From assembly GCF_013116745.1 (NCBI RefSeq), contig NZ_JABFOE010000003.1:62001-126000 (forward strand): a DNA stretch of 64,000 nucleotides, written 5' to 3'. The translations under genes and the position numbers were made by a program. The notes beneath the pieces were generated by a model, which did not search any database, was not told the origin of the DNA, and saw only the letters and a list, made by a program, of their open reading frames with translations. Positions within the stretch are counted from its first letter, which is position 1, and every line of letters starts with the position of its first letter. This document shows, piece by piece, positions 1-64,000 of the stretch. This DNA comes from Arthrobacter sp. 260 (lineage in GTDB: Bacteria; Actinomycetota; Actinomycetes; Actinomycetales; Micrococcaceae).

Positions 1-2
1 GA

Positions 3-89
3 CGCCATATCGCCTGGATGCTCGAAACGCTGAAGGCCGACAGTCGTTTTCAGGCTGGGGCCAAAGCGAGGGACGCGGGCTGGATCTGA
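3..89 (+). CDS. C-terminal fragment of an unidentified protein (left edge)
   Basis: An open frame enters from the left edge and ends with TGA at 87-89, giving 28 residues ending in DAGWI. Its size and the tidy stop before a promoter-like region suggest the end of a real gene cut by the window edge. The piece is too short to assign a family. It is followed by a 47-nt gap and then a co-directional aminotransferase. Confidence 0.4.
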   Translation, partial: RHIAWMLETLKADSRFQAGAKARDAGWI

Positions 90-100
90 GGCAACACTCG

Positions 101-130
101 TTGCTCATTGGTTAACCGCTGGCTTAGACT
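101..130 (+). promoter_or_regulatory. Candidate promoter of a leaderless aminotransferase gene
   Basis: TTGCTC at 101-106 and TAGACT at 125-130 are separated by 18 nt and resemble -35 and -10 boxes. The predicted transcription start falls on or next to the GTG at 137, and no Shine-Dalgarno sequence precedes that GTG. This fits a leaderless transcript, which is common in actinobacteria. It is inferred from sequence only. Confidence 0.45.
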
Positions 131-136
131 GCGTGA

Positions 137-1432
137 GTGAACTCACACGCAAACCTTGATCCGACATCCCTGCCCGCAGAAACCGAGGCGGCGCTCGTTC
201 GAGCAGTCGACTCGGCCCACCGTCATGAGGCGTTGTTTTCCGATCGGGCTGCCAACATCAAGCAATCGGCGGTACGGGATGTCTTCGACATTTCCATCCA
301 GCCGGGCCTGGTCTCGCTGGCCGGAGGAAGCCCCTATCTTCGGTCCCTGCCCCTGCAGGAGCTCGGCAACACTGCACAGCGGATCATCGCCGACCACGGC
401 CTGGAAGCCTTGCAGTACGGCGGAGGTCAGGGGATGGAGAAACTCCGCCGCCAGATTTGCGAGGTCATGGCAGCAGAGGGGATCACAGGTGCTGATCCCG
501 ACGATTTGGTCATCACGACCGGATCACAGTCGGCGCAGGACGTCGCCGCCAAGGTCTTCTGCAATCCCGGCGACGTCATCCTCTGCGAGGACCCCACCTA
601 CGTGGGGGCGCTAAACACCTTCGAGGCGTACCAGGTGGATGTCCAGGCGGTCGCGATGGATGACAATGGTCTGGTCCCTGAGGAACTCCAGAAGAGGATC
701 ACCGAGCTTCAGGCCGAGGGCCGCACCATCAAGGCGCTCTACACGATCCCCAGCTTCAACAATCCCAGTGGGATCACTCTCGCGGCAGACCGGCGGCAGG
801 TCATTGTCGACATCTGCACCGCCCACAACATCCTGATCCTGGAGGACAATCCGTACGGGCTGTTGCGCTTCGACGGCAAGCCGTTGACGCCCATGCGGGA
901 GGGCAACCCTGACGACGTCATCTACCTGGGGTCCTTCTCCAAGATTTTCGCGCCGGGTGTGCGACTGGGGTGGGCGCTGGTGCCCAAGCATTTGCACCGG
1001 CGCTTCTATCTCGCCTGCGAGGCTGTGGTGCTGTGCCCGTCTCCCCTGACCCAGATGCTGGTCTCGGCCTACCTCAGCGACTACGACTGGCTGGGACACC
1101 TGGAAAATACCCGGGAGCTCTACAGCGAGCGGTGCTCCACCATGCTGGCGGCCCTGGAGCAGCACCTGCCTGCGTCGGTGACATGGACCCGCCCAGACGG
1201 TGGATTCTTCATCTGGGTTACCCTGCCCGAAGGGATCGACACCTACCCGCTGCTCTACCAGGCGATCGATGCGGGAGTGGTGTTTATCCCCGGCGCTGCA
1301 TTCACGCCCTCCGATGAGCCGTCCAACAAGCTACGGCTCGCCTTCAGCGCCGTCTCCAGTGAAGATATCGTCACGGGCATCGAGCGGCTTGCCCCGATCC
1401 TGCAGAAGGCCATCGAGGTGAACCGTGCGTAA
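137..1432 (+). CDS. PLP-dependent aminotransferase, MocR/2-aminoadipate type
   Basis: A 431-residue fold-type I aminotransferase of the COG1167 group (LysN/Aro8-like), which moves amino groups between amino acids and 2-oxo acids in the cytoplasm. Visible motifs are FNNPSG near residue 208, the PLP-contacting Asp in LEDNPYG (about 237) and the Schiff-base lysine in GSFSKIFAPGVRLGW (K269). There is no N-terminal GntR DNA-binding domain, so this is an enzyme and not a full MocR regulator. The GTG at 137 was chosen because a -10-like TAGACT lies just upstream and there is no ribosome site. The exact substrate cannot be read from the sequence; aromatic, branched-chain or 2-aminoadipate substrates are all possible. 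Confidence 0.85.
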   Translation: MNSHANLDPTSLPAETEAALVRAVDSAHRHEALFSDRAANIKQSAVRDVFDISIQPGLVSLAGGSPYLRSLPLQELGNTAQRIIADHGLEALQYGGGQGMEKLRRQICEVMAAEGITGADPDDLVITTGSQSAQDVAAKVFCNPGDVILCEDPTYVGALNTFEAYQVDVQAVAMDDNGLVPEELQKRITELQAEGRTIKALYTIPSFNNPSGITLAADRRQVIVDICTAHNILILEDNPYGLLRFDGKPLTPMREGNPDDVIYLGSFSKIFAPGVRLGWALVPKHLHRRFYLACEAVVLCPSPLTQMLVSAYLSDYDWLGHLENTRELYSERCSTMLAALEQHLPASVTWTRPDGGFFIWVTLPEGIDTYPLLYQAIDAGVVFIPGAAFTPSDEPSNKLRLAFSAVSSEDIVTGIERLAPILQKAIEVNRA

Positions 1433-1439
1433 GCGGAAG

Positions 1440-1676
1440 CTAGCGGTTCCGGGAACGCAGGCGATCCAGGACCACCGAGACGGCCAACAGCAGGACGGCA
1501 AGAATCAGCAGCCGGACAACAAAGTTCAGTTCGGGGAAGAGGAACTGCAGCAGGGTTGATCCGAGGAAAGCTGCCAGAAGCATCGGCAGCAGCCGCTTCA
1601 GATAGGAGCCGGTGGACGTCGGGGTGTTGGCGCGGTCACGGTCGGGTCGCTGACCCGGTCTGGGATTATTTGGCAT
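1440..1676 (-). CDS. Small two-TM membrane protein, hypothetical
   Basis: A 78-residue protein with a hydrophilic, proline- and arginine-rich N-terminus followed by two hydrophobic segments (about 27-46 and 53-71) and a basic tail. It is probably a small inner-membrane protein with both ends in the cytoplasm. It lies 28 nt downstream of the E2 gene in the same direction and ends 7 nt from the convergent aminotransferase, so it may be the last gene of the 2-oxoacid dehydrogenase operon. I do not recognise a named family. Confidence 0.6.
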   Translation of the reverse strand: MPNNPRPGQRPDRDRANTPTSTGSYLKRLLPMLLAAFLGSTLLQFLFPELNFVVRLLILAVLLLAVSVVLDRLRSRNR

Positions 1677-1704
1677 AAGGGTTTCCAGCCTAAGCGAGAA
1701 AACG

Positions 1705-3057
1705 TCAGTCGAGCAGCAGTGCTGGTTCTTCCAGGATGGATGCGACGTCGGCCATGAACCGCGCGCTCAGATCCCCGTCGACCACCCGGTGGTCGAAGGA
1801 TCCGCCCAGCGTGGTGATCCACCGTGGGACAACGACGCCGTCGACCACCCAGGGTTTCTGTTTGATCGTCCCGAAGGCCACGATCGCCACCTCACCGGGA
1901 TTGATGATCGGCGTCCCGGTGTCGATGCCGAGGGCTCCGATGTTCGTGACCGTCAGCGACCCACCCTGCATCTGTGCCGGCTGGGTTTTCCCTGCCCGGG
2001 CGGTGGTAGCCAGCTCATTAAGCGCCACGGCGAGTTCCTTGAGTGTCAGATCCTGTGCGTCCTTGATGTTTGGGACCATCAGACCCCTCGGAGTCGCGGC
2101 GGCAATGCCCAGGTTCATGAAGTGCTTGACCAGGATCTCGTCGCCGGCCCAGGTGGCGTTGACCGCCGGGTTGCGGGCTGCGGCCCAGATCACCGCCTTG
2201 CAGAGAATGAGGAGGGGGGAAACCTTGATGCCTTCGAAATCAGGCGACGCTTTGAGTCGCTTGACGAATTCCATCGTGCGGGACGCGTCAACATCCACGA
2301 AGATGCTGACGTGGGGTGCCGAGAAGGCACTCTCCACCATCGCTCTCGCCGTCGCCTTGCGGACGCCCTTCACGGGCAACCGTTCGATGCGCTGGTCCTG
2401 TGGTTTCTGCTGCGCGTCCCAGAACGTGTTGGCGCCGTCCTGGCCGGCGTCCCGTTGGTTCTGGTAACCCAGGAGGTCACGCTTGGTCACCTCGCCGGAG
2501 CGTCCGGTCCCCTCCACTTCGGCTAGGTCGATGCCCAGGTCACGGGCAACCTTCCGGACCGGCGGTTTCGCGAGGATCCGCGGGGGTGGTCCCGCCGCGG
2601 CGGAAGCCGCGGCCGGCGCACGCCCGGGTCGCACAATCGGCTCGGATGCGGGACGTCGTGGCCTCCGCTTCACCGAGTCGGCCTTCGGCCCGGTTCCCAC
2701 GAGAGGACCCGCGGCAGGCGCCTCCTGGGAGTCCCGGGGGTCGGCGGCGGTCGGCGGGTTGCTGGCCGGCGGGGTGGCCAGCTCACCGGGCATCTGGGGG
2801 GCGGGGACATCGCCGTCACCGTCAGCGACAGAGATGATCGGGGTGCCGACCTCAATGGTTTCCCCCTCAGCGGCGAGCAGCTCCGCGACGACGCCAGCGT
2901 ACGGGGACGACAGCTCGACGAGCGACTTGGCGGTCTCGATCTCCACAATGATGTCGTTGACCGCCACCACACTGCCGGGCTGAACCACCCAGCGCACGAT
3001 CTCCGCTTCGGTGAGTCCCTCGCCGACGTCGGGAAGGTTGAATGTATTAAGTGTCAT
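1705..3057 (-). CDS. bkdC: Dihydrolipoamide acyltransferase E2 of a 2-oxoacid dehydrogenase complex
   Basis: The 450-residue core of a branched-chain 2-oxoacid (or pyruvate) dehydrogenase complex; it passes the acyl group from E1 through a swinging lipoyl arm to CoA. In order: lipoyl domain (1-80) with lipoyl lysine K44 in ETAKSL, a long Pro/Ala linker, a peripheral-subunit-binding domain (about 160-197) and the catalytic domain with the HRVVDG motif at H423-D427. A single lipoyl domain and the neighbouring E1alpha/E1beta pair fit the BkdABC type. No E3 gene is present here. The ribosome site AGAGGAA overlaps the E1beta stop, so the two are translationally linked. Confidence 0.9.
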
Positions 3058-3066
3058 GGGGTTCCT

Positions 3067-4041
3067 CTAGTAGGCCAGGGCACGGTCGAGGGATTCGAGG
3101 ATGCGGTCGATATCGGGAAGGTAGTGATCTTCCATCCGGGCGACCGGGTAGGGCAGGTGGAAACCGCCCACGCGCATCACGGGTGCCTGCAGCGACAGGA
3201 AGGCCCGTTCCGACACCCGCGCGGCCAGCTCACCACCGATTCCCCCGAAGGTGGGGGCCTCATGGGCGATGATCAATCTCCCGGTCTTCTGCACGGAGGC
3301 TGTTACGGTGTCGAAATCCATGGGAGAGACCGACCGCAGGTCAATGACCTCGACACTGGTGCCATCCTCTGCGGCGGCGTTGGCCGCCGCTAAGGCAACC
3401 GGCACGAGGGGGCCGTACGTCACCACGGTGGCGTCGGTGCCTTCGCGGAGCACGTGGGCGGCAAACGGATTTCCCGGGGGTGTGATGAGGTCAACCTCGC
3501 CCTTCAGCCAGTACCGCCGTTTGGGCTCGAAGACGATGACCGGGTCGTCACAGTCGATGGCCTGCTGGATCATCCAGTAGGCGTCCTGCGGGTTGGAAGG
3601 GGTGATGATTCGCAGCCCAGCGGTGTGGGCGAACAACGCTTCGGGTGATTCGGAGTGGTGCTCGACGCTTCCGATCCCACCCCCGTACGGGATCCTGATC
3701 ACCACAGGAACCCGCAGCATTCCGTCGCTGCGGGCGTGCATCTTCGCCAACTGGGTGGTGATCTGGTTGAAACCGGGAAAGACGAATCCGTCGAACTGGA
3801 TCTCACAGACTGGTCGGTAGCCGCGCAGGGCCAAGCCGATGGCCGTCCCGATGATGCCCGACTCACCGAGCGGTGTGTCGACCACCCGGTCGGCACCGAA
3901 TTCGGCCTTCAGCCCCTCGGTGACCCGGTAGACACCCCCGAGTGCTCCAATGTCCTCCCCCATCAGCAGGGTGGCGGGTGAGTCTTTCAGGGCGGCGCGG
4001 AGGCCCTCGTTAATCGCCTTGGCGATGGTCATGACCGGCAT
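3067..4041 (-). CDS. bkdB: 2-oxoacid dehydrogenase E1 component, beta subunit
   Basis: A 324-residue transketolase-like beta subunit. With the alpha subunit it forms the thiamin-diphosphate heterotetramer that decarboxylates branched-chain 2-oxo acids and loads the E2 lipoyl arm. The conserved start MTIAKAINEGLRAAL, the LMGEDIGALGGVYRVTEGL segment and the C-terminal HEAPTFGGIGGELAA region are typical, and the length is normal. Its ATG directly abuts the E1alpha stop codon (zero gap). The second gene of a three-gene operon. Confidence 0.92.
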   Translation of the reverse strand: MPVMTIAKAINEGLRAALKDSPATLLMGEDIGALGGVYRVTEGLKAEFGADRVVDTPLGESGIIGTAIGLALRGYRPVCEIQFDGFVFPGFNQITTQLAKMHARSDGMLRVPVVIRIPYGGGIGSVEHHSESPEALFAHTAGLRIITPSNPQDAYWMIQQAIDCDDPVIVFEPKRRYWLKGEVDLITPPGNPFAAHVLREGTDATVVTYGPLVPVALAAANAAAEDGTSVEVIDLRSVSPMDFDTVTASVQKTGRLIIAHEAPTFGGIGGELAARVSERAFLSLQAPVMRVGGFHLPYPVARMEDHYLPDIDRILESLDRALAY

Positions 4042-5214
4042 CTACTTGCCCCCTTCGTCCGCCGGTGCGAAACCGGCCTCGTAGTCCCGCCACTGACGTA
4101 ACTCTTCCTGGACGAGGGGATGGGGCTCGGCATAGGCGGTGCCGAAGCGGTGGCTCAGGTCCGGGGCCTCCATCGCCAGCACGGCTTTCCGAAGCCTCGC
4201 CGCCTGCTCCACCGCCTCCCCTTCCAGATCGGTGAAAAAGGAATCCGGTGTCCCGGTGGCCCTGAGGTGGCTTTCCAGCCTACGCAGCGGGTCACGGGCC
4301 ACCCAGGACTCTTCCTCGGCGGAGGCCCGGTACTTGGTCGGGTCGTCCGCAGTCGTGTGGGCGCTCATGCGATAGGTGAAGGCCTCGATCAGCACCGGAC
4401 CCTTGCCGCGCCGGGCATGGTCTAGCGCCCACGCGGTGACAGCGTTGACTGCGAGTATGTCGTTGCCGTCCACGCGGACGCCGGGAAAGCCGTAGCCCGC
4501 AGCCCGCTCGGCGAGGGGCACCCGGGTCTGGACCTCCGACGGCACCGAAATGGCCCAGTGGTTGTTCTGGCAGAAGAAGACCACCGGGGCGTTGAACGAG
4601 GCGGCGAACACCATTGCCTCGTGGACGTCTCCCTCGGAACTGGCACCGTCACCGAAGTAGGCGACAGCCGCGGCGGGCACAGCGTCCGGATCGGCGGCCC
4701 GGTCCCGCTGGATGCCCATCGCGTAGCCCACCGCATGGAGCGTCTGGGCGGCAAGGACTAGGGTATAGAGCTGGAAGTTGTGTTCCCGCGGGTCCCAGCC
4801 GCCATTGGTGGTCCCGCGGAAGAGACGCAGGATGTTGGGCAGATCAACCCCCCGGGTCAGGGCGACGCCGTGTTCCCGGTAGGTGGGGAAGGCGTAGTCA
4901 GCTGCCTGCATCGCCCACCCGGAGCCAATCTGGGCGGCCTCCTGGCCGGTGAGGGGAACCCACAGGGCGAGCTGGCCCTGGCGCTGCAGGGCCGTCGACT
5001 CCTGGTCAAAACGCCTGATCAGGAACATATCCCGATACAGGCCGGGATAGGTTGCCGGATCCGGGGCGAAGTCGCCAAAGCGATCATCCGGGACCAGGTG
5101 CCCGTCCTCGGTGAGCAGCTGGACCATCGCTGGCTGCTCCTGCGGGGGTCCGGTCACCACACCGTCGGTGCGGCCGGGCTCGAGTCCGGAGGTTGTTGAT
5201 CGCGCACCGTCCAT
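4042..5214 (-). CDS. bkdA: 2-oxoacid dehydrogenase E1 component, alpha subunit
   Basis: A 390-residue thiamin-diphosphate-binding E1alpha. The TPP motif runs from GDGASSEGD (about residue 188) to the paired Asn in FFCQNN (about 218). The frame is open up to 5370, but that would overlap the upstream aminotransferase. The ATG at 5214 has GAGGGAG at a good distance and gives the usual family length, so it is preferred; an ATG at 5268 has a weaker ribosome site. First gene of the E1alpha-E1beta-E2 operon. Substrate choice (branched-chain versus pyruvate) is inferred from the heterotetrameric E1 type, since actinobacterial pyruvate dehydrogenase usually has a single-chain AceE. Confidence 0.9.
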   Translation of the reverse strand: MDGARSTTSGLEPGRTDGVVTGPPQEQPAMVQLLTEDGHLVPDDRFGDFAPDPATYPGLYRDMFLIRRFDQESTALQRQGQLALWVPLTGQEAAQIGSGWAMQAADYAFPTYREHGVALTRGVDLPNILRLFRGTTNGGWDPREHNFQLYTLVLAAQTLHAVGYAMGIQRDRAADPDAVPAAAVAYFGDGASSEGDVHEAMVFAASFNAPVVFFCQNNHWAISVPSEVQTRVPLAERAAGYGFPGVRVDGNDILAVNAVTAWALDHARRGKGPVLIEAFTYRMSAHTTADDPTKYRASAEEESWVARDPLRRLESHLRATGTPDSFFTDLEGEAVEQAARLRKAVLAMEAPDLSHRFGTAYAEPHPLVQEELRQWRDYEAGFAPADEGGK

Positions 5215-5333
5215 ACATGCTCCCTCAGCGTCTTTATATACCTCAAATGGAATGTTTTGGGGGGACATGCCATCCTGCGCATGTACCTCGTCCACCCTAG
5301 CGACGTGATCGTGTGCAACCCATTTGTGACGTT

Positions 5334-6473
5334 CTACGAAACCCCGGGGCCGAACGAAAAGGAGGCGCACAGTTCGAGGAAACGGGTGTTTGCCTCGGGC
5401 TCACCGATGCTTACCCGGGCTCCCTCGGCGCCGAAGGCGCGCACCGACAGGGCCTGTTGCTCGGCCAGGGCACCGAATTCGGCGGTCTTCTCACCCAACG
5501 CGAGCCAGACGAAGTTGCCCTCAGCGTTCGGGACCGTCCACCCCAGTGAGCGCAGGCCGTCGACAACCCTGGTGCGTTCCTCAACAATTCCCTGGACACG
5601 TTCCTTGACCTCGTCGAAGTGCTCAAGGGACGTGACCGCTGCCTGCTCGGCGATCTGGGAGACCGCGAATGGCACCGCGCTCACCCTCAGGTGCTGGGTC
5701 AACTCCGGCTGTGAGACGGAGTAACCGACGCGAAGGCCGGCCAGCCCGTGCGCCTTGGAGAAGGTGCGCAAGACCACCACGTTCTGATGCTCCCGGTACA
5801 TCGACAGCCCGTCCACAGCCTCCGGGTCGCTGACAAACTCCTGGTAGGCCTCATCGATGACCACAACGATGTGGCCGGGCACCCGACGCAGGAAGTCGCT
5901 CACGTCGGCCTGCTTCAAAATCGGCCCGGTGGGATTATTGGGGGTGCAGAGCAGGATTACCCGCGTCCGGTCGGTGATGGCGGCCAGCATCGCTTCGAGA
6001 TCGTGGGTGCCATCTTGCTGCAGCGGGATCTGGACCCCTGCCGCCCCGGCCAGGCCCACACAGATCGGATACGCCTCGAAGGACCGCCACGGGTAGATCA
6101 CTTCGTCAGCGGCGTCGTAGTCATTCTGTCCGGCGAAAGTGGCAAGGACCTGGTTCAGCGCCCCCAAGCTGCCGGCGCCGGTAACGATATCCTCGGCGGG
6201 AACCGCGAGGAATGCAGCCAGCGCGTTGCGCAGCGCAGTGGTCATCGGATCCGGGTACCGGTTGATGTGGGTTTGGGAGGCAATAGCCGCCAGCACCGAG
6301 GGAAGGGGCGGGAGCGGGTTCTCGTTGGAGGACAGCTTGTAGCTCTGCAGGCCCTCCACCACAACGGGAGGCTTGCCTGCGGCATACCGGGGGAGGCGTC
6401 CCAGCACGCTGCGGGGATGGACTGAAAGTTCCTGTGCCCCGGCGTCGTCGCCCTGGCGCTCTGGTGTTGTCAT
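5334..6473 (-). CDS. pat: Aromatic amino acid / histidinol-phosphate aminotransferase (HisC/Pat family)
   Basis: A 379-residue class I/II PLP aminotransferase. Motifs: SSNENP near residue 49, CTPNNPTG near 176, VVIDEAYQEF near 204, and the PLP lysine K240 in RTFSKAHGLAGLRVGY. It belongs to the HisC superfamily. Actinobacterial copies outside a his operon are usually annotated as phenylalanine/aromatic aminotransferase (Pat), and there are no other his genes here. It ends 119 nt upstream of the E1alpha start on the same strand. This placement next to a 2-oxoacid dehydrogenase is consistent with amino-acid breakdown, but that link is an inference. Confidence 0.85.
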   Translation of the reverse strand: MTTPERQGDDAGAQELSVHPRSVLGRLPRYAAGKPPVVVEGLQSYKLSSNENPLPPLPSVLAAIASQTHINRYPDPMTTALRNALAAFLAVPAEDIVTGAGSLGALNQVLATFAGQNDYDAADEVIYPWRSFEAYPICVGLAGAAGVQIPLQQDGTHDLEAMLAAITDRTRVILLCTPNNPTGPILKQADVSDFLRRVPGHIVVVIDEAYQEFVSDPEAVDGLSMYREHQNVVVLRTFSKAHGLAGLRVGYSVSQPELTQHLRVSAVPFAVSQIAEQAAVTSLEHFDEVKERVQGIVEERTRVVDGLRSLGWTVPNAEGNFVWLALGEKTAEFGALAEQQALSVRAFGAEGARVSIGEPEANTRFLELCASFSFGPGVS

Positions 6474-6524
6474 GGCCCCAGCTTATCGCTGGGCTTGCAT
6501 CACGCCGTATGACAGCATGGAGGG

Positions 6525-6917
6525 ATGCTCAAGTTCATTGTCCGGATCCTGATCAATGCGCTGGCACTGTTTGTCGCGGCCTGGCTCCTCCCGGGGATTG
6601 CCGTCGGGTCCACAACTGCCGGTGAAGACACCACGGCCGTGGTCCTTTCCTACCTGTTTGTCGGCCTGGTGTTCGGAATCGTGAATGCGCTGGTCCGCCC
6701 GGTCGTTGCCCTCCTGTCCCTGCCGTTCACCATCCTCACCTTGGGGCTGTTCACTATTGTGATCAACGCCGGCATGCTGATGCTCACGGCGTGGCTGACC
6801 TCGTTCACGCCGATTCAGTTCTCGGTCGATGACTTCTTCTGGTCTGCCATCCTCGGATCCCTCATCATCAGCGTGGTGTCGATGGTCGCCGGATCACTCA
6901 CGGGAACACGGCGGTAG
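6525..6917 (+). CDS. Phage-holin-4-like small membrane protein
   Basis: A 130-residue protein with four hydrophobic segments, starting MLKFIVRILINALALFVAAWLLPG, which is characteristic of the Phage_holin_4 family (PF04020). Despite the name, chromosomal copies are common in actinobacteria and are not prophage genes; their role is unknown. A second member lies at 13017-13403. GGAGGG sits directly before the ATG, a tight spacing. It is transcribed divergently from the aminotransferase at 6473. Confidence 0.75.
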   Translation: MLKFIVRILINALALFVAAWLLPGIAVGSTTAGEDTTAVVLSYLFVGLVFGIVNALVRPVVALLSLPFTILTLGLFTIVINAGMLMLTAWLTSFTPIQFSVDDFFWSAILGSLIISVVSMVAGSLTGTRR

Positions 6918-6953
6918 GCTCCAGAACAGCCGCTCACCCGAGACTGACCCAGG

Positions 6954-8204
6954 TCAATCCCGCCCCTGCCGGTCCGGCAGGGCTGTGCCGTCACTGCGTG
7001 GCAGTCGCCGCACCCGGAACACGTGCCGCTGTGCTGGTGACCGCCTGCCGAGCGTGGTGCCCACCACGCCAAGGGTCGCGACGATGGAGGGGTGAACGCT
7101 GGCATCCACCGCCTCGGCTCCAGCGAGATAAGTCGGGAGCTTATGGGCGGGGCCGAGCCCCTTTTCACTGGCAGGGACATCCTCCGCCGGCTCTTCGAGC
7201 GTCACAGTGACCCTGTTGTGCTCGTCGGGGTTCGCTGTGCCGTCTACCTGATGGACCCAGTCGTCGGCGTGTTCCAGGTGCAGGTAGGTGGCGTCACCGG
7301 AGGCCTCCCGCCCGGTGGGTGACCCGGCCGTGAGAACCAGTTCCAGTGAGTAGTCTTCGACCACCCGCGGATCCTGAGCAATGTTGGCAGCATGCATACC
7401 GCCCTGGCTGTACCCGACCACCATGACCCGGTCCCCGCGGGAGGCACCCGACTCCGCGAGCGCTCGATGGACGGCGTCGGCGACGAATGTGCTGTCGTAG
7501 TGGACCGCCTCGACTATGCCGGTCGGGTCAAAAGGATTGTCGGTGGCGACGGCAGCTGTCCCCTGGGTGCCCGGCAGTACCACCACGAAAACCGGACCGT
7601 CGGGGCGTTGCACCTTAAGCACCTCGAAGATGCCGGGCCCCTCAGCATCAAGCGAATCGATACGCTGCAGCAGGCCTGCGGCAGTCCCGTCAACGGTGAT
7701 GGTGGTGTCTGCTGGCAACCGGTCCAGGCCGAGGGGTGTGGGTTCCGCGAAATGGCCGGCATTGGCGGTTCCAATCAGCCGATGCAGGTCATGTTCAATC
7801 ATTCCCACCCCGGCATGCACTGCGCCGGCCGCCATCTGGGCCATCGCCTCGGCCGCCGCGTAGGCGAGTCTGCAGAATTCGATCCGTTGGGCGGTGTCCC
7901 GCATTTCAGCGTCGCAGCTGGACAGCGCGGCGCGCGCGCCGTCGAGAGCGTTGACGGCAGCGTATCCGATAGGGTCGGAAGCTACCTCAGTGGAGTTGAG
8001 GAGCATCTGCAGTCGCCACTGCAGGTCGCCGCACTGATGCAGAATCTCACGCAGTTCATCCGCCAGGACCCCGAGAAGATGCGCCCCGTGCCCCAGTTCG
8101 CTCCACTGGAAGCTGATGCTTCCTACCCCGCCACGCACCGCGATACCGTCGGGGCCGCGACTCTGGGAAAAGGGGATGGGGACCAGGTCCGGTGTTCCGG
8201 TCAT
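6954..8204 (-). CDS. Alpha/beta-hydrolase-fold protein coupled to a WXG100-like gene
   Basis: A 416-residue protein. Residues about 30-150 are helical, Ala-rich and resemble a WXG/LXG-type export region. Residues about 170-390 form a hydrolase-like domain with the nucleophile elbow GYSQG (S266), an Asp candidate in LEHADDW and a His candidate in GPAHKLPTYLAG. No classical signal peptide is seen. Its ATG overlaps the stop of the preceding small gene by 4 nt, so the two are co-translated. This layout matches type VII (ESX-like) secretion substrates with enzymatic C-termini, but no secretion genes lie in the window. Substrate unknown; lipid or ester hydrolysis is a guess. Confidence 0.65.
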   Translation of the reverse strand: MTGTPDLVPIPFSQSRGPDGIAVRGGVGSISFQWSELGHGAHLLGVLADELREILHQCGDLQWRLQMLLNSTEVASDPIGYAAVNALDGARAALSSCDAEMRDTAQRIEFCRLAYAAAEAMAQMAAGAVHAGVGMIEHDLHRLIGTANAGHFAEPTPLGLDRLPADTTITVDGTAAGLLQRIDSLDAEGPGIFEVLKVQRPDGPVFVVVLPGTQGTAAVATDNPFDPTGIVEAVHYDSTFVADAVHRALAESGASRGDRVMVVGYSQGGMHAANIAQDPRVVEDYSLELVLTAGSPTGREASGDATYLHLEHADDWVHQVDGTANPDEHNRVTVTLEEPAEDVPASEKGLGPAHKLPTYLAGAEAVDASVHPSIVATLGVVGTTLGRRSPAQRHVFRVRRLPRSDGTALPDRQGRD

Positions 8205-8509
8205 GGGCGCTGTTGCTCCAGGAACCGGCGGAGTTCGTCAGTGCGGAGGGTCGCGGCGAACGCGGCAACCTGGGCGGCGGACTCCCTGAGTTGCTCACCG
8301 GCCTGCCGCACCCCGCGCACCTGACGCGTCAGGTAGGCGCTGAAGTTCCGGCCGGCCGGCGATTCCCAGTCGAGAGCGGTCACCGCTGCCATGCGGGAGG
8401 CAACGTCATCGACTGTCTCCGCGTACACCAGTACCTGCGAGCTGATCGAGGCGGCGGCCGAACTGTCCACAGCCCAGGGTTCGCACGACCAGTCCGCGCG
8501 GTAGCTCAC
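8201..8509 (-). CDS. WXG100-like small helical protein
   Basis: A 102-residue, Ala-rich helical protein with LDWESPAGRNF near the middle, close to the W-x-G turn between the two helices of WXG100 (ESAT-6-like) proteins; the length also fits. It starts at a GTG with GGAGGG about 8 nt upstream. It sits directly before the hydrolase gene, overlapping it by ATGA. A partner or export chaperone role for the hydrolase is inferred from this context. Confidence 0.6.
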   Translation of the reverse strand: MSYRADWSCEPWAVDSSAAASISSQVLVYAETVDDVASRMAAVTALDWESPAGRNFSAYLTRQVRGVRQAGEQLRESAAQVAAFAATLRTDELRRFLEQQRP

Positions 8510-8684
8510 CTGTCTGCCCTCCCTCCCACCCGATACCCGTTCGGCTCCCCTTGCACCGTAGAACCCGGTGCAAGCTGACCGGCACAGGCGGAGCGCCTAT
8601 GTGGGCAGGGACAGGGCCCCGATGGCTGGGGAGGAGATGTCACACGGGAGACCGATTCCAGCGGATCATGAAATGATCGAGGGT

Positions 8685-10115
8685 ATGGCTGATACCGCAC
8701 CTTCAAGGGTGAACCTCGCATCGACATCCACTCCGTCGGGCCTTCCCCTGGCACTCGGGCCGCTGGACGGCCGGTACAGAGGAGCCGTCGCACCGCTGGT
8801 CGATTACCTGTCGGAGGCCGCCCTCAACCGGGACCGCGTCCATGTGGAGGTGGAATGGCTGATTCACCTGACCCGAAACGCCGTACTGCCGGGGACGGCA
8901 CCGCTGAGCGGGGACCAGGAGGCCGCGCTGCGCACGATCGTCACCGACTTTGACGGCGGGTCGGTTGCTGAACTCGCCGAGCTTGAACGCGTCACTGTGC
9001 ATGACGTCAAGGCGGTCGAATACTTCATTGGACGCCGGCTCCCCGAGATCGGGATCTCCCAGCTGAAACCGCTGGTGCATTTCGGGTGCACGTCGGAGGA
9101 CATCAACAACCTGTCCTACGCGCTGGGCGTCAAGGGCGCCGTCGAGAAGGCCTGGCTTCCCGCCGCCCGCTCCCTGACCCAACAGATCTCGGAGATGGCC
9201 CGCGAGTCGGCGGCTGTGCCGATGCTGTCACGGACCCACGGGCAGCCCGCCACTCCCACCACGCTGGGCAAGGAACTCGCCGTCGTCGCGCACCGGCTGG
9301 ACCGTCAGCTTCGGCGTATCGAACGCACCGAGTATCTGGGAAAGATCAATGGAGCGACCGGCACCTACGCCGCCCACTACGCATCGGTTCCGGGCGCCGA
9401 CTGGCAGAAGGTGTCCCGGGACTTCGTGGAAGGGCTGGGACTGACCTGGAACCCGCTGACCACCCAGATTGAGTCGCACGACTGGCAGGCCGAGTTGTAC
9501 GCCGATGTGGCGCGGTTCAACCGAATCCTGCACAATTTCTGCACCGATGTGTGGAGCTACATTTCGATCGGGTACTTCGCTCAGGTTCCCGTCGAGGGAG
9601 CCACCGGTTCCTCGACCATGCCGCACAAGGTGAACCCGATCCGTTTCGAGAACGCCGAGGCGAACCTGGAGATCTCCTGCTCGCTGTTGGACGTGCTGGG
9701 CGCAACCCTTGTCACCTCGCGGTGGCAGCGCGACCTCACCGACTCGTCGTCCCAGCGCAATATCGGGGTCGCGTTTGGCCACTCATTGCTGGCCCTGTCG
9801 AACGTGGCGAAGGGCCTGGAACGGCTGGATGTCGCCGGCGCGGTGCTCGCCGCTGACCTCGACTCGAACTGGGAGGTTCTGGGCGAGGCAGTGCAGATGG
9901 TGATGCGGGCGGAGGGGCTGGCCGGCGTGCCGGGCATGGACGATCCCTACGAACGCCTGAAGGAACTCACCCGCGGACAACGGGTGGACGCCGCCCGAAT
10001 GCAGGAGTTCGTTGCCGGCCTGGGACTTTCCCCGGACGCTGAGGCACGGCTGATGGCGCTCACACCGTCGACCTACACCGGAATAGCGGAGCGGCTCGTC
10101 AGCCATCTTGGCTAG
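8685..10115 (+). CDS. purB: Adenylosuccinate lyase
   Basis: Catalyses two steps of purine synthesis: SAICAR to AICAR plus fumarate, and adenylosuccinate to AMP plus fumarate. The fumarase/aspartase signature GSSTMPHKVNP is present, as are SRTHGQPATPTTLGKE and the N-terminal LGPLDGRYRG typical of the E. coli-type enzyme. About 476 residues from the ATG at 8685. The frame is open upstream to 8568, but similarity to the family starts only at LPLALGPLDGRY; no good ribosome site separates the candidates, so the start is approximate. Confidence 0.93.
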   Translation: MADTAPSRVNLASTSTPSGLPLALGPLDGRYRGAVAPLVDYLSEAALNRDRVHVEVEWLIHLTRNAVLPGTAPLSGDQEAALRTIVTDFDGGSVAELAELERVTVHDVKAVEYFIGRRLPEIGISQLKPLVHFGCTSEDINNLSYALGVKGAVEKAWLPAARSLTQQISEMARESAAVPMLSRTHGQPATPTTLGKELAVVAHRLDRQLRRIERTEYLGKINGATGTYAAHYASVPGADWQKVSRDFVEGLGLTWNPLTTQIESHDWQAELYADVARFNRILHNFCTDVWSYISIGYFAQVPVEGATGSSTMPHKVNPIRFENAEANLEISCSLLDVLGATLVTSRWQRDLTDSSSQRNIGVAFGHSLLALSNVAKGLERLDVAGAVLAADLDSNWEVLGEAVQMVMRAEGLAGVPGMDDPYERLKELTRGQRVDAARMQEFVAGLGLSPDAEARLMALTPSTYTGIAERLVSHLG

Positions 10116-10217
10116 ATGTCACGGCACGATCGCCTCCCGGATCCGGGCGACAACGGCGCGGGGCTCCCGTGGGCGGGCCGGGCGTCCCCCGAGATGCATG
10201 TGTAGCTGGAGGAAGTG

Positions 10218-11138
10218 TTGAGCGGCGTACTGGCAGGTTTCGCGATTGTCGGTGCCGTGATCATGGCCGGCTATATCGCTGCCCGCCTGCGGATCGGCGG
10301 CCCGGAGACGGTGAAGGCGCTCACCCAGACAGCCTTCTTCATCACCAACCCGGCGCTGCTTTTCACCATTCTGGCCCAGGCTGACCTCACCGCCGTCGTG
10401 TCCGCGTACCTGCCGATCGCCCTGATCACCGCGGTATTCGCCGCGCTCCTGTACGTCGTGGTCAGCCGGATCTGGTTCCGCCGGCCGGCCGCGGAGACCG
10501 TGATCGGCGCGATGGGCGGGTCAATCGTGAACGCTAACAACATTGGCATTCCCATCGCCGTCTACGCGCTCGGCAACGCCACGGCGGTGGCCCCGGTCCT
10601 GCTGGTGCAGCTGCTCTTCCTCACGCCGCTGTACCTGACCATCCTGGATCTGTCCTCAGGGCGGAAACCGTCGGTGGCCAACATCCTCACCCAGCCGTTC
10701 CGCAACCCGATGATCATTGCCTCGTTCCTCGGTCTGGCCGTGGGCTGGGCTGGGCTCGACGTACCGCAGCTGATCTGGGAACCGCTGGAACTGCTGGGCG
10801 GGGCGGCGGTTCCCCTGGTGCTGCTGGCGTTCGGTATGTCGTTGCGCGGTAGTCGGCCGTTACGGGCCAGCGAGGGCCGCACCGAGGTCATCGTGGCCAC
10901 AGCGATCAAGGTCTTCATCATGCCGGCGTCGGCGTACCTGCTCAGCAGGTTCGCCTTCCAGCTGGACGACGACATGGTGTTCGGTGCCGTGGTGATGGCA
11001 GCCCTGCCGGCCGCGCAGAACGTGTTCCTGTTCGCGGGCCGGTACAACCGGGGACTCACCGTCGCCCGGGACGTGATCCTGATTTCCTCGATGTTGTCGG
11101 TGCCAGCCCTCATTCTCATCGCCTGGCTCCTCACCTAG
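10218..11138 (+). CDS. AEC-family (auxin efflux carrier-like) permease
   Basis: A roughly 306-residue membrane protein with about ten hydrophobic segments and the AEC/PF03547 pattern, including the discontinuous-helix region GGSIVNANNIGIPIAVYALG and a C-terminal MAALPAAQNVFLFAGRY. Such carriers move small carboxylates or other organic anions across the inner membrane. GGAGG at 10208-10212 lies 5 nt before a TTG at 10218; the overlapping GTG at 10215 is only 2 nt from it. Substrate cannot be predicted. The 100-nt gap after purB shows only a short GC-rich palindrome (CCCGGATCCGGG near 10136). Confidence 0.82.
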   Translation: MSGVLAGFAIVGAVIMAGYIAARLRIGGPETVKALTQTAFFITNPALLFTILAQADLTAVVSAYLPIALITAVFAALLYVVVSRIWFRRPAAETVIGAMGGSIVNANNIGIPIAVYALGNATAVAPVLLVQLLFLTPLYLTILDLSSGRKPSVANILTQPFRNPMIIASFLGLAVGWAGLDVPQLIWEPLELLGGAAVPLVLLAFGMSLRGSRPLRASEGRTEVIVATAIKVFIMPASAYLLSRFAFQLDDDMVFGAVVMAALPAAQNVFLFAGRYNRGLTVARDVILISSMLSVPALILIAWLLT

Positions 11139-11162
11139 GTGTACTGGGCCAGGTAAGGCAGA

Positions 11163-11672
11163 TCAGCCCAGCGCCGTGACGGTTTTGGCGTGGCTGTCCC
11201 AGCGCCGCATCGCTACCAGCTGTCCTTCCGGCATCGTCGTCGAGAGGACCGCCAGCGCGTCGGCGAGGCGCTCCGGCGGCACGGCGTTGGCGAGGGTGAT
11301 GTGCGGGACCCAGGCGTCCGGCAGCGTGGTGCCCGCTGGTCCCTCGAGCTGGCCGACGTCGTGTACGCGGCGGTGCAGCGCCACCAGTGCAGCACCACAC
11401 ACCACCTGGCGGGCCAGGACGTATCCCCTCCGGCCAGCGTTGAACAGCAGGATCCCGGAACACCCGAAGGCTAGGGGGAGCCCCACGCCCTCACCCAGCT
11501 GCCCATCCCGGCCATCGGTGATGGTCGGGGCCGCTACTAGGGTGATATGCGGCCGGTTGTGCGGGGAGGTGTGGGACGCCCGGCTGGGCAGTCCGGCCGC
11601 GAGGAGGGCCTCCCAGTCGCGACGGAGAAGCTGCTCCGAAGCCTCGTCCAGGAGCAGCTCGATGCTATCCAC
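11163..11672 (-). CDS. 2H phosphoesterase / 2'-5' RNA ligase-like protein
   Basis: A 169-residue LigT-like protein with the two H-x-T motifs that define the 2H phosphoesterase superfamily: HITLVAAP (about residue 42) and HITLANAVPP (about 122), spaced as in 2'-5' RNA ligases and cyclic phosphodiesterases. These enzymes act on RNA 2',3'-cyclic phosphates or related nucleotide esters. It is the last of three tightly spaced genes on the minus strand (9 nt after the FHA gene). The physiological substrate is unknown. Confidence 0.78.
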   Translation of the reverse strand: MDSIELLLDEASEQLLRRDWEALLAAGLPSRASHTSPHNRPHITLVAAPTITDGRDGQLGEGVGLPLAFGCSGILLFNAGRRGYVLARQVVCGAALVALHRRVHDVGQLEGPAGTTLPDAWVPHITLANAVPPERLADALAVLSTTMPEGQLVAMRRWDSHAKTVTALG

Positions 11673-11681
11673 CGTGTCGGC

Positions 11682-12596
11682 TCAGCGCGGATGGCGGCGG
11701 AAATCTCCGACGCCCTCCGAGCCGTCACCCTCAGAGCGGCCGGTCCGAGGATCGAACTGTGGTCGCTGGTACGCCAGCTCGCCGCCGCTACGGCCACCGA
11801 ACGGCCGACCATGGTCGGCGTACTCCTCGCGGAAATAGGCAAGGCACCAGGGCCCGAGTTGAATCCGCGCGCCGGTCCGGAGCACCGACGGCCCCGCAGG
11901 GTTGATCCCGCCGCTGACGGGTCCGTGCGGAATCAGCACGTACTCGTCGTCGTCGTTATGGACCACCTCGGCGTGCAGTGCTTCCAGCCCCGGCAGGACC
12001 AGGTCGACGTCGTCGGCGCTGCCGATCCTGGTGGCGGCAGGAAGCAGGTTGAACTCGCGGGGCACCTGACCGTTCCAGGTCGCTGAGTCCTGGACGAAGA
12101 TCAGCCGGGCCCGACCACTCCCGGGGGTGTGGTGCGTGGTGGTGACCTTCCGGCGAATCTTCCGGTTGACGGTAGGCACCAGGGGAAACGGTGTCGTCGG
12201 CGGCACCAGACCGGGTGACGTCGACGCAGCGGACCCGCGCACGCTTTTCGCCAGCGGCGCGAGGGCACCGACGGATCCCAGCCGAATGTGCGGGGACCGG
12301 GTCAGCAGCCGCTGCACCCGTGGCACATCGACTGCCCCCAGGCTCACCAGGTTGCCCTTGGGGCCCGTCACCGACACTGCCACACCCTTGTCGGCGAGTG
12401 ATTTCGCGAGCTCCCGGACGGCTTCGAGGGTGGGCGCAGTGGTCCCGCCGAACGCCTCGGGCTTGTCGAGGTAGACATCCACAGTTGAACCGTTCGCGGT
12501 GACGGTTCCCGTGACTGTGGTTGAGTCCTGGTGGTCGGTGGTCGGCTCGGTCACCGAAAACTGGAGATCAATCTCCAGCCGGATTTTCGCTGCCAC
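11682..12596 (-). CDS. FHA-domain protein with an uncharacterised N-terminal domain
   Basis: A 304-residue protein. The C-terminal part (about 165-260) reads as a forkhead-associated domain: RIGSADDVDLVLPG followed by LHAEVVHNDDDEYVLIPHG, matching the R-I-G, S-x-x-H-A and N-like positions used to bind phosphothreonine. The N-terminal part (1-125) starts with MAAKIRLEIDLQFSVTE and alternates beta and helix; I do not recognise it. A Pro/Ser linker and a basic KIRRK patch lie between. It starts at a GTG, 3 nt after a small upstream gene and 9 nt before a 2H phosphoesterase. No Ser/Thr kinase is nearby. Confidence 0.75.
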   Translation of the reverse strand: MAAKIRLEIDLQFSVTEPTTDHQDSTTVTGTVTANGSTVDVYLDKPEAFGGTTAPTLEAVRELAKSLADKGVAVSVTGPKGNLVSLGAVDVPRVQRLLTRSPHIRLGSVGALAPLAKSVRGSAASTSPGLVPPTTPFPLVPTVNRKIRRKVTTTHHTPGSGRARLIFVQDSATWNGQVPREFNLLPAATRIGSADDVDLVLPGLEALHAEVVHNDDDEYVLIPHGPVSGGINPAGPSVLRTGARIQLGPWCLAYFREEYADHGRPFGGRSGGELAYQRPQFDPRTGRSEGDGSEGVGDFRRHPR

Positions 12597-12599
12597 GAC

Positions 12600-12851
12600 T
12601 CAGTTACGGTGGGTGTCGGAGCCTGCTGCGTCGTTGTCACTGGTGGTGACCCGCAGTGTTCCGTTCAACTTCCAAGTGGCGCGGGGTGCGTCCGGGCCAA
12701 TGTCGCGGGGAACTTCGACGGTCATGTCGATGAAGCTATAGTTCACCGCTGCGCCCTTGCCGGTAAGGTAGCTCCACATTTCCTCGGCGAGATCCGCCCA
12801 GTCGCGGATGTTGTGGTTTCCCTGGGCTTCTGGGGAGGTGTTTTCAGTCAT
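12600..12851 (-). CDS. Small acidic protein, first gene of the FHA unit
   Basis: An 83-residue acidic protein from the ATG at 12851, which has AGAGGAA 6 nt upstream; an upstream in-frame ATG at 12878 is less well placed. It contains an amphipathic WADLAEEMWSYLTGKG segment followed by beta-like strands (SFIDMTVEVPRD, ATWKLNGTLRVTT). The second half resembles the start of the downstream FHA protein in style (charged beta strands on a compact core), which may mean related domains. Function unknown. The 165-nt stretch upstream to 13016 holds no recognisable gene. Confidence 0.6.
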   Translation of the reverse strand: MTENTSPEAQGNHNIRDWADLAEEMWSYLTGKGAAVNYSFIDMTVEVPRDIGPDAPRATWKLNGTLRVTTSDNDAAGSDTHRN

Positions 12852-13016
12852 GAGTGATTCCTCTAATGGATTCTGCACAATGACAGACGCCCTCTACCCG
12901 TCTGACGCTAACCATTCCACCTTAGTACGCAGTTGATCTGGCGACCAGCGGATCGGCCCACTTTCATTGGATCTCATCTGGGCAAGGACTGCATGGTGGA
13001 CTGGACCTTACTGCGC

Positions 13017-13403
13017 CTAGGCCTTGCGCTGCTCGCTCCGCTTCTTGAGGAAAATGGCGCCGAGGATCCACCCACCGAGCGCGGTGACGATCCACACGAT
13101 CAGGGTGCCGAGCACCCAGGCCGAGACTCCCCGAATCTGCAAGCCACCGTCGAAGAACGAGGCAATGAACAGGGCGATCAGCGTGGTGACGAGTCCGATC
13201 CCGCCCAGGATGGGCGATGCGTACTGCCGCGCTACGTTGAACACGAATGGGCCCAGAATGCCCTGCGCAAGGGCGAACACCAGGACGGCCACGGTGAAAC
13301 CTGCTGGCTGCAGGGTCACTCCGGGGATCAGCCAGCTGGCGATGAGGAGCCCGAGGGCTACGGTCACCAGGTTGATGATGGCATGGAGGAGAAACCGGAT
13401 CAT
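13017..13403 (-). CDS. Phage-holin-4-like membrane protein, second copy
   Basis: A 128-residue four-helix membrane protein starting MIRFLLHAIINLVTVALGLLIASWLIPG, the same family (PF04020-like) as the protein at 6525. It ends in a basic KKRSEQRKA tail. The ATG at 13403 has a GCGAGGT ribosome site; the upstream part of the open frame lacks membrane character and is excluded. Role unknown. A small hairpin (CACCCG-TAG-CGGGTG, 13477-13491) lies between it and the next gene upstream. Confidence 0.72.
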   Translation of the reverse strand: MIRFLLHAIINLVTVALGLLIASWLIPGVTLQPAGFTVAVLVFALAQGILGPFVFNVARQYASPILGGIGLVTTLIALFIASFFDGGLQIRGVSAWVLGTLIVWIVTALGGWILGAIFLKKRSEQRKA

Positions 13404-13509
13404 GAGAACCTCGCTCTCTGGGACATCTTGCCCGCTCGATGCGCTTATCGTTCCACCGCACTCCACCGTCAAGGCTCACCCGTAGCGGGTGGTCTCGGGA
13501 CCCTGAGGC

Positions 13510-15228
13510 TTACTCCCAGATGGGATCGTGGGTATTGATCTGCTCAATCGCTGACTGGATTGATGCCAGCTGCGCGGGGCTGCGGCCATGGCCCGGCAGG
13601 ACTTGCGCCCACCCGTCCACTACGACATCGCCAAAATTGTGGCCGTGGCTGGGCGGAACCGCCTCGCTGACGAGCATGTCGGTCACCAGGTGCAGGAAGG
13701 TCACGCCGGGGATCCACCGCATCGAATCGCTCACGTCCGCGCCACGCCCTCCAGATGCAGCAGGTCCGGCCAGCCACTCGGGCCGCTGGATAATCACCGC
13801 GGGATCAAGCCACGTGATCGGGTCGGTGGCGTGTTGCAGGTAACCCAGCCGGGGCTGCCGCCATTCGCCACCCAGCCGCTCGAAGTCCCCCGGCTTGGAC
13901 TGCCACCGCACGTCCCTGCCCTGCTGGTAGGTGGGCTGCCAGACGGGACTGCCCGCGTCCCGGGTTTCCTGCAGGGTGCGCCACGGTTGCGAGTTCGCTG
14001 GTGGACCGGTGAACAGGGCCGCGTCGGTGCGCGACAGCAGGTCAGCCAGACCCGCGAAGCTGCCCTGCATTCCCTGTGCACCCAGACTGAGTCCGTACAC
14101 CGCGAGGCGGGGCCGGTCGCCGTCGGGCAATTCCGCCCAGCGCTCATACACAGCGTCGAAGAGTGCACGACTGGAAGCGGCGGCCAACTCCGGGTCGAAG
14201 AGGAAGGACACCCAACTGGGCTGAAAGGAGTACTGCATGGACGCTGTTGCGGTGTCGCCGCCGTACAGGTACTCCAGCGCCGCGATGGCCTGCGGCTCAA
14301 GCCATCCTGATCCGGTGGGCGTCGCCACCACCAACACCTCGCGGTCGAATCCACCAGCCCGCTCCAGTTCCTCGACCACCAATCGGGCTCGTTCCACCAC
14401 ACCGGCACCCTGCGAAAGCCCGGCGTAGACGCGGACAGGCTCGACGGCGTCGGCCCCCGTCACCTCACCAATATTCCGTGCGCTCGGTCCGCCTCCGGCG
14501 AACGCGCGCCCCTGGCGGCCCAGACCGTCCCACTCGGCTGCGGACTGGGGCGACCCGGATCTGGTAGCCACCGCCGGTTGCCCACTGCCAGAGAGAGTCT
14601 GCGCATCGCGGCCCTCGTAGATCTGCCTGACCGCTCCCAACCCTGCCCCCACCACGACCACTACCAGGAGCACCGTCGCCACGAGTCCCGCGCCCCTCCC
14701 GATCCAGCGTGCTGCCTGTGGCGACGCCCCACGGCGACCCGCCACGCCCGACGCCAGGCGGCGCACCGCAGAAATGCCTCGGAAGATCCCGAAGCATAAG
14801 GCGCCAGTAGCCAGCGCGCTCAATACGGCGGTGAGGTAGCCGGGCCCATCGATCGGCTCCATTTCCACCAGCGCGCGGACCTCGTTCTGCCACGACACCA
14901 CCAACGCCCCGTACCCGATCGCGTAGGCAACCACACCGGCGCCCACGATCAGCCCCCACCGAACTGCGGACCGCGACGGGACGGGGGTGGTCGGCCGCCG
15001 ACGGGGTGCAAGGGACCCGAATCTGCGGGACACCACCCGACCCAGGGCACGGAGCGCAAACCCCAACTGGAAGCCGAGCATGAGCCACAGCCCTGCAAGA
15101 AATCCCTGGAACACCGTGGGACGGGGCACCAGCGACGGGGTCAACGCCAGGGATGCCAGTGCCAGGGCGCACAGCAGGTTGATCCAGTTGTCTCGGAGGT
15201 AGGCGGCACCGCCCTGTAGAAGCCTCAC
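13510..15228 (-). CDS. Membrane-anchored alpha/beta-hydrolase (Abhydrolase_9 family)
   Basis: About 572 residues. The N-terminal 170 residues carry roughly five membrane segments (WINLLCALALASLAL, GLIVGAGVVAYAIGYG, VATVLLVVVVVGAGLG). The C-terminal half is an alpha/beta-hydrolase with VYGLSLGAQG as the serine elbow and a His candidate in PPSHGHNFGDVVVDGWAQ near the end, matching the Abhydrolase_9 (PF10081) layout. Likely faces the periplasm or membrane. The open frame continues to 15630 but that part overlaps the photolyase gene and is not membrane-like. The GTG at 15228 is the first sensible start, although GGGGAG directly abuts it, so the start is uncertain. Confidence 0.75.
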   Translation of the reverse strand: MRLLQGGAAYLRDNWINLLCALALASLALTPSLVPRPTVFQGFLAGLWLMLGFQLGFALRALGRVVSRRFGSLAPRRRPTTPVPSRSAVRWGLIVGAGVVAYAIGYGALVVSWQNEVRALVEMEPIDGPGYLTAVLSALATGALCFGIFRGISAVRRLASGVAGRRGASPQAARWIGRGAGLVATVLLVVVVVGAGLGAVRQIYEGRDAQTLSGSGQPAVATRSGSPQSAAEWDGLGRQGRAFAGGGPSARNIGEVTGADAVEPVRVYAGLSQGAGVVERARLVVEELERAGGFDREVLVVATPTGSGWLEPQAIAALEYLYGGDTATASMQYSFQPSWVSFLFDPELAAASSRALFDAVYERWAELPDGDRPRLAVYGLSLGAQGMQGSFAGLADLLSRTDAALFTGPPANSQPWRTLQETRDAGSPVWQPTYQQGRDVRWQSKPGDFERLGGEWRQPRLGYLQHATDPITWLDPAVIIQRPEWLAGPAASGGRGADVSDSMRWIPGVTFLHLVTDMLVSEAVPPSHGHNFGDVVVDGWAQVLPGHGRSPAQLASIQSAIEQINTHDPIWE

Positions 15229-15314
15229 CTCCCCGATTATTCCGCTAACTGAGAGGAAGTGGGTCGATGATGTCCATCCTGGCTGGGGTCTCCGCGGTGC
15301 TGGGCTCCGTTGCC

Positions 15315-16772
15315 CTACAGCCACCGCCCTGCTTCCTCCCGCAGGCGGGCCTTCTTCTCGTCGTCGAACTTGTCGTAGAGGCTGACCATCATCGATGAAC
15401 GGGGGTTGCGGCTGAACATGTCGCGGTGGTCGCTGACGAATTGCCAGTACAGCGCGTCCCAGCTGTCCTGCCAGGGGCCAGCCGGGAAATTGCTCATCTT
15501 CTTCAGGTAGTTGCTGCCGCTCACATAGGGCTTGGTGGTGATCATGTTCCCAGCCGCGTATTGGCTCATCGCGTACACGTTGGGGACCATCACCCAGTCG
15601 TAGGCGTCGATGAACATTGCCATGAACCATTCGTAGACGGCGTCCGGGCCGATCCGGAGCAGGGCCATCGCGTTGCCCAGGACCATCAGCCGCTCAATAT
15701 GGTGCGCGTAGCAGGTGTCCATGACGCGGCGGATGACGACGTCGACCGGCTCCAGCCCGGTGTCCCCAGTCCACCAGCCCTGGTCGAGGGTACGGTCAAA
15801 CCCGAGGGTGTTACTGGTGCGCATTTCACGGCCGCGCAGCAGGTAAGCGGCCCTCATGTACTCGCGCCAGCCGATGACCTGCCGGATGAACCCCTCGACG
15901 CTGGCGATCGGCGTGTCATGCCGTCCCGCATGATCCAGGGCCACATCCATCACCTCCAGCGGGCTGAGAAGCCCCAGGTTCAGGCTGGAGCTGAGCGCCG
16001 AATGGAACAGGAAGGAGTCGGGGGCAGAGATGGCGTCCTCGTAGGGGCCGAAGTCTGCGAATCGGTCGTTCAGGAACGCCTCGAGCGCATCAGCGGCCTG
16101 CCGGTGGGTGACCGGCCAGTTGAACTCCCCGCCGGTGCCCGGATTGTCGGGGAACTCGCTGGCCACCCAGTCGATAGCGTCCCGCACCTCGGCGTCGGCG
16201 TCAAAGCGGGGCAGGTCCGGCAGCGTGGTCCCCCGGGGGAGCTTCTTCCGGTTCTCGGTGTCGAAGCTCCAGCGTCCGCCGACGGGGCCGCCGTCGGGCT
16301 CAACCAGGATGCCCAGGCGCAGCCGCTGCCACTCGTAGAAGTTCTGCATCCGCCAGCCGTTGGTCCTGAAGTATCCGGTGAGATCATCCTGACTGAGGAG
16401 AAACCCCGGACTTGTCCTGACCTCCGGGGACAGTCCACACTTCCCGAGGGTCGCGGCGAGCCGCTGGTTCAACCAGTCGTCGACGACGTCGAAGTAGCTG
16501 CACCGGGTAGCGCCGACCTCACCGAGCAGGGCACCCAGACGTTCCTGGCTGGGAGCAGCAGCCGAGGACTCGAGGTATTCCACCGTGTAGCCGGCATCCC
16601 GGAGCCGCTGCGCGAACAGGCGCATGCTGGCCCGGTGGAGCACCAGCTTCTGCTGGTGAAAGCGGTAGTGACGGAAGAAGAGGTCGTCCTCCACCAGGAT
16701 GAAGCTCTCCGACGTGGGCGCTTCGAGGTGCTCCTCGAAGAGCTGGTGTGGGAAGACCAAACGGACGTGCAC
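15315..16772 (-). CDS. Cryptochrome/deoxyribodipyrimidine photolyase-related protein lacking the FeS cysteines
   Basis: A 485-residue member of the DPRP/FeS-BCP photolyase branch (PF04244; PhrB-like), flavoproteins that repair UV (6-4) photoproducts or sense light. Landmarks: N-terminal VRLVFPHQLFEEH, YAHHIERLMVLGNAMALL, and DAYDWVMVPNVYAMSQYAAG followed by TTKPYVSGSNYLKKMSNF. Where PhrB has the CxxC and following Cys of its [4Fe-4S] cluster, this protein reads NFPAGPWQDSWDALYW, with no cysteine. The GTG at 16772 has AGGAGAAGGAG 7 nt upstream. Divergent from the lactonase gene. It may still bind flavin but probably not the cluster. Confidence 0.82.
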   Translation of the reverse strand: MHVRLVFPHQLFEEHLEAPTSESFILVEDDLFFRHYRFHQQKLVLHRASMRLFAQRLRDAGYTVEYLESSAAAPSQERLGALLGEVGATRCSYFDVVDDWLNQRLAATLGKCGLSPEVRTSPGFLLSQDDLTGYFRTNGWRMQNFYEWQRLRLGILVEPDGGPVGGRWSFDTENRKKLPRGTTLPDLPRFDADAEVRDAIDWVASEFPDNPGTGGEFNWPVTHRQAADALEAFLNDRFADFGPYEDAISAPDSFLFHSALSSSLNLGLLSPLEVMDVALDHAGRHDTPIASVEGFIRQVIGWREYMRAAYLLRGREMRTSNTLGFDRTLDQGWWTGDTGLEPVDVVIRRVMDTCYAHHIERLMVLGNAMALLRIGPDAVYEWFMAMFIDAYDWVMVPNVYAMSQYAAGNMITTKPYVSGSNYLKKMSNFPAGPWQDSWDALYWQFVSDHRDMFSRNPRSSMMVSLYDKFDDEKKARLREEAGRWL

Positions 16773-16867
16773 AGTTTTGCTCCTTCTCCTGCACCTTCGG
16801 TGCATCTGCTCCGCTGTAATGCTTGCACACCGGTGACGCCGTACTGGCTGTTGCTAGGGTGTTGAGT

Positions 16868-17923
16868 ATGACTCGATTCGCTGTTCATGTTGCCTGCGCC
16901 GACGGCCAGAGCATTGACACCTTCCAGCTGGACACCGGGGCGGGTACGCTCACGGCCGGCCCGTCCCTGACGCTGGGATCGAAGGTTCAGTGCCTGGCAA
17001 TGCACCCCGAAGACCGCATCCTGTATGCCGCGCTGGCCACCAGCTCGCCGACGGTGCGGGCACTGACCGTCGACGGACAGGACGGCTCCCTCACCCCGGG
17101 CCAGGACGCTGACCTGCCGGCAGGGATGGCGTACCTCAGCGTCAGCCCGGCGGGCAGCGTGCTGCTCGGCGCTTCCTACAATGACCATCTGGTCAGCGTG
17201 ATGGCCCTCGACGCCGACGGCGGCATGCTGCCCGACACCACCTTCACCGAGGCGCCGGGTGAACACGCCCACGCCGTCGTCACCAGCCCCGATGGCCGGT
17301 TTGCCTACGCCACCGCCCTGGGCGATGACCTGATCGTGTGGTGGGCCCTGGACCCAGTCACCCCGGCACTGACCAACCGCGGCCAGATTGCCACTCCGAC
17401 CGGCAGCGGACCGCGGCACCTCCGCTTCTCTCCTGCCGGGGACACCCTGTATGCGCTTCATGAAATGTCGGGAGACATCGCAGCCTACGCGTGCGACCTC
17501 GAGACTGGGGCCCTTACCGAGCAGCAGCGGATCTCCTCGGTGTCCCCCGGGCTGAACCTCGTGCCGGGTCGGGTCCGGGACGGGTCCGGGCCGGAACCGG
17601 CTGCCAACGCCATCTGGTGCGCTGAACTTCAGGTCTCCCCTGACGGTCGCTTCCTGTACAGCACCGAACGCTCCAGCAGCACGATCGCCGTCGTCGCCGT
17701 CGCTGCCGACGGAACGCTGACCCTTGTCGACACCGTGCCGACTCAGGCGCAACCCCGCGGGATGAACATCGACCCCACGGGTGGTTTTCTCCTGGCGTGC
17801 GGGGAGGCGTCCGGCGGACTGACCCTGTACGCGATCGACCCGGAGAGCGGCGCGCTACGCGAGCGCGAGAGCCTCGACAGCTCGGCGGGGCCTCGGTGGA
17901 TTGAGTTTTCGCCGCTGACGTAG
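16868..17923 (+). CDS. Lactonase-family beta-propeller (6-phosphogluconolactonase-like)
   Basis: A 351-residue seven-bladed propeller of the PF10282 lactonase family. Repeating blades are visible as A-(M/V)-x-P-x-x-R-x-(L/V)-Y-(A/S) units (MHPEDRILYAAL, TSPDGRFAYATAL, VSPDGRFLYSTE, DPTGGFLLACG). Members hydrolyse 6-phosphogluconolactone or other lactones, though many are only structurally related. The ATG at 16868 follows a TAGGGT box at 16855-16860 and lacks a good ribosome site, so a leaderless transcript is possible. The N-terminus MTRFAVHVACADG shows no signal peptide, so it is probably cytoplasmic. The pentose-phosphate role is not proven by context. Confidence 0.75.
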   Translation: MTRFAVHVACADGQSIDTFQLDTGAGTLTAGPSLTLGSKVQCLAMHPEDRILYAALATSSPTVRALTVDGQDGSLTPGQDADLPAGMAYLSVSPAGSVLLGASYNDHLVSVMALDADGGMLPDTTFTEAPGEHAHAVVTSPDGRFAYATALGDDLIVWWALDPVTPALTNRGQIATPTGSGPRHLRFSPAGDTLYALHEMSGDIAAYACDLETGALTEQQRISSVSPGLNLVPGRVRDGSGPEPAANAIWCAELQVSPDGRFLYSTERSSSTIAVVAVAADGTLTLVDTVPTQAQPRGMNIDPTGGFLLACGEASGGLTLYAIDPESGALRERESLDSSAGPRWIEFSPLT

Positions 17924-17965
17924 GGTCCTGCCTGCTCCTCCGGCACAGGAACAGCTCCAGCGGCC

Positions 17966-18033
17966 CAGAAAAGTGGTGGAGCAGCAGCCTCGTGGTGGGG
18001 CCACCACTGATATGCGGGTCCGCCACTTTTCTG
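17966..18033. repeat. 68-bp interrupted palindrome between convergent genes (bidirectional terminator candidate)
   Basis: The arms CAGAAAAGTGG (17966-17976) and CCACTTTTCTG (18023-18033) are perfect inverted copies. After one mismatch, GGA/TCC also pairs, then an 11-nt internal loop on each side, then GTGGTGG/CCACCAC (17992-17998 and 18001-18007) at the exact centre. Each outer arm gives an A-rich 5' side and T-rich 3' side in either direction, as expected for a two-way terminator. It lies between the convergent lactonase and reductase genes. Confidence 0.65.
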
Positions 18034-18040
18034 ATGCGCT

Positions 18041-18595
18041 TTAGCCGGTTTTGACCCGGTAACGGGTCTGGACGGCGCCGCCGGAGAGCACCTTCGTATC
18101 CTCGTGCGTCAGCGGGATGTCAGCCGATAGTGAGCCGAAGAGGGGTTTACCATCGCCGATCAGCACCGGCACCCGGGTGAGGGTCAGCGTGCTGATCAGC
18201 CCCTCCGCCAGGAACGTTCGGACCGTCCGGCCGCCGTCGACGTACACGTGCCGGGCACCGTCGTCGTCAAGCCGGACCAGTGCCTCGTCGAGGGACCTGA
18301 CCACCGTGATCCGGGGATCGGCGGAGTCAAGAGTGGTGCTGAGCACCAGTACCGGGGTGTCCCCGTAGGGCCACTCCCCGAAAGACTGCACAATCTCGTA
18401 GGTGCTGCGCCCCATCACCATGTGGTCCACCAGCTGCATGAACTCGGTGAAGCCGGCCGCCTCAGGATCATTCGCGCCGTCAGCCGGAGGGTCCGCACCC
18501 CCGGTCAGCCAGTCGAGGTCGTCGTCGGCGCGGGCAATCATGCCGTCGACGCTCATCCCGATAAAGACGTGCCCCTGCCAGCCCCTGTTCCCCAT
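18041..18595 (-). CDS. Dihydrofolate reductase-like (RibD C-terminal domain) protein
   Basis: A 184-residue RibD_C/DHFR-fold protein (PF01872). Typical elements: VFIGMSVDGMIARADDDLDWL at the N-terminus, VMGRSTYE in the middle, and HVYVDGGRTVRTFLAEGLI with LTRVPVLIGDGKPLFG in the C-terminal half. These proteins bind NADPH and reduce pterin- or pyrimidine-like substrates; the real substrate of stand-alone members is usually unknown. The ATG at 18595 has AGGAAGGAG 7 nt upstream; the frame stays open far upstream but only as a shadow of the VOC gene. Divergent from that VOC gene. Confidence 0.85.
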   Translation of the reverse strand: MGNRGWQGHVFIGMSVDGMIARADDDLDWLTGGADPPADGANDPEAAGFTEFMQLVDHMVMGRSTYEIVQSFGEWPYGDTPVLVLSTTLDSADPRITVVRSLDEALVRLDDDGARHVYVDGGRTVRTFLAEGLISTLTLTRVPVLIGDGKPLFGSLSADIPLTHEDTKVLSGGAVQTRYRVKTG

Positions 18596-18715
18596 GGGGT
18601 GCTCCTTCCTGGTGGTCATCAGCTGTATTTTTCGCAGTCTAGCCCTGTCGGAGAAATTTGATCTATGGCAATGTGAACGACGTACACATTGGTTGAGACC
18701 GGGTAGGAGCCGACA

Positions 18716-19108
18716 ATGTCTGATGCCAAGCTGTTTGATACCAAAAATGCGTTCAGCGGAATGTCGGTGGACAACATCGACGCCGCGCGGGAGTTCTACA
18801 GCGGGACCCTGGGACTGGAGGTGGTCACCAACGAGATGGGCTTCCTTGAGGTTCATCTGGAGACGGGCGGGATCATTCTGATCTACGGCAAACCCGACCA
18901 CGAACCGGCGTCGTTCACCGTCCTGAACTTTGCCGTACCGGACATCGATGAAGCAGTTGACGCCCTCAATGCCGCGGGGATCAAGACCAAGATCTACGAA
19001 GACGGACTGCCGACCGATTCGAAGGGGATCATGCGCGGCAACGGCCCTGATATCGCCTGGTTCAAGGACCCTGCGGGCAACGTCCTCTCGGTGCTCACCA
19101 CGGTATAA
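18716..19108 (+). CDS. VOC (glyoxalase/bleomycin-resistance fold) protein
   Basis: A 130-residue vicinal-oxygen-chelate protein with two beta-alpha-beta-beta-beta halves: FSGMSVDNIDAAREFYSGTLGLEV and VLNFAVPDIDEAVDALNAAGI, ending DIAWFKDPAGNVLSVL. Members act as metal-dependent dioxygenases, isomerases, or drug/antibiotic binders. Metal ligands are not obvious beyond the terminal Glu/His-equivalent positions, so function is open. It starts 120 nt from the divergent reductase gene. Confidence 0.82.
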   Translation: MSDAKLFDTKNAFSGMSVDNIDAAREFYSGTLGLEVVTNEMGFLEVHLETGGIILIYGKPDHEPASFTVLNFAVPDIDEAVDALNAAGIKTKIYEDGLPTDSKGIMRGNGPDIAWFKDPAGNVLSVLTTV

Positions 19109-19117
19109 CCCCCCTCC

Positions 19118-19178
19118 GCCGAACCGTGAGATCTGGCGGGTTGAACCCGGGATGAGTCGCCAGGTCCAACAGTTCGGC
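19118..19178. repeat. 61-bp interrupted palindrome between convergent genes
   Basis: GCCGAAC (19118-19124) pairs with GTTCGGC (19172-19178); after 5-nt unpaired segments, GATCTGGCG (19130-19138) pairs with CGCCAGGTC (19158-19166) with one G-T; CCCGGG sits at the centre. All share a centre at about 19148. It is placed between the stop codons of the VOC gene and arsR. It is built like the 17966-18033 element (two stems with a symmetric internal loop) but differs in sequence. A bidirectional terminator is the simplest reading. Confidence 0.55.
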
Positions 19179-19214
19179 CCGTGGGACGGGCAAGGTGCCG
19201 GCGGGGTTTTGGTC

Positions 19215-19568
19215 CTAGGACCGGCCGGTAAGCGCTCCGGCGAGGCTGTCGAGCGCCCCGGGAACCAGCGAGTAGTAGGCCCAGACGCCGCGCTTCTCAC
19301 GGGTCAGGACGCCCGCGTCCACCAGGATCTTCAGATGGTGCGAGACGGTCGACTGCCCAAGATTGAGAGGCTCGGTGATGTCGCACACGCACGCCTCGGC
19401 GTTCTCGCTCGAGGAAATGATCGACACCATCCGCAGCCGGTTCGGGTCAGCGATGGCCTTGAACTGGGCAGCCAACGACGACGCCGTCTCCACCGACATC
19501 GCCGGCTCGCCCGTGGGGGTGCAGCAGGCGGTCAGGGTATCGGGAGGTGCGGTCACTGCGGTAGTCAT
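19215..19568 (-). CDS. arsR: ArsR-family arsenic-responsive repressor
   Basis: A 117-residue winged-helix repressor of the ArsR/SmtB family. The helix-turn-helix is LNLGQSTVSHHLKILVDAGVL, and the As(III)-binding motif CVCDI precedes it, as in classical ArsR proteins; extra cysteines (ACC) lie near the N-terminus. It is expected to leave DNA when arsenite binds. Divergent from acr3, with a palindrome in between. The ATG at 19568 was preferred over one nine codons upstream because MTTAVTAPP looks like a normal N-terminus; the ribosome site (GGATGG) is weak either way. Confidence 0.9.
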   Translation of the reverse strand: MTTAVTAPPDTLTACCTPTGEPAMSVETASSLAAQFKAIADPNRLRMVSIISSSENAEACVCDITEPLNLGQSTVSHHLKILVDAGVLTREKRGVWAYYSLVPGALDSLAGALTGRS

Positions 19569-19630
19569 CCATCCATTATGCACTGACATTGACATTCGTC
19601 GATGTGTTGGGAAATACTTCAGGCATCGAC

Positions 19631-19653
19631 GACCATCGATTTATTAGATGGTC
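19631..19653. promoter_or_regulatory. Candidate ArsR operator
   Basis: GACCATC (19631-19637) and GATGGTC (19647-19653) are perfect inverted copies around a 9-bp AT-rich centre. A weaker dyad (ACATTCG/TCGATGT, 19592-19605) lies closer to arsR. Both are in the 110-bp arsR-acr3 divergent gap, where ArsR repressors normally bind imperfect palindromes of this size. Confidence 0.55.
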
Positions 19654-19678
19654 ATCCCCCGAAGTTCAACGGAGCCCC

Positions 19679-20779
19679 TTGAGTACCCAAACCCCTCCCG
19701 CCGAAGACACGGCCGGCAGACTGTCCACCCTCGACCGGCTTCTCCCGGTCTGGATCATCGCCGCCATGGTGCTGGGCATCGCGCTCGGCCAGTTCATTCC
19801 CGGGATGGCCGGCGCGCTGGACTCCCTGGCCATCGGCTCGGTATCCCTGCCCATCGCCGTCGGCCTGCTGGTGATGATGTACCCGGTGCTGGCCAAAGTC
19901 CGCTACGACCAGACCGGAGCGGTAATCAAGGACCGGAAGCTCATGATCACCTCACTGGTGATCAACTGGGTCGCCGCACCCGCATTCATGTTCATTCTGG
20001 CGTGGGTCTTTGTTCCGGACCTGCCCGAATACCGCACCGGCCTGATCATCGTGGGCCTGGCCCGCTGCATCGCCATGGTGATGATCTGGAACGATCTCGC
20101 CTGCGGCGACCGCGAAGCAGCCGCGGTACTCGTCGCCATCAACTCGGTCTTCCAGGTCTTCGCATTCGGCGCGCTGGGCTGGTTTTACCTGCAAGGGCTC
20201 CCGAGCCTGCTGGGACTGCCCACCACCAGTGCCGACTTCTCCTTCTGGGCCATCACCATCAGCGTCCTCATCTTCCTGGGGATCCCGCTGCTGGCCGGGT
20301 TCCTCACCCGGACCATCGGCGAGCGCACCAAGGGGCGCGACTGGTACGAGGACAAGTTCCTCCCAAAGCTCGGACCCTGGGCCCTCTACGGACTGCTATT
20401 CACCATCGTGATCCTCTTCGCCCTCCAGGGCGACGAAATCCTTGCCCGTCCGCTCGACGTCGCCCGCATTGCCTTGCCCCTCCTGATCTACTTCCTGGTG
20501 GTCTTCGCCGCGGGCATGGTAATCGGCAAGCTGCTGAACCTTGGCTATGCCAAAACCACCACCCTCGCGTTCACCGCCGCGGGCAACAACTTTGAGTTGG
20601 CCATCGCCGTCGCCATCGGCACCTATGGCGTGACGAGCGGCCAGGCCCTGGCCGGCGTCGTCGGGCCCCTCATTGAAGTTCCCGTTCTTGTTGCACTGGT
20701 CTATGTGGCCCTGTGGGCGCGGAAGCGCTTCTTCACCACCGACCCCCTGACACCCGCAAAGGAAAGCTCACATGTCTGA
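19679..20779 (+). CDS. acr3: Arsenite efflux permease, ACR3 family
   Basis: A 366-residue, ten-helix arsenite/H+ antiporter. The functional cysteine sits in GLARCIAMVMIWNDLACGD in the fourth membrane segment, as in characterised Acr3 proteins, and the discontinuous-helix segment AFTAAGNNFELAIAVAIG is present. It exports the As(III) made by the reductases downstream. The TTG at 19679 has CGGAG 5 nt upstream and gives the normal length; the upstream ATG frame would cross the operator. The end overlaps arsC by 8 nt. Confidence 0.92.
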   Translation: MSTQTPPAEDTAGRLSTLDRLLPVWIIAAMVLGIALGQFIPGMAGALDSLAIGSVSLPIAVGLLVMMYPVLAKVRYDQTGAVIKDRKLMITSLVINWVAAPAFMFILAWVFVPDLPEYRTGLIIVGLARCIAMVMIWNDLACGDREAAAVLVAINSVFQVFAFGALGWFYLQGLPSLLGLPTTSADFSFWAITISVLIFLGIPLLAGFLTRTIGERTKGRDWYEDKFLPKLGPWALYGLLFTIVILFALQGDEILARPLDVARIALPLLIYFLVVFAAGMVIGKLLNLGYAKTTTLAFTAAGNNFELAIAVAIGTYGVTSGQALAGVVGPLIEVPVLVALVYVALWARKRFFTTDPLTPAKESSHV

Positions 20780-21185
20780 TTCACCGACCAAACCCTCGGT
20801 CCTCTTCGTCTGCGTCCACAACGCCGGCCGCTCACAGATGGCCGCCGCGTTCCTGACCACCCTCTCCGAGGGCAGGATCGAGGTCCGCTCAGCCGGATCG
20901 CAGCCAGCCGAGTCCATCAACCCGTCAACGGTGGAGGCGATGCGTGAACTCGGCATCGACATGTCCGCTGAGATCCCCAAGGTGCTGACCGACGACGCCG
21001 TCAAGGACTCCGACGTTGTCGTCACCATGGGCTGCGGCGACGAATGCCCCTATTTCCCGGGCAAACGGTACGAGGACTGGGTGCTGGAGGACCCGGCGGG
21101 CAAGGGCGTCGAATCCGTACGCCCCATCCGCGACACCATCAAGGGCCGCGTCGAGACGTTGATCGCTGAGTTGCTGCCAGCATGA
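20772..21185 (+). CDS. arsC: Arsenate reductase (LMW-phosphatase type)
   Basis: A 137-residue low-molecular-weight protein tyrosine phosphatase-fold arsenate reductase. The P-loop C14-x5-R20 (VCVHNAGRS) forms the arsenate adduct; MGCGDECPYFPGKRYEDW carries the later-acting cysteines. In actinobacteria such enzymes use mycothiol/mycoredoxin or thioredoxin; the sequence does not show which. It overlaps acr3 by 8 nt and the next gene by 4 nt, so the ars genes form one operon. Confidence 0.92.
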   Translation: MSDSPTKPSVLFVCVHNAGRSQMAAAFLTTLSEGRIEVRSAGSQPAESINPSTVEAMRELGIDMSAEIPKVLTDDAVKDSDVVVTMGCGDECPYFPGKRYEDWVLEDPAGKGVESVRPIRDTIKGRVETLIAELLPA

Positions 21186-22546
21186 GCGGGCTCCCAGTCG
21201 TCGTGATCGGGGCGGGGCCCACCGGACTCGCCGCTGCAGCCCACCTGCTGGAACGCGGCCTACAGCCGTTGATCTTCGAAGCGGGTGCGACGGCGGGCGC
21301 TGCCATCAGCGACTGGGGCCACATCCGATTGTTCTCGCCGTGGCAGTTCAACATCGACGCCGCAGCGCGTCGGCTCCTGGAGCCCACCGGTTGGATTGCG
21401 CCACGAGGTACCGCACTGCCGTACGGGGCTGAGCTGGTGGTCGACTACGTGGCGCCGCTAGCAGCCGCGCCGGCGATAGCCGAGGCACTCCACCTCAAGA
21501 CCCGGGTCATCGCCGTAACCCGCCAGGGCATGGACAAGACCCGCACCAGGGGCCGTGACACCCAACCGTTCCTGGTCCGCGTCGACGGCCCCAACGGGGT
21601 CGAGGACCATCTGGCTCGGGCGGTCATCGACGCCTCCGGTACGTGGGACCAACCGAACCCCCTCGGTCAGGGTGGACTCCCCGCTCACGGCGAGAGCGCA
21701 GCGGCACGATTCATCACTCACCCGTTGCCCGACGTGACGGGCGATGACCGGGACAAGTTCGAAGGCAAGCGCGTGATGGTCGTGGGTGCCGGGCATTCAG
21801 CGGCAAACACCCTGATTGCCCTGGGGCAGGTAGCCAAGGCCACCAGTTCAACCTCGATCATCTGGGCCGTCCGCGGTACCGGTTCCGCCGACCGCCTCTA
21901 CGGTGGCGGCGACCTCGATGGCCTGCCCGCCCGGGGCCAGCTTGGCTCCCGGCTGCGCAAACTGGTTGAGGACGGCGTCGTAGAACTCAGGACGTCCTTC
22001 ACCATCACAGGGTTCTCGGCGGACGAGGCGTTGACTGTTCACACCTCCGACGACTCCGTCGACGTCGACATCCTGATTCCGGCAACGGGATTCCGCCCGG
22101 ATCTGGACATCCTGAAAGAACTTCGCCTGGAGCTGGATCCGGCGGTGGAAGCGCCGCGAGCGCTCGGACCACTCATCGACCCCGAATTCCATAGTTGCGG
22201 AACGGTGCAGGCGCATGGAGCAAAAGAACTGGCCCATCCCGACAAAGACTTCTACCTCGTGGGGATGAAAAGTTACGGGCGCGCTCCCACCTTCCTGATG
22301 GCCACCGGCTATGAGCAGGTGCGGTCAGTGGTGGCGGCGATCGCTGGTGACATGGCCGCCTCAGCGGAGGTCCAGCTTGACCTCCCGGAGACCGGAGTTT
22401 GCAGTACCGATCTGGGTGGCTCCTGCGACGCTCCCGCATCGCCTGCAGACGCGGAGGCTGACAACTGCTGCGCCGCGCCGCAGCTGGTCACCATTGGCCT
22501 CCCGACGGGAACGCTCCACGGGCGCTCCAACGACCCGGACTACTAG
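21182..22546 (+). CDS. arsO: FAD/NAD(P)-dependent oxidoreductase, ArsO-like flavoprotein
   Basis: A 454-residue flavoprotein monooxygenase-like protein with an FAD-binding GxGxxG at residues 10-15 (IGAGPTGLAAA) and a second NAD(P)-binding GAGHSAANT near residue 200. The segment ISDWGHIRLFSPWQFNID is typical of the putative ArsO flavoproteins found in actinobacterial ars operons, whose reaction is not settled (oxidation of arsenicals is suspected). The Cys-rich tail (about 403-435: TGVCSTDLGGSC, DNCCAAP) could bind As(III) or metal. It starts inside the arsC stop region (4-nt overlap). The symbol is by analogy. Confidence 0.75.
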   Translation: MSGLPVVVIGAGPTGLAAAAHLLERGLQPLIFEAGATAGAAISDWGHIRLFSPWQFNIDAAARRLLEPTGWIAPRGTALPYGAELVVDYVAPLAAAPAIAEALHLKTRVIAVTRQGMDKTRTRGRDTQPFLVRVDGPNGVEDHLARAVIDASGTWDQPNPLGQGGLPAHGESAAARFITHPLPDVTGDDRDKFEGKRVMVVGAGHSAANTLIALGQVAKATSSTSIIWAVRGTGSADRLYGGGDLDGLPARGQLGSRLRKLVEDGVVELRTSFTITGFSADEALTVHTSDDSVDVDILIPATGFRPDLDILKELRLELDPAVEAPRALGPLIDPEFHSCGTVQAHGAKELAHPDKDFYLVGMKSYGRAPTFLMATGYEQVRSVVAAIAGDMAASAEVQLDLPETGVCSTDLGGSCDAPASPADAEADNCCAAPQLVTIGLPTGTLHGRSNDPDY

Positions 22547-22593
22547 AACCAGCACTGGGTAAACACACCAAAGATTCACCTCAAGGAGCAAAG

Positions 22594-23241
22594 ATGTCCT
22601 CTCGATCCCACCCAATGCCCGGCCTGATCAATGATGAGCATGTTCTGCACCGGATCAGCGGTGAGCTGGCCAGGAAGTTTGAGGGCGTGTTCAGCCCGGA
22701 GATGGTGGACCGCTATGTCTTTGAGTCCTACACGGCGCTGGCCAGGACGGCCAAAATCAAGACCTATTTGGCCTCCATCACCAAGCACTTTGCCGAGGAT
22801 CGTCTGGATGCCCTCGCCCATGCACAGGGCATCCGTCCCAGCGGGAAGCCTGAGGTCCTGTTTGTCTGTGTCCAGAACGCGGGTCGGTCACAGATGGCTG
22901 CCGGGTTGCTCAAGCAGTACACGGAGGGCCGCATCAATGTGCGGTCGGCCGGATCGATGCCGGCTGAGCACCTCAACCACAACGTCATTCATTCCATGAG
23001 TGAGCTCGGCATTGATCTGGGTGCCGAGTTCCCCAAGCCACTCACCGACGACGTGGTCCGTGCCGCCGACGTCGTCATCACCATGGGGTGCGGCGACACC
23101 TGCCCGATCTATCCGGGAAAGCGGTACGAGGACTGGCAGGTGGAAGACCCCGCAGACCTTGACCCCGCCGGAGTCGCCCGTGTGCGTAACGAGCTGGCCG
23201 AGCGGATCCGCACCCTGGCCACCGAGCTGCTGGGCGAGTAG
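22594..23241 (+). CDS. arsC2: Arsenate reductase with N-terminal three-helix dimerisation domain
   Basis: A 215-residue protein. Residues 1-80 form a helical domain (NDEHVLHRISGELARKFEGVFSPEMVDRYV and following, shown in pieces) found in mycothiol-dependent actinobacterial arsenate reductases; residues 85-215 are an LMW-phosphatase-fold ArsC with C92-x5-R98 (VCVQNAGRS) and GCGDTCPIYPGKRYEDW. The helical part is reported to hold such enzymes as dimers. It is the last gene of the ars operon, 47 nt after arsO with an AAGGAG ribosome site. The operon therefore carries two reductases of distinct architecture. Confidence 0.88.
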   Translation: MSSRSHPMPGLINDEHVLHRISGELARKFEGVFSPEMVDRYVFESYTALARTAKIKTYLASITKHFAEDRLDALAHAQGIRPSGKPEVLFVCVQNAGRSQMAAGLLKQYTEGRINVRSAGSMPAEHLNHNVIHSMSELGIDLGAEFPKPLTDDVVRAADVVITMGCGDTCPIYPGKRYEDWQVEDPADLDPAGVARVRNELAERIRTLATELLGE

Positions 23242-23247
23242 CGGAAG

Positions 23248-23796
23248 TCAGGAACCGCCGCGGTCCGAGGACTGCAGCAGATCCACCAGTTCCAGGAGTT
23301 GCTCCATTTCAGCGGTGGACTGCTGGTTTGCCCCGCTGCCGGCAAAGAAGGCAGCTTCGTAGTAGAGCCCGTCACCCATGAGCTTCACCGCGCGGGCAAC
23401 CGTGTGGCTACCCAGTGCCGCTTCCAGCGCCTCCAGCCAGAAGGCCTGAATCCGGGCAAAGTTCTGCTGCGCCTTGGGGTGCCCCTGCTGCGCCAGCCGG
23501 GCCATCGCCACCAGCGCACGGTCCAGGGCACTGTCCTCATACACCGAGGTTCGCACGTAGTAGCGGGCCGCGCCGTCGGGGTCGGCGGCCATCAGCTCAC
23601 GGTCCCGCGCCGACAGAGCGAGCAACCGTTCTCCCAGGGCGTCCACCAGGGCCTCCTTGGACGGGAAGTGATACAACAGGCCACCCTTGGAAACGTCAGC
23701 TGCGGCGGCCACTGACTCCATGGTGGCGGCCCGCTCCCCGTCGCGGATAAGGATGTTCTCGAAACTGTCGAGGATGCGCTCTTTGGAACTAGCCAT
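23248..23796 (-). CDS. TetR-family repressor of the adjacent exporter
   Basis: A 182-residue TetR regulator. The N-terminal helix-turn-helix is ATMESVAAAADVSKGGLLYHF with the usual PSKEALVDAL continuation; the C-terminal ligand domain is helical and variable. It is divergent from a 14-TM DHA2 exporter with a strong palindrome in the 61-bp gap, so it most likely represses that exporter (and itself) until a drug-like ligand binds. It ends 6 nt from the convergent ars operon. Confidence 0.88.
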   Translation of the reverse strand: MASSKERILDSFENILIRDGERAATMESVAAAADVSKGGLLYHFPSKEALVDALGERLLALSARDRELMAADPDGAARYYVRTSVYEDSALDRALVAMARLAQQGHPKAQQNFARIQAFWLEALEAALGSHTVARAVKLMGDGLYYEAAFFAGSGANQQSTAEMEQLLELVDLLQSSDRGGS

Positions 23797-23824
23797 ATGT
23801 TCATCGTAACGTTCTCTTCAGCTT

Positions 23825-23850
23825 TACTGTACCGGCTGGACGGTATAGTA
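23825..23850. promoter_or_regulatory. TetR operator overlapping the exporter promoter
   Basis: TACTGTACCG (23825-23834), six bases, then CGGTATAGTA (23841-23850): 9 of 10 positions are inverted-complementary. TATAGT inside the right arm (23844-23849) serves as a -10 box, and the exporter ATG is at 23858, 8 nt later, with no ribosome site. Repressor bound here would cover the promoter. The exporter mRNA is probably leaderless. Confidence 0.7.
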
Positions 23851-23857
23851 TCGAGAA

Positions 23858-25405
23858 ATGAGCAACTCGACCCATCTCTCTAAGCCGACCCCTGGAGCGG
23901 CTGCCCTCACACCCGCTGTCGGCCGTGCTGGCCGGCGCGAATGGACAGCCCTCGTTGTCCTCATGCTCCCCGTCCTCCTGGTGGCCGTCGACAACACGGT
24001 GCTCGCGTTCGCCACCCCGGCCATCTCGCTGGCGTTCAACACCAGCGGCACCACGCTGCTGTGGATCATCGACAGTTATCCGCTGGTCCTGGCCGGCTTG
24101 CTGGTGGCCATGGGCAGCTTCGGCGACCGGTTTGGCCGTCGTCGGCTGCTCATTATTGGAGCGATCGGTTTCGCCGTCTTCTCGGTCGCCGCAGCCTACT
24201 CGCCCACCGCTGAACTGCTGGTCGCGTCCCGGGTGGGTCTCGGTGTCTTCGGCGCGATGTTGATGCCCTCGACCCTTTCCCTGCTCCGGAACATTTTCAC
24301 CGACCGCAACCAGCGCCGCCTGGCCATTGCCATCTGGGCCTCGGGATTCTCAGCCGGCGCGGCCATGGGACCGTTGGTGGGCGGAGCCCTGCTTGAGCAC
24401 TTCTGGTGGGGATCGGTGTTTCTGCTGGCTGTTCCGGTGCTGGTGCTGATGCTGGCCCTCACCCCAGCACTCGTCCCGGAGTCCAAGGATCCCAACCCCG
24501 GACGCGTGGACTATGCGAGCATCGTCCTGTCCGTTTCGACCATGCTGCCCATCGTGTTCGCGATCAAGAACTTCGCGAAGGGCGACTCCGTCACGGTGAC
24601 CGTTGCCGCCGTCGTCATCGGGCTCACCGCCGGCACCCTGTTTGTCAGGCGGCAACTCGGACGGTCCAACCCCATGCTGGATGTGCGGTTGTTCACGGTG
24701 CGGGCATTTACCGGTGCGGTGCTGGTGAACCTGCTCGCGATCTTCTCGCTGGTCGGCTTCATTTACTTCGTCTCCCAGCACCTGCAGCTGGTTCTCGGGC
24801 TCAGCCCACTCAGCGCGGGCCTGATTCTGGTACCGGGGCTGGTGATGACCATCATTGCTGGCCTGGCGGTGGTGCCGGTGGTGCGCCGGGTGCCACCACG
24901 GATCGTCGTCCCTGTCGCCCTGCTGCTCTCGGCGGCCGCGTACGCCTTTGTTGCCGTCACCGGCCAGGGTGGCTCCGCGGCCATCCTGCTGTTCTCCTTC
25001 ATGCTGCTCGGCGTGGGAGTGGGTGCGTCCGAAACGGTGTCGAACGACCTGATCCTCGCCACCGTGCCCGCCGAAAAGGCCGGGGCGGCATCAGCGGTCT
25101 CCGAAACGGCCTACGAGGTGGGCTCAGTCTTCGGCACAGCACTGCTGGGCAGCGTGCTGCTCGCCTCGTACCAGCGCAACCTCGATCTGCCCGCAGGACT
25201 GAGCCCTGAACAGGCCACCACCGCTACCGAAACGCTGGGTGGGGCCGTCAACATTGCCGCTGAACTGCCGGCCGACGGCGGCAGTCAGCTGCTGGCGTCA
25301 GCGTTCCACGCGTTCGACAGTGGAGTGGTGCTGACCTCGGGGATCGGTGCCGCGCTGATGGTCTTTGCGTCGGCGCTGGCCCTGTGGAGCCTGCGGCGCG
25401 CCTAA
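23858..25405 (+). CDS. MFS multidrug exporter, DHA2 (EmrB/QacA-like) family
   Basis: A 515-residue proton-driven exporter with 14 predicted membrane segments. Motif A is GSFGDRFGRRRLL after the second segment; motif C-like ASGFSAGAAMGPLVGGALL lies in the fifth; WIIDSYPLVLAGLLVAMG near residue 70 is typical of DHA2 pumps. It probably exports drugs or cationic dyes. Its promoter overlaps the TetR operator, and it appears to be translated from a leaderless mRNA. The stop codon lies inside a strong hairpin. Confidence 0.9.
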   Translation: MSNSTHLSKPTPGAAALTPAVGRAGRREWTALVVLMLPVLLVAVDNTVLAFATPAISLAFNTSGTTLLWIIDSYPLVLAGLLVAMGSFGDRFGRRRLLIIGAIGFAVFSVAAAYSPTAELLVASRVGLGVFGAMLMPSTLSLLRNIFTDRNQRRLAIAIWASGFSAGAAMGPLVGGALLEHFWWGSVFLLAVPVLVLMLALTPALVPESKDPNPGRVDYASIVLSVSTMLPIVFAIKNFAKGDSVTVTVAAVVIGLTAGTLFVRRQLGRSNPMLDVRLFTVRAFTGAVLVNLLAIFSLVGFIYFVSQHLQLVLGLSPLSAGLILVPGLVMTIIAGLAVVPVVRRVPPRIVVPVALLLSAAAYAFVAVTGQGGSAAILLFSFMLLGVGVGASETVSNDLILATVPAEKAGAASAVSETAYEVGSVFGTALLGSVLLASYQRNLDLPAGLSPEQATTATETLGGAVNIAAELPADGGSQLLASAFHAFDSGVVLTSGIGAALMVFASALALWSLRRA

Positions 25406-25434
25406 GGATCCGGGAGGGATCCGTCAGGCGCGCC
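25395..25434. terminator. Hairpin across the exporter stop codon
   Basis: GGCGCGCCT (25395-25403) pairs with AGGCGCGCC (25426-25434) and GGATCC (25406-25411) with GGATCC (25417-25422), leaving a 5-nt loop and a small internal loop: 15 base pairs, nearly all G-C. It begins in the last codons of the exporter, covers its TAA, and lies 26 nt from the convergent DUF3105 gene. No T-run follows, so termination would depend on the hairpin or on Rho. Confidence 0.55.
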
Positions 25435-25460
25435 GATGCGGTCGATTCGCTAGAGGGAAC

Positions 25461-26105
25461 CTAGGCCGTCGGGGTGAGGGCACCGGAGCAGGCAGCGCCT
25501 GGCTCGCGGGTCTGCTCGCCCTGGATGTACCGTTCGAGGAAGACCGCAAGGCGGTCATCATCGGCGGAATCGACGCCGAGCTGAAGGCCCCAGGCGCTCG
25601 CCATGACGGGTGATTCCTGATCGGCGTAGGGGCTGAGCAGCACGTACCCACTGGAGCCCACCAGATCGGTGAGGGTGTCGATCTCCGCCTGGGGGAGGTC
25701 CGGCTGGTAGGTAATCCAGACGGCGCCATGCTCCAACGAGTGGACGGTGTTCTCGTTCGGGATCTCAAACGGGTAGATGCCACAGTTGGTCCAGGTCGCG
25801 TTGTGGTCGCCACCGACGGGAGGGGACTGCTCGTATTCGACCGGCGCATCGGTGTGGTTGAAGCTGAGGTCCTCGAACTCCTGCAGGCCCTCGATGGGCT
25901 GGCTCGCGAGCTCTTCGATCCGCTGGTTTTCCTGGACCTGGCCCACAATCACAATGGTCACCGCAACGATGATGGCCACAACCACCGCGCCGATACCTCC
26001 GAGGATCAGCGTGGTGCGCTTCCGGTCGCTGGCCCGCTGCTTGGACTGGATGGCCGCCAGCCGCGCCTGGCGGTCGGCATTGTCCTGAGCTCGCTTCTTA
26101 TTCAA
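25461..26105 (-). CDS. DUF3105 membrane-anchored protein
   Basis: About 214 residues from a TTG at 26105 with AAGGA 8 nt upstream; the frame is open further up but overlaps the DUF305 gene. A basic, Lys/Arg-rich N-terminus is followed by one membrane segment (LILGGIGAVVVAIIVAVTIVIVG) and an outer domain with HSLEHGAVWITYQPDLP and YVLLSPYADQESPVMASAWG, the DUF3105 pattern. Conserved His and Cys in NCGIYPF and HSLEHG could bind metal. It follows DUF305 in the same direction. The pair commonly accompanies copper genes, and csoR-copZ-copA is the next cluster. Confidence 0.8.
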   Translation of the reverse strand: MNKKRAQDNADRQARLAAIQSKQRASDRKRTTLILGGIGAVVVAIIVAVTIVIVGQVQENQRIEELASQPIEGLQEFEDLSFNHTDAPVEYEQSPPVGGDHNATWTNCGIYPFEIPNENTVHSLEHGAVWITYQPDLPQAEIDTLTDLVGSSGYVLLSPYADQESPVMASAWGLQLGVDSADDDRLAVFLERYIQGEQTREPGAACSGALTPTA

Positions 26106-26157
26106 CGCGTGAATCCTTTTTTCCGTGGGTGTGTCTACAACAAATGTACCGTCGGTG

Positions 26158-26796
26158 TTACGGCAGTTCGTCCAGCATGTCTTCCATCGCCGTGATCTCG
26201 GCGACCTGGGCTTCAGCCATCTTCTCGGCGGCAACCTTGACCCGGGGCTCCTGGGCAAGCTCAGCCCCTGCCTGAGCCATCTCCGCGCCCGCTTCATGGT
26301 GGGTGATCATCAGGCTCAGGAAGATCCGCTCGGCCTCAACCCCCGAGGCGTCGGCCAGTTCCTGCATCTGTTCCTCGGTCGCCATGCCGGGCATCAACCC
26401 GTCGTCTCGCAGCATGCTGCCTCCGCCGTGGTGATCCATCGATCCTTCCATCCAGGCCATGTTGGAAGTGGAGGAGCTCTGCGGGAGCCCCCACTCCTCG
26501 AGCCAGGCATACATCTGGCCGATCTGGTGCTGCTGGGTCATCGCGATGTCATACGCGATGACCCGCACCACCTCGTCATCGGTGCGGTCACGCACCAGCC
26601 GAGACATTTCGACCGCCTGCGTGTGATGAATCTGCATGTCGCGGGCAAAGCCCGCGTCGGCGCTGTTAGCGGCGGGATGCTCGACGCCGGTTCCGACCCG
26701 GCCTGCTACAAATGCGAGCGCGAGGAGGGAGAGCACCAGCGCTCCGGCCAGGGCAATGAGCGCGCGCTTCTGCCACGTCTCGAGGTGCAGGGTCAT
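26158..26796 (-). CDS. DUF305 copper-associated protein
   Basis: A 212-residue protein with an N-terminal membrane anchor or uncleaved signal (about 12-32) and two ferritin-like helical repeats carrying the DUF305 signatures FARDMQIHHTQAVEMS and FLSLMITHHEAGAEMA. The His and Met pairs in these helices suggest Cu(I) binding outside the membrane; a His/Met-rich stretch (SMDHHGGGSM) lies between. ACAAGGAAAAAGG precedes the ATG. Divergent from csoR, so copper control through the shared operator region is plausible. Confidence 0.85.
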   Translation of the reverse strand: MTLHLETWQKRALIALAGALVLSLLALAFVAGRVGTGVEHPAANSADAGFARDMQIHHTQAVEMSRLVRDRTDDEVVRVIAYDIAMTQQHQIGQMYAWLEEWGLPQSSSTSNMAWMEGSMDHHGGGSMLRDDGLMPGMATEEQMQELADASGVEAERIFLSLMITHHEAGAEMAQAGAELAQEPRVKVAAEKMAEAQVAEITAMEDMLDELP

Positions 26797-26877
26797 CTAC
26801 CTTTTTCCTTGTTCATCAGGCCTATCCAGTCTCTCTAACGTATTGCATGAGGCTCGGCGTTCCCTGAGAAAGATCAG

Positions 26878-26922
26878 GTATACCCCCCTGGGGTACTTGA
26901 TATATACGGGTGGGGGGTATAC
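26878..26922. promoter_or_regulatory. CsoR operator/promoter of the copper operon
   Basis: GTATACCCCCC (26878-26888) and GGGGGGTATAC (26912-26922) form a perfect 11-bp inverted repeat 23 bp apart. Within it TACCCC...GGGGTA (26881-26895) gives a second, compact dyad typical of CsoR sites. A -10-like TATACT (26918-26923) and -35-like TTGATA (26897-26902; only 15 bp spacing) lie inside, so bound CsoR would block transcription. The csoR ATG follows AAGGAGGA at 26949. Confidence 0.8.
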
Positions 26923-26948
26923 TTTGGACTGAGATCAAGGAGGACTAG

Positions 26949-27260
26949 ATGACCGACACCACCGTTGAACACGGATACACCGCCGACAAGGACGCCTACC
27001 TGCGGCGCTTACGGCGCATCGAAGGTCAGGTCCGCGGGATCGCGCGGATGATCGAGGAAGACAAGTACTGCATTGACGTCCTCACCCAGGTGTCGGCCAT
27101 CAACAAGGCCCTCCATGCGGTGAGCATCGGCCTGCTGGAGGAGCACATCGCGCATTGCGTGGTGGGCGCCGCCAACGAATCCCAGCTCACCGGCAACCCC
27201 GAAATTGTCCAGGAAAAAGTCCAGGAAGCCTCAGCAGCGATCAGTCGACTGCTGCGGTAA
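26949..27260 (+). CDS. csoR: Copper-sensing repressor CsoR
   Basis: A 103-residue all-helical repressor of the CsoR/RcnR family. Cu(I) ligands are C41, H66 and C70 (the C-H-C set in KYCIDV and EEHIAHC). Copper binding releases it from GC-rich palindromes such as the one immediately upstream. The RLRRIEGQVRGIARM helix carries DNA-contacting Arg residues. First gene of csoR-copZ-copA, with an excellent ribosome site. Confidence 0.95.
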   Translation: MTDTTVEHGYTADKDAYLRRLRRIEGQVRGIARMIEEDKYCIDVLTQVSAINKALHAVSIGLLEEHIAHCVVGAANESQLTGNPEIVQEKVQEASAAISRLLR

Positions 27261-27289
27261 CACCTGGCCCACCTCAAGGAGCACCACCC

Positions 27290-27514
27290 ATGAGCACCAC
27301 CACCGTCAATATCTCCGGAATGACCTGCGGCCACTGCGTCGACGCCGTCAGTGAGGAAATCAGCGCGCTCGAAGGCGTCGAGAAAGTCTCAATTGACCTG
27401 AACAAGGGCGGTATTTCCACCGCCACCGTCACCTCCACCACTGATCTCGACCCAGAGCAGGTGGGCGAGGCAGTAGCCGAGGCCGGCTACCTGGTTGTCG
27501 CCAACGACGCCTAG
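27290..27514 (+). CDS. copZ: Copper chaperone CopZ (HMA domain)
   Basis: A 74-residue single heavy-metal-associated domain with the metal-binding GMTCGHC motif (C13, C16). It carries Cu(I) in the cytoplasm to the CopA ATPase or to CsoR. The ATG at 27290 follows AAGGAG; it lies 29 nt after csoR and 35 nt before copA in one operon. Confidence 0.93.
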
Positions 27515-27549
27515 CACCGCACCCCACCGGAGCCACCAAAGGATTCCCC

Positions 27550-29841
27550 ATGAGCACCGACCAGCTTCCCACCACCCCCACCAGGATCGTCGAGCTCGAC
27601 ATCCAGGGCATGACGTGTGCCTCCTGTGTGGGACGGGTGGAACGCAAGCTCGGGAAGCTTGAGGGGGTCCAGGCAAGCGTCAACCTGCCCCTGGAGTCCG
27701 CCACTGTCACCGTCCCCGACACCATAACGGATCAGGACATTGTCGACACGGTGCAGGCGACCGGGTACACCGCCCAGCTCAAAAAACCGGCGCACAGCGC
27801 TCCGGGGCGGGGCCCGGCCGCCGATCCAGCCCTGGAAGGCACCCTTCCCGCCGACTCCGACCACCTCTCCCACGGTGGAACGGCAGCACAGTTGCGCCCC
27901 CGGTTGATCGTCGCTGCCGTCCTGACCCTACCCATCGCGATCATCTCCATGGTCTCAGCCGCCCAGTTCCCCCACTGGGGGTGGGTGGTCTTCGCCCTGA
28001 CCCTGCCGGTGGTCACCTGGTCCGCCTGGTCCTTCCATCGGGCCGCCGCCATCAATGCCCGGCATCTGGCGTCCACGATGGACACCCTGGTATCGATCGG
28101 CGTCGCCGCAGCCTTCCTCTTCTCCGCCTGGCAACTGATCACCGACCCGTCGATCACCGAGCACGCCGGCATGTCGATGAGTGACCACTCCCTTTACTTC
28201 GAGGTCGCAGCAGTGGTGGTCACCTTCCTCCTGCTGGGCCGGTACCTGGAAGCCAACGCCAAACAACGCGCTGGCGAAGCGCTTAAGGCGCTGCTGAGCC
28301 TCGGCGCCAAGGATGCGACAGTACTCCGTGAGCAGGACGGACGCCGCGTCGAAGTGAGGGTGCCTGCAGATTCCCTGGTCCACGGAGACGAGTTCGTCGT
28401 GCGCCCCGGCGAGAAGATCGCCACCGATGGGGTGGTCGTCGACGGTTCCAGCTCCGTCGACACCTCCCTGATCACCGGCGAGTCCCTGCCGGTGGACGTG
28501 GGCGTCGACGACGTCGTCACGGGCGCCACCATCAACACCTCCGGGCGGCTAGTGATCCGCGCCACCCGGGTGGGCAGCGAGACCACCCTGGCTCAGATGG
28601 GGCGCCTGGTCAGCCAGGCGCAAAGTGGGAAGGCTCCCATCGCGCGGCTCGCGGACCGGATCAGTGCGGTCTTCGTGCCCATTGTGCTGGCCATCGCCGT
28701 CCTGACCTTCATCGTGTGGATGGTCCTGACCGGGGACCTTCAGTCGGCGTTCACCGCGGCCGTCGCGGTCCTCGTGATCGCCTGCCCGTGTGCGCTGGGT
28801 CTGGCCACACCGACGGCGTTGCTCACCGGGTCAGGCCGCGGCGCCCAGCTGGGAATCCTCATCCGCGGACCACAGGTCCTTGAGGACACCCGGACCGTCG
28901 ACACCATTGTGCTGGACAAGACGGGCACGGTCACCACCGGCAAGCTCGCGGTGACCGACGTCGTCGTCCTGGGAACACTGGACCGGGATCGCGTCCTGTC
29001 GCTGGCCGGCGCGGTGGAGGCGGCCAGCGAGCACCCCATTGCGCAGGCAATTGCCGCTGCTGCACCAAGCCATCCTGCCGTGACCAACTTCAGGAGCTCA
29101 GCTGGCGGCGGGGTGATCGGAACCGTCGTCGACGGCGGCCGTCCGGTCACTGTGGTCGCCGGGCGGTCCGGGTGGCTTCAGGAGAACGGGGTCCCTGTCA
29201 CCGATGAACACCTGGCCGCGCTTGCTGACCAGCAGGACGCCGGTTCCACCGCGATCTGGGTCGCTGTTGACGGCCGGGTTGCAGGGTTAATATCACTGAA
29301 GGACACGGTGAAGGACTCATCGGCGGCCGCCATTACACGGCTGAAGGACCTGGGGTTGCGGCCCATCCTCCTGACCGGTGACAACGCATCGGTCGCCCGC
29401 CGGGTGGCGGACCAGGTGGGCATTGCTCCCGAGGACGTCCTCGCTGGTGTCCTGCCCGAGGGCAAGGTGGAGGCGATCCGGAAGCTGCAGGCTGAGGGAG
29501 CCACCGTTGCCATGGCGGGGGACGGGGTGAACGACGCCGCTGCCCTGGCACAAGCGGATCTGGGCATCGCGATGGGATCCGGCACCGATGTGGCCATCGA
29601 GGCAGCCGACCTGACAGTGATGGGCAACAGCCTGGAGCAGGTGGCGCAGGCCATCGAACTCTCCCGCAAGACACTGTCCACGATCAAGAGCAACCTGTTC
29701 TGGGCCTTCTTCTACAATACGATCGGTATTCCGGTCGCAGCCCTCGGCCTCCTGAATCCGATGGTCGCGGGCGCGGCGATGGCCGCCAGTTCGGTGCTGG
29801 TGGTGGCCAACTCGCTGCGGCTGCGACGCTTCGGCCGGTAG
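27550..29841 (+). CDS. copA: Cu(I)-exporting P1B-type ATPase CopA
   Basis: A 763-residue P1B-1 ATPase. N-terminal HMA domain with GMTCASC (C23, C26), about eight membrane segments, the CPC ion-binding motif at C412-C414, the phosphorylated aspartate D456 in DKTGTVT, a HP motif in SEHPIAQA, and the hinge [10 protein letters not shown]. The C-terminal YNTIGIP and [15 protein letters not shown] are typical of copper pumps. It removes Cu(I) from the cytoplasm. It ends 4 nt from a convergent gene. Confidence 0.95.
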
Positions 29842-29845
29842 CCGC

Positions 29846-30652
29846 TCAGTCGAGCCGTGCCAGCAGGTGTTCGGTGATCATGGCCGGACCTTCCCCCACC
29901 CCACGGAAGCCGGGGAACGGGTTGACGTCGACGATCACGGGGCCGGCCTCCCCCATCAGGAAGTCGACACCGAAGATCTCCAGACCGGTAACGTCGGCGA
30001 CGCGCCCTGCCAGCCGGGACAGGGCGTCGTCGACAGCAATCGGCGCACCCCCGGTGACGTGGCCGTGCGCCAGCGGCGAGGGTTTCAGCAGAGACCTCAC
30101 CCGCGCGCCGGCGACATAGAGCTTTCGGTCCCACCCGTCGTTGGCGATGAAGGGCTGGACAACGTACGGTCCCGGGAAGGGCGGGGCGCCCGGCAGATCG
30201 CCCCTGGTCCCGGCCAGAACATTTTCACCACGTCCGTCGCCTCCCTCCGCCGTTTTGATCACGCTCAGGGTGGTTGCCGCGGCCCGTGCTTCCTGCCAGT
30301 CGCTCACCGCCACTGTCAGCGGGACCGGGAGGCCGGCCTGGCTTAGGAGCGCCATCAGGGCGGGCCGTTTACGGGTCAGTGCTACGGCGGCGGGCGGGTT
30401 GCAGCAGGGAACCCTGGCCTCAGCGAGCTGCGCCACAGAGCGCAGGGCTGACCATTTGAGGCCGCGGTGGACCACCAGATGGGCGCCCGCCACCCAGTCG
30501 GGTAGCTCCGGCTGGTCATGGGGCAGGTGAACGGCCGTGTCCACGTCGGCGGCGTTCAACAACGCCATGACCTCGGGGAGCAGCGTGCCCGCCCTGGGTG
30601 GTTTGCCCAGCAGGAAGGCCACCGATCGCTGTCCCTGCCGGTGATCCAGCAC
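29846..30652 (-). CDS. ATP-grasp ligase, RimK-like
   Basis: A 268-residue ATP-grasp protein with a short N-terminal domain, an ATP-binding centre (LSVIKTAEGGDGRGENVL, YVVQPFIANDGWDRKLYVAG) and the Mg-binding end IFGVDFLMGEAGPVIVDVNPFPGFRGVGEG, split here over its known motifs. It resembles RimK/LysX-type carboxylate-amine ligases. The GTG at 30652 has GGGAGG 6 nt upstream, and TATGCT about 25 nt upstream may be its -10. Substrate unknown; nothing nearby suggests a specific pathway. Confidence 0.72.
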   Translation of the reverse strand: MLDHRQGQRSVAFLLGKPPRAGTLLPEVMALLNAADVDTAVHLPHDQPELPDWVAGAHLVVHRGLKWSALRSVAQLAEARVPCCNPPAAVALTRKRPALMALLSQAGLPVPLTVAVSDWQEARAAATTLSVIKTAEGGDGRGENVLAGTRGDLPGAPPFPGPYVVQPFIANDGWDRKLYVAGARVRSLLKPSPLAHGHVTGGAPIAVDDALSRLAGRVADVTGLEIFGVDFLMGEAGPVIVDVNPFPGFRGVGEGPAMITEHLLARLD

Positions 30653-30708
30653 CCGCCCACCTCCCTGTGGGCTCCAGCATAGTGGTAGCAGGACCTGGTT
30701 CGGTGGGG

Positions 30709-31677
30709 TCAGGGCAGGGGGACCGGCTCGACGTCGTTGGCCCGGTCAAGCGGCGGATTGCCGTCCGCTGGTGCCCGCAATTCATCAACCCGCACCATCA
30801 CCACTCCCCCGACAATCAACAGCCCACCGAGGAGCTGGATGGGGCCGGGCAGTTCGCCGAGCATGAGCCAGGACGCAAGCACCGCAAACATCACCTCGGT
30901 GAGACCCACAAAGGAGGCCACCTTGGACCCTAGCTGGCGGGCGGCCAGGATGCCGGTGAAGTAGGAAACCACTGTAGAAATCAGCACGAGGCCCAGCACC
31001 GGCACCAGCCAGCTGGTCTCCCACCCAGCCAGGGTCACGTCGCGGAACTCGAAGGCGAACGGCATGATGCCGACCAGCCCCATCAAGCCGATGGCGACCG
31101 CACCGACCACCATGCCACCACCTGCCATGACCAGCGGGGGCAGCCCGTCGTCGGCCCGGGCTGACATCAGGAAGAACACCGCGAGGCAGACCGCGGCCGC
31201 GAGTCCAAAGAGAACACCGATCGGGTCCAGCCGCTCATCGGCGGTCAGATCCAACACCAAAAGCAGACCGAGCATCGCCGTCACCGAGCCGGCAGCGGTG
31301 AGGCGGCGTGGCGCTTTGCGGCTGCGCGCCCACAGCCAGCCCACGATCAGTACCGGTGCAAGGTACTCCAGCAGGAGGGACACCCCCACCGACATCCGTT
31401 GGACAGCGCTGAAGTAGAAGAACTGGCAGAGCGCAATTGCCGTGACCCCGTAGATGATCAGGGTCAGCGAACTGCCGCGCAGTGCCGTCCACCGCCCGCG
31501 CAGAGCAAAGAGCACCGGGATCAGCAGAACAAGGGCGGCACCGCCGATCCGAACACCCACCGCGGCGCCCGGGCTCCAGCCGATCTCCAGGAGGGACTTG
31601 GCAAACGGTCCGGACACGCCGAAGGCTGCCGCCGAGATGATCGCGAACCACAGGCCCGCCGCTGCACCATTCTTCAT
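30709..31677 (-). CDS. EamA/DMT-family exporter
   Basis: A 322-residue drug/metabolite transporter with ten membrane segments in two EamA repeats (SAAAFGVSGPFAKSLLEIGWSPG at the start; STVVSYFTGILAARQLGSKVASF and GLTEVMFAVLASWLMLGELPG in the second half). Such proteins export amino acids or other metabolites. GGAGG lies 7 nt before the ATG. It is divergent from a CGNR zinc-finger gene, a frequent arrangement in actinobacteria, suggesting regulation by that protein. Confidence 0.88.
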   Translation of the reverse strand: MKNGAAAGLWFAIISAAAFGVSGPFAKSLLEIGWSPGAAVGVRIGGAALVLLIPVLFALRGRWTALRGSSLTLIIYGVTAIALCQFFYFSAVQRMSVGVSLLLEYLAPVLIVGWLWARSRKAPRRLTAAGSVTAMLGLLLVLDLTADERLDPIGVLFGLAAAVCLAVFFLMSARADDGLPPLVMAGGGMVVGAVAIGLMGLVGIMPFAFEFRDVTLAGWETSWLVPVLGLVLISTVVSYFTGILAARQLGSKVASFVGLTEVMFAVLASWLMLGELPGPIQLLGGLLIVGGVVMVRVDELRAPADGNPPLDRANDVEPVPLP

Positions 31678-31702
31678 CCCGAACCTCCGCCGAACCCGTT
31701 AG

Positions 31703-31735
31703 TGTCATGACCAAACTATGATTATGGTAGTGACA
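31703..31735. promoter_or_regulatory. Dyad in the EamA/CGNR divergent promoter region
   Basis: TGTCATGACCA (31703-31713) and TGGTAGTGACA (31725-31735) match as inverted copies at 9 of 11 positions around an 11-bp AT-rich centre that contains TATGAT, a possible -10 box. The site lies in the 86-bp gap between the two divergent genes and is the obvious operator candidate for the CGNR protein. Confidence 0.5.
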
Positions 31736-31763
31736 GTAGACCCGAACAATGTCAGGAGTCAAC

Positions 31764-32309
31764 ATGGCCTTTGCCAATGACACGGAGATTGCGTTGATCT
31801 CCGCGGCGGCCCTCATCAACACCGGGAAGGAAGACCCCGACCAGCTGACCACCCTGGCGGATCTGGACCAGTTCCTCGCCGAGCAGGACTTTTCAGGTTC
31901 GCGGGCGCGGACCGGTGACGAGCTGAGTGCGGTACGGCGTCTGCGCGCGGAGCTGGAAGAGGTCTGGACGTCGTCCGAGAACGACGCCGTGGCCCGCATC
32001 AACCGGATGCTCAGCGACGCCAAGGCCCTTCCCCGACTGGTCCGTCACGACCACTGGGACTGGCACCTCCACGCCACCGGCCCCGAGGCGCCACTGGAAG
32101 ACCGGATGGCCACCGAGGCGGCGATGGCACTGATCGACGTCATCCGGACCCACGAAATGGACCGACTGCGGATCTGCGCAGCCGAGGACTGCAGCGCCGT
32201 GGTCCTGGATCTGAGCCGCAACCGCTCCAAGCGTTTCTGCGACACCGGGAACTGCGCCAACCGCACCCACGTCAAAGCGTATCGGGCCCGTAAGGCGGTT
32301 ACGGGATAG
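31764..32309 (+). CDS. CGNR zinc-finger (ABATE-type) regulator
   Basis: A 181-residue protein with an N-terminal helical ABATE-like domain and a C-terminal CGNR zinc finger: C-x4-C (RICAAEDC) and C-x4-C (FCDTGNCANRTHVKAYRARK), where the canonical CGNR reads CANR. It is a probable DNA-binding stress regulator. The ATG at 31764 has AGGAG 6 nt upstream, better than the ATG five codons earlier. Divergent from the EamA exporter, which it may control. Confidence 0.82.
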   Translation: MAFANDTEIALISAAALINTGKEDPDQLTTLADLDQFLAEQDFSGSRARTGDELSAVRRLRAELEEVWTSSENDAVARINRMLSDAKALPRLVRHDHWDWHLHATGPEAPLEDRMATEAAMALIDVIRTHEMDRLRICAAEDCSAVVLDLSRNRSKRFCDTGNCANRTHVKAYRARKAVTG

Positions 32310-32318
32310 GCTGCCGCG

Positions 32319-32747
32319 CTAGGCGCCGCTGATGCCGAACAGCCCAATGATGAGCGCCATCACCAGGTAGGTCACTAGCTCGTGTGCACAGTTCAGGACG
32401 GTCAGCCCGGCGGGGCGTCCCTCGAACGCGTCGTGGGTAATGAAACGGGACGCAGTGAACCCTGCCCACAGAATCACTGCGGTAATCAGGGTATTGAGCA
32501 GGAAGTTTCCGCCATAGAAGTCCTGGGCAATCGCGGCGCCGCCAGCCAGAACCCAAGCGCTGATCAGGCTGACCACCAGGGTGATGAGGATGGGCCGAAT
32601 GGCGTCCTTCGAATCGCCGCTGACATCGACTTTCGCAACCCGCATCCAGTAGTTGCCGAATACCTTGGGCGTGTACCAGACGGTGCCCACTACCATGGTG
32701 GAGAGGGTGGCAACAAGTACCGCCCAAATATTGATCTCCGGAATCAT
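32319..32747 (-). CDS. DUF1761 membrane protein
   Basis: A 142-residue protein with four membrane segments and the DUF1761 start WAVLVATLSTMVVGTVWYTPKVFGNYWM. The second half has WAGFTASRFITHDAFEGRPAGLTVLNCAHELV, also typical. Function unknown. Convergent with the CGNR gene (9-nt gap). Confidence 0.8.
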   Translation of the reverse strand: MIPEINIWAVLVATLSTMVVGTVWYTPKVFGNYWMRVAKVDVSGDSKDAIRPILITLVVSLISAWVLAGGAAIAQDFYGGNFLLNTLITAVILWAGFTASRFITHDAFEGRPAGLTVLNCAHELVTYLVMALIIGLFGISGA

Positions 32748-32853
32748 GCTGCGCCTCTTCCCTGCTGGGGTTGTCTCTCCAGCTGAAAGTGTAGACCTGG
32801 CGCAGCGGGCGGGTCGCTATTGCCTACTGAACAAGAAGGAAACCGTTGGCGGG

Positions 32854-33192
32854 TCAGTTCTCGGTGGTGCTGTCCGGACCGCCGCGCGGCGTCCCTTTGG
32901 GCTGTCCGTCCTTGTCGACATTGCCGGCACCCCCGGGAATCTTCGCCGACGAGCGGTTGATGCCGGTGCCCTTGCCCAGGTGATCGGCATTCGGCTTTTC
33001 AGTCATCATCAGCATCGCGCAGACCACGAGGGCGGCAATGAAAGCGATCCCCGCCGCCGTAAGCCCGAGATCCACCCGCAACTCCCTGGTGCCCCCACCG
33101 GTGGAGACGATCATGGCCACGACTCCCGCGACCGCCGCGAGGGCGGCAGAGAAAATGAGCGGGCCTTTGACGCCCCTACTGGATTTGGACAC
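32854..33192 (-). CDS. Two-TM hypothetical membrane protein
   Basis: A 112-residue protein with two hydrophobic segments (about 11-30 and 42-64) and a polar Gly/Lys-rich cytoplasmic-type tail. This pattern is common among unnamed actinobacterial membrane proteins. TTGGGAAATTG precedes the region only weakly, but the ATG at 33192 has AAGGAG 6-7 nt upstream. No family recognised. Confidence 0.6.
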   Translation of the reverse strand: MSKSSRGVKGPLIFSAALAAVAGVVAMIVSTGGGTRELRVDLGLTAAGIAFIAALVVCAMLMMTEKPNADHLGKGTGINRSSAKIPGGAGNVDKDGQPKGTPRGGPDSTTEN

Positions 33193-33251
33193 TGTTACTC
33201 CTTGGGAAATTGCGGCTGATTTTTCTACGAGGGGTAGAAAGACTGCCGGTC

Positions 33252-33866
33252 CTAGTTTACGGGGTGGACGGCACCCGCCGGGGCCGGGTGACGCACGTCA
33301 TGCCGGTATCCCAGCGATGCAATCGCGAGGACGACGGCGGTGATCACCGCCCCGCCTCCTGCCACTCCGAGCAGTGCATGGGCGCCAGCACCCTGGAAAA
33401 TCGGCAGCAGCGCCCCGGATGCCAGGGTCACCGTGCCGACCACGATGAGATCCTTGGCGACAACGTTGGTACGGCGCTGCCTCAGGCCGACGTACAGCTC
33501 CGCGGAGCCAGCAATCACCAGCACGAGGGCTCCCGCCTGGGCGAACATGGCATCCGTGTGGATCCACAGGTTGAGGAAGGCGCCGACAGCCAGGAACCCT
33601 GGCGCGATGGAGACAAGCCACCGGTCCCCGCTGGACCGCAATCCAATTGCGCGCTCCAGCCAGGCGGCCGAGACGGCGAGCGCCAACAGGTACACCCCGC
33701 CGGCCACCGACATCACATGGACTGAGGGCTGCACCCAGAAGATCGTCAGCGCGCCGAACGCGGCCGACACCACGGCGCGGAACAGGAGGGGCTGCCACAC
33801 GGCTGCGGCCTGCTCGCGCGGTTGGCTCGGCGACTGAGCCGTAACATCGTGCTGTGCGGCACCCAT
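33252..33866 (-). CDS. Six-TM membrane protein, HdeD-like in layout
   Basis: A 204-residue protein with about six membrane segments after a 25-residue polar N-terminus. Short inter-helix loops and repeated helix pairs (SAAFGALTIFWVQPSVHVMSVAGGVYLL) resemble HdeD/DUF308-type membrane proteins, but the match is loose. Function unknown. Flanked by other small membrane protein genes in the same direction without tight spacing. Confidence 0.6.
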   Translation of the reverse strand: MGAAQHDVTAQSPSQPREQAAAVWQPLLFRAVVSAAFGALTIFWVQPSVHVMSVAGGVYLLALAVSAAWLERAIGLRSSGDRWLVSIAPGFLAVGAFLNLWIHTDAMFAQAGALVLVIAGSAELYVGLRQRRTNVVAKDLIVVGTVTLASGALLPIFQGAGAHALLGVAGGGAVITAVVLAIASLGYRHDVRHPAPAGAVHPVN

Positions 33867-33977
33867 GCGCAGACCTCCGGTTCGACGTAGGGCTGATCAG
33901 TTCAGTCCCGGACACTCCAGTTTATCCCCGCCCCGGCTCCCAGGGATGCTTCGGTACCCCCTCCGGGCCGACGCCCC

Positions 33978-35315
33978 CTAGCTCGCGCCGGTGACCATCC
34001 AGCGATCGTTCCGCACCCGCCACGCGAGCGTCCCGGCGCGCGCCGCCATGTAACCGACGCCAAACGCCAGCCACAGCCAGACGATGCCAGCCGGGCCGGA
34101 CAGACCGGCAGTGAACACCCAGACCAGCAGGGGCACATACAGCAGCAGATTCACAACTCCGGCGATCGCCAGGTACCGCGCGTCGCCAGCACCGATGAGA
34201 ACCCCGTCGAGCACAAATACCAGCCCGCAGATCGGTTGCGAGGCTGCGAGGACAAACAGGCCTGCGGCGAGCGCAGCCTGCACCGACTGGTCGGTGGTGA
34301 AGATCCAGCCAACAAACGGTGCCGCCAGCGCCAGGACTCCGCCGGTGATGACGCCGAACCCCAGCCCCCACAGGATCATCCGCCGGGTCAGCGCATGCGC
34401 CAGCGGCTTGTCACCGGCACCGAGCTCCTTGCCGATCAGAGCCTGTGCGGCGATGGCGAGCGCGTCAAGGGCAAACGCGAGGAAGATGAAGATGGTCATC
34501 ACCAACTGGTGGGCCGCGAGGGAGACCGAGCCCTGCGCCGTCGCGACATATACCGTTGCCAGGATCGCGATCCGCAGGCTCATCGTGCGAAGCATCAGCC
34601 AGGAACCGACCCGCGCCGTGGCCCGCAGTCCGTGCCAGGACAGCCGAAGGGGAACGTGGTTCGTTCGGGACAGGCGATAGACGATCGTCAGGTAGACCGC
34701 CGCCATCCCCCACTGGGTGATGCTGGTTCCCAGCGCGGATCCGGCAACCGAGAGACCCAGCCCGTAGACCAGCAGGAAGTTCAATCCGATATTCACGGCA
34801 AAGCCGATACCGGCCACCAGCAGCGGGGTCTTGGTGTCCTGCAGACCCCGGAGCACGCCGGTTGCTGCGAGCACCACCAGCATCGCCGTCAGGCCCGGCA
34901 TTGAGTAGCGCAGATAGTCGACAGCGAAGTCGTGCACCTGCCCTTGGGCCCCCATCAGCGAGGACAAGCCGGGGGCGAGGATCCAGCCCAGGGTGGAAAG
35001 AAGGACACCCAGCACGAGAGCCAGGCCAATACCGTCCCGGCCGGCCGCCACCGCATCCTGAAGCCTGCCGGCCCCCAGGAACCGTGCCACGGCCGGAGTG
35101 GTGGAGTAGGCAAGGAACACCATCAGGCCGACGGCGGTGTGCAGCACCGTGGAGGCCAGCCCCACACCAGCCAGTTCCTCCACTCCAAGATGACCCACGA
35201 TGGCAGAGTCGGCCAGCAGGAAAAGTGGCTCAGCGATCAGTGCACCCAGGGCGGGCACGGCAAGGTGCAGGATGCGCCGGCTCAGTTCACGGGTATCGGG
35301 AAGGGTGGTGCTCAC
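33978..35315 (-). CDS. MATE-family multidrug efflux protein (DinF-like)
   Basis: A 445-residue, twelve-segment MATE transporter. The N-terminal LSRRILHLAVPALGALIAEPLFLLADSAIVGHLG and the following VEELAGVGLAST are the family hallmark, placing it in the DinF branch. It uses a Na+ or H+ gradient to export drugs or metabolites. No regulator is immediately adjacent. Confidence 0.9.
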   Translation of the reverse strand: MSTTLPDTRELSRRILHLAVPALGALIAEPLFLLADSAIVGHLGVEELAGVGLASTVLHTAVGLMVFLAYSTTPAVARFLGAGRLQDAVAAGRDGIGLALVLGVLLSTLGWILAPGLSSLMGAQGQVHDFAVDYLRYSMPGLTAMLVVLAATGVLRGLQDTKTPLLVAGIGFAVNIGLNFLLVYGLGLSVAGSALGTSITQWGMAAVYLTIVYRLSRTNHVPLRLSWHGLRATARVGSWLMLRTMSLRIAILATVYVATAQGSVSLAAHQLVMTIFIFLAFALDALAIAAQALIGKELGAGDKPLAHALTRRMILWGLGFGVITGGVLALAAPFVGWIFTTDQSVQAALAAGLFVLAASQPICGLVFVLDGVLIGAGDARYLAIAGVVNLLLYVPLLVWVFTAGLSGPAGIVWLWLAFGVGYMAARAGTLAWRVRNDRWMVTGAS

Positions 35316-35437
35316 AAGGCCACCCTATGCCTTGCCCTGGACAGTCTGCGCGCCGCCGCCTGACCCCCGCCAGCGGCTCGAGCGTCGGTGTCGGCTACGC
35401 TGAAGAGTGAGGCACCACCGTCGGACAGGGAGTCCAC

Positions 35438-35794
35438 ATGAAAAAAGAAGTCTGGTTCTACATCGGCGGTCTCGTCGCGTTTTTCCTGAGCACCCTCTTC
35501 ATCCCGCAGGGTATTTCGGACTTCGCACGCGCGGCAGCCCTCAACGAGGCGGTCCCCTCCGGCGCCGGCCTGAACCTCGCCATCGGCGCCGTCCTGATTG
35601 CGACGGCGATCACCCTCCTCGCCAGCGGCTACGTGATCCGCCGGAGACAGCTCACCACCACCCGGACCTACGGCAGCGACGACCCGGATGAAATCACCCG
35701 TCAGCGCCCCACCCAGGGGTACACGAATCGCCCGGAGTGGATGGACCGACCGTCCAACCACATGGGTGATAACACCGGCCACAAACGGGACTAG
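35438..35794 (+). CDS. Two-TM hypothetical protein with polar tail
   Basis: A 118-residue protein with membrane segments at about 6-24 and 45-65 and a hydrophilic C-terminus rich in Thr, Asp and Arg. GGAG precedes the ATG. Its stop overlaps the end of the convergent TetR gene by 4 nt. No family recognised. Confidence 0.6.
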   Translation: MKKEVWFYIGGLVAFFLSTLFIPQGISDFARAAALNEAVPSGAGLNLAIGAVLIATAITLLASGYVIRRRQLTTTRTYGSDDPDEITRQRPTQGYTNRPEWMDRPSNHMGDNTGHKRD

Positions 35795-36432
35795 ATCCCC
35801 TTCTCGACCATCTCCAGCAGCCGCTGCGCAGCCACCAACCGCTGATCCGGGTCCAGTCCGCGCAACGGGCCGTCGATCACCAGCATTGCGAGTCCGTGGA
35901 CGGATGACCAGGCCACGAATTCGGCTCCCGCCCGCCGGTCCACTGGCAGCACCCCGGCGTCGACCAGCGCATCCAGGGCGTCGGACAGGAGCTGGAAGGG
36001 AGTCCGGCCGTGCGGCCCCGCGGAATCCCCGGTTGCCGCGTCCCGCAGATCAACGTGGTTGGCGAACGCGGTCCTGAACAACCCGGGCTCGGTTTGGGCG
36101 AAGCGAAGGTATCCCGCCCCCACGGCGCGGAGTCTGGCCCGGGCCATCGCCGCGTCATCCTGGCGGGCGCCGTCATCGATCGCTGACAGCTCATCTTCCA
36201 TGGCCGCCGCCAGCCTCGACTGGGCGGCAAGCGAGACCGCCCAGAGCAGCGCACCCTTGTCGGTGAAGTGGCGGTAGGCGGCGTTCGGGGTGACCCCGGC
36301 GCGACGGGTGACTTCCCTGAGGACGACCGCATCCGGCCCGCCCTCGCGTGCCAGACCGGTACCCGCGTCGATCAGCGCCCGGCGAAGGTCGCCATGCCGG
36401 TAGGTGGTGCGCGGACTGGACTGCTCGGTCAC
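35791..36432 (-). CDS. TetR/AcrR regulator with WHG-type C-terminal domain
   Basis: A 213-residue TetR regulator. The helix-turn-helix is VVLREVTRRAGVTPNAAYRHFTDKGALLWAVS; the C-terminal domain (LRAVGAGYLRFAQTEPGLFRTAF, FVAWSSVHGLAMLVIDGPLRG) has the WHG motif group, in which W-S-x-x-H-G is the recognisable piece. The effector and target are unknown; the only genes nearby are a small membrane protein and the DUF4031 gene. A weak repeat AACACTGT lies upstream of the start. Confidence 0.85.
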   Translation of the reverse strand: MTEQSSPRTTYRHGDLRRALIDAGTGLAREGGPDAVVLREVTRRAGVTPNAAYRHFTDKGALLWAVSLAAQSRLAAAMEDELSAIDDGARQDDAAMARARLRAVGAGYLRFAQTEPGLFRTAFANHVDLRDAATGDSAGPHGRTPFQLLSDALDALVDAGVLPVDRRAGAEFVAWSSVHGLAMLVIDGPLRGLDPDQRLVAAQRLLEMVEKGI

Positions 36433-36508
36433 TGGATCATTGGCCTTACCTCGGATGACTGCAAGTGAACACTGTCTACAAGTCTGTCACGGAGTCCACT
36501 GCACTGGT

Positions 36509-37387
36509 TCAGGACCGCAGTTCACCCGTCAAATTCGCCAGGGCGGCTTCCTGCCACAGCCGCCGGGCTGGGACGGTACGGAACAGCTGGTTCATGGCGA
36601 GGAGCCTGCGCACGACGTCGTCCCTGCCTACCGCGAAGTCCGCATCGGACACATGGGCGTACTCCTGTCGCACCGCCGCGACATACCGCTCGTAGCCCTG
36701 CGCCGACCGGCCGAGTACCGCCAGGTCGGCATCACACAACAGCTCACCCGCCCGATCACCCGGGGCCGGGTCATGCGACGCCGTCAGGAGCACCAGGCGC
36801 ACCACCTCCGACACCTCGGCTGCGGGCAGGAGGCCAGTCAGCCACTCCTCGGCGAGCGCAGCGGACGCGCGCTCATCCTCTCCAGCCATACCCTCGTACA
36901 CGGCGTCATGGAACCAAGCCGCGAGGCGCACCTGGCGGCGAAGGGACCCGTCGTCGTCGGGCTGGAAGATCGCATCGAGCGCCTCCAGGACGTCCAGGAG
37001 ATGGGACGGGGTGTGATAGCGGCGATGAGCCTCGGACCATCGGTTGACCAGGGACTCGCCGAGCTCCGGGCTCCGGGGCGCCAGCGCCGCCCAGCGCGCA
37101 AGCAGTGCCCGCCGCAGGCGCGGCGTCCGCTGCCGAGCCGGGATGCGCAGCCCGCTGGCAATCAGGATCCGCGTCAGGGTTCCGCAGTCCACCTCTGTCG
37201 CCCCCAGCGCCACCAGTTTCCGGTAGCGGCGGACGGGGACGTCATAGTGATCGCCGTCGAATGCCCGCTCGGCAATGCCGGCAGCGGCGGCAAAGGAGTG
37301 GAGTTCGGTGAGTGAGGTGTCGGAGATCAGGTGGGAGAACTCGGTCCCGTGGGCCGGCCACAGTGGGGGGTCGATGTAGATGGCCAT
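36509..37387 (-). CDS. DUF4031-HD domain fusion protein
   Basis: A 292-residue two-domain protein. Residues 1-80 match DUF4031 (MAIYIDPPLWPAHGTEFSHL, then AFDGDHYDVPVRRY). Residues about 110-290 are an HD-type metal phosphohydrolase-like domain: H in RRYHTPSHLLDVLEAL, HD in AAWFHDAVYEGM, and a later D in LLCDADLAVLG, forming the H...HD...D set. HD proteins of this group hydrolyse nucleotides or other phosphate esters; the substrate is unknown. Divergent from the RHH regulator gene. Confidence 0.8.
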   Translation of the reverse strand: MAIYIDPPLWPAHGTEFSHLISDTSLTELHSFAAAAGIAERAFDGDHYDVPVRRYRKLVALGATEVDCGTLTRILIASGLRIPARQRTPRLRRALLARWAALAPRSPELGESLVNRWSEAHRRYHTPSHLLDVLEALDAIFQPDDDGSLRRQVRLAAWFHDAVYEGMAGEDERASAALAEEWLTGLLPAAEVSEVVRLVLLTASHDPAPGDRAGELLCDADLAVLGRSAQGYERYVAAVRQEYAHVSDADFAVGRDDVVRRLLAMNQLFRTVPARRLWQEAALANLTGELRS

Positions 37388-37427
37388 CGTCCCAGCCTAC
37401 CGGCGGCCTTCCCGAACTTTCTGAAGG

Positions 37428-37478
37428 TGACACCACTTTTGCTTGACATGACACCACTATGGTGTCACTCTGGTGTTA
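37428..37478. promoter_or_regulatory. Array of four RHH half-sites in a promoter
   Basis: TGACACCA at 37428-37435 and 37449-37456, then inverted TGGTGTCA at 37460-37467 and TGGTGTTA at 37471-37478. The middle two form a perfect palindrome with a 3-bp centre, and start-to-start spacings are 21, 11 and 11 bp, i.e. about one or two helical turns. TTGACA (37443-37448) lies between the first two sites, and the last half-site touches the ATG of the RHH gene. This layout is typical of cooperative autorepression. Confidence 0.75.
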
Positions 37479-37966
37479 TGGAATTGGGACGATACGTCAG
37501 TGACCTGCAACGCCAGTTGGTGGATGCGTCGGAAGGCGGCTCCGAAGATACCCGCGCCGCCGCCGAACGCCTTGCCGCCGGACTGGACGCCGCCACCCGG
37601 ATTGTCCTCCTTGACGTTCTGTCGGCCGCGGCCGGAGAGATCACCCGCGATCTCGCCCCCGGTTCGGTTGACCTCCGGCTGAGGGGGCGCGAGGTCGAGT
37701 TTGTCGTGACCCCGTCAGCAACCGACGCCGATGCCGACGAACCGACTGCCGTGACCGTGGACCAGGACGACGCAAGCACCACCAGGACCACCCTGCGCCT
37801 CCCCGACGCCCTGAAAGCGCGGGTGGACGACGCGGCCGCAGCCGACGGCATGTCCGTCAACACCTGGCTGGTCCGCGCGGTGGCCTCTGCGCTCCAACCG
37901 AAGCAACGACGCTCCGCCCAGCGCGCGCTGCGCTCCGGCGACAACTTCGCGGGATGGGCGCGCTAG
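37478..37966 (+). CDS. Ribbon-helix-helix (HicB/Arc-like) regulator
   Basis: A 162-residue protein. The C-terminal part (about 105-145) is a ribbon-helix-helix DNA-binding domain: strand TTRTTLRLPDALKARV then helices DDAAAADGMSVNTWLVRAVASAL. The N-terminal 70 residues are helical and acidic, possibly for oligomerisation or ligand binding. There is no partner HicA toxin next to it. The ATG at 37478 overlaps the operator array, with no ribosome site and a TTGACA about 30 nt upstream, so leaderless transcription and autorepression are likely. It precedes the DUF4097 and ABC genes in the same direction. Confidence 0.8.
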   Translation: MELGRYVSDLQRQLVDASEGGSEDTRAAAERLAAGLDAATRIVLLDVLSAAAGEITRDLAPGSVDLRLRGREVEFVVTPSATDADADEPTAVTVDQDDASTTRTTLRLPDALKARVDDAAAADGMSVNTWLVRAVASALQPKQRRSAQRALRSGDNFAGWAR

Positions 37967-38046
37967 CCAGCGCCCGCCCCACAACTTAATCCGCCCCGCG
38001 GACCCGCGGGGATAATCCACCACGCCTACCAGGGGAGTACTTCAGC

Positions 38047-38892
38047 ATGCCTACTTACACCACCCCCACCGCCATCGACCTCGCCGTCAACCTGCAGGTC
38101 GGTGCTCTGGACGTCATCGCCAGCGACCGTTCCGACACCGTGGTCACTGTGTCACCCACCAACCCGGACCGGGCCGTCGACCGCCGGGGGGTCGAGGCGA
38201 CCACCGTCGACTTCGACGGCACACGGCTCACCGTCACCGGTCCGAAGCCCCGATTCAACATGATCGGACCCACCGAGTCGGTCGACCTGCTGATCGAGTT
38301 GCCCACCGGCTCCCGGCTGACCGCCAGGGTGGCGACCGGCGGGGTACGCACCGTCGGCCGGCTGGGCGCCACCCGGATCAAGAACTTGATGGGGCCAGTG
38401 GACATCGACGCCACCGGCGAACTGTGGTTGCGCGCCGGGCACGGCAACGCGACCGCCGGATCCGTCGGCGGCGGTGCCGAAATCACCGCTGACCACGGCC
38501 AGATCCGGGTCGGCGCCATCGGCGGGGAGTCAATCCTCAAAGCCTCCCACGGTGCCATCTCCGTCGGGGAAGCGGGCGGCGACCTAGAGGCGAAACTCTC
38601 CTACGGCGACTTTGAAGTCGGCAGGGCCCTCGCATCAGTGACGGCCAAAACCGCCTATGGCAGCATCACGCTTCCCGACGTAGGAAGCGGATCCATCGCC
38701 GTTGAGAGCGGGTACGGCCAGGTCACCATCGGGATCCGTCCAGGAGTTGCGGCCTGGCTGGACCTGTCATCCAAAGTCGGCCACATCCGCAACGAGCTCG
38801 ACGGCGACAGGGCCCCGGCGCCGTCCGAGCAAACCGTCGCCGTCCGTGCGCGCACCCAGGGCGGCAACATCTCCATCCACCGGACCCGGTAG
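38047..38892 (+). CDS. DUF4097-family beta-repeat protein
   Basis: A 281-residue protein built of short repeating beta strands (for example GPVDIDATGELWLRAGHGNA, AEITADHGQIRVGAIGG, AKTAYGSITLPDVGSGS), the DUF4097 adhesin-like beta-helix pattern. No signal peptide or membrane segment is visible, so it is probably cytoplasmic. AGGGGAG precedes the ATG. It sits between the RHH regulator (80-nt gap) and an ABC exporter (38-nt gap), which suggests a joint function that I cannot name. Confidence 0.78.
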   Translation: MPTYTTPTAIDLAVNLQVGALDVIASDRSDTVVTVSPTNPDRAVDRRGVEATTVDFDGTRLTVTGPKPRFNMIGPTESVDLLIELPTGSRLTARVATGGVRTVGRLGATRIKNLMGPVDIDATGELWLRAGHGNATAGSVGGGAEITADHGQIRVGAIGGESILKASHGAISVGEAGGDLEAKLSYGDFEVGRALASVTAKTAYGSITLPDVGSGSIAVESGYGQVTIGIRPGVAAWLDLSSKVGHIRNELDGDRAPAPSEQTVAVRARTQGGNISIHRTR

Positions 38893-38930
38893 CGGCGCGC
38901 CAGCCGGGCACACCTGATAAGGAACCTGAC

Positions 38931-39875
38931 ATGCATTCGACAGCAATCAGCCTTGAGGGACTCCGTAAGTCCTACGGCGACAAAATGGTGCTCGACGGCG
39001 TCGACCTCGGTGTCGGCACCGGAACAGTCACCGCACTGCTCGGCCAGAACGGGGCGGGCAAAACCACCACGATCCACATCCTCTCGACACTGATCCACGC
39101 CGACGCCGGTACCGCCTCGGTGGCCGGCTGCGACGTCGCCGGGGATCCCGACGGTGTTCGCGCCGCGATCGGCCTGACCGGGCAGTTCTCGGCGGTCGAT
39201 GACCTGCTGACGGGCGAGGAAAATCTTTACCTAATGGCCCGCCTCAGGCACCTCGGGGCGAAACGCTCACGAACACGAGTGGCTGAGCTCCTGGAGCAGT
39301 TCGACCTGGCTGAATCGGCACGAAACCGCCTGTCCACCTACTCCGGTGGGATGCGACGGCGGCTCGACCTTGCGATGACCCTGGTCGCGACGCCAAGCGT
39401 GATTTTCCTCGACGAACCAACCAGCGGCCTGGATCCGCGGAGCCGCCACACTATGTGGGACATGGTGCGGAACCTGGTCGCCGAGGGCACCACAGTGCTG
39501 CTCACCACCCAGCATCTGGAAGAGGCGGACCGGCTTGCCGACCGGATTGCGGTTCTCGACGGCGGCCGGATCGTGGCCGAGGGAACACCGGACGAGCTCA
39601 AACGGCTGGTGCCCGGCGGTCACGTCCGGCTCCGTTTCGCCGACGCCGCTACTTTGGGGTCCGCCGCGCAGCTGTTGCAGGAGTCGGAGAGCGATGAGTC
39701 GGGGCTTTCCCTCACAGTGCCGAGCCAGGGCGAACCCGCCGCCCTCCGTGCGCTCCTGAACCGCCTCGACGCGGCGAACCTTCCCGTTGACCACCTCAGC
39801 ATCCACACCCCCGACCTCGATGACGTGTTCTTCGCCCTCACTGGCCGGGTCGAGACGAAAGGAACCCTCCCATGA
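38931..39875 (+). CDS. ABC exporter ATP-binding protein (DrrA-like)
   Basis: A 314-residue ATPase of the daunorubicin-resistance DrrA group. Walker A GQNGAGKTT (about residue 41), signature YSGGMRRRLD (about 138), Walker B VIFLDEPTSGLD (about 160), H-loop in LLTTQHLEEADRLAD. A C-terminal extension as in DrrA follows. It powers the permease encoded immediately downstream (4-nt overlap). Confidence 0.9.
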   Translation: MHSTAISLEGLRKSYGDKMVLDGVDLGVGTGTVTALLGQNGAGKTTTIHILSTLIHADAGTASVAGCDVAGDPDGVRAAIGLTGQFSAVDDLLTGEENLYLMARLRHLGAKRSRTRVAELLEQFDLAESARNRLSTYSGGMRRRLDLAMTLVATPSVIFLDEPTSGLDPRSRHTMWDMVRNLVAEGTTVLLTTQHLEEADRLADRIAVLDGGRIVAEGTPDELKRLVPGGHVRLRFADAATLGSAAQLLQESESDESGLSLTVPSQGEPAALRALLNRLDAANLPVDHLSIHTPDLDDVFFALTGRVETKGTLP

Positions 39876-40705
39876 CCACCACCGCCGCGTCACCGGTCCG
39901 CCCGGGCGCGAAACGGCCATCCCACGCCGTGGCAGATGCGATCACCCTGCTGCGCCGCAACCTGCTCCACATGGTCCGCTACCCCGGGCTGTCCCTGTTC
40001 ACCATCCTCGGCCCCGTGGTCGCCCTCCTGTTCATCGTGCACGTGTTCGGTGGCACCCTCGGGGCGGGCCTTCCCGGCGTCGACGCCGGTGGCGGCCGCG
40101 AGGCCTACGTCTCCTACGTCCTGCCAGGAATCCTGATGGTCACTGTCGCGAGCAGTGCCGGTGGGGTCGCCATCACCGCGGCGATGGATATGACGGAGGG
40201 GATCACCGCCCGGTTCCGGACCATGGCCATCTCGCGGTCCGCAGTCCTCGCCGGGCATGTGCTGGGAAACACGATCGTGGGCCTGATCGCCGTCGTCCTC
40301 GTCTTCGGCGTCGGCCTGCTCATCGGTTTCCGTCCGACGGCAGACCTGCCCGGGTGGCTTTCCGCCCTCGGCCTCATTGCCCTGACCTGCTATGCGATCA
40401 GCTGGCTGGGCGTGGCCATGGGAATCCAGGCGAAATCGGTCGAAACGGCGAGCAACTGGCCGTTGCTGTTGACCCTCCTGCCGTTCCTGGGGAGCGGGTT
40501 CGTCCCGACAGCATCGATGCCCGAATGGCTGCAGTGGTTTGCCCAGTACCAGCCGTTCACTCCCCTCATCGAGGCCCTCCGCGGCCTGCTGTTCGGCACC
40601 GACCCGGGCTGGAACCTGTGGGTGTCACTGGGCTGGTGCGTGGTGATTATCGCCATCGGCTACGCCTGGTCCATGAGCATCTATGAGCGGAGGTCGGTGC
40701 GCTGA
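39872..40705 (+). CDS. ABC-2 type permease (DrrB-like)
   Basis: A 277-residue six-segment permease of the ABC-2 family, partner of the ATPase at 38931. The stretch YVLPGILMVTVASSAGGVAITAAMD and the FVPTASMPEWLQWFAQYQPFTPLIEALRGL segment are typical of DrrB-like exporters. It starts inside the ATPase stop. The last gene of the RHH-DUF4097-ABC unit; substrate unknown. Confidence 0.88.
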   Translation: MTTTAASPVRPGAKRPSHAVADAITLLRRNLLHMVRYPGLSLFTILGPVVALLFIVHVFGGTLGAGLPGVDAGGGREAYVSYVLPGILMVTVASSAGGVAITAAMDMTEGITARFRTMAISRSAVLAGHVLGNTIVGLIAVVLVFGVGLLIGFRPTADLPGWLSALGLIALTCYAISWLGVAMGIQAKSVETASNWPLLLTLLPFLGSGFVPTASMPEWLQWFAQYQPFTPLIEALRGLLFGTDPGWNLWVSLGWCVVIIAIGYAWSMSIYERRSVR

Positions 40706-40838
40706 CGGGTCCCTGACCGGTCCACCCGATACCGAAACAAAGGCATGGCCGCGGCCGCAGGGAAGCTATGTACAGGGCACCGCGGCTGTGCCATTGTTTA
40801 CAGTGTTCACATCAGTTACCCACTGAACCGAGGACCCC

Positions 40839-41927
40839 ATGACCACAACACTGATGGCTATCGGCACCAAGAAGGGCCTGTGGCTCGCCACCAGCACTGA
40901 CCGCCAATCCTGGACACTGTCCGAGCCGCACTTCCTCATGCAGGAGGTCGCCAGCGTCGGCATCGACACCCGCGAGGACCGGACCCGTATCCTCGTGGGA
41001 GTGCTCTCCTACCACTGGGGTCCAACAGTGGTCTACTCCGACGACCTGGGGGCCACCTGGTCCGAACCCGAGCAGGGTGCCATCAAGTTTGACGGATCCG
41101 ATGACACAGCGGTCGGGCGGATCTGGCAGCTCCAACCGGACTCCGCCGACCGCCCCGGAGTCGTCTGGGCCGGCTGCGAACCCATCTCGGTGTGGAAGTC
41201 GACCGACTACGGTGAACACTTCGAATTGAACCGCGGCCTCTGGGACCACCCGCACCGTTCCGAATGGGGCGCCGGGTTCGGCGGTGCCGCAGCGCACTCG
41301 GTGATCCCGAGCCCCGTCAGCGACACGGTCCACGTGGCCATGAGCACCGGTGGGGTATACCGCTCCGACGACGGCGGCGCGTCCTGGGCCCCCCGGAACA
41401 AGGGAATCTCGGCCTACTTCATGCCGGACCCCAACCCGGAATTTGGCCAATGCGTCCACAAGATCGCCCGGGACGCAGTTGAACCGAACCGGCTGTACGC
41501 GCAGAACCATCACGGGGTGTACCGCTCCGATGACAGCGGTGAGACCTGGGAGTCGATCGCTGACGGGCTGCCCGCAGACTTCGGGTTCGTGATGCTCACC
41601 CACCCGCGCCGCAGTGGCACGGCCTGGGTGATCCCGTTGAAGGCCGATGGGGAGCGGATCCCGCCGGAGGCGAAGCTCGCGGTCCACCGCACTGACGATG
41701 CCGGGTCCTCCTGGACCCGTCAGGACCGGGGGCTGCCCGACAACGAGTACAACGCCGTCCTGCGGGACGCCGCCGGGGTCGACACGCTGGAGCCGGTGGG
41801 CGTGTACTTCGGCACCCGCGGGGGCACCGTCTATGCGAGCAACGATGAGGGTGGCTCGTTCAGCGAGGTGGCCTCCCACTTGCCGGACGTGCTGTGCGTC
41901 CGTGCGGCCGCCGTCGTCGGCGCCTAG
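40839..41927 (+). CDS. Asp-box (BNR) beta-propeller, exo-sialidase-like
   Basis: A 362-residue propeller with at least five Asp-box motifs of the S-x-D-x-G-x-(T/S)-W type (YSDDLGATW, YRSDDGGASW, YRSDDSGETW, HRTDDAGSSW, YASNDEGGSF). There is no signal peptide and the sialidase catalytic Arg triad is not evident, so it is probably a cytoplasmic structural or enzymatic propeller of unknown activity. GGACCCC precedes the ATG weakly. The next gene, encoding a MoaD-like protein, starts 1 nt after its stop, so the two are coupled. Confidence 0.78.
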   Translation: MTTTLMAIGTKKGLWLATSTDRQSWTLSEPHFLMQEVASVGIDTREDRTRILVGVLSYHWGPTVVYSDDLGATWSEPEQGAIKFDGSDDTAVGRIWQLQPDSADRPGVVWAGCEPISVWKSTDYGEHFELNRGLWDHPHRSEWGAGFGGAAAHSVIPSPVSDTVHVAMSTGGVYRSDDGGASWAPRNKGISAYFMPDPNPEFGQCVHKIARDAVEPNRLYAQNHHGVYRSDDSGETWESIADGLPADFGFVMLTHPRRSGTAWVIPLKADGERIPPEAKLAVHRTDDAGSSWTRQDRGLPDNEYNAVLRDAAGVDTLEPVGVYFGTRGGTVYASNDEGGSFSEVASHLPDVLCVRAAAVVGA

Positions 41928-41928
41928 G

Positions 41929-42228
41929 ATGGCGACCCCGACCAGCGAGGTGACCGTCCTGATCCCCACCCTCCTGCGACCGCTGATTGGCGACCGGGCC
42001 ACGGTTCCGGTGCCCACCCCGTCGGCGGTCCCGCTGGCCCAACTCCTCGACGACCTGCACCAGGGGTATCCGGTGTTCGCCCGGCGGATCAGGGATGAGA
42101 CCGGGGCTCTGCGCCGGTACGTCAACGTGTATGTGGACGGGGAGGACGTGCGCCGGCTGGAGGGCCTGTCGACGCCGGTCCCACCCGGCGCCGAGGTGAT
42201 GATCGTGCAATCGGTCGCTGGCGGGTAG
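41929..42228 (+). CDS. MoaD/ThiS-like ubiquitin-fold protein
   Basis: A 99-residue small protein with the beta-grasp pattern of MoaD/ThiS sulfur carriers, ending in IVQSVAGG with the C-terminal Gly-Gly that is adenylated and thiocarboxylated in this family. A typical NVYVDGEDVRRLEG core and a terminal strand are visible. No MoeB-type activating enzyme or molybdopterin genes are in the window. Its ATG is 1 nt after the BNR propeller stop, so it likely works with that protein. Confidence 0.8.
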   Translation: MATPTSEVTVLIPTLLRPLIGDRATVPVPTPSAVPLAQLLDDLHQGYPVFARRIRDETGALRRYVNVYVDGEDVRRLEGLSTPVPPGAEVMIVQSVAGG

Positions 42229-42247
42229 CAGGACGGACGGCCGGGGA

Positions 42248-42598
42248 ATGGATTCAGTTGATGAGGCTCTCGCAGCGATCAAGAACCCTCAGCGCACCTG
42301 CCTGCAGCGGATCGTGGCCGTCGCCCGTGATGCGGCGCCCGAAGCGGTGGCCGGGACCAGTTACGGCATGCCGGTGCTGAAGGTTGACGGCAAACCACTC
42401 ATCGGCTTCACCGTGAGCGCCAGGCACCTGTCGGTCCATCCGTTCTCGCCAGCCGTCATTGACCGGCTGCGTGCCACACTGGACGGCTTTGCCCTCTCCA
42501 AGGGCACCGTCCGGTTCACCCCGGAACACACCCTTCCGGACGAGGCGGTCAGGGAACTGGTGCTGGCACGCCGGGCGGAGATCCGCGGCACCGCCTGA
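42248..42598 (+). CDS. DUF1801 (YdhG-like) protein
   Basis: A 116-residue protein of the DUF1801/YdhG group (MDSVDEALAAI..., AVAGTSYGMPVLKVDGKPLIGF, LHPFSP-like HLSVHPFSPAV, TLPDEAVRELVLARRAEI). Some members are described as frataxin-like iron-binding proteins, but the activity of most is unknown. It lies 19 nt after the MoaD-like gene and could belong to the same transcript. Confidence 0.78.
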   Translation: MDSVDEALAAIKNPQRTCLQRIVAVARDAAPEAVAGTSYGMPVLKVDGKPLIGFTVSARHLSVHPFSPAVIDRLRATLDGFALSKGTVRFTPEHTLPDEAVRELVLARRAEIRGTA

Positions 42599-42688
42599 TC
42601 CTCCTGGTGTGGCAGTTCGGGCTGAGGGAACCGCCTGGTTTACGCTGTGCAGGTATCCCGTCCACGCCAGCAAGGAGCCGTGCAGCCC

Positions 42689-44083
42689 ATGACCCGAACT
42701 TCAGGGCCGGTCGGCCAATTGCGGGGCAGATTTCGGACCGCGGGCGATGCGCTCCGCACGCAACTGTGGCCCCTGCCGGTTTTCGCCGTCCTGGTCGCCA
42801 TAGGGCTGGGGGTCTGGATTCCCACCGTCGACGCAGCGATCGGCTCCGAGATGCCGTCGACCATCTCCTACTTCCTCATCAACGGCGGACCCGACGCCGG
42901 ACGGGCCATCCTGGAGGCGACGGCCGGTTCGCTGATCACCGCAACCTCGTTGACCTTCTCCCTGACCGTTGTCACCCTCCAGCTGGCCAGCAGCCAGTTC
43001 TCCCCCCGTCTGCTGCGCACCTTTGCCGGCGACCGGGTGGTTCATGCAACCCTCGCCCTGTTCCTCGGCACGTTCGCGTACGCCCTCACGGTACTGCGGA
43101 CAGTACGGTCCGGCGACGACGGTGACGAACCCTTCGTGCCCCACCTCGCCGTGACACTGGCGTTCCTGCTCGCTATCGCCAGCATCATCGGCCTTGTGTT
43201 CTTCCTGGCGCATCTGGCACGCGAGATCAGGGCTGAAACGATCATGCGCAAGGTCCACCAGGAAACCAGCGGAACCATTCGGCGGGTGTACCCGGATGAG
43301 CGGGGCTCACAGGCCCCGGTGCTCCCGGTGGCCCCCGACGCTGCGGTATGGATTGGCGCGCCACGCTCGGGGTTCCTCACCGGGATTGACGAGGAAACCC
43401 TCCTCGCGGCGGCGGTCAAGCATCGGGCGATCATCAGGGTCGATACCCAGGTTGGCTCGTCACTGGTCCAGGGCATTCCCGCCGCGGCCGGGTGGGTGCG
43501 CAGCGGGGAGCCCAGTATGGAGCCGGAAGCGGTTCAGGAGTTCCGCGATGACGTCGCCAGCGCGTTCACCTGCGGGTTCGAGCGGACTGCCGTCCAGGAT
43601 GTCGCCTTCGGATTCCGGCAGCTCATCGATGTGGCGGCCAAGGCGTTGTCACCGGGTATCAATGACCCGACGACCGCAATCCACGTCCTCGGCCACACCT
43701 CAGCCCTGCTGTGTGACCTTACCCAGCGGGATCTCGGGCCGCGCGTGCTGCACGACGACGACGGCCTGGTCCGGGTGATTCTGCACCGGCCGGACTTCGC
43801 CGCGTTCCTGAATATCACCCTCGACCAGCCGGTGCTGTATGGGAGCGCCGACCCGGCGGTGCTGGACCGGGTGCTCAGCCTGCTGCAGGAGGTCGCCTGG
43901 CATGCCGCCGCGGAGCACCGGCCTGCCATCCGGGAACAGCTGGAACGGGTCGTGTCCGCCGTCCAGGAGGAAACCTATCCGGATGCGGTAGCGGCCCACC
44001 TCCAGCAGCGAGCGGACGAGGTGGAACGGGCGCTGGGCGGGGAGTGGACCCCCCGCGGCCCGGTGACGGGCGGCCGGGTCTAG
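42689..44083 (+). CDS. DUF2254 membrane protein
   Basis: A 464-residue protein with four N-terminal membrane segments (PLPVFAVLVAIGLGVWIP, ISYFLINGGPDAGRAILEATAGSLITATSLTFSLTVVTLQLAS in pieces) and a large cytoplasmic C-terminal domain including ALSPGINDPTTAIHVLGH, the DUF2254 signature. Function unknown. The ATG at 42689 lies 11 nt after AAGGAG; the GTG at 42680 is too close to it. Confidence 0.85.
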   Translation: MTRTSGPVGQLRGRFRTAGDALRTQLWPLPVFAVLVAIGLGVWIPTVDAAIGSEMPSTISYFLINGGPDAGRAILEATAGSLITATSLTFSLTVVTLQLASSQFSPRLLRTFAGDRVVHATLALFLGTFAYALTVLRTVRSGDDGDEPFVPHLAVTLAFLLAIASIIGLVFFLAHLAREIRAETIMRKVHQETSGTIRRVYPDERGSQAPVLPVAPDAAVWIGAPRSGFLTGIDEETLLAAAVKHRAIIRVDTQVGSSLVQGIPAAAGWVRSGEPSMEPEAVQEFRDDVASAFTCGFERTAVQDVAFGFRQLIDVAAKALSPGINDPTTAIHVLGHTSALLCDLTQRDLGPRVLHDDDGLVRVILHRPDFAAFLNITLDQPVLYGSADPAVLDRVLSLLQEVAWHAAAEHRPAIREQLERVVSAVQEETYPDAVAAHLQQRADEVERALGGEWTPRGPVTGGRV

Positions 44084-44104
44084 CGGGCCATCGTCACGGC
44101 GCCG

Positions 44105-45484
44105 CTAGAAACCACCACCACCATCCACTGCCATGTTATTGAACCGCGAGTAGTGGCCCTGGAACCCGACAACGATGGTCTTCGTGGGCCCGTTACGGTG
44201 CTTGGCGACGATCACGTCCGCTTCACCGGCGCGCGGTGACTCCTTGTCGTACACGTCGTCGCGGTGCAGCAGGATCACCATGTCCGCGTCCTGCTCGATC
44301 GACCCGCTCTCTCGGAGGTCAGAGACCATTGGCCGCTTGTCGGTGCGCTGCTCGGAACCACGGTTCAGCTGCGACAGTGCCACCACGGGCACGTTCAGTT
44401 CCTTCGCGAGGAGCTTCAGGGCACGGGAGAACTCGGAGACCTCCTGCTGGCGGGACTCCACACGCTTACCCGAAGACATCAGCTGCAGATAGTCCAGGAC
44501 GACCAGCTTCAGGTCATGGCGCTGCTTCAGCCGCCGACATTTCGCGCGGATTTCCATCAGCGACATGTTGGGGCTGTCGTCGATGAACAGCGGCGCATCA
44601 TTCATCCGCCCCATCGTGGTGGCAATCTTCCCCCACTGCTCATCCTTGATGGTGCCCTTGCGGAGATCCTGCAGCCCAATCGTCGCCTCGGCGGAAAGGA
44701 GGCGCATTGCGATCTCGTTGCGACCCATTTCGAGGGAGAAAAAGACGGTGGTCATGTTGTGCTTGATCGCCGCGGAGCGTGCCCAGTCCAGGGCGAAGGT
44801 CGACTTACCCATGGCGGGACGTGCCGCGACGACGATCATCTGCCCGCCGTGAAGCCCCTGCGTGAGCTCGTCCAGTTCAAAGAAGCCCGTCGGGACCCCT
44901 GTCATGCCTTCACCGCGGTGCCCGGCTGACTCAATCTCATCGACGGTGCTCTCGATGATGTCTTTCAGCGCGACGTAGTCTTCAGCACTGCGACGCTCGG
45001 CCACGGCGTAGACCTCGGCCTGCGCGGCGTTGACTATGTCATCGACCTCGCCGTCGTTGGAATAGCCGAGCTGGACGATCTTGGTGCCTGCGTTGACCAG
45101 GCGTCGCAGTACTGCCCGTTCACGGACAATCTCTGCGTAGAATCCGGCGTTGGCCGCTGTGGGCACCGACTGGATCAGCGTGTGGAGGTAGGCTGGCCCT
45201 CCGATACGCGAGATCTCGCCGCGTTTGGTGAGTTCGTCGGACACGGTGACGGCGTCAGCTGGCTCGCCCCGACCATAGAGGTCGATCACGGCTTCGTAAA
45301 TGCTCTCGTGGGCGGGGCGGTAGAAGTCCACACCCCGCAACACCTCGACGCAGTCGGCGATCGCATCCTTGGACAGCATCATGCCGCCCAGGACTGATTG
45401 TTCGGCAACCAGGTCCTGCGGCGGGGTTCGTGTGAACTCCGGGGACCGGGTGTCCTCCTTGGAATCAATCTGCGTGAGGGACAC
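44105..45484 (-). CDS. dnaB: Replicative DNA helicase DnaB
   Basis: A 459-residue hexameric helicase that unwinds DNA ahead of the replication fork. The N-terminal primase-interacting domain (PPQDLVAEQSVLGGMMLS) and RecA-like motor with Walker A ARPAMGKST, Walker B VLDYLQLM and SREQQ-like ESRQQEVSEFSRALK are present. No intein interrupts it. The GTG at 45484 has AGAGAG 7 nt upstream and gives the family length; the frame is open to 45733 but that part runs through DnaA-box sequence. Not in one operon with rplI because an opposite-strand gene lies between. Confidence 0.95.
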   Translation of the reverse strand: MSLTQIDSKEDTRSPEFTRTPPQDLVAEQSVLGGMMLSKDAIADCVEVLRGVDFYRPAHESIYEAVIDLYGRGEPADAVTVSDELTKRGEISRIGGPAYLHTLIQSVPTAANAGFYAEIVRERAVLRRLVNAGTKIVQLGYSNDGEVDDIVNAAQAEVYAVAERRSAEDYVALKDIIESTVDEIESAGHRGEGMTGVPTGFFELDELTQGLHGGQMIVVAARPAMGKSTFALDWARSAAIKHNMTTVFFSLEMGRNEIAMRLLSAEATIGLQDLRKGTIKDEQWGKIATTMGRMNDAPLFIDDSPNMSLMEIRAKCRRLKQRHDLKLVVLDYLQLMSSGKRVESRQQEVSEFSRALKLLAKELNVPVVALSQLNRGSEQRTDKRPMVSDLRESGSIEQDADMVILLHRDDVYDKESPRAGEADVIVAKHRNGPTKTIVVGFQGHYSRFNNMAVDGGGGF

Positions 45485-45666
45485 CGCTGCACTCTCTTTT
45501 CTAGGTAACCTACCCCGGGAACCAGCTGCAGACAGATTGTCCGTCAGTGGTCGTATCCGGCCTGATGACTGATTTTTATCACCTAGTGCGGACAGTTTGG
45601 CCTCTGGGATACTCCGCAACGGTAGTGCCGAAGCACCATCCTGCCAAGCGAGCAATCCACAGGTCC

Positions 45667-45887
45667 TGTGGATTGACTGTGGATAACGCGGCGTGTCTTG
45701 TGCACAGGATGGGGACAAGGGTGTGGATAACAAAATAGTTATTCACCGAATAGGGCTCTGACCTGCGCAAACATTCGTTATGGGCTGTGGAGTAAATGTT
45801 CCTGGATACAACATTCATGCTCTACTTGCGTGTTGACAGATGCTCTCAAAGGCCGTACAGGACCGGGTTATTCACCAGCTATCCACA
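45667..45887. promoter_or_regulatory. Cluster of DnaA-box-like sites upstream of dnaB
   Basis: Perfect inverted copies of TTATCCACA (as TGTGGATAA) occur at 45678-45686 and 45722-45730; CTATCCACA (one mismatch) lies at 45879-45887; TGTGGATTG (two mismatches) at 45667-45675; and TTATTCACC occurs at about 45739 and 45868. The rest of the 45485-46155 gap is comparatively AT-rich, contains a TTGACA at 45833-45838, and shows no credible gene. Replication-linked control of dnaB, or DnaA titration, is an inference; dnaA and dnaN are not here. Confidence 0.55.
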
Positions 45888-46155
45888 GCTTTCGGCCCTC
45901 TCTATGTGTGCCAGGACACATGTGTTTTCCCGCTGGGACCGGCCTATATAGCCCGCAGCGCACCCTGAACAGGCTCCCGTCGGCGGTTCCCTTACTTCAT
46001 ATTCCAGCAACGGAATACCTTTCGTGGGTAGGTCGTCGGCGGTTGAACGCGTCCGGACCAGGGGCAGACACCATCGGACGGGTGCACAGGCGGGCGCCTC
46101 GACGACGTGGTGGGATACTGGCTCAACAGACCCGACCGGTGCGGAGGACAGGAAC

Positions 46156-46653
46156 GTGGAACTGCTGGTGATCACTGTGGTCGTCCTGGCCACCACCCTT
46201 GCGGCAGGCGGAGCGATCAGCTACATCACCCGCCGGGACCGGCGGACCCAGCCATCCACTCTCGATACTCCACCGCTTCCACCGCGTCCTCTCCGTCCGG
46301 CCCGAGACCTCCGTCCGGCCCCTGACTTTTCACCCCCCGGGCCGCTACCGGTCAACGAGACCAGCCAGGTCAGCGGTCCGGCGCCCGTTCCGGATCCACC
46401 CCCGCCCGCCGTGGGCGCACAGGAAACGACGCAACGCCCTGTCGGGGCGCCGGGCGTCCAGGAGGGCACTTACGCCGCACGGGAGGCGCTGCGGGCCAAC
46501 CAGAGGGCCATGAGCGATCCCAGGCTCAGCACCCTTGACCGGGTGCAGGCGTTGATGGCAAGTCAGGCGTTCGCGTTGCATCTCACCGATCAGCCCGCGC
46601 TACCGCCCGATAACGACAAAAAGGGCCCCCGCGATCAGCGGGAGCCCCTCTAG
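46156..46653 (+). CDS. Single-TM protein with proline-rich tail
   Basis: A 165-residue protein with one N-terminal membrane segment (VELLVITVVVLATTLAAGGAISYI), a long Pro-rich low-complexity region, and a charged C-terminal helix (TYAAREALRANQRAMSDPRL). GTG start at 46156 with AGGACAGGA upstream. The last codons (DKKGPRDQREPL) are encoded by the terminator of the opposing ribosomal operon, so the 3' end is constrained by that hairpin. No family recognised. Confidence 0.6.
   Translation: MELLVITVVVLATTLAAGGAISYITRRDRRTQPSTLDTPPLPPRPLRPARDLRPAPDFSPPGPLPVNETSQVSGPAPVPDPPPPAVGAQETTQRPVGAPGVQEGTYAAREALRANQRAMSDPRLSTLDRVQALMASQAFALHLTDQPALPPDNDKKGPRDQREPL
46618..46647 (-). terminator. Intrinsic terminator of the rpsF-ssb-rpsR-rplI operon, inside an opposing gene
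   Basis: On the minus strand: GGGCTCCCGC, loop TGATC, GCGGGGGCCC, then TTTTT. The stem is 10 bp with one mismatch (plus-strand arms 46623-46632 and 46638-46647; T-run at 46618-46622). It sits 52 nt after the rplI stop. It overlaps the last coding codons of the plus-strand gene ending at 46653. Confidence 0.75.
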
Positions 46654-46698
46654 TCGTTCTGTGCTACCAGCTAGTGGTGCTGAGTGAACAGCAGTGAA

Positions 46699-47148
46699 TT
46701 AGTTGGCGACAACGTTCAGATCAATTACTGCTGCAACGTCATCGTGCAGGCGGACGTTCGCCTGGTAGGCGCCGACCGACTTGATGTGGGCGGGCAGTTC
46801 GACCTTGCGCTTGTCGATGGTGCCGAGACCTGCGGCCTCGACAGCCTTTGCGACATCCTCGGCCTTGACAGTGCCGAACAGACGCCCGGACTCTCCAGCC
46901 TTGACGGTCAGCGTGACCGGCTTGGCGGAGAGAGCAGCTGCCTGCTTCTGCGCGTCTTCGAGCGTTGAGTGCTCGCGGGCAACGCGGGCAGCCTTGATCG
47001 ACTCGACCTGCTTTTCGCCGCCCTTGGTCCAGGTGAGAGCGAAACCGCGGGGCAGAAGAAAGTTACGTGCGTAACCGTTCTTTACCTCGACAATGTCGCC
47101 TGCAGCACCAAGACCGGTTACTTCATGGGTCAGAATGAGCTTTGCCAT
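46699..47148 (-). CDS. rplI: 50S ribosomal protein L9
   Basis: A 149-residue L9, which binds 23S rRNA near the L1 stalk. The N-terminal [28 protein letters not shown], long central helix and C-terminal [20 protein letters not shown] are standard. Last gene of the rpsF-ssb-rpsR-rplI operon, 18 nt after rpsR. Confidence 0.97.
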
Positions 47149-47166
47149 TGGGTTGGGTTCCTTTCC

Positions 47167-47406
47167 TTAACCGCGGCCTGCGCCGGAGTACGGCAGGAGG
47201 GCAACTTCACGGGCATTCTTGATTGCCTGCGCAATTTTGCGCTGCTCCTGCACGGTGACACCGGTGACGCGGCGGGCACGGATCTTTCCGCGGTCGGAAA
47301 TGAACTTACGCAGCAACGCTACGTCCTTGTAGTCGATGACGGTAACGTCAGCGGCCTTCAGGGGATTGGACTTTGGTTTGGGCTTACGAAGTTCAGCCTT
47401 AGCCAT
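47167..47406 (-). CDS. rpsR: 30S ribosomal protein S18
   Basis: A 79-residue S18 with [49 protein letters not shown] in the usual form (given by its landmarks). There are no CxxC zinc-type cysteines, so it is the C-minus version, if this is the only copy. GGAG lies 8 nt before the ATG. A perfect hairpin lies between ssb and this gene. Confidence 0.95.
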
Positions 47407-47432
47407 CGTGGTGCTCCTTATGTCTGGTGGAG

Positions 47433-47453
47433 CCCGCAGAACGATTCTGCGGG
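47433..47453 (-). promoter_or_regulatory. Perfect hairpin between ssb and rpsR
   Basis: CCCGCAGAA and TTCTGCGGG pair perfectly (9 bp) around a 3-nt loop. It sits in the 108-nt ssb-rpsR gap without a following T-run, 27 nt before the rpsR start. It may be an RNA processing or differential-expression element inside the operon rather than a terminator. Confidence 0.55.
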
Positions 47454-47514
47454 ATGGGAACTACTTGGCGGGTGGCCGCTACCGAAACGGGCGGGCCTGC
47501 CGGGTAAAGAAGGG

Positions 47515-48087
47515 TTAGAAGGGAGGTTCGGACGAGTCCGGACCGTTGCCCCACCCGGAAGAGTTACCTCCGGAAGAGTTGCCCCCTGCGGGTGCGCCCC
47601 ACGGGTCATCAGCTGGCTGCTGAGCCTGCTGACCGCCCTGCTGGCCGCCGCCCCAACCTGAGTTGGAGTTGTTGCCGCCGCCGCTGTTGCCGCCGAAGTT
47701 GCCTCCGCCGCCACCGCCGGAGCGCTGGGTGCGGGTGACCTTCGCTGATGCATAGCGCAGGGATGGACCGACCTCGTCCACCTCAAGTTCCATGACAGTG
47801 CGCTTTTCGCCTTCTTTGGTGTCGTACGAACGTGACTTGAGCCGGCCCTGAGCTACGACGCGGGTACCCTTCGTCAGGGTCTCCGCAACGTTCTCGGCCG
47901 CTTCACGCCACACCGACGCGCGAAGGAACAGCGTTTCGCCGTCCTTCCACTCGTTGGTCTGACGGTCGAAGGTCCGCGGCGTCGACGCGATGGTGAAATT
48001 AGCCACCGCCGAGCCGGACGGGGTGAAACGAAGTTCGGGATCGCTGGTGAGATTACCGACGACCGTAATTATGGTCTCGCCTGCCAT
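47515..48087 (-). CDS. ssb: Single-stranded DNA-binding protein
   Basis: A 190-residue SSB with the OB-fold ([20 protein letters not shown] to [13 protein letters not shown]), a Gly/Asn/Gln-rich linker and the acidic tip DSSEPPF used to recruit repair and replication proteins. The ATG at 48087 has AGGAGG; six extra codons upstream are excluded. Second gene of the operon. Confidence 0.96.
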
Positions 48088-48151
48088 GGTGCCTCCTACT
48101 GTCACAGCCCACTACGGTGGGCCTGTCCTAATCTGTGAAGCTGAGCCGAAA

Positions 48152-48457
48152 CTACTCGGCTGAGACCTTCTGCTCCTCGGGACGGATGATCTTGGTACGC
48201 ATGATCGTCTCGTTGAGGCTCAGCTGGCGGTCAAGTTCGGCAGCGATCGCCGGGGTGGCGGTGAAGTTGACTACAGCGTAGAAACCTTCAGCCTTCTTCT
48301 TGATTTCGTAGGCCAGGCGACGACGTCCCCACAGGTCTACCTTGTCTACGGTGCCGCCGCCGTTGCGGACGACATTCAGGAACTTCTCGAGCGAAGGCTC
48401 GACGGTACGTTCCTCGACATCGGGGTCGATGATTACCATCAATTCATATGCACGCAT
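48152..48457 (-). CDS. rpsF: 30S ribosomal protein S6
   Basis: A 101-residue S6 ([44 protein letters not shown]) that pairs with S18 in the 30S platform. The ATG at 48457 follows AGGAGGT by 11 nt. Its ribosome site can be paired by an upstream complementary segment, which fits autoregulation by the S6-S18 complex. Confidence 0.96.
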
Positions 48458-48467
48458 TTGTGAACCC

Positions 48468-48512
48468 ACCTCCTCTGGGCTAAACGGTCACGGTCTTTCC
48501 GTAACAGGAGGT
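48468..48512 (-). promoter_or_regulatory. rpsF leader with SD-sequestering helix
   Basis: On the minus strand ACCTCCT (48506-48512) is fully complementary to the rpsF ribosome site AGGAGGT (48468-48474). Between them TTACGG-AAAGA-CCGTGA forms a 6-bp stem (48488-48504) that presents a CCG. This matches the idea of the S6-S18 autoregulatory mRNA motif known from other bacteria, although the match to that motif's full consensus was not checked. Confidence 0.6.
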
Positions 48513-48624
48513 TCTATTTGCGTTGGACTGCCTGACGCGTCGTCCCAAAACGGGCACCGGCATCAGCACAGACTTACCAATGTTACCGGAGAATCGCCGG
48601 TGGGCCGAACCGTGTGGATAACTG

Positions 48625-49905
48625 CTAGGCGGTGGAACTGAAGAACAGTTCGGCTGCGGTGGCCAGGCGGTGGGGGTCCAGCGGTGAGCACAGTTCCCGG
48701 GCGGAATGCATCGAGAGCAGGGGCGTGCCGACGTCGATGGTCCGGATCCCCAACCGGGTGGCGGTCAGCGGGCCAATGGTGGACCCGCATGGCATCACGT
48801 TGTTCGAGACGAACTCCTGGTAAGGCACGTCGGCGTCCCGGCACAGCCGCGCCCAGTAGGCGGCGCCCGGAGCGTCGGTGGTGTACCGCTGGTTGGCGTT
48901 GATCTTCAGCAGCGGCCCGCCACCGAGGATGGGACGATTGGCCGGGTCGTGGCGTTCGGCGTAGTTCGGGTGCACCGCATGGCCGGCGTCGGCCGACACG
49001 CAGAACGAGGCGGCCAGCGCCCTCCGCCGCTCCTCGGCGTCTGCCCCCAGCCCGCCGGAAATCCGGTGCAGCACGTCCTCGAGGAACGGGCCGCTGGCGC
49101 CGGATCGCGATGCACTGCCCACTTCCTCGTGGTCGAAGGCAGCCAGCACGGCGATTGGCCCGCCGGTGGTCGCCGTAGCACCGGCAGCGATCAGCGCCAC
49201 CAGGCCGGCGTGCACAGAGGACAGGTTGTCCAACCGGCCGGCCGCGAAGAACGCATCGTCCGCACCAAAGATACTGCCGGGCTGGGTGTCGGCGACGACG
49301 ACGTCGTATCCGCCCACGTCCTCGGCGGCGATGCCAGCGGTGTCTGCCAGGAGTTCCAGAAGGTCAGCGTCGCGCGGGTCCCCCACCCCCCAGACGGGGT
49401 TCATGTGCTGCTGCTTGTCCAGGGTGAGCCCGTCATTGACCGCGCGGTCCAGGTGGATCGCGAGCTGAGGGAAGCGCAGCAGGGGCGGGGTGGAGACGAG
49501 GTGCTCGGCGCCGTCGTGGGTGACCAGCCGGCCTGCGAGCGCCAACTCCCGGTCCAGCCAGGAATTGAGCAGGGGGCCGCCGTAGACTTCGACGCCTGCC
49601 TGCAGCCAGCCATGCCGGCCCGTGGTGGGCTTGGGCTTGAGCTTGAATCCCGGCGAGTCGGTGTGCGCGCCGAGAATGTGGAACCCCGTGACCGCGGTGG
49701 CGTCCGCCGGGGTGATCCAGGCGATCAGTGCGCCGTCGCGCACAACCAGGAATTTACCGGCCTGCGCGGTCCACGCCGCGGCTTCGTCCAGCCTCACGAA
49801 GCCTGCGGCCTCCAGCCGTGCGGCGCCCTCGGTCGCGGCGTGAAAACTCGACGGGGAGGCACCGATGTAGGCGCCGAGATCAGTAATGTGCTGGAGGGCA
49901 GTCAT
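48625..49905 (-). CDS. M18-family aminopeptidase
   Basis: A 426-residue dinuclear-zinc aminopeptidase (aspartyl aminopeptidase family). Metal-binding segments: GAHTDSPGFKLKP (His, Asp), AAFDHEEVGSASRSGASG (Asp/Glu) and C-terminal MHSARELCS. It releases N-terminal amino acids in the cytoplasm. An isolated TTATCCACA box lies just beyond its stop (48613-48621). Confidence 0.92.
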   Translation of the reverse strand: MTALQHITDLGAYIGASPSSFHAATEGAARLEAAGFVRLDEAAAWTAQAGKFLVVRDGALIAWITPADATAVTGFHILGAHTDSPGFKLKPKPTTGRHGWLQAGVEVYGGPLLNSWLDRELALAGRLVTHDGAEHLVSTPPLLRFPQLAIHLDRAVNDGLTLDKQQHMNPVWGVGDPRDADLLELLADTAGIAAEDVGGYDVVVADTQPGSIFGADDAFFAAGRLDNLSSVHAGLVALIAAGATATTGGPIAVLAAFDHEEVGSASRSGASGPFLEDVLHRISGGLGADAEERRRALAASFCVSADAGHAVHPNYAERHDPANRPILGGGPLLKINANQRYTTDAPGAAYWARLCRDADVPYQEFVSNNVMPCGSTIGPLTATRLGIRTIDVGTPLLSMHSARELCSPLDPHRLATAAELFFSSTA

Positions 49906-49925
49906 GGACTTGAGCCTACCAAGGC

Positions 49926-50657
49926 CTAGTAGTCCAGCCCCTGGCTCGGAACCACCAGGCCCGACTCGTAGGCGTACACGACCGCCTGCACCCGGTCCCG
50001 GAGGTGCAGCTTGGTGAAGATCCGCCGGACATGGGTCTTCACGGTGGCCTCCGACAGGAAAAACTTCTGGGCGAGCTCCGCATTGGAGAGCCCCTCGGCG
50101 ATCGCGCCGAGCACTTCCCGCTCCCGCGGGGTCAGGTCGTCGAGCAGCGGGTCGGCTGGCGGGCGCGCCGCGTGCGGAGGCAGGGACCGGACATAGGTCT
50201 CCAGGAGGCGGCGCGTCACCCGCGGCGCCACCACGGCGTCCCCACTGGCAACTACCCGCACGGCATGCACCAGCTCATCGGGGCCCACATCCTTGAGCAG
50301 GAACGCTGAAGCGCCTGCCTGCAGGCCGGCGAAGGCGTACTCATCGAGGTCGAAGGTGGTCAGGATGATGATCCGGGAACAGGATCCCGATCCCGTGATC
50401 AGGCGGGTCGCTTCGATTCCGTCCATCACCGGCATCCTGACATCCATCAGCACGACGTCGGGCTTCAGGGCTGCGGCCATCCGCACCCCCTCCGACCCGT
50501 TGGAGGCTTCTCCGACTATGACGACGCCGTCCTCCCCTTCCAGGATGAGGCGGAATCCCATCCGCAGCAGCGGCTGGTCATCGACCAGCAGCACCCGAAT
50601 GGGTTCGGCGGTCTCGGGCTGGTCGTCCGTGCTGGTGTGATCAGGTGCTTCGGACAC
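49926..50657 (-). CDS. NarL/LuxR-type response regulator
   Basis: A 243-residue regulator: receiver domain with acidic pair DD at the start, phospho-acceptor D72 in LMDVRMP and lysine in FLLKDVG, then a LuxR helix-turn-helix (LTPREREVLGAIAEGLSNAELAQKFFLSEATVKTHVRRIFTKL, by its landmarks). The GTG at 50657 has GGGGAG 6 nt upstream and overlaps the kinase stop. Partner of the kinase upstream, with an ABC exporter at the head of the operon that it probably controls. Confidence 0.92.
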   Translation of the reverse strand: MSEAPDHTSTDDQPETAEPIRVLLVDDQPLLRMGFRLILEGEDGVVIVGEASNGSEGVRMAAALKPDVVLMDVRMPVMDGIEATRLITGSGSCSRIIILTTFDLDEYAFAGLQAGASAFLLKDVGPDELVHAVRVVASGDAVVAPRVTRRLLETYVRSLPPHAARPPADPLLDDLTPREREVLGAIAEGLSNAELAQKFFLSEATVKTHVRRIFTKLHLRDRVQAVVYAYESGLVVPSQGLDY

Positions 50658-51918
50658 TGTCTGCTCCCCTGTTCGTGGACTCCCGGTCCTCGGGTAGTAC
50701 CAGGCGTGCGTCAACGACCCAGCCGCCGTCGGGGCCGGGCCCGCAGTCTACGGTGCCGGAGTAGATCGACGCGCGCTCCTGCATCCCGGTGATCCCCTGT
50801 CCGGTACCCACCGACACCACGGGCCCCATGCTGCCACGGCCATCATCGGTGATCCGCACCCTGACCAGCGTGCCAGTCCGGGAAATTGCCACGTTCACGG
50901 TGGTGACGCTCTTGCCGTAGCGCAGCACATTGGTCAGTGATTCCTGGATGATCCGGTACACGGTCAACTGGAAGGCCGGATTCTCGGGCAGCCCGGGCCC
51001 CGATAACCCCAACCGGATGGGTAGCCCTGCCACCCGGAACCCGTCGAGGAGGGTGGCGAGGGAGCCTGCGGCCGGCAAGGGTTCAAGGGGCGCAGCCTCG
51101 GGGCCGACCCGCAGGACGCCCAGCACTCTGCGCATATCAGCGAGGGCAGTCCGGCCGCTGGCCGATAGTTCGTCGAGGACTTCGCGGGCGCGTTCCTGGT
51201 CGCGCTTCATCACGACGGCGGCACCATCGGAGAGCGCAATCATCACCGAGAGGGAGTGCGCGACGACGTCGTGCATTTCCCGGGCAATCCGGTTCCGTTC
51301 GGTGGCTGACGCGAGCTCGGCGTTGCGGACCGCCCAGTCCCGCAGGGCGGTCTCGTGTTCGCGGTCCCGGCGGATGGTGACCCCGAACCCGACTGCCAGG
51401 AGGTACCACATGAGGACAAAGCCCATCACAATCCAGATCAGGTACGGCGCTTCCTCGACAAACAGGGCGTCGACGAACCAGAGGGGGGTGATGGTGAGGA
51501 CCGCTGCTGCGGCCAGGGCGCCGACGGCAATCCGAAAAGGGTGGCGGACAGCGACCGCGTAGAGCGCGAACCACACCCCGATCCCCACGCTCGCCTGGCC
51601 GTCGGAGGTCAACAGGCTCAGCCATTCGAGGCCCAGCAGGATGCCCAGGACCAGCAGGGGCCGGTCCCTGCGCCAGAAGAGAACCACGCCTGCGGCAATG
51701 ACGGGCAGCAGAGGGAGCCACTGATCATGCAAGATGGTGGCGACAATCGACTGCGGCAGGCTGGAGGCCAGGTAAATAAGAACCACCACGGCGTCGGTGA
51801 CCCGCGGGTGGTTGCGGAAGTAGCGCCTGAATGGGCCGAGGCGCCGTGCGTTGATCTCGGTGAAGGAGGCGGCGGCCGTTCGCTCCGCCGCCCCCTCCAC
51901 CAAGGCTTTTTCACTCAT
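50641..51918 (-). CDS. NarL-family sensor histidine kinase
   Basis: A 425-residue kinase with five or six membrane segments (about 40-185) and little extracellular sequence, a HisKA_3 phosphoacceptor H216 in IAREMHDVVAHSLSVM, and a C-terminal ATPase domain (VRITDDGRGS, GQGITGMQERA). The membrane-embedded sensor resembles kinases that monitor cell-envelope stress through their ABC partner. Follows the ABC permease by 35 nt. Confidence 0.9.
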   Translation of the reverse strand: MSEKALVEGAAERTAAASFTEINARRLGPFRRYFRNHPRVTDAVVVLIYLASSLPQSIVATILHDQWLPLLPVIAAGVVLFWRRDRPLLVLGILLGLEWLSLLTSDGQASVGIGVWFALYAVAVRHPFRIAVGALAAAAVLTITPLWFVDALFVEEAPYLIWIVMGFVLMWYLLAVGFGVTIRRDREHETALRDWAVRNAELASATERNRIAREMHDVVAHSLSVMIALSDGAAVVMKRDQERAREVLDELSASGRTALADMRRVLGVLRVGPEAAPLEPLPAAGSLATLLDGFRVAGLPIRLGLSGPGLPENPAFQLTVYRIIQESLTNVLRYGKSVTTVNVAISRTGTLVRVRITDDGRGSMGPVVSVGTGQGITGMQERASIYSGTVDCGPGPDGGWVVDARLVLPEDRESTNRGADSVRST

Positions 51919-51953
51919 GGAGTGAGCTTATCGGGCCGGTCAGGACCGGCTGG

Positions 51954-52817
51954 CTAGACGTCCCGCTTCTTGGTAACCACCAGGGAAACCACCAGCAGCA
52001 CCAGGGCCCAGGCGCCGAGGACGAGTGCGCCCTGCCACTGATTCAGGGCTCCGTCGGCAATGGTGATCGCCACCATCTGCTCGCCGGCGCTGCTGGGAAG
52101 AAAGCGTGCGGCGTCGGGAATCCAGTCGGCAATTCCCGCCAGAAGGGTCGCTACCAGGATGGGCAGGATGAGCAACAGGCCAATGGTAGTGACCACACCG
52201 CCCGCGGTGTTGCGCAGCAACGTGCCGATGGACATCGCGATGATGGCCATAAGGGCAAGCACCGAACCGGTGTTGACGATGTGCAGCAGCACTCCCTCAT
52301 CGCCGAGGCCGAACTCCAGCTCTGACGGTGACAGGATCGGCTGGGCGATGAGGTAGCTCACGAATGCCGAACCGGCACCGACGATGAACGCGACCACCGC
52401 GAACACGACCTGCTTGGCCAATAACGCCGGGATGCGCTTCGGTACGGCCACCATGGTGGAACGAATCATGCCGGTGCCCCACTCGGACGCGATCAGCACC
52501 ACGGCCAGCGAACCGATCAGGAGCTGCCCGAAGATCAGCCCGGATCCGGGGATGGTGTTGGTGATTGAGGTTGCGTCCGGCGCGCCCTGCATCTGGGCTG
52601 CCATCTCCGGGTCCCCCTGGAGATCAAGCAAAACTGTCGTCTGCCAGGCGAACAGTGCCGCCAGGCCGATCATCACCACCACGGTGATGGTCAGCATCAC
52701 CACGGTTGAGGGAACGGTGACCAACTTGATCCATTCCGACTTCAGTGTCCGGGCGAAATTCACACCCGTCCCACTGGTGGTAGAGCGGGTGGGGGTTGCG
52801 ACTGCTGCGTGGGACAT
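51954..52817 (-). CDS. ABC permease linked to a two-component system
   Basis: A 287-residue permease with about six membrane segments (VVMLTITVVVMIGLAALFAW, GSLAVVLIASEWGTGMIRSTMVAVPKRIPAL near the middle, GALVLGAWALVLLVVSLVV at the end). It starts 2 nt after the ATPase stop. Together with the ATPase and the kinase/regulator pair it forms a four-gene operon, likely for bacitracin-like peptide or envelope stress export. Confidence 0.85.
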   Translation of the reverse strand: MSHAAVATPTRSTTSGTGVNFARTLKSEWIKLVTVPSTVVMLTITVVVMIGLAALFAWQTTVLLDLQGDPEMAAQMQGAPDATSITNTIPGSGLIFGQLLIGSLAVVLIASEWGTGMIRSTMVAVPKRIPALLAKQVVFAVVAFIVGAGSAFVSYLIAQPILSPSELEFGLGDEGVLLHIVNTGSVLALMAIIAMSIGTLLRNTAGGVVTTIGLLLILPILVATLLAGIADWIPDAARFLPSSAGEQMVAITIADGALNQWQGALVLGAWALVLLVVSLVVTKKRDV

Positions 52818-52819
52818 GG

Positions 52820-53767
52820 CTACTTTCCTTCCCCAACGGTGGCAGCCTGGGCTGCCTGCGGGAGATCATGCGAGTGGTACTCGACTTCGTCGCTGGTGAG
52901 CTGCATGTAGGCCTCTTCGAGGGAGGCCTGCAAAGGGGTGAGTTCGTAGACCAGCACCTGGTTCTCCAGGGCGGCCCGGGCGATGCGGTGGGAATCAGCA
53001 CCGGTGACTTCGAGCAGTTCAGGTTCCAGTTGCTGCGAGGTGACACCGTCGCCGGCCAGGGCACGGATCAGTTCGGCCGGGTTGTCGGTGCGGACCCGGG
53101 TGCGGGCCTGTCCCTGGTCCGAGAGGATCTGTTCGATGGGCGCGTCGGCGATGATGCGGCCACGCCCGATCACGATCAGATGGTCGGCGGTCAGCGCCAT
53201 TTCCGACATCAGGTGGGAGGACAGGAAGACCGTCCTGCCCTCGGAGGCGAGGCCCTTCGCGAGATGGCGAACCCACTGCACACCCTCGGGGTCCAGGCCG
53301 TTGACCGGCTCATCGAGGATCACGGTGTGGGGGTCACCCAGGAGGGCGCAGGCAATGCCGAGGCGCTGCCCCATGCCGAGGGAGAAACCACCGACACGCT
53401 TCTTCGCGACCGGACCGAGCCCGGTCATTTCGATTACCTCTTTGACCCTGCTGTTGGGGATGCCGTGCGTCGCGGCCATGGCCCGGAGGTGGTTGTAGGC
53501 GCTGCGCTTGGTGTGGACGGCTTTCGCGTCGAGGAGGGCTCCCACTTCGCGCAGCGGCGCGCGGTGTTCGGCGTAGCGCCGGCCGTTGACGGTGACGTTG
53601 CCGTCCGTGGGGTTGTCCAGCCCAACGATCATGCGCATCGTGGTGGACTTCCCGGCACCGTTGGGGCCGAGGAACCCGGTCACCTTGCCGGGGTGGACGG
53701 TGAACGAAACGTTGTCCACTGCTGTCTTGGAGCCATAGCGCTTCGCCAGGCCGTGTGCCTCAATCAT
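52820..53767 (-). CDS. ABC exporter ATP-binding protein (two-component-linked)
   Basis: A 315-residue ATPase. Walker A GPNGAGKST (about residue 37), signature FSLGMGQRLGIA (about 134), Walker B TVILDEPVNGLD (about 155). In this family the S-x-G signature variant is common among actinobacterial exporters. First gene of the four-gene operon with permease, kinase and response regulator. Confidence 0.9.
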   Translation of the reverse strand: MIEAHGLAKRYGSKTAVDNVSFTVHPGKVTGFLGPNGAGKSTTMRMIVGLDNPTDGNVTVNGRRYAEHRAPLREVGALLDAKAVHTKRSAYNHLRAMAATHGIPNSRVKEVIEMTGLGPVAKKRVGGFSLGMGQRLGIACALLGDPHTVILDEPVNGLDPEGVQWVRHLAKGLASEGRTVFLSSHLMSEMALTADHLIVIGRGRIIADAPIEQILSDQGQARTRVRTDNPAELIRALAGDGVTSQQLEPELLEVTGADSHRIARAALENQVLVYELTPLQASLEEAYMQLTSDEVEYHSHDLPQAAQAATVGEGK

Positions 53768-53908
53768 GGCTGCGTCCTTAATATTGCTGCGGGTGCCCGG
53801 TCAATACTGGGCTTGCTTCAAGCCTACGGAGGTTGGCGTCCGGGCTCGCCGCCCCTTGGGATGATGTTTGATTCCGTCGGGTACACCTTTTGGATGAGAC
53901 CCGCGCCC

Positions 53909-54493
53909 CTACAACACCCCGGTCAGGTACCGCTTGATGGTGGGTTCAACCAGCCGGACTACCTCTTCGTGGGTTGCCGAGGCGAGGGGGTCAAGCTTGA
54001 TGACGTACCGCGCCATCATCAGACCGATGAGTTGGCTTGCCGCGAGCGCGCCTCGTACGTCGGCGTCGTCAAGTCCGGCAGCCACAAGGTTGAGGATCCG
54101 GCGCCGAAGAACCTCCCGGACAAGCGCGGCCTGGGTGTGTGAGCCCACCGCACCACGGACCAGCGCCAGCAGTGCTGCCTGGGCTGGCGACTCCCACAGG
54201 TTCAGCAGAGTAAGGATCAGCACTTCAGCTCGATCCTCCGGTGCCGCGCTTACAACGTTGGCGAGCACCTCAGCGGGGTCCGCTGGTAGATCAATACAGG
54301 CGGCAAACAGGTCGTCCTTCCCATCGAAATAGTGATGCACCAGTGCAGCATCGACGCTGGCAGCGCGCGCGATGTGCCGCAGACTCACGCCGTCGTACCC
54401 GTGTAAGGCGAACAGGTTGCGGGCAGCGGACACGATGTGTCCGCGGGTGTCGGAAGTTCCGCTTCGCCGCCCCCGCCGGACCCCCTGACTCAT
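53909..54493 (-). CDS. TetR-family regulator of the ABC operon
   Basis: A 194-residue TetR regulator. The helix-turn-helix is VSLRHIARAASVDAALVHHYFDGKDDLFAA. It is the last gene of the ATPase-permease-TetR operon (4-nt overlap with the permease), so it is transcribed from the promoter it would repress. The 34-bp palindrome at 56011-56044, just upstream of the ATPase, is its likely operator. A 141-nt gap to the preceding operon holds no gene. Confidence 0.88.
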   Translation of the reverse strand: MSQGVRRGRRSGTSDTRGHIVSAARNLFALHGYDGVSLRHIARAASVDAALVHHYFDGKDDLFAACIDLPADPAEVLANVVSAAPEDRAEVLILTLLNLWESPAQAALLALVRGAVGSHTQAALVREVLRRRILNLVAAGLDDADVRGALAASQLIGLMMARYVIKLDPLASATHEEVVRLVEPTIKRYLTGVL

Positions 54494-55245
54494 GCTGAGC
54501 TACGACGCAGGGTCAGCGAGGCGAGGGTCAGCACTGCCACTACGATCAGGGACAGGACCGCCACGTCATTCCACATGGCATCCGTCGCGTCGACGTTGCC
54601 CGCGACTTCCAGCAACGCGTCGACGGAAAAGGTCAGTGGCAAGACGTTCGACACCGCCTCCAGTACCTCGTTCATCCTGTCCCTGGCCACGAACAGTCCG
54701 CACAGCAGAATCTGGGGCACCACTACCACCGGCATGAACTGGACGGCCTGGAACTCGGTGCGGGCGAAGGCCGAGCAGAGCAGACCGAGCGCCACCCCCA
54801 GGACCGCGTTGACGACGGCGACCAGCACAACAAGTCCCGGGCTGCCCGCAATGTCGAGTTTGAACACGTAATAGGCAACACCGGAGGCAACCACCGCCTG
54901 GAGGGCGGCCATCAGTGAGAAAGCCAGGGCATAGCCGAAGAGCAGATCGGCCTTGTGCATGGGGGTGGTCAGCAGCCGCTCCAGGGTCCCTGACGTGCGC
55001 TCCCTGAGCATGGTGATGGAGGTGACGAGGAACATCACAACGAACGGGAAAATGGCCAGCATCATCAGACCCACCCGGTCGAAGGTACGGGGTGCTCCCG
55101 GCGGTACCGTCTCGTTCTCGAAGAGAAAGTAGACCAGTGCCAGAAGGAGGGCCGGGACCACCAGGATCAACCCGATGCTCCGTGGGTCGTGGCGCAACTG
55201 CCGGAGCACCCTCAGTGCGGTGGCGGCCAAGCTTCGCAGGTTCAT
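54490..55245 (-). CDS. ABC-2 permease (TetR-linked exporter)
   Basis: A 251-residue six-segment ABC-2 permease (DPRSIGLILVVPALLLALVYFLF at the start; TSGTLERLLTTPMHKADLLFGYALAF in the second loop). It overlaps the ATPase and the TetR gene by 4 nt each, so all three are translated together. Substrate unknown; a drug or lipid is likely given the TetR gene. Confidence 0.88.
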   Translation of the reverse strand: MNLRSLAATALRVLRQLRHDPRSIGLILVVPALLLALVYFLFENETVPPGAPRTFDRVGLMMLAIFPFVVMFLVTSITMLRERTSGTLERLLTTPMHKADLLFGYALAFSLMAALQAVVASGVAYYVFKLDIAGSPGLVVLVAVVNAVLGVALGLLCSAFARTEFQAVQFMPVVVVPQILLCGLFVARDRMNEVLEAVSNVLPLTFSVDALLEVAGNVDATDAMWNDVAVLSLIVVAVLTLASLTLRRSSA

Positions 55246-56000
55246 GGCCGTTTCCCCTCGGCAGGTGCGGCCTCAGAGTCGCGGATCAGGCTCAGGAAAG
55301 CGGCCTCGAGGTCATCAGTGCCCGTCTGCTGGCGAAGTTCCGCGGGAGTGAGATGCGCCAGCATCCGCCCTTCCCTGAGGAGCGCAAGAAAGTCGCAGCG
55401 CCCCGCTTCCTCCATCGAATGGCTGGAGACCAACAGTGTGGTGCCGTGGGTTGTCAGGTCCTTAAAGCGCTGCCACAGATCGACCCGCAGCACCGGGTCC
55501 AGTCCAACGGTCGGTTCGTCGAGGACCAACAGCCGGGGTGCTGCGACCAGGGCGCACGCCAGAGACACCCTGCTGAACTGACCGCCGGACAAGTCGGCAG
55601 CCTTCCTGTGGGCAAGCTCGGTCAGCCCGACGGCGCTCAGTGCGTCGACGGTATCCGCACGGCGTCGGCCGTGCATCGCGCCGAAATACCGCACATTGGC
55701 TTCGACCGTGAGATCCGCGTAAACGCTGGGGGCCTGCGTCATATAGCCGACCTCGCGGCGCAATGCTGGATCCCCGGCAGGCCTGTCCAGGACGGACACC
55801 GTGCCGTAGGTAATCCGCTGGACACCGACGATCGTCCGCAAGAGGGTGGTCTTCCCACTTCCTGACGGACCCAATAGCCCGGTAATCCGGGCCCGGGGAA
55901 CGCTGAAGTGAACGTCTTCGAGGACATTCTGTTTGGACCGTCGGACGGTGAGCGCCGATACTTCGATCGCGGACCGCGAGCGGGCAGGTTGCGGTGACAT
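55242..56000 (-). CDS. ABC exporter ATP-binding protein (TetR-linked)
   Basis: A 252-residue ATPase with Walker A GPSGSGKTT (about residue 41), signature LSGGQFSRVSLA (about 138) and Walker B LLVLDEPTVGLD (about 160). It heads the ATPase-permease-TetR operon and starts just downstream of a perfect 34-bp palindrome. Confidence 0.9.
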   Translation of the reverse strand: MSPQPARSRSAIEVSALTVRRSKQNVLEDVHFSVPRARITGLLGPSGSGKTTLLRTIVGVQRITYGTVSVLDRPAGDPALRREVGYMTQAPSVYADLTVEANVRYFGAMHGRRRADTVDALSAVGLTELAHRKAADLSGGQFSRVSLACALVAAPRLLVLDEPTVGLDPVLRVDLWQRFKDLTTHGTTLLVSSHSMEEAGRCDFLALLREGRMLAHLTPAELRQQTGTDDLEAAFLSLIRDSEAAPAEGKRP

Positions 56001-56010
56001 GGCAGCTCCC

Positions 56011-56044
56011 TACCTTGAATTCATCACCTGATGAATTCAAGGTA
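56011..56044. promoter_or_regulatory. 34-bp perfect palindrome, TetR operator candidate
   Basis: TACCTTGAATTCATCA (56011-56026), CC, TGATGAATTCAAGGTA (56029-56044): 16 of 16 bases pair. It lies 11 bp upstream of the start of the ATPase gene, in the gap to the previous operon, exactly where autorepression would act. The T-G-A-A-T-T-C core repeats once in each arm. Confidence 0.75.
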
Positions 56045-56075
56045 GACCGGCGGGATACTGCCGTCAAGGGCTCCG

Positions 56076-56912
56076 TTAGCGCGAGCTGATGGACTCAAAC
56101 TTCCTGATGCACAGCGGCACAAAGATCAGCAGCATCAGGACGATACCGATGAGGATCGTGATGAACGGATTCTGCAGGGTCCACGCGGTGGGCTCCGGGA
56201 AGTCCGGGTTGGTGTTCCCGAACAGCTGCCGGGCCGACTCGACCAGAGCGGAGACCGGGTTCCACTCCGCGATGTTCTTGAGCACCTCGGGCATGGTGTG
56301 GATCGGGACGAACGCGTTCGAGATGAAGGTGAGGGGGAACAGGATCATGAAGGACGCGTTGTTGATGACCTCGGGGCTCCTGACGCTCATTCCGAGCAAA
56401 GCCATCACCCAGCTGAACGAGTAGCTGAACAGCAGCAGGATCGCGACACCACCCAGGAAACCCCACACCGAGGTGGTGACCCGCCAGCCCACAATCCAGC
56501 CGGTGCCCATCATGATCAGCATCGAGATGCTGTTGATGACGAGGTCACCGTTAGTGCGGCCGATCAGCACCGCAGCCGGGCTCATCGGCAGGGTGCGGAA
56601 CCGGTCAATGATGCCGTCCTTGAGGTCCTGTGCCATCGCGGCGCCGGAGAAAGTGGAGCCGAAAATGACCGTCTGCGCGAAGATGCCAGCCATCAGGAAG
56701 TTGGTGTAGTCGGAGACGTTCATCGCTCCGCCGTAGACCTGGCTGAACAGCAACACGAACATGATCGGCTGCAGGATGGTGAAGACCAGGATCTCCGGTA
56801 CCCGCTTGATCTTGATCAGGTTGCGGCGGGTGGCGATCCACCCGTCGGAGAGCAGCTGTCCCGCCGGCGTACCGACGCTCTCATAGGTGGTCTGCTTGGT
56901 GAGGACACTCAT
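56076..56912 (-). CDS. ABC-2 permease (DrrB-like)
   Basis: A 278-residue ABC-2 permease with about six membrane segments (IKRVPEILVFTILQPIMFVLLFSQVYGG, GIFAQTVIFGSTFSGAAMAQDLKDGIIDRFRTLPMSPAAVLIGR in pieces, NAFVPIHTMPEVLKNIAEWNPVSALVE). It overlaps the ATPase at 56909 by 4 nt. Belongs to the daunorubicin-type exporter pair. Confidence 0.9.
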   Translation of the reverse strand: MSVLTKQTTYESVGTPAGQLLSDGWIATRRNLIKIKRVPEILVFTILQPIMFVLLFSQVYGGAMNVSDYTNFLMAGIFAQTVIFGSTFSGAAMAQDLKDGIIDRFRTLPMSPAAVLIGRTNGDLVINSISMLIMMGTGWIVGWRVTTSVWGFLGGVAILLLFSYSFSWVMALLGMSVRSPEVINNASFMILFPLTFISNAFVPIHTMPEVLKNIAEWNPVSALVESARQLFGNTNPDFPEPTAWTLQNPFITILIGIVLMLLIFVPLCIRKFESISSR

Positions 56913-57901
56913 TTGGCTTTCTCCATCTCGGAATTCTCGGCGTCCTGCTCGTTCTCAGCCGTGTGACCCGTCAGTTTGAGGAACACGTCGTCAAGGGTGG
57001 GCCGACGCATGCCGGCGTCGTGCAGCCCCACACCCGCCTGCCCAAGATCCGCCAGGATGTACTGCAGTGCACGCGGCCCTTCGGTGACGGCCACTTCAAC
57101 GCTGCGCCGATCATCGGAAACCCGGGCTTCGCCTTCACCGTGGCGGGCGAGGATTTCACTGGCAGCGCCGGCGTCGGCCTCGTCAACCAGCGCCACCACC
57201 ACGCGGTGCCCTCCAATCCGGGCCTTCAGCTGATCGGACGTGCCCTCAGCGATGACCTTTCCGCCGTCGATCACGGCAATGTCGTCGGCCAGGTGGTCGG
57301 CCTCCTCCAGATACTGGGTGGTCAGGAGCAACGTGGTCCCGTCGCTGACCAGGTTCTTGATGATCTCCCACAGCGCCAACCGGCTTCGGGGGTCGAGTCC
57401 GGTGGTGGGCTCATCCAGGAAGAGGATTTTCGGGTTGATCACCAGCGCCCCGGCCAGGTCGATCCGGCGGCGCATACCGCCGGAGAACCCCTTCACGGGG
57501 CGGTTTCCGGCTTCGGTGAGCTCGAACTGGTCGATGAGTTCCTGGGCGCGACGCCTCGCTGTCTTGGCGCCCAGGTGGTACAGACGGCCCACCATTTCGA
57601 GGTTCTCGAACCCGGTCAGGTTCTCGTCGACAGCGGCGTACTGTCCTGATGCCCCGATGATGCGGCGTGCCGCCCGCGGGTTGGCGAGCACGTCGATGCC
57701 ATCCACGAAAGCGGTGCCCTCGGTGGGTTGGATCAGCGTAGTCAACACCTTCACAACGGTGGTCTTGCCCGCTCCGTTGGGACCGAGCAACGCCTTGACA
57801 GTGCCCTGGGGCACCAGCAGGTCCAGCCCGTCCAGCGCGTGGACGGGTCCGCTCTTCGATTTATAGATCTTCTTCAGACCTCTGGCCTCAATGATTGTCA
57901 T
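56909..57901 (-). CDS. ABC exporter ATP-binding protein (DrrA-like)
   Basis: A 330-residue ATPase: Walker A GPNGAGKTT (about residue 40), signature FSGGMRRRIDLA (about 138), Walker B ILFLDEPTTGLD (about 160), and the DrrA-type C-terminal extension. First of a two-gene exporter operon with its permease. A TAAGCT box 6-7 nt upstream of the ATG (57908-57913) suggests possible leaderless transcription. A 133-nt gap to the MFS gene lies upstream. Confidence 0.9.
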   Translation of the reverse strand: MTIIEARGLKKIYKSKSGPVHALDGLDLLVPQGTVKALLGPNGAGKTTVVKVLTTLIQPTEGTAFVDGIDVLANPRAARRIIGASGQYAAVDENLTGFENLEMVGRLYHLGAKTARRRAQELIDQFELTEAGNRPVKGFSGGMRRRIDLAGALVINPKILFLDEPTTGLDPRSRLALWEIIKNLVSDGTTLLLTTQYLEEADHLADDIAVIDGGKVIAEGTSDQLKARIGGHRVVVALVDEADAGAASEILARHGEGEARVSDDRRSVEVAVTEGPRALQYILADLGQAGVGLHDAGMRRPTLDDVFLKLTGHTAENEQDAENSEMEKAK

Positions 57902-58034
57902 CGTCCAAGCTTAGGGTTCAGACACCCGGACGAGCACTTATTCAGGACAGCTTTTGACCTCATACAAATCGGGGGAGCGAGGGGTTTCCATAACGCCCAG
58001 AAAGCAGCGGGAATGCGGTGATCAATAACAGCTG

Positions 58035-59231
58035 TCAGGGAACGGGGGTGGCCGCCTGATCGGCGTCGTTCTGGCGTTCGGCGGCGGCCGGGGCCACCAG
58101 GAATGAGGCGAGCACCGCTACTCCCACCACCAGCAGGGCATTGCGGATTCCGACCTGGTCACCGAGGAACCCAAGCAGGGGTGGGCCGGCCAGGAACGCC
58201 ATGTACCCGATGGTGGAAACCACTGACACCCGGGCCGCTGCATGGCGGGGTTCATCAGCCGCGGCGGACATTCCCATCGGGAAGCCCAGGGCAGCCCCAG
58301 CACCCCAGAGCACCGCGCCCACGCCGGCCAGGAGCACCGAGGGGGCGAACACGAAGATCAGCAGTCCCACCAGGGAGGACCCGAGGCTGACCTGCAGCAC
58401 CCGGACCCGGCCGTAACGGTCGATCAGCCCGCCGCCGACAAACCGGAACAGGGTCATCGCCGCGACGAACACCCCGAACATGACCGCCCCGGTGGCCTCG
58501 GTGGCCCCCAGCCCGTCCACGGTGGCCTTGGCCACCCAGTCGTTCGCGGCACCCTCCGTCAAAGCGGCGCCCAGGACCACGAGGCCGATGAGCAGTGTCC
58601 GCGGCTCCAACCAGGCGGCGAACCGACCCGGTTGCGCAGTGCCGGGATGCGCATCGGCGTGCGAAATCTCCGGCAGGAAATAGCGGGGCACCCAGAGGGA
58701 CACCAGGATGACGACGGCGGCAACGCCCAGAAGGTGGTAGGACAGGTCGACGCCGAGTGCCGACAGGCCAGCACCGACCATCGCACCCGCGAACGCTCCA
58801 GCGCTGAACGCTGCATGGAACTTGGGCATGATGGTGCGGCGGAGGCGGTGTTCGACGTCGGCTCCCTCAATGTTCTGGGCGACGTCCCACAGGGCCACGC
58901 CGACGCCGAACAGGAACAGTCCGAGCGCGGTGAGCGGGACCGACGTCGTCGTCAATCCGCCGGCGATGGTCACAGCGGCGATTGCCGACGCGACCCCGCC
59001 GATCCGGACCGTGTTCGCTACCCCCACGCGACCGGCGATGCTTCCGGCCAGCGGCAGCGCGAGCACCGACCCGGCGGCCGCGGCCAGCAGGAGGGAACCG
59101 GTTTGGCCATCGCTGAGGCCGAGGGTTGAGGATGCGGCAGGGATGCGGGCCGCCCAACTGGCAAAGACCAGCCCGTTCAGGCCGAAAACGGCGAACGTAG
59201 CCCACATTGCTGGTCTCACATTGGTTTGCAC
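58035..59231 (-). CDS. MFS transporter
   Basis: A 398-residue, twelve-segment major facilitator (FAVFGLNGLVFASWAARIPAA at the start; GLFLFGVGVALWDVAQNIEGADVE in the fourth region; the motif-A-like GGGLIDRYGRVRVLQVSLG in the second half). Substrate unknown; the N-terminal pattern fits the FucP/YbjJ-like group. No regulator adjacent on its promoter side other than the ABC-F gene. Confidence 0.85.
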   Translation of the reverse strand: MQTNVRPAMWATFAVFGLNGLVFASWAARIPAASSTLGLSDGQTGSLLLAAAAGSVLALPLAGSIAGRVGVANTVRIGGVASAIAAVTIAGGLTTTSVPLTALGLFLFGVGVALWDVAQNIEGADVEHRLRRTIMPKFHAAFSAGAFAGAMVGAGLSALGVDLSYHLLGVAAVVILVSLWVPRYFLPEISHADAHPGTAQPGRFAAWLEPRTLLIGLVVLGAALTEGAANDWVAKATVDGLGATEATGAVMFGVFVAAMTLFRFVGGGLIDRYGRVRVLQVSLGSSLVGLLIFVFAPSVLLAGVGAVLWGAGAALGFPMGMSAAADEPRHAAARVSVVSTIGYMAFLAGPPLLGFLGDQVGIRNALLVVGVAVLASFLVAPAAAERQNDADQAATPVP

Positions 59232-59287
59232 CTATAAACCGTATGCGCAATTATCGGGGGCGGTCTACACGCCCTACCGGAGGGTGC

Positions 59288-60970
59288 CTAGCGCTCCCGC
59301 TGGACACGGCCCTCATCCCAGACCGGCTCCTCGGTCTCGTACACCTTGCCATCGGAACCGAAAACCATGAACCGGTCGAAACTGCGGGCGAACCACCGGT
59401 CGTGGGTGACTGCCAGCACGGTGCCCTCGAAGGCGTCGATCGCCTTCTCGAGTGCCTCGGCAGAGTGCAGGTCGAGGTTGTCGGTGGGCTCGTCCAGCAG
59501 CAGCAGGGTGGCACCTGACAGTTCCAGCAGCAGGATCTGCAACCGCGCCTGCTGACCTCCCGAGAGGGAGTCATACACCTGCTCTGCCTGGCCGGCCAGA
59601 CCGTACCTGTCAAGGACCCCGGAGGCCGCTTCCCGCGGCAGGCCGGAGCGGTGGTCGTCACCGCGGTGCAGGATGTCCAGGAGGGTGCGGCCTAGCAGGT
59701 CGGGGCGGACGTGGGTCTGGGCGAAGAAGCCGGGCCTGATCCTGGCGCCGAGTTTCACGGTTCCCTCGTGCGGCACGGGCGCGATGCTGACCTCGGACAC
59801 CGGCTCGTGTTCCTTCTCCGGATCGGTGCCACCGCTGGCCAGGAGGCGCAGGAAGTGGGACTTGCCTGAGCCATTGGAGCCGAGCACTCCCACCCGGTCA
59901 CCGAACCAGATCTCGGTGCTGAACGGCTTCATCAGCCCGGTCAGCTCCAGCTTCTGGGCGACCACTGCACGCTTCGCGGTCCGACCGCCCTTGAGCCGCA
60001 TGGAGACGTTCTGCTCAATGGGGATCGCTTCCGGCGGACCTGCCTCAAGGAACTTCGCTAACCGGGTCTGGGCTGCGTGGTACCGGTTGGCCATGTCGGA
60101 ACGGAACGCCGCCTTGTTCTTGTACATGTTGACGAGTTCCTTGAGCTTCAGGTGCTCCTCGTCCCACCGGCGGCGGAGTTCCTCGAACCTGAGGTTCCGG
60201 TCGGTGCGGGCCTGCAGGTAGGTTTCGAAGCCGCCGCCGTGGATCCAGCTGGATGCGCCGAGGGCTCCCGGTTCAAGGGTGATGATGCGGGTGGCGGCGT
60301 TGGCCAGCAGTTCCCGGTCGTGGCTGACGAACAATACCGACTTCTTCGACTCGTTCAGCTTCGCTTCCAACCAGCGTTTGCCGGGGACGTCGAGGTAGTT
60401 GTCGGGTTCGTCGAGGAGCAGCAGTTCGTCCGGTCCGGAGAAAAGGGCCTCCAGGACCAGCCGTTTCTGCTCGCCGCCAGACAACGACGACGACGCCCGG
60501 TACTGCGCCCGTGCGTAGGGCACGCCGAGCGCGGCCATCGTCACTTCATCCCACGTGGTCTCCAGCTCGTAACCACCAGCATCACCCCATTCAGTGATGG
60601 CGTGTGCGTACCGCATCTGGGTGGGTTCGTCGTCGTTCTCCATCATGGCGAGCTCGGCGTCGTCGACGGCCTTGGCAGCCTTGGCGAGCGCCGGCGGGGC
60701 AGCGGAGATCAGGAGATCCCGGACCGTGGTCTCGTCCCTCACCTGGCCGACGAACTGACGCATGATGCCCATATTGCCGGAGCGGGTGACGGCACCCTCG
60801 TCGGCGGTGACATCCCCGGCAATGATGCGCAGCAGGGTAGTTTTGCCGGTACCGTTTGGCCCGATCAGCGCCGTCTTGTGCCCCTCACCGACCTTGAAAC
60901 TGACAGCGTTCAGCAACTGCCGGCCGTCGGACAGGAAGTAATCGATGTTGGATACGTCTAGATGAGCCAC
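59288..60970 (-). CDS. ABC-F family ATPase (ribosome-associated)
   Basis: A 560-residue protein with two fused ABC ATPase domains and no membrane segments. Walker A sequences GPNGTGKTT and GSNGSGKSH, signatures LSGGEQKRL and LSGGQQARL, Walker B LLLLDEPDNYLD and LLLLDEPTDNLD. A charged inter-domain linker (about 250-320) is the ribosome-probing arm of ABC-F proteins, which act in translation or antibiotic protection. Confidence 0.92.
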   Translation of the reverse strand: MAHLDVSNIDYFLSDGRQLLNAVSFKVGEGHKTALIGPNGTGKTTLLRIIAGDVTADEGAVTRSGNMGIMRQFVGQVRDETTVRDLLISAAPPALAKAAKAVDDAELAMMENDDEPTQMRYAHAITEWGDAGGYELETTWDEVTMAALGVPYARAQYRASSSLSGGEQKRLVLEALFSGPDELLLLDEPDNYLDVPGKRWLEAKLNESKKSVLFVSHDRELLANAATRIITLEPGALGASSWIHGGGFETYLQARTDRNLRFEELRRRWDEEHLKLKELVNMYKNKAAFRSDMANRYHAAQTRLAKFLEAGPPEAIPIEQNVSMRLKGGRTAKRAVVAQKLELTGLMKPFSTEIWFGDRVGVLGSNGSGKSHFLRLLASGGTDPEKEHEPVSEVSIAPVPHEGTVKLGARIRPGFFAQTHVRPDLLGRTLLDILHRGDDHRSGLPREAASGVLDRYGLAGQAEQVYDSLSGGQQARLQILLLELSGATLLLLDEPTDNLDLHSAEALEKAIDAFEGTVLAVTHDRWFARSFDRFMVFGSDGKVYETEEPVWDEGRVQRER

Positions 60971-61085
60971 GGCTTAAGTCTGTCATCCGGGGGCAAACCC
61001 GGCCTCGATGGCCAGCATCTCTTCGAGTCGAGGGGCAGGAGGCACGGGTGGGTGGCTGCGCAGGACAGTCGAATAGACTCGAAGG

Positions 61086-61901
61086 ATGGCAGCCGAGAAC
61101 ATGCAGGGACCTCAGCCGCTTCTGGTGCTGGCGAAAATCAGCGACATCCTGGACTCGTTTTCGCTGGTGCGCCCTGAACTGACACTGGCACAGATTCGTG
61201 AGTCAACCGGACTGCCCACCTCGACGGTTCAGCGCCTCGTAGGGAATCTCGTGGCCCACGGCTTCATCGACCGGGTTGATGACCGATACCGGGTGGGCGT
61301 GAAAATGCCGTACTGGGCTGCACCGGCGACCCATGGGGTGGAGGTCATCGAGATCATCAAACCGGTGCTTCAGGATCTGCGCGACAGAGTGGGAGAGACT
61401 GTCTGCTTCTTTCAACACTCCATGGGGTACAGGGTGTGTGTCGCCATGGCTGAAACCCGCCACATGTTGCGCCGCGACATGGCGGTGGGCCGGATTCTTC
61501 CCCTGCACGCCGGTTCCGCTGGTAGAGTGCTGCTCGCCTGGGACCAGGACCTGGCTGACCGCATCCTCGCTGCCCGCCTGGATCAGCTCACTGACAGCAC
61601 CATCACTGATACCGACTCCCTGCGACAGGCAATCAAACAAACACGGGCCGACGGCTACGCCGTAACCACAGGGGAACGAGAATCCGGCGCCAGCGGGTTA
61701 TCCGCCCCGGTATTCAATCCCCAGGCCGACCTGGTGGGTGCGCTCACCATCATGGGTCCGACGCTCCGGATGCCTGCCGAAGTCTGCGTTGGGTGGGTGG
61801 ACGATCTGCTTGAGGGTGCCGAGCGAATCACCCGGATGATTGGTGGGCGCCTGCCGTCGTCAAACACCCACCCCGGGAGCATGGGGATCAGCTCGGCATA
61901 A
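61086..61901 (+). CDS. IclR-family regulator
   Basis: A 271-residue IclR regulator: N-terminal winged helix (LTLAQIRESTGLPTSTVQRLVGNLVAHGFIDRV) and a C-terminal effector domain (PLHAGSAGRVLLAWDQD). A TAGACT box at 61074-61079 ends 6 nt before the ATG, suggesting a leaderless transcript. Its end overlaps the convergent lyase gene by 14 nt. It probably controls the adjacent CoA-transferase/lyase operon in response to a small acid. Confidence 0.9.
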   Translation: MAAENMQGPQPLLVLAKISDILDSFSLVRPELTLAQIRESTGLPTSTVQRLVGNLVAHGFIDRVDDRYRVGVKMPYWAAPATHGVEVIEIIKPVLQDLRDRVGETVCFFQHSMGYRVCVAMAETRHMLRRDMAVGRILPLHAGSAGRVLLAWDQDLADRILAARLDQLTDSTITDTDSLRQAIKQTRADGYAVTTGERESGASGLSAPVFNPQADLVGALTIMGPTLRMPAEVCVGWVDDLLEGAERITRMIGGRLPSSNTHPGSMGISSA

Positions 61902-62817
61902 CCCACTGGAAGGCACCAGCCTTCGACCGGGCTCCCATCGCGGACTTCGACCTGTTCTCCTCGTTGAGTTCGGTGGTGATCCCTTCGCCCAGCCGCACCA
62001 GATCGGCGAAGTTCCGAGGGTTGAGCCAGCTGGGCCGCAGCCCGAAGAGGAGATCCTCGGTCGAGGTATTTCCCGAAGCCCCAGGGGCGAAAGGGCACCC
62101 TCCCAGTCCGCCGAGCGCTCCATCAATAGTCGTGGCACCGGCATCCAGTGCGGCAACCGCATTCGCAACGCCCATCCCCCAGGTATCGTGCCCATGGAAC
62201 ACCACATCACGCCCAGCTGCTGCCGCCCCAACCCTGCTGATCAGGCCATGCACTTGATCCGGTACCGCGTGCCCCAACGTATCGCAGATGACTATGTCGC
62301 TGGTACCGGTGCCCCGAGGATCCTCCACAAGTCTCAACACGCGTTCTGGGTCGATGTCCCCTTCGAACGGGCAGGTGAACGACGTTGCCAAACACAATTG
62401 GAGAGCTGCACCCGCCTCGCGGGCGTACTCCAGCGCCTGGGGCAGTGCCTCCATTGACGCTTCGGTGGAACGCCCGATATTTGCCTGGTTATGAGCGTCG
62501 GACACGCTGAGGCAGTACTGCATGTTTACCGCACCAGCGGCTGCCGCTTTCTGAACATGACGGGGGGTCGCCACCCAAATCCAGCACTTCTTGAGTTCCT
62601 CAGGGGTCAGGTTTTCGATCAGCTCAAGGGTGTTGGCCATCGGTGGTACGAGGTCAGGGCGTGCCATCGAGCCGATCTCGATGGCCGGCACTCCTGCCTT
62701 GAGCAGGGACCTGACGATCGAGACTTTTCGCTCGGTGGAGAGCAAGCCTCCGGTGAGCTGGAGCCCGTCCCGCAGCGTGACGTCCCTCAGGACGAAATCT
62801 TTCGTGGTGGTGTTCAT
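61888..62817 (-). CDS. HMG-CoA lyase-like aldolase (DRE-TIM metallolyase)
   Basis: A 309-residue TIM-barrel metallolyase. RDVTLRDGLQ at the N-terminus (R-D-x-x-x-x-D-G), metal-binding HGHDTWGMG and the family motif GGLGGCPFAPGASGN with the catalytic Cys are present. HMG-CoA lyases cleave hydroxymethylglutaryl-CoA to acetoacetate and acetyl-CoA; related enzymes act on citramalyl-CoA-type substrates. It overlaps the CoA-transferase stop by 4 nt, so the two form an operon. Convergent with the IclR gene. Confidence 0.88.
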   Translation of the reverse strand: MNTTTKDFVLRDVTLRDGLQLTGGLLSTERKVSIVRSLLKAGVPAIEIGSMARPDLVPPMANTLELIENLTPEELKKCWIWVATPRHVQKAAAAGAVNMQYCLSVSDAHNQANIGRSTEASMEALPQALEYAREAGAALQLCLATSFTCPFEGDIDPERVLRLVEDPRGTGTSDIVICDTLGHAVPDQVHGLISRVGAAAAGRDVVFHGHDTWGMGVANAVAALDAGATTIDGALGGLGGCPFAPGASGNTSTEDLLFGLRPSWLNPRNFADLVRLGEGITTELNEENRSKSAMGARSKAGAFQWVMPS

Positions 62818-64000
62818 ACAGATTCCAACTCCATTTTGGCTATCAGCAGGTCGGCCTGCTCGGGTGTCTTCCCCAACACCTTCTCGAAGACGTCTTTCGA
62901 GTCTGCGCCAAGGTCCGGGCCGAGGTTTCTGATCGGTAGGGATTTACCGCCGATCACCGGGATTATCCCGGGGAAAGCGACGTCGCTGATGGTTTCGGCC
63001 CCGGTCGATACGTCGAACCGTTGAATCATATTCCGTGCTGCGTACTGATCGTCGACAACAATGTCCGCGGCGGTATAGATAGGTCCGGCAGGAACGCCTG
63101 CCGCGTCGAGAGCGTCCAGAGCCGTGCTCGTGGTCAGGTACTTTGCCCATTCACCGATTGCATCATCAAGTTCGTCGCGTCGTTCCCACCGTTCGGCATT
63201 CGTTTGCAACCCGGGGTCCACCCCCAGGTCGGGCCGACCAATGACCTCCATGTAGCGCTTGAAGATTCCGTCGCCATTGCCAGCGACGACAATGCTGCCG
63301 TCGAGACAGAGATAGGCGTTCGACGGTGCGATCCCCTCCATTCGACCGCCGGTCCGCTCACGCCTGATGCCAAACGCTGAATGATCGGGAATCAGCGACT
63401 CGGTGACCGAAAGCATCGCCTCGTTCAGGGCGACGTCCATCATCCGTTGGCTCAACGGTATTGGTGTTTTGCCACGCTTCGTCTCGCGTTCGAAGAGTGA
63501 CATGACCGAACCGAAAGCTGCGTAGAGTCCGGCGATCGTGTCACCAATGGATACGCCAACCCGAACCGGCGGACGGTCCGGGTCACCGACCAGGTCGCGG
63601 AAACCGCCAAAGGCCTCGGCGACCGCCGCAAAACCTGGCCGCGAAGCCATGGGGCCCGTCTGGCCGAATGCCGAGATACGGGTCAGGATCAGGTCAGGGT
63701 TGGCTTCGTTGAGCACATCGGGGCCAAGCCCCCACTTTTCCATCGTTCCGGGCCTGAAGTTCTCCAGCACAATGTCTGACACCGCAGCCAGTTCCAGCAC
63801 CAGGTCGCGACCTTCGTCAGTGCGTAGATCGAGCACGACGGATCGCTTGTTGCGGTTGATGGTCCGGTAAAGCATCGAGGTATCACCTGCGTAGAGCCGC
63901 CAGTTCCTGAGCTCATCTCCGGTGCGGGGGCGCTCGACCTTGATCACTTCGGCACCGAAGTCGGCCAGCATCCGTCCCGCCGTCGGGGCAGCAATGTAGT
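62814..64000 (-). CDS. CaiB/BaiF family CoA-transferase (N-terminus beyond the window)
   Basis: At least 395 residues of a type III CoA-transferase. The segment before the first ATG continues in frame to the right edge (IAAPTAGRMLADFGAEVIKVERPRTGDELR), the conserved N-terminal region, so the real start lies outside the window. Catalytic-region landmarks such as NRNKRSVVLDLRTDEGRDL and LVLELAAVSDIVLENFRPGTMEKWGLG are present. It moves CoA between carboxylic acids. Probably activates a dicarboxylic or hydroxy acid for the following lyase. Confidence 0.9.
   Translation of the reverse strand, partial: YIAAPTAGRMLADFGAEVIKVERPRTGDELRNWRLYAGDTSMLYRTINRNKRSVVLDLRTDEGRDLVLELAAVSDIVLENFRPGTMEKWGLGPDVLNEANPDLILTRISAFGQTGPMASRPGFAAVAEAFGGFRDLVGDPDRPPVRVGVSIGDTIAGLYAAFGSVMSLFERETKRGKTPIPLSQRMMDVALNEAMLSVTESLIPDHSAFGIRRERTGGRMEGIAPSNAYLCLDGSIVVAGNGDGIFKRYMEVIGRPDLGVDPGLQTNAERWERRDELDDAIGEWAKYLTTSTALDALDAAGVPAGPIYTAADIVVDDQYAARNMIQRFDVSTGAETISDVAFPGIIPVIGGKSLPIRNLGPDLGADSKDVFEKVLGKTPEQADLLIAKMELESV

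Follow-up and report, generated by a model that had tools for sequence, protein, structure and literature searches.

Operons of actinobacteria that unite an RHH regulator, a Toastrack protein, an ABC ATPase, and a permease were reported by Ravi et al. (2024; PMC11237479), who describe Toastrack domains as pan-bacterial and give 4qrk and 4opw as examples. A GNTR version, with a membrane-anchored Toastrack and a lipoprotein, is compared in the same paper. The passage on the RHH version consists of one sentence, in which neither an operator nor a leaderless start nor pairs standing alone are mentioned. The window analysed here, a 64,000-nucleotide stretch of DNA from Arthrobacter sp. 260, carries the same four gene types side by side on one strand (Table 1) and belongs to this gene set by its composition; the lipoprotein and membrane-anchored Toastrack given for the GNTR version are missing between its four genes. 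The gene order was thus already known. The operator is apparently undescribed, as no description was found in the literature searched, including passages of PMC11237479, PMC9866976, and PMC13101518, and a search by site sequences returned titles on other subjects among the matches listed. The searched literature also yielded no test of the role of Toastrack in such operons.

Our analysis indicates that the RHH protein is likely a local autorepressor of the RHH-Toastrack-ATPase-permease operon, acting on a leaderless promoter, with Toastrack as its putative partner and a DrrAB-like exporter as the output. The array, its register, and its single copy were taken directly from the sequence, from which we infer binding, the leaderless start, and repression.

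Table 1. Features of the operator, probable promoter, and genes in the window
Feature	Position	Strand	Remark	Basis
Operator site 1, TGACACCA	37428-37435	+	precedes site 2 by two helical turns	sequence read
Operator site 2, TGACACCA	37449-37456	+		sequence read, pattern search, locus alignment
Operator site 3 (TGGTGTCA on +)	37460-37467	-		sequence read, pattern search, locus alignment
Operator site 4 (TGGTGTTA on +)	37471-37478	-	1-base overlap with start codon	sequence read, locus alignment
Candidate -35 hexamer TTGACA	37443-37448	+	between sites 1 and 2	read from sequence
Candidate -10 hexamer CACTCT	37466-37471	+	common to sites 3 and 4; 17-bp spacer	
RHH autoregulator (predicted), 162 aa	37478-37966	+		Pfam, AF2 model, structure comparison, Arc/Mnt alignment
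DUF4097/Toastrack beta-helix protein, 281 aa	38047-38892	+		Pfam, structure model, Foldseek
DrrA-like ABC ATPase, 314 aa	38931-39875	+		Pfam, TIGRFAM-type profiles
ABC-2 permease, 277 aa	39872-40705	+	4-bp overlap of its start with ATPase stop	

The four 8-bp sites follow one another at 21, 11, and 11 bp, and the A of the RHH start codon (ATG, 37478-37480) is the final A of site 4. A previous sequence-only reading had proposed four half-sites ending at the ATG; its positions, spacing, and contact with the start codon stood, whereas the term half-site did not. Each unit (TGRYRYCA) is pseudo-palindromic in itself and is therefore probably the complete binding site of one RHH dimer. The array also contains the palindrome TGACACCA-NNN-TGGTGTCA. 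When the three-site pattern plus TG was searched with at most two mismatches, it was found at one place in the window, the two matches being its two strands, and 100 shuffles of the window gave no match.

The TTGAC near -35 and the CAnnnT at -12 would make the first base of the RHH start codon the +1 position. Because of this placement, the mRNA of the operon is probably leaderless, with the array filling its promoter. In 54 aligned loci, the commonest bases at -35 to -31 were TTGMC. Every one of the 54 carried A at -11 and T at -7, although both positions are also part of the sites used to choose these loci; together with the ATG, these bases occupy the places expected for the -10 and +1 of a leaderless promoter. 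The CACTCT hexamer is a poor match to TATAAT, and a consensus promoter scan did not call the candidate -35 and -10 of the RHH gene.

The conservation of the array was counted in 130 loci, including the window's own copy, which were reduced to 65 by thinning. The 130 exclude nine of the 29 loci L118-L146, whose start or offset was uncertain, and the six plasmid loci L172-L177 stood outside every count. In L064, the DUF4097 and ATPase matches lay in one shortened ORF, so that this locus was excluded from the DUF4097 alignment and retained in the counts. At least two of the three promoter-proximal sites (TGRYRYCA at 11-bp steps) were in register in 127 of the 130 loci and in 63 of the 65 thinned loci, compared with 4 of 26,000 shuffled upstream regions. 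With zero shift allowed, at least two sites were found in 110 of 130 loci, versus 4 of 3,604 random ATGs and none of 78 DUF4097 starts. This conservation of the operator is indirect evidence that the RHH protein binds it. The array was absent from L064, L134, and L145, and a degenerate array was located before the RHH gene of plasmid locus L177.

The inner sites overlapped the -10 and the start codon in nearly all loci. An upstream site of the site 1 type, two turns away, was present in 31 of the 63 thinned loci with a core array and was not found in the other 32. This fourth site, together with the weak -10 in the window, would suit an activator or a nucleoid-type organiser whose upstream site recruits polymerase and whose inner sites limit it. 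However, near-constant inner sites at the -10 and start codon combined with a variable upstream site fit repression, and an activating or organising role was consequently judged improbable.

A local range of action was suggested by an array model (R1) built from the window and 23 hand-picked loci of the 80 named ones, mostly of the window's type (T-type arrays). It matched the window's own genome at a single place (E 4.3e-6), the next unrelated place having an E of 0.36; therefore, the RHH protein looks like a local autoregulator, and a large regulon was rejected. Among 149 genomes of the order, 22 were matched, and the match lay just upstream of an RHH homologue in 20 of these 22; the two genomes matched without an RHH homologue were G010 and G036. 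An RHH homologue was present in 35 genomes of the order, and 15 of these gave no match at E 0.01. Homologues occurred in 43 of 72,556 plasmid records, 37 of the 43 being from Streptomyces.

As modelled, the RHH protein comprises a helical hairpin and beta-hairpin (residues 1-77), a linker, the RHH part (about 101-142), and a conserved C-terminal tail, FAGWAR. In the AF2 model, which is weak overall (pTM 0.39), helices 3-18 and 23-58 precede the beta-hairpin, in agreement with the unusual helical N-terminal half noticed earlier, and helices 110-122 and 127-139 lie behind a conserved RxTLR stretch whose strand is unassigned in the monomer model. This predicted strand and two helices correspond to the RHH (MetJ/Arc/CopG) topology. 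Foldseek with the whole model returned no match with E < 0.001. In a second structure comparison, the RHH chains AtaR, PutA, CopG, and Arc ranked first, with low Z values (4.6-5.3 over 41-47 residues); interspersed among them were hits of a generic helical kind to the N-terminal half, the only kind that this half obtained. In addition, the Pfam RHH_1 profile remained below its cut-off (16.5 vs. 20.5 bits), and the strand alignment matched Arc/Mnt at E 0.056 and 0.47. The closest named relatives among the best 80 of 593 loci were from Arthrobacter and Rhodoglobus at 83-84% identity.

The second protein matched PF13349 (DUF4097) with 24.7 bits against a cut-off of 22.9, and its structure model was all-beta (pLDDT 94.3) and devoid of a long helix. 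Foldseek gave 12 matches with E < 0.001, including 4qrk and 4opw, for which the TM-scores were modest (0.2-0.57). By its profile match and the right-handed beta-helix fold of the model, the protein belongs with the Toastrack proteins. It was rejected as a LiaG equivalog (NF049997, 14.3 bits vs. a cut-off of 285).

The 80 named loci were the best 80 of 593 retrieved with one RHH-helix pattern and therefore lean towards the window's relatives. DUF4097 lay directly downstream of RHH in 78 of these best 80 and in 55 of 59 further loci, own copy included. Across the order, 33 DUF4097 genes were strong matches, and 31 of them adjoined an RHH gene. RHH copies without DUF4097 were found in L023 and L025. 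The check for conserved order outside close relatives was run, and the order held in Streptomyces, Micromonospora, Tsukamurella, Cellulomonas, and Cryobacterium, among others. The flanking DUF4031, BNR, TetR, and ThiS genes were rejected as parts of the system, with no homologue in the same best 80 of 593 loci (phmmer 1e-10).

A conserved operator before a core of two genes, the regulator being the leading one, could also describe a toxin-antitoxin-like pair, in which RHH would be the antitoxin and DUF4097 the effector and tandem sites would mediate autorepression of the type II kind. In line with it are pairs followed by a called ORF on the opposite strand (e.g., L012, L013, and L019) and some public records, plasmid ones among them, in which the RHH product is annotated as "toxin-antitoxin system HicB family antitoxin". 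However, the HicB profile (PF05534) scored 18.4 bits against a cut-off of 21 and covered residues 105-134 only, within the RHH part. A genome-wide search for HicA (PF07927) at E 0.001 was negative, whereas 7 of 14 control genomes were positive. Moreover, in Pfam the partner matched DUF4097 and nothing else, and it was modelled as a Toastrack-like beta-helix, the RHH gene occurs without it, and the RHH protein matched none of 50,697 phage records, a result on which a phage origin was also rejected. HicAB and type II toxin-antitoxin assignments were thus dropped, which bears out the earlier statement that this RHH gene, with no HicA partner, is not part of a standard toxin-antitoxin pair, and we consider such a role highly improbable.

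All four genes lie on the + strand with gaps of 80, 38, and -4 bp, so the DUF4097 and DrrAB-like exporter genes follow the RHH gene in its direction, as first noticed. The 80-bp gap between RHH and DUF4097 offers room for a possible second promoter. The ATPase passed the DrrA1-3_C domain cut-off (32.3 vs. 27.4 bits); membership of the DrrA daunorubicin-resistance ATPase subfamily was rejected on its TIGR01188 score.

Within strict windows, ATPase and permease followed in 63 of the best 80 of 593 loci, and 12 of the 80 had pairs without exporter genes, although L101 among these ends at a contig edge and L091 has ATPase and permease matches further along. A P450 gene took the exporter's place in Streptomyces lunaelactis and L106. 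Such loci would agree with independent exporter genes that merely accompany the RHH-DUF4097 pair; against this, the window has the close spacing given above on a single strand, and the exporter keeps the same place in those 63 loci, which makes independence unlikely. The core is the RHH-DUF4097 pair, judging by these gene neighbourhoods, and the exporter is a frequent but optional third part. The "regulated export module" with a cytoplasmic beta-helix partner proposed from sequence was largely right as to array and gene order, with the exporter as an optional part.

In the proposed autorepression, RHH dimers would occupy the TGRYRYCA pseudo-palindromes, which share a single DNA face at intervals of one or two helical turns, and contact bases via the beta-strand R103-T105-R107. 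Once bound, the dimers would span the leaderless promoter from its -35 through the spacer and -10 to the start codon, switching the operon off. Toastrack may act in the cytoplasm as the partner that lifts or adjusts repression in answer to a signal from the membrane or a ligand; it could do so by docking on the repressor's conserved GW[AV]R tail or its N-terminal helical domain. Since the tail is also kept in L089, L023, and L025, all without DUF4097, it need not bind DUF4097. The DrrAB-like ABC-2 pump would be the usual output, its cargo probably being a lipophilic, harmful compound.

More tentatively, RHH-Toastrack might be a widespread actinobacterial sensor-repressor pair with swappable outputs (exporter, P450-ferredoxin, or none nearby), in which Toastrack is an antirepressor docking on the tail or N-terminal domain and the start-codon array ties repression to leaderless mRNA. 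If true, Toastrack proteins would gain a direct transcriptional partner. The near-constant Toastrack neighbour and predictable operator offer a direct route to Toastrack function, and the conserved array could make many such repressors recognisable from DNA alone.

Residue 105 of the RHH protein pairs with residue 11 of Arc in a weak alignment (E 0.056), and N11 of Arc contacts bases. The loci were classed by this residue as T (81 loci), N (39), or S (7), with a mean G at site position 3 of 0.45, 0.83, and 0.26, respectively, and a central CG of 0.86 in the S loci. The apparent tracking of the operator base by this strand residue was not formally significant once ancestry was counted: the well-supported branches yielded one independent T/N pair, and the full set of branches yielded five. 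A T/N/S-to-base recognition rule is proposed for this residue, under which T105N would shift the preference between TGACACCA and TGGCGCCA sites.

Compared with DrrAB-type ABC-2 exporters, the ATPase reached 311.5 bits on TIGR01188, just under the drrA cut-off of 312.45, and the drrB-related permease fell far short with 66.3 bits against 223.05. With HicB antitoxins, the RHH protein shares a C-terminal RHH-like DNA-binding part and, in some public records, the name; it differs in its sub-threshold HicB score, restricted to that part, and the unmatched HicA, and the conserved array speaks against the "HicB antitoxin" label. The Arc/Mnt/CopG repressors share the RHH topology, a strand aligned with Arc residues 9/11/13, and tandem sites on one DNA face, which in Arc operators are spaced at 11 bp. 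Unlike these repressors, the window protein adds an N-terminal helical/beta-hairpin domain and a C-terminal GW[AV]R tail, and arrays of the window type, with three or four sites, take in the start codon.

The RHH (ribbon-helix-helix) regulator gene, the DUF4097 gene and the two exporter genes follow one another at spacings of 80, 38 and -4 bp, and the last base of the fourth upstream site is the A of the RHH ATG. The three-site pattern plus TG occurred at a single place within the window and in 0 of 100 shuffles. The inverted repeat CCCCGCGG-AC-CCGCGGGG is perfect and GC-rich, has no T-run downstream, and might tune expression of the genes that follow it. For the BNR/sortilin-like and ThiS-family genes, no connection to the operon was apparent.

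Coordinates of the operon, its putative control elements and nearby features in the window
Feature	Position	Strand	Remark
Four 8-bp sites	37428, 37449, 37460, 37471		upstream of RHH gene
-35 candidate TTGACA	37443-37448		
-10 candidate CACTCT	37466-37471		
RHH gene	37478-37966	+	
Inverted repeat	37994-38011		between RHH and DUF4097 genes
DUF4097 gene	38047-38892	+	
ABC ATPase gene	38931-39875	+	
ABC-2 permease gene	39872-40705	+	
BNR/sortilin-like repeat protein, then ThiS-family protein	40839-42228		ThiS-family protein at 41965-42228

RHH loci were collected in three samples, comprising 30 loci (including the window's own copy) from the 35 of 149 order genomes having a homologue, 80 named loci, the best of 593 in GTDB genomes, and 29 loci from 396 genomes of the phylum, 57 of which had an RHH match, some to the RHH part alone. 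Of these 139 loci, the 130 whose start was clear entered the array test, the named ones again being the best 80 of 593. The motif TGRYRYCA, with at most one mismatch, was sought at -29, -18 and -7 relative to the ATG, a shift of the whole array by -2 to +1 was permitted, and a pass required at least two of the three sites. The test was passed by 127 of 130 loci and, once the set had been thinned at 75% protein identity, by 63 of 65, the latter being the fairer count since the same genome enters two collections for some loci; base-shuffled upstream regions passed in 4 of 26,000 cases. With no shift allowed, 110 of 130 loci passed, compared with 4 of 3,604 ATGs drawn at random and none of 78 DUF4097 starts. 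The three loci that failed even with the shift were L134, L145 and L064, the last with broken genes downstream of RHH, including the DUF4097 copy. Of the 63 thinned loci, 31 also have the far upstream site. A degenerate array precedes RHH in L177, a Streptomyces sp. NBC_00335 plasmid, despite the presence of all four operon genes.

An array profile built from T-type arrays matched a single place in the own genome (E 4.3e-6; next unrelated place, E 0.36). Matches occurred in 22 of the 149 order genomes, directly upstream of an RHH homologue in 20; the other two, G010 and G036, have no such homologue. Of the 35 order genomes that carry an RHH homologue, 15 lacked a match at E 0.01. The single array and its location before RHH homologues indicate that the RHH protein is most likely a dedicated autoregulator.

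The site unit varied among relatives (TGACACCA, TGGTGTCA, TGACGTCA, TGGCGCCA, TGATGTCA) and mostly read TGRYRYCA. Since this unit is pseudo-palindromic, one RHH dimer probably occupies each putative site, and sites spaced 11 or 21 bp apart would share one helix face. Among 54 thinned in-register loci, the commonest bases at -35 to -31 were TTGMC, and positions -11 and -7 were invariably A and T, respectively, with the start directly after, a pattern partly built in, as the loci were picked by their sites and -11 and -7 are site positions. The two window candidates, separated by 17 bp, have a geometry that fits a promoter with +1 at the A of the ATG. We infer this leaderless start from comparison among relatives, because CACTCT is a poor -10 consensus and was not called by the promoter scan.

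Arc residues 9, 11 and 13 contact bases, and R103, T105 and R107 of the RHH protein aligned with them in a profile comparison, though weakly (E 0.056). R103 and R107 were invariant in 81 sequences, and residue 105 was T, N or S. Mean G at site position 3, taken over both halves, was 0.45 in T105 loci (81 of 127) and 0.83 in N105 loci (39 of 127); the seven S105 loci of the 127 had a mean G at position 3 of 0.26 and, in most, a central CG. After thinning (n = 63), more than 0.50 G was found in 0 of 40 T loci and at least 0.75 in 15 of 17 N loci. It is thus suggestive that the residue 105 state tracks this base. Since residue states cluster on the tree (nine changes), with one independent pair on well-supported branches and five counting all branches, the covariation falls short of proof.

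DUF4097 lies downstream of RHH in 78 of the 80 named loci (best 80 of 593; exceptions L089 and L094) and in 55 of 59 loci of the order and phylum samples. Among these 59, no DUF4097 match was found beside RHH in L023 and L025, which keep the array and have the next called ORF on the opposite strand, or in L141 and L143, which carry distant RHH copies. Conversely, 31 of 33 DUF4097 genes at E<1e-30 in the order adjoin an RHH homologue, the other two being the G032 gene and the second G074 copy. ATPase and permease genes stand behind the pair in 63 of 80 named loci (best 80 of 593) under strict windows. With ORFs beyond the pairs called by third-position GC, the next ORF is on the opposite strand in L012, L013, L017, L019, L028, L029 and L134. 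A P450 gene follows the pair in Streptomyces lunaelactis pSLUN1 and in L106. The S. lunaelactis pair (L172, NZ_CP026305.1 3935-7053) is Lun1-Lun2 of the lunaemycin cluster, both given as function unknown in the cluster listing, and is preceded by an array and followed by P450 and ferredoxin genes. Given the pair-only loci and the P450 in the exporter's place, the RHH-DUF4097 pair is, judged by gene order, the core, and the exporter a frequent output. Neither protein had a match in G041 or G113, the only two other genomes of the window's genus in the sample; therefore, the operon has a patchy distribution and may have been gained by transfer.

The model of the DUF4097 protein is a high-confidence beta-helix (pLDDT 94.3); its matches to Toastrack structures reach E 3.3e-6, and their TM-scores are modest. 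In the RHH model, a helical hairpin and a beta-hairpin stand at the N-terminus, and a linker of low confidence joins them to the RHH helices. The tail behind these helices, also of low confidence, has GW[AV]R or a near variant at its end (GW in 78 and SW in 2 of the best 80 of 593). The conserved tail and loose linker suggest a docking peptide, for which DUF4097 would be our guess as partner. This guess is weakened by L089, L023 and L025, which retain the tail without DUF4097, and is consistent with L141, which lacks both and keeps the array at the start.

No description of the operator was found in searches of open-access papers, and the gene order is in print; therefore, the operon belongs to a known type whose control region is apparently undescribed there. 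Ravi et al. (2024; PMC11237479) mention an operon in actinobacteria that combines Toastrack, ABC ATPase and permease genes with an RHH regulator. Public plasmid records hold the same gene order as the window, with the RHH protein labelled as a HicB antitoxin or a hypothetical protein.
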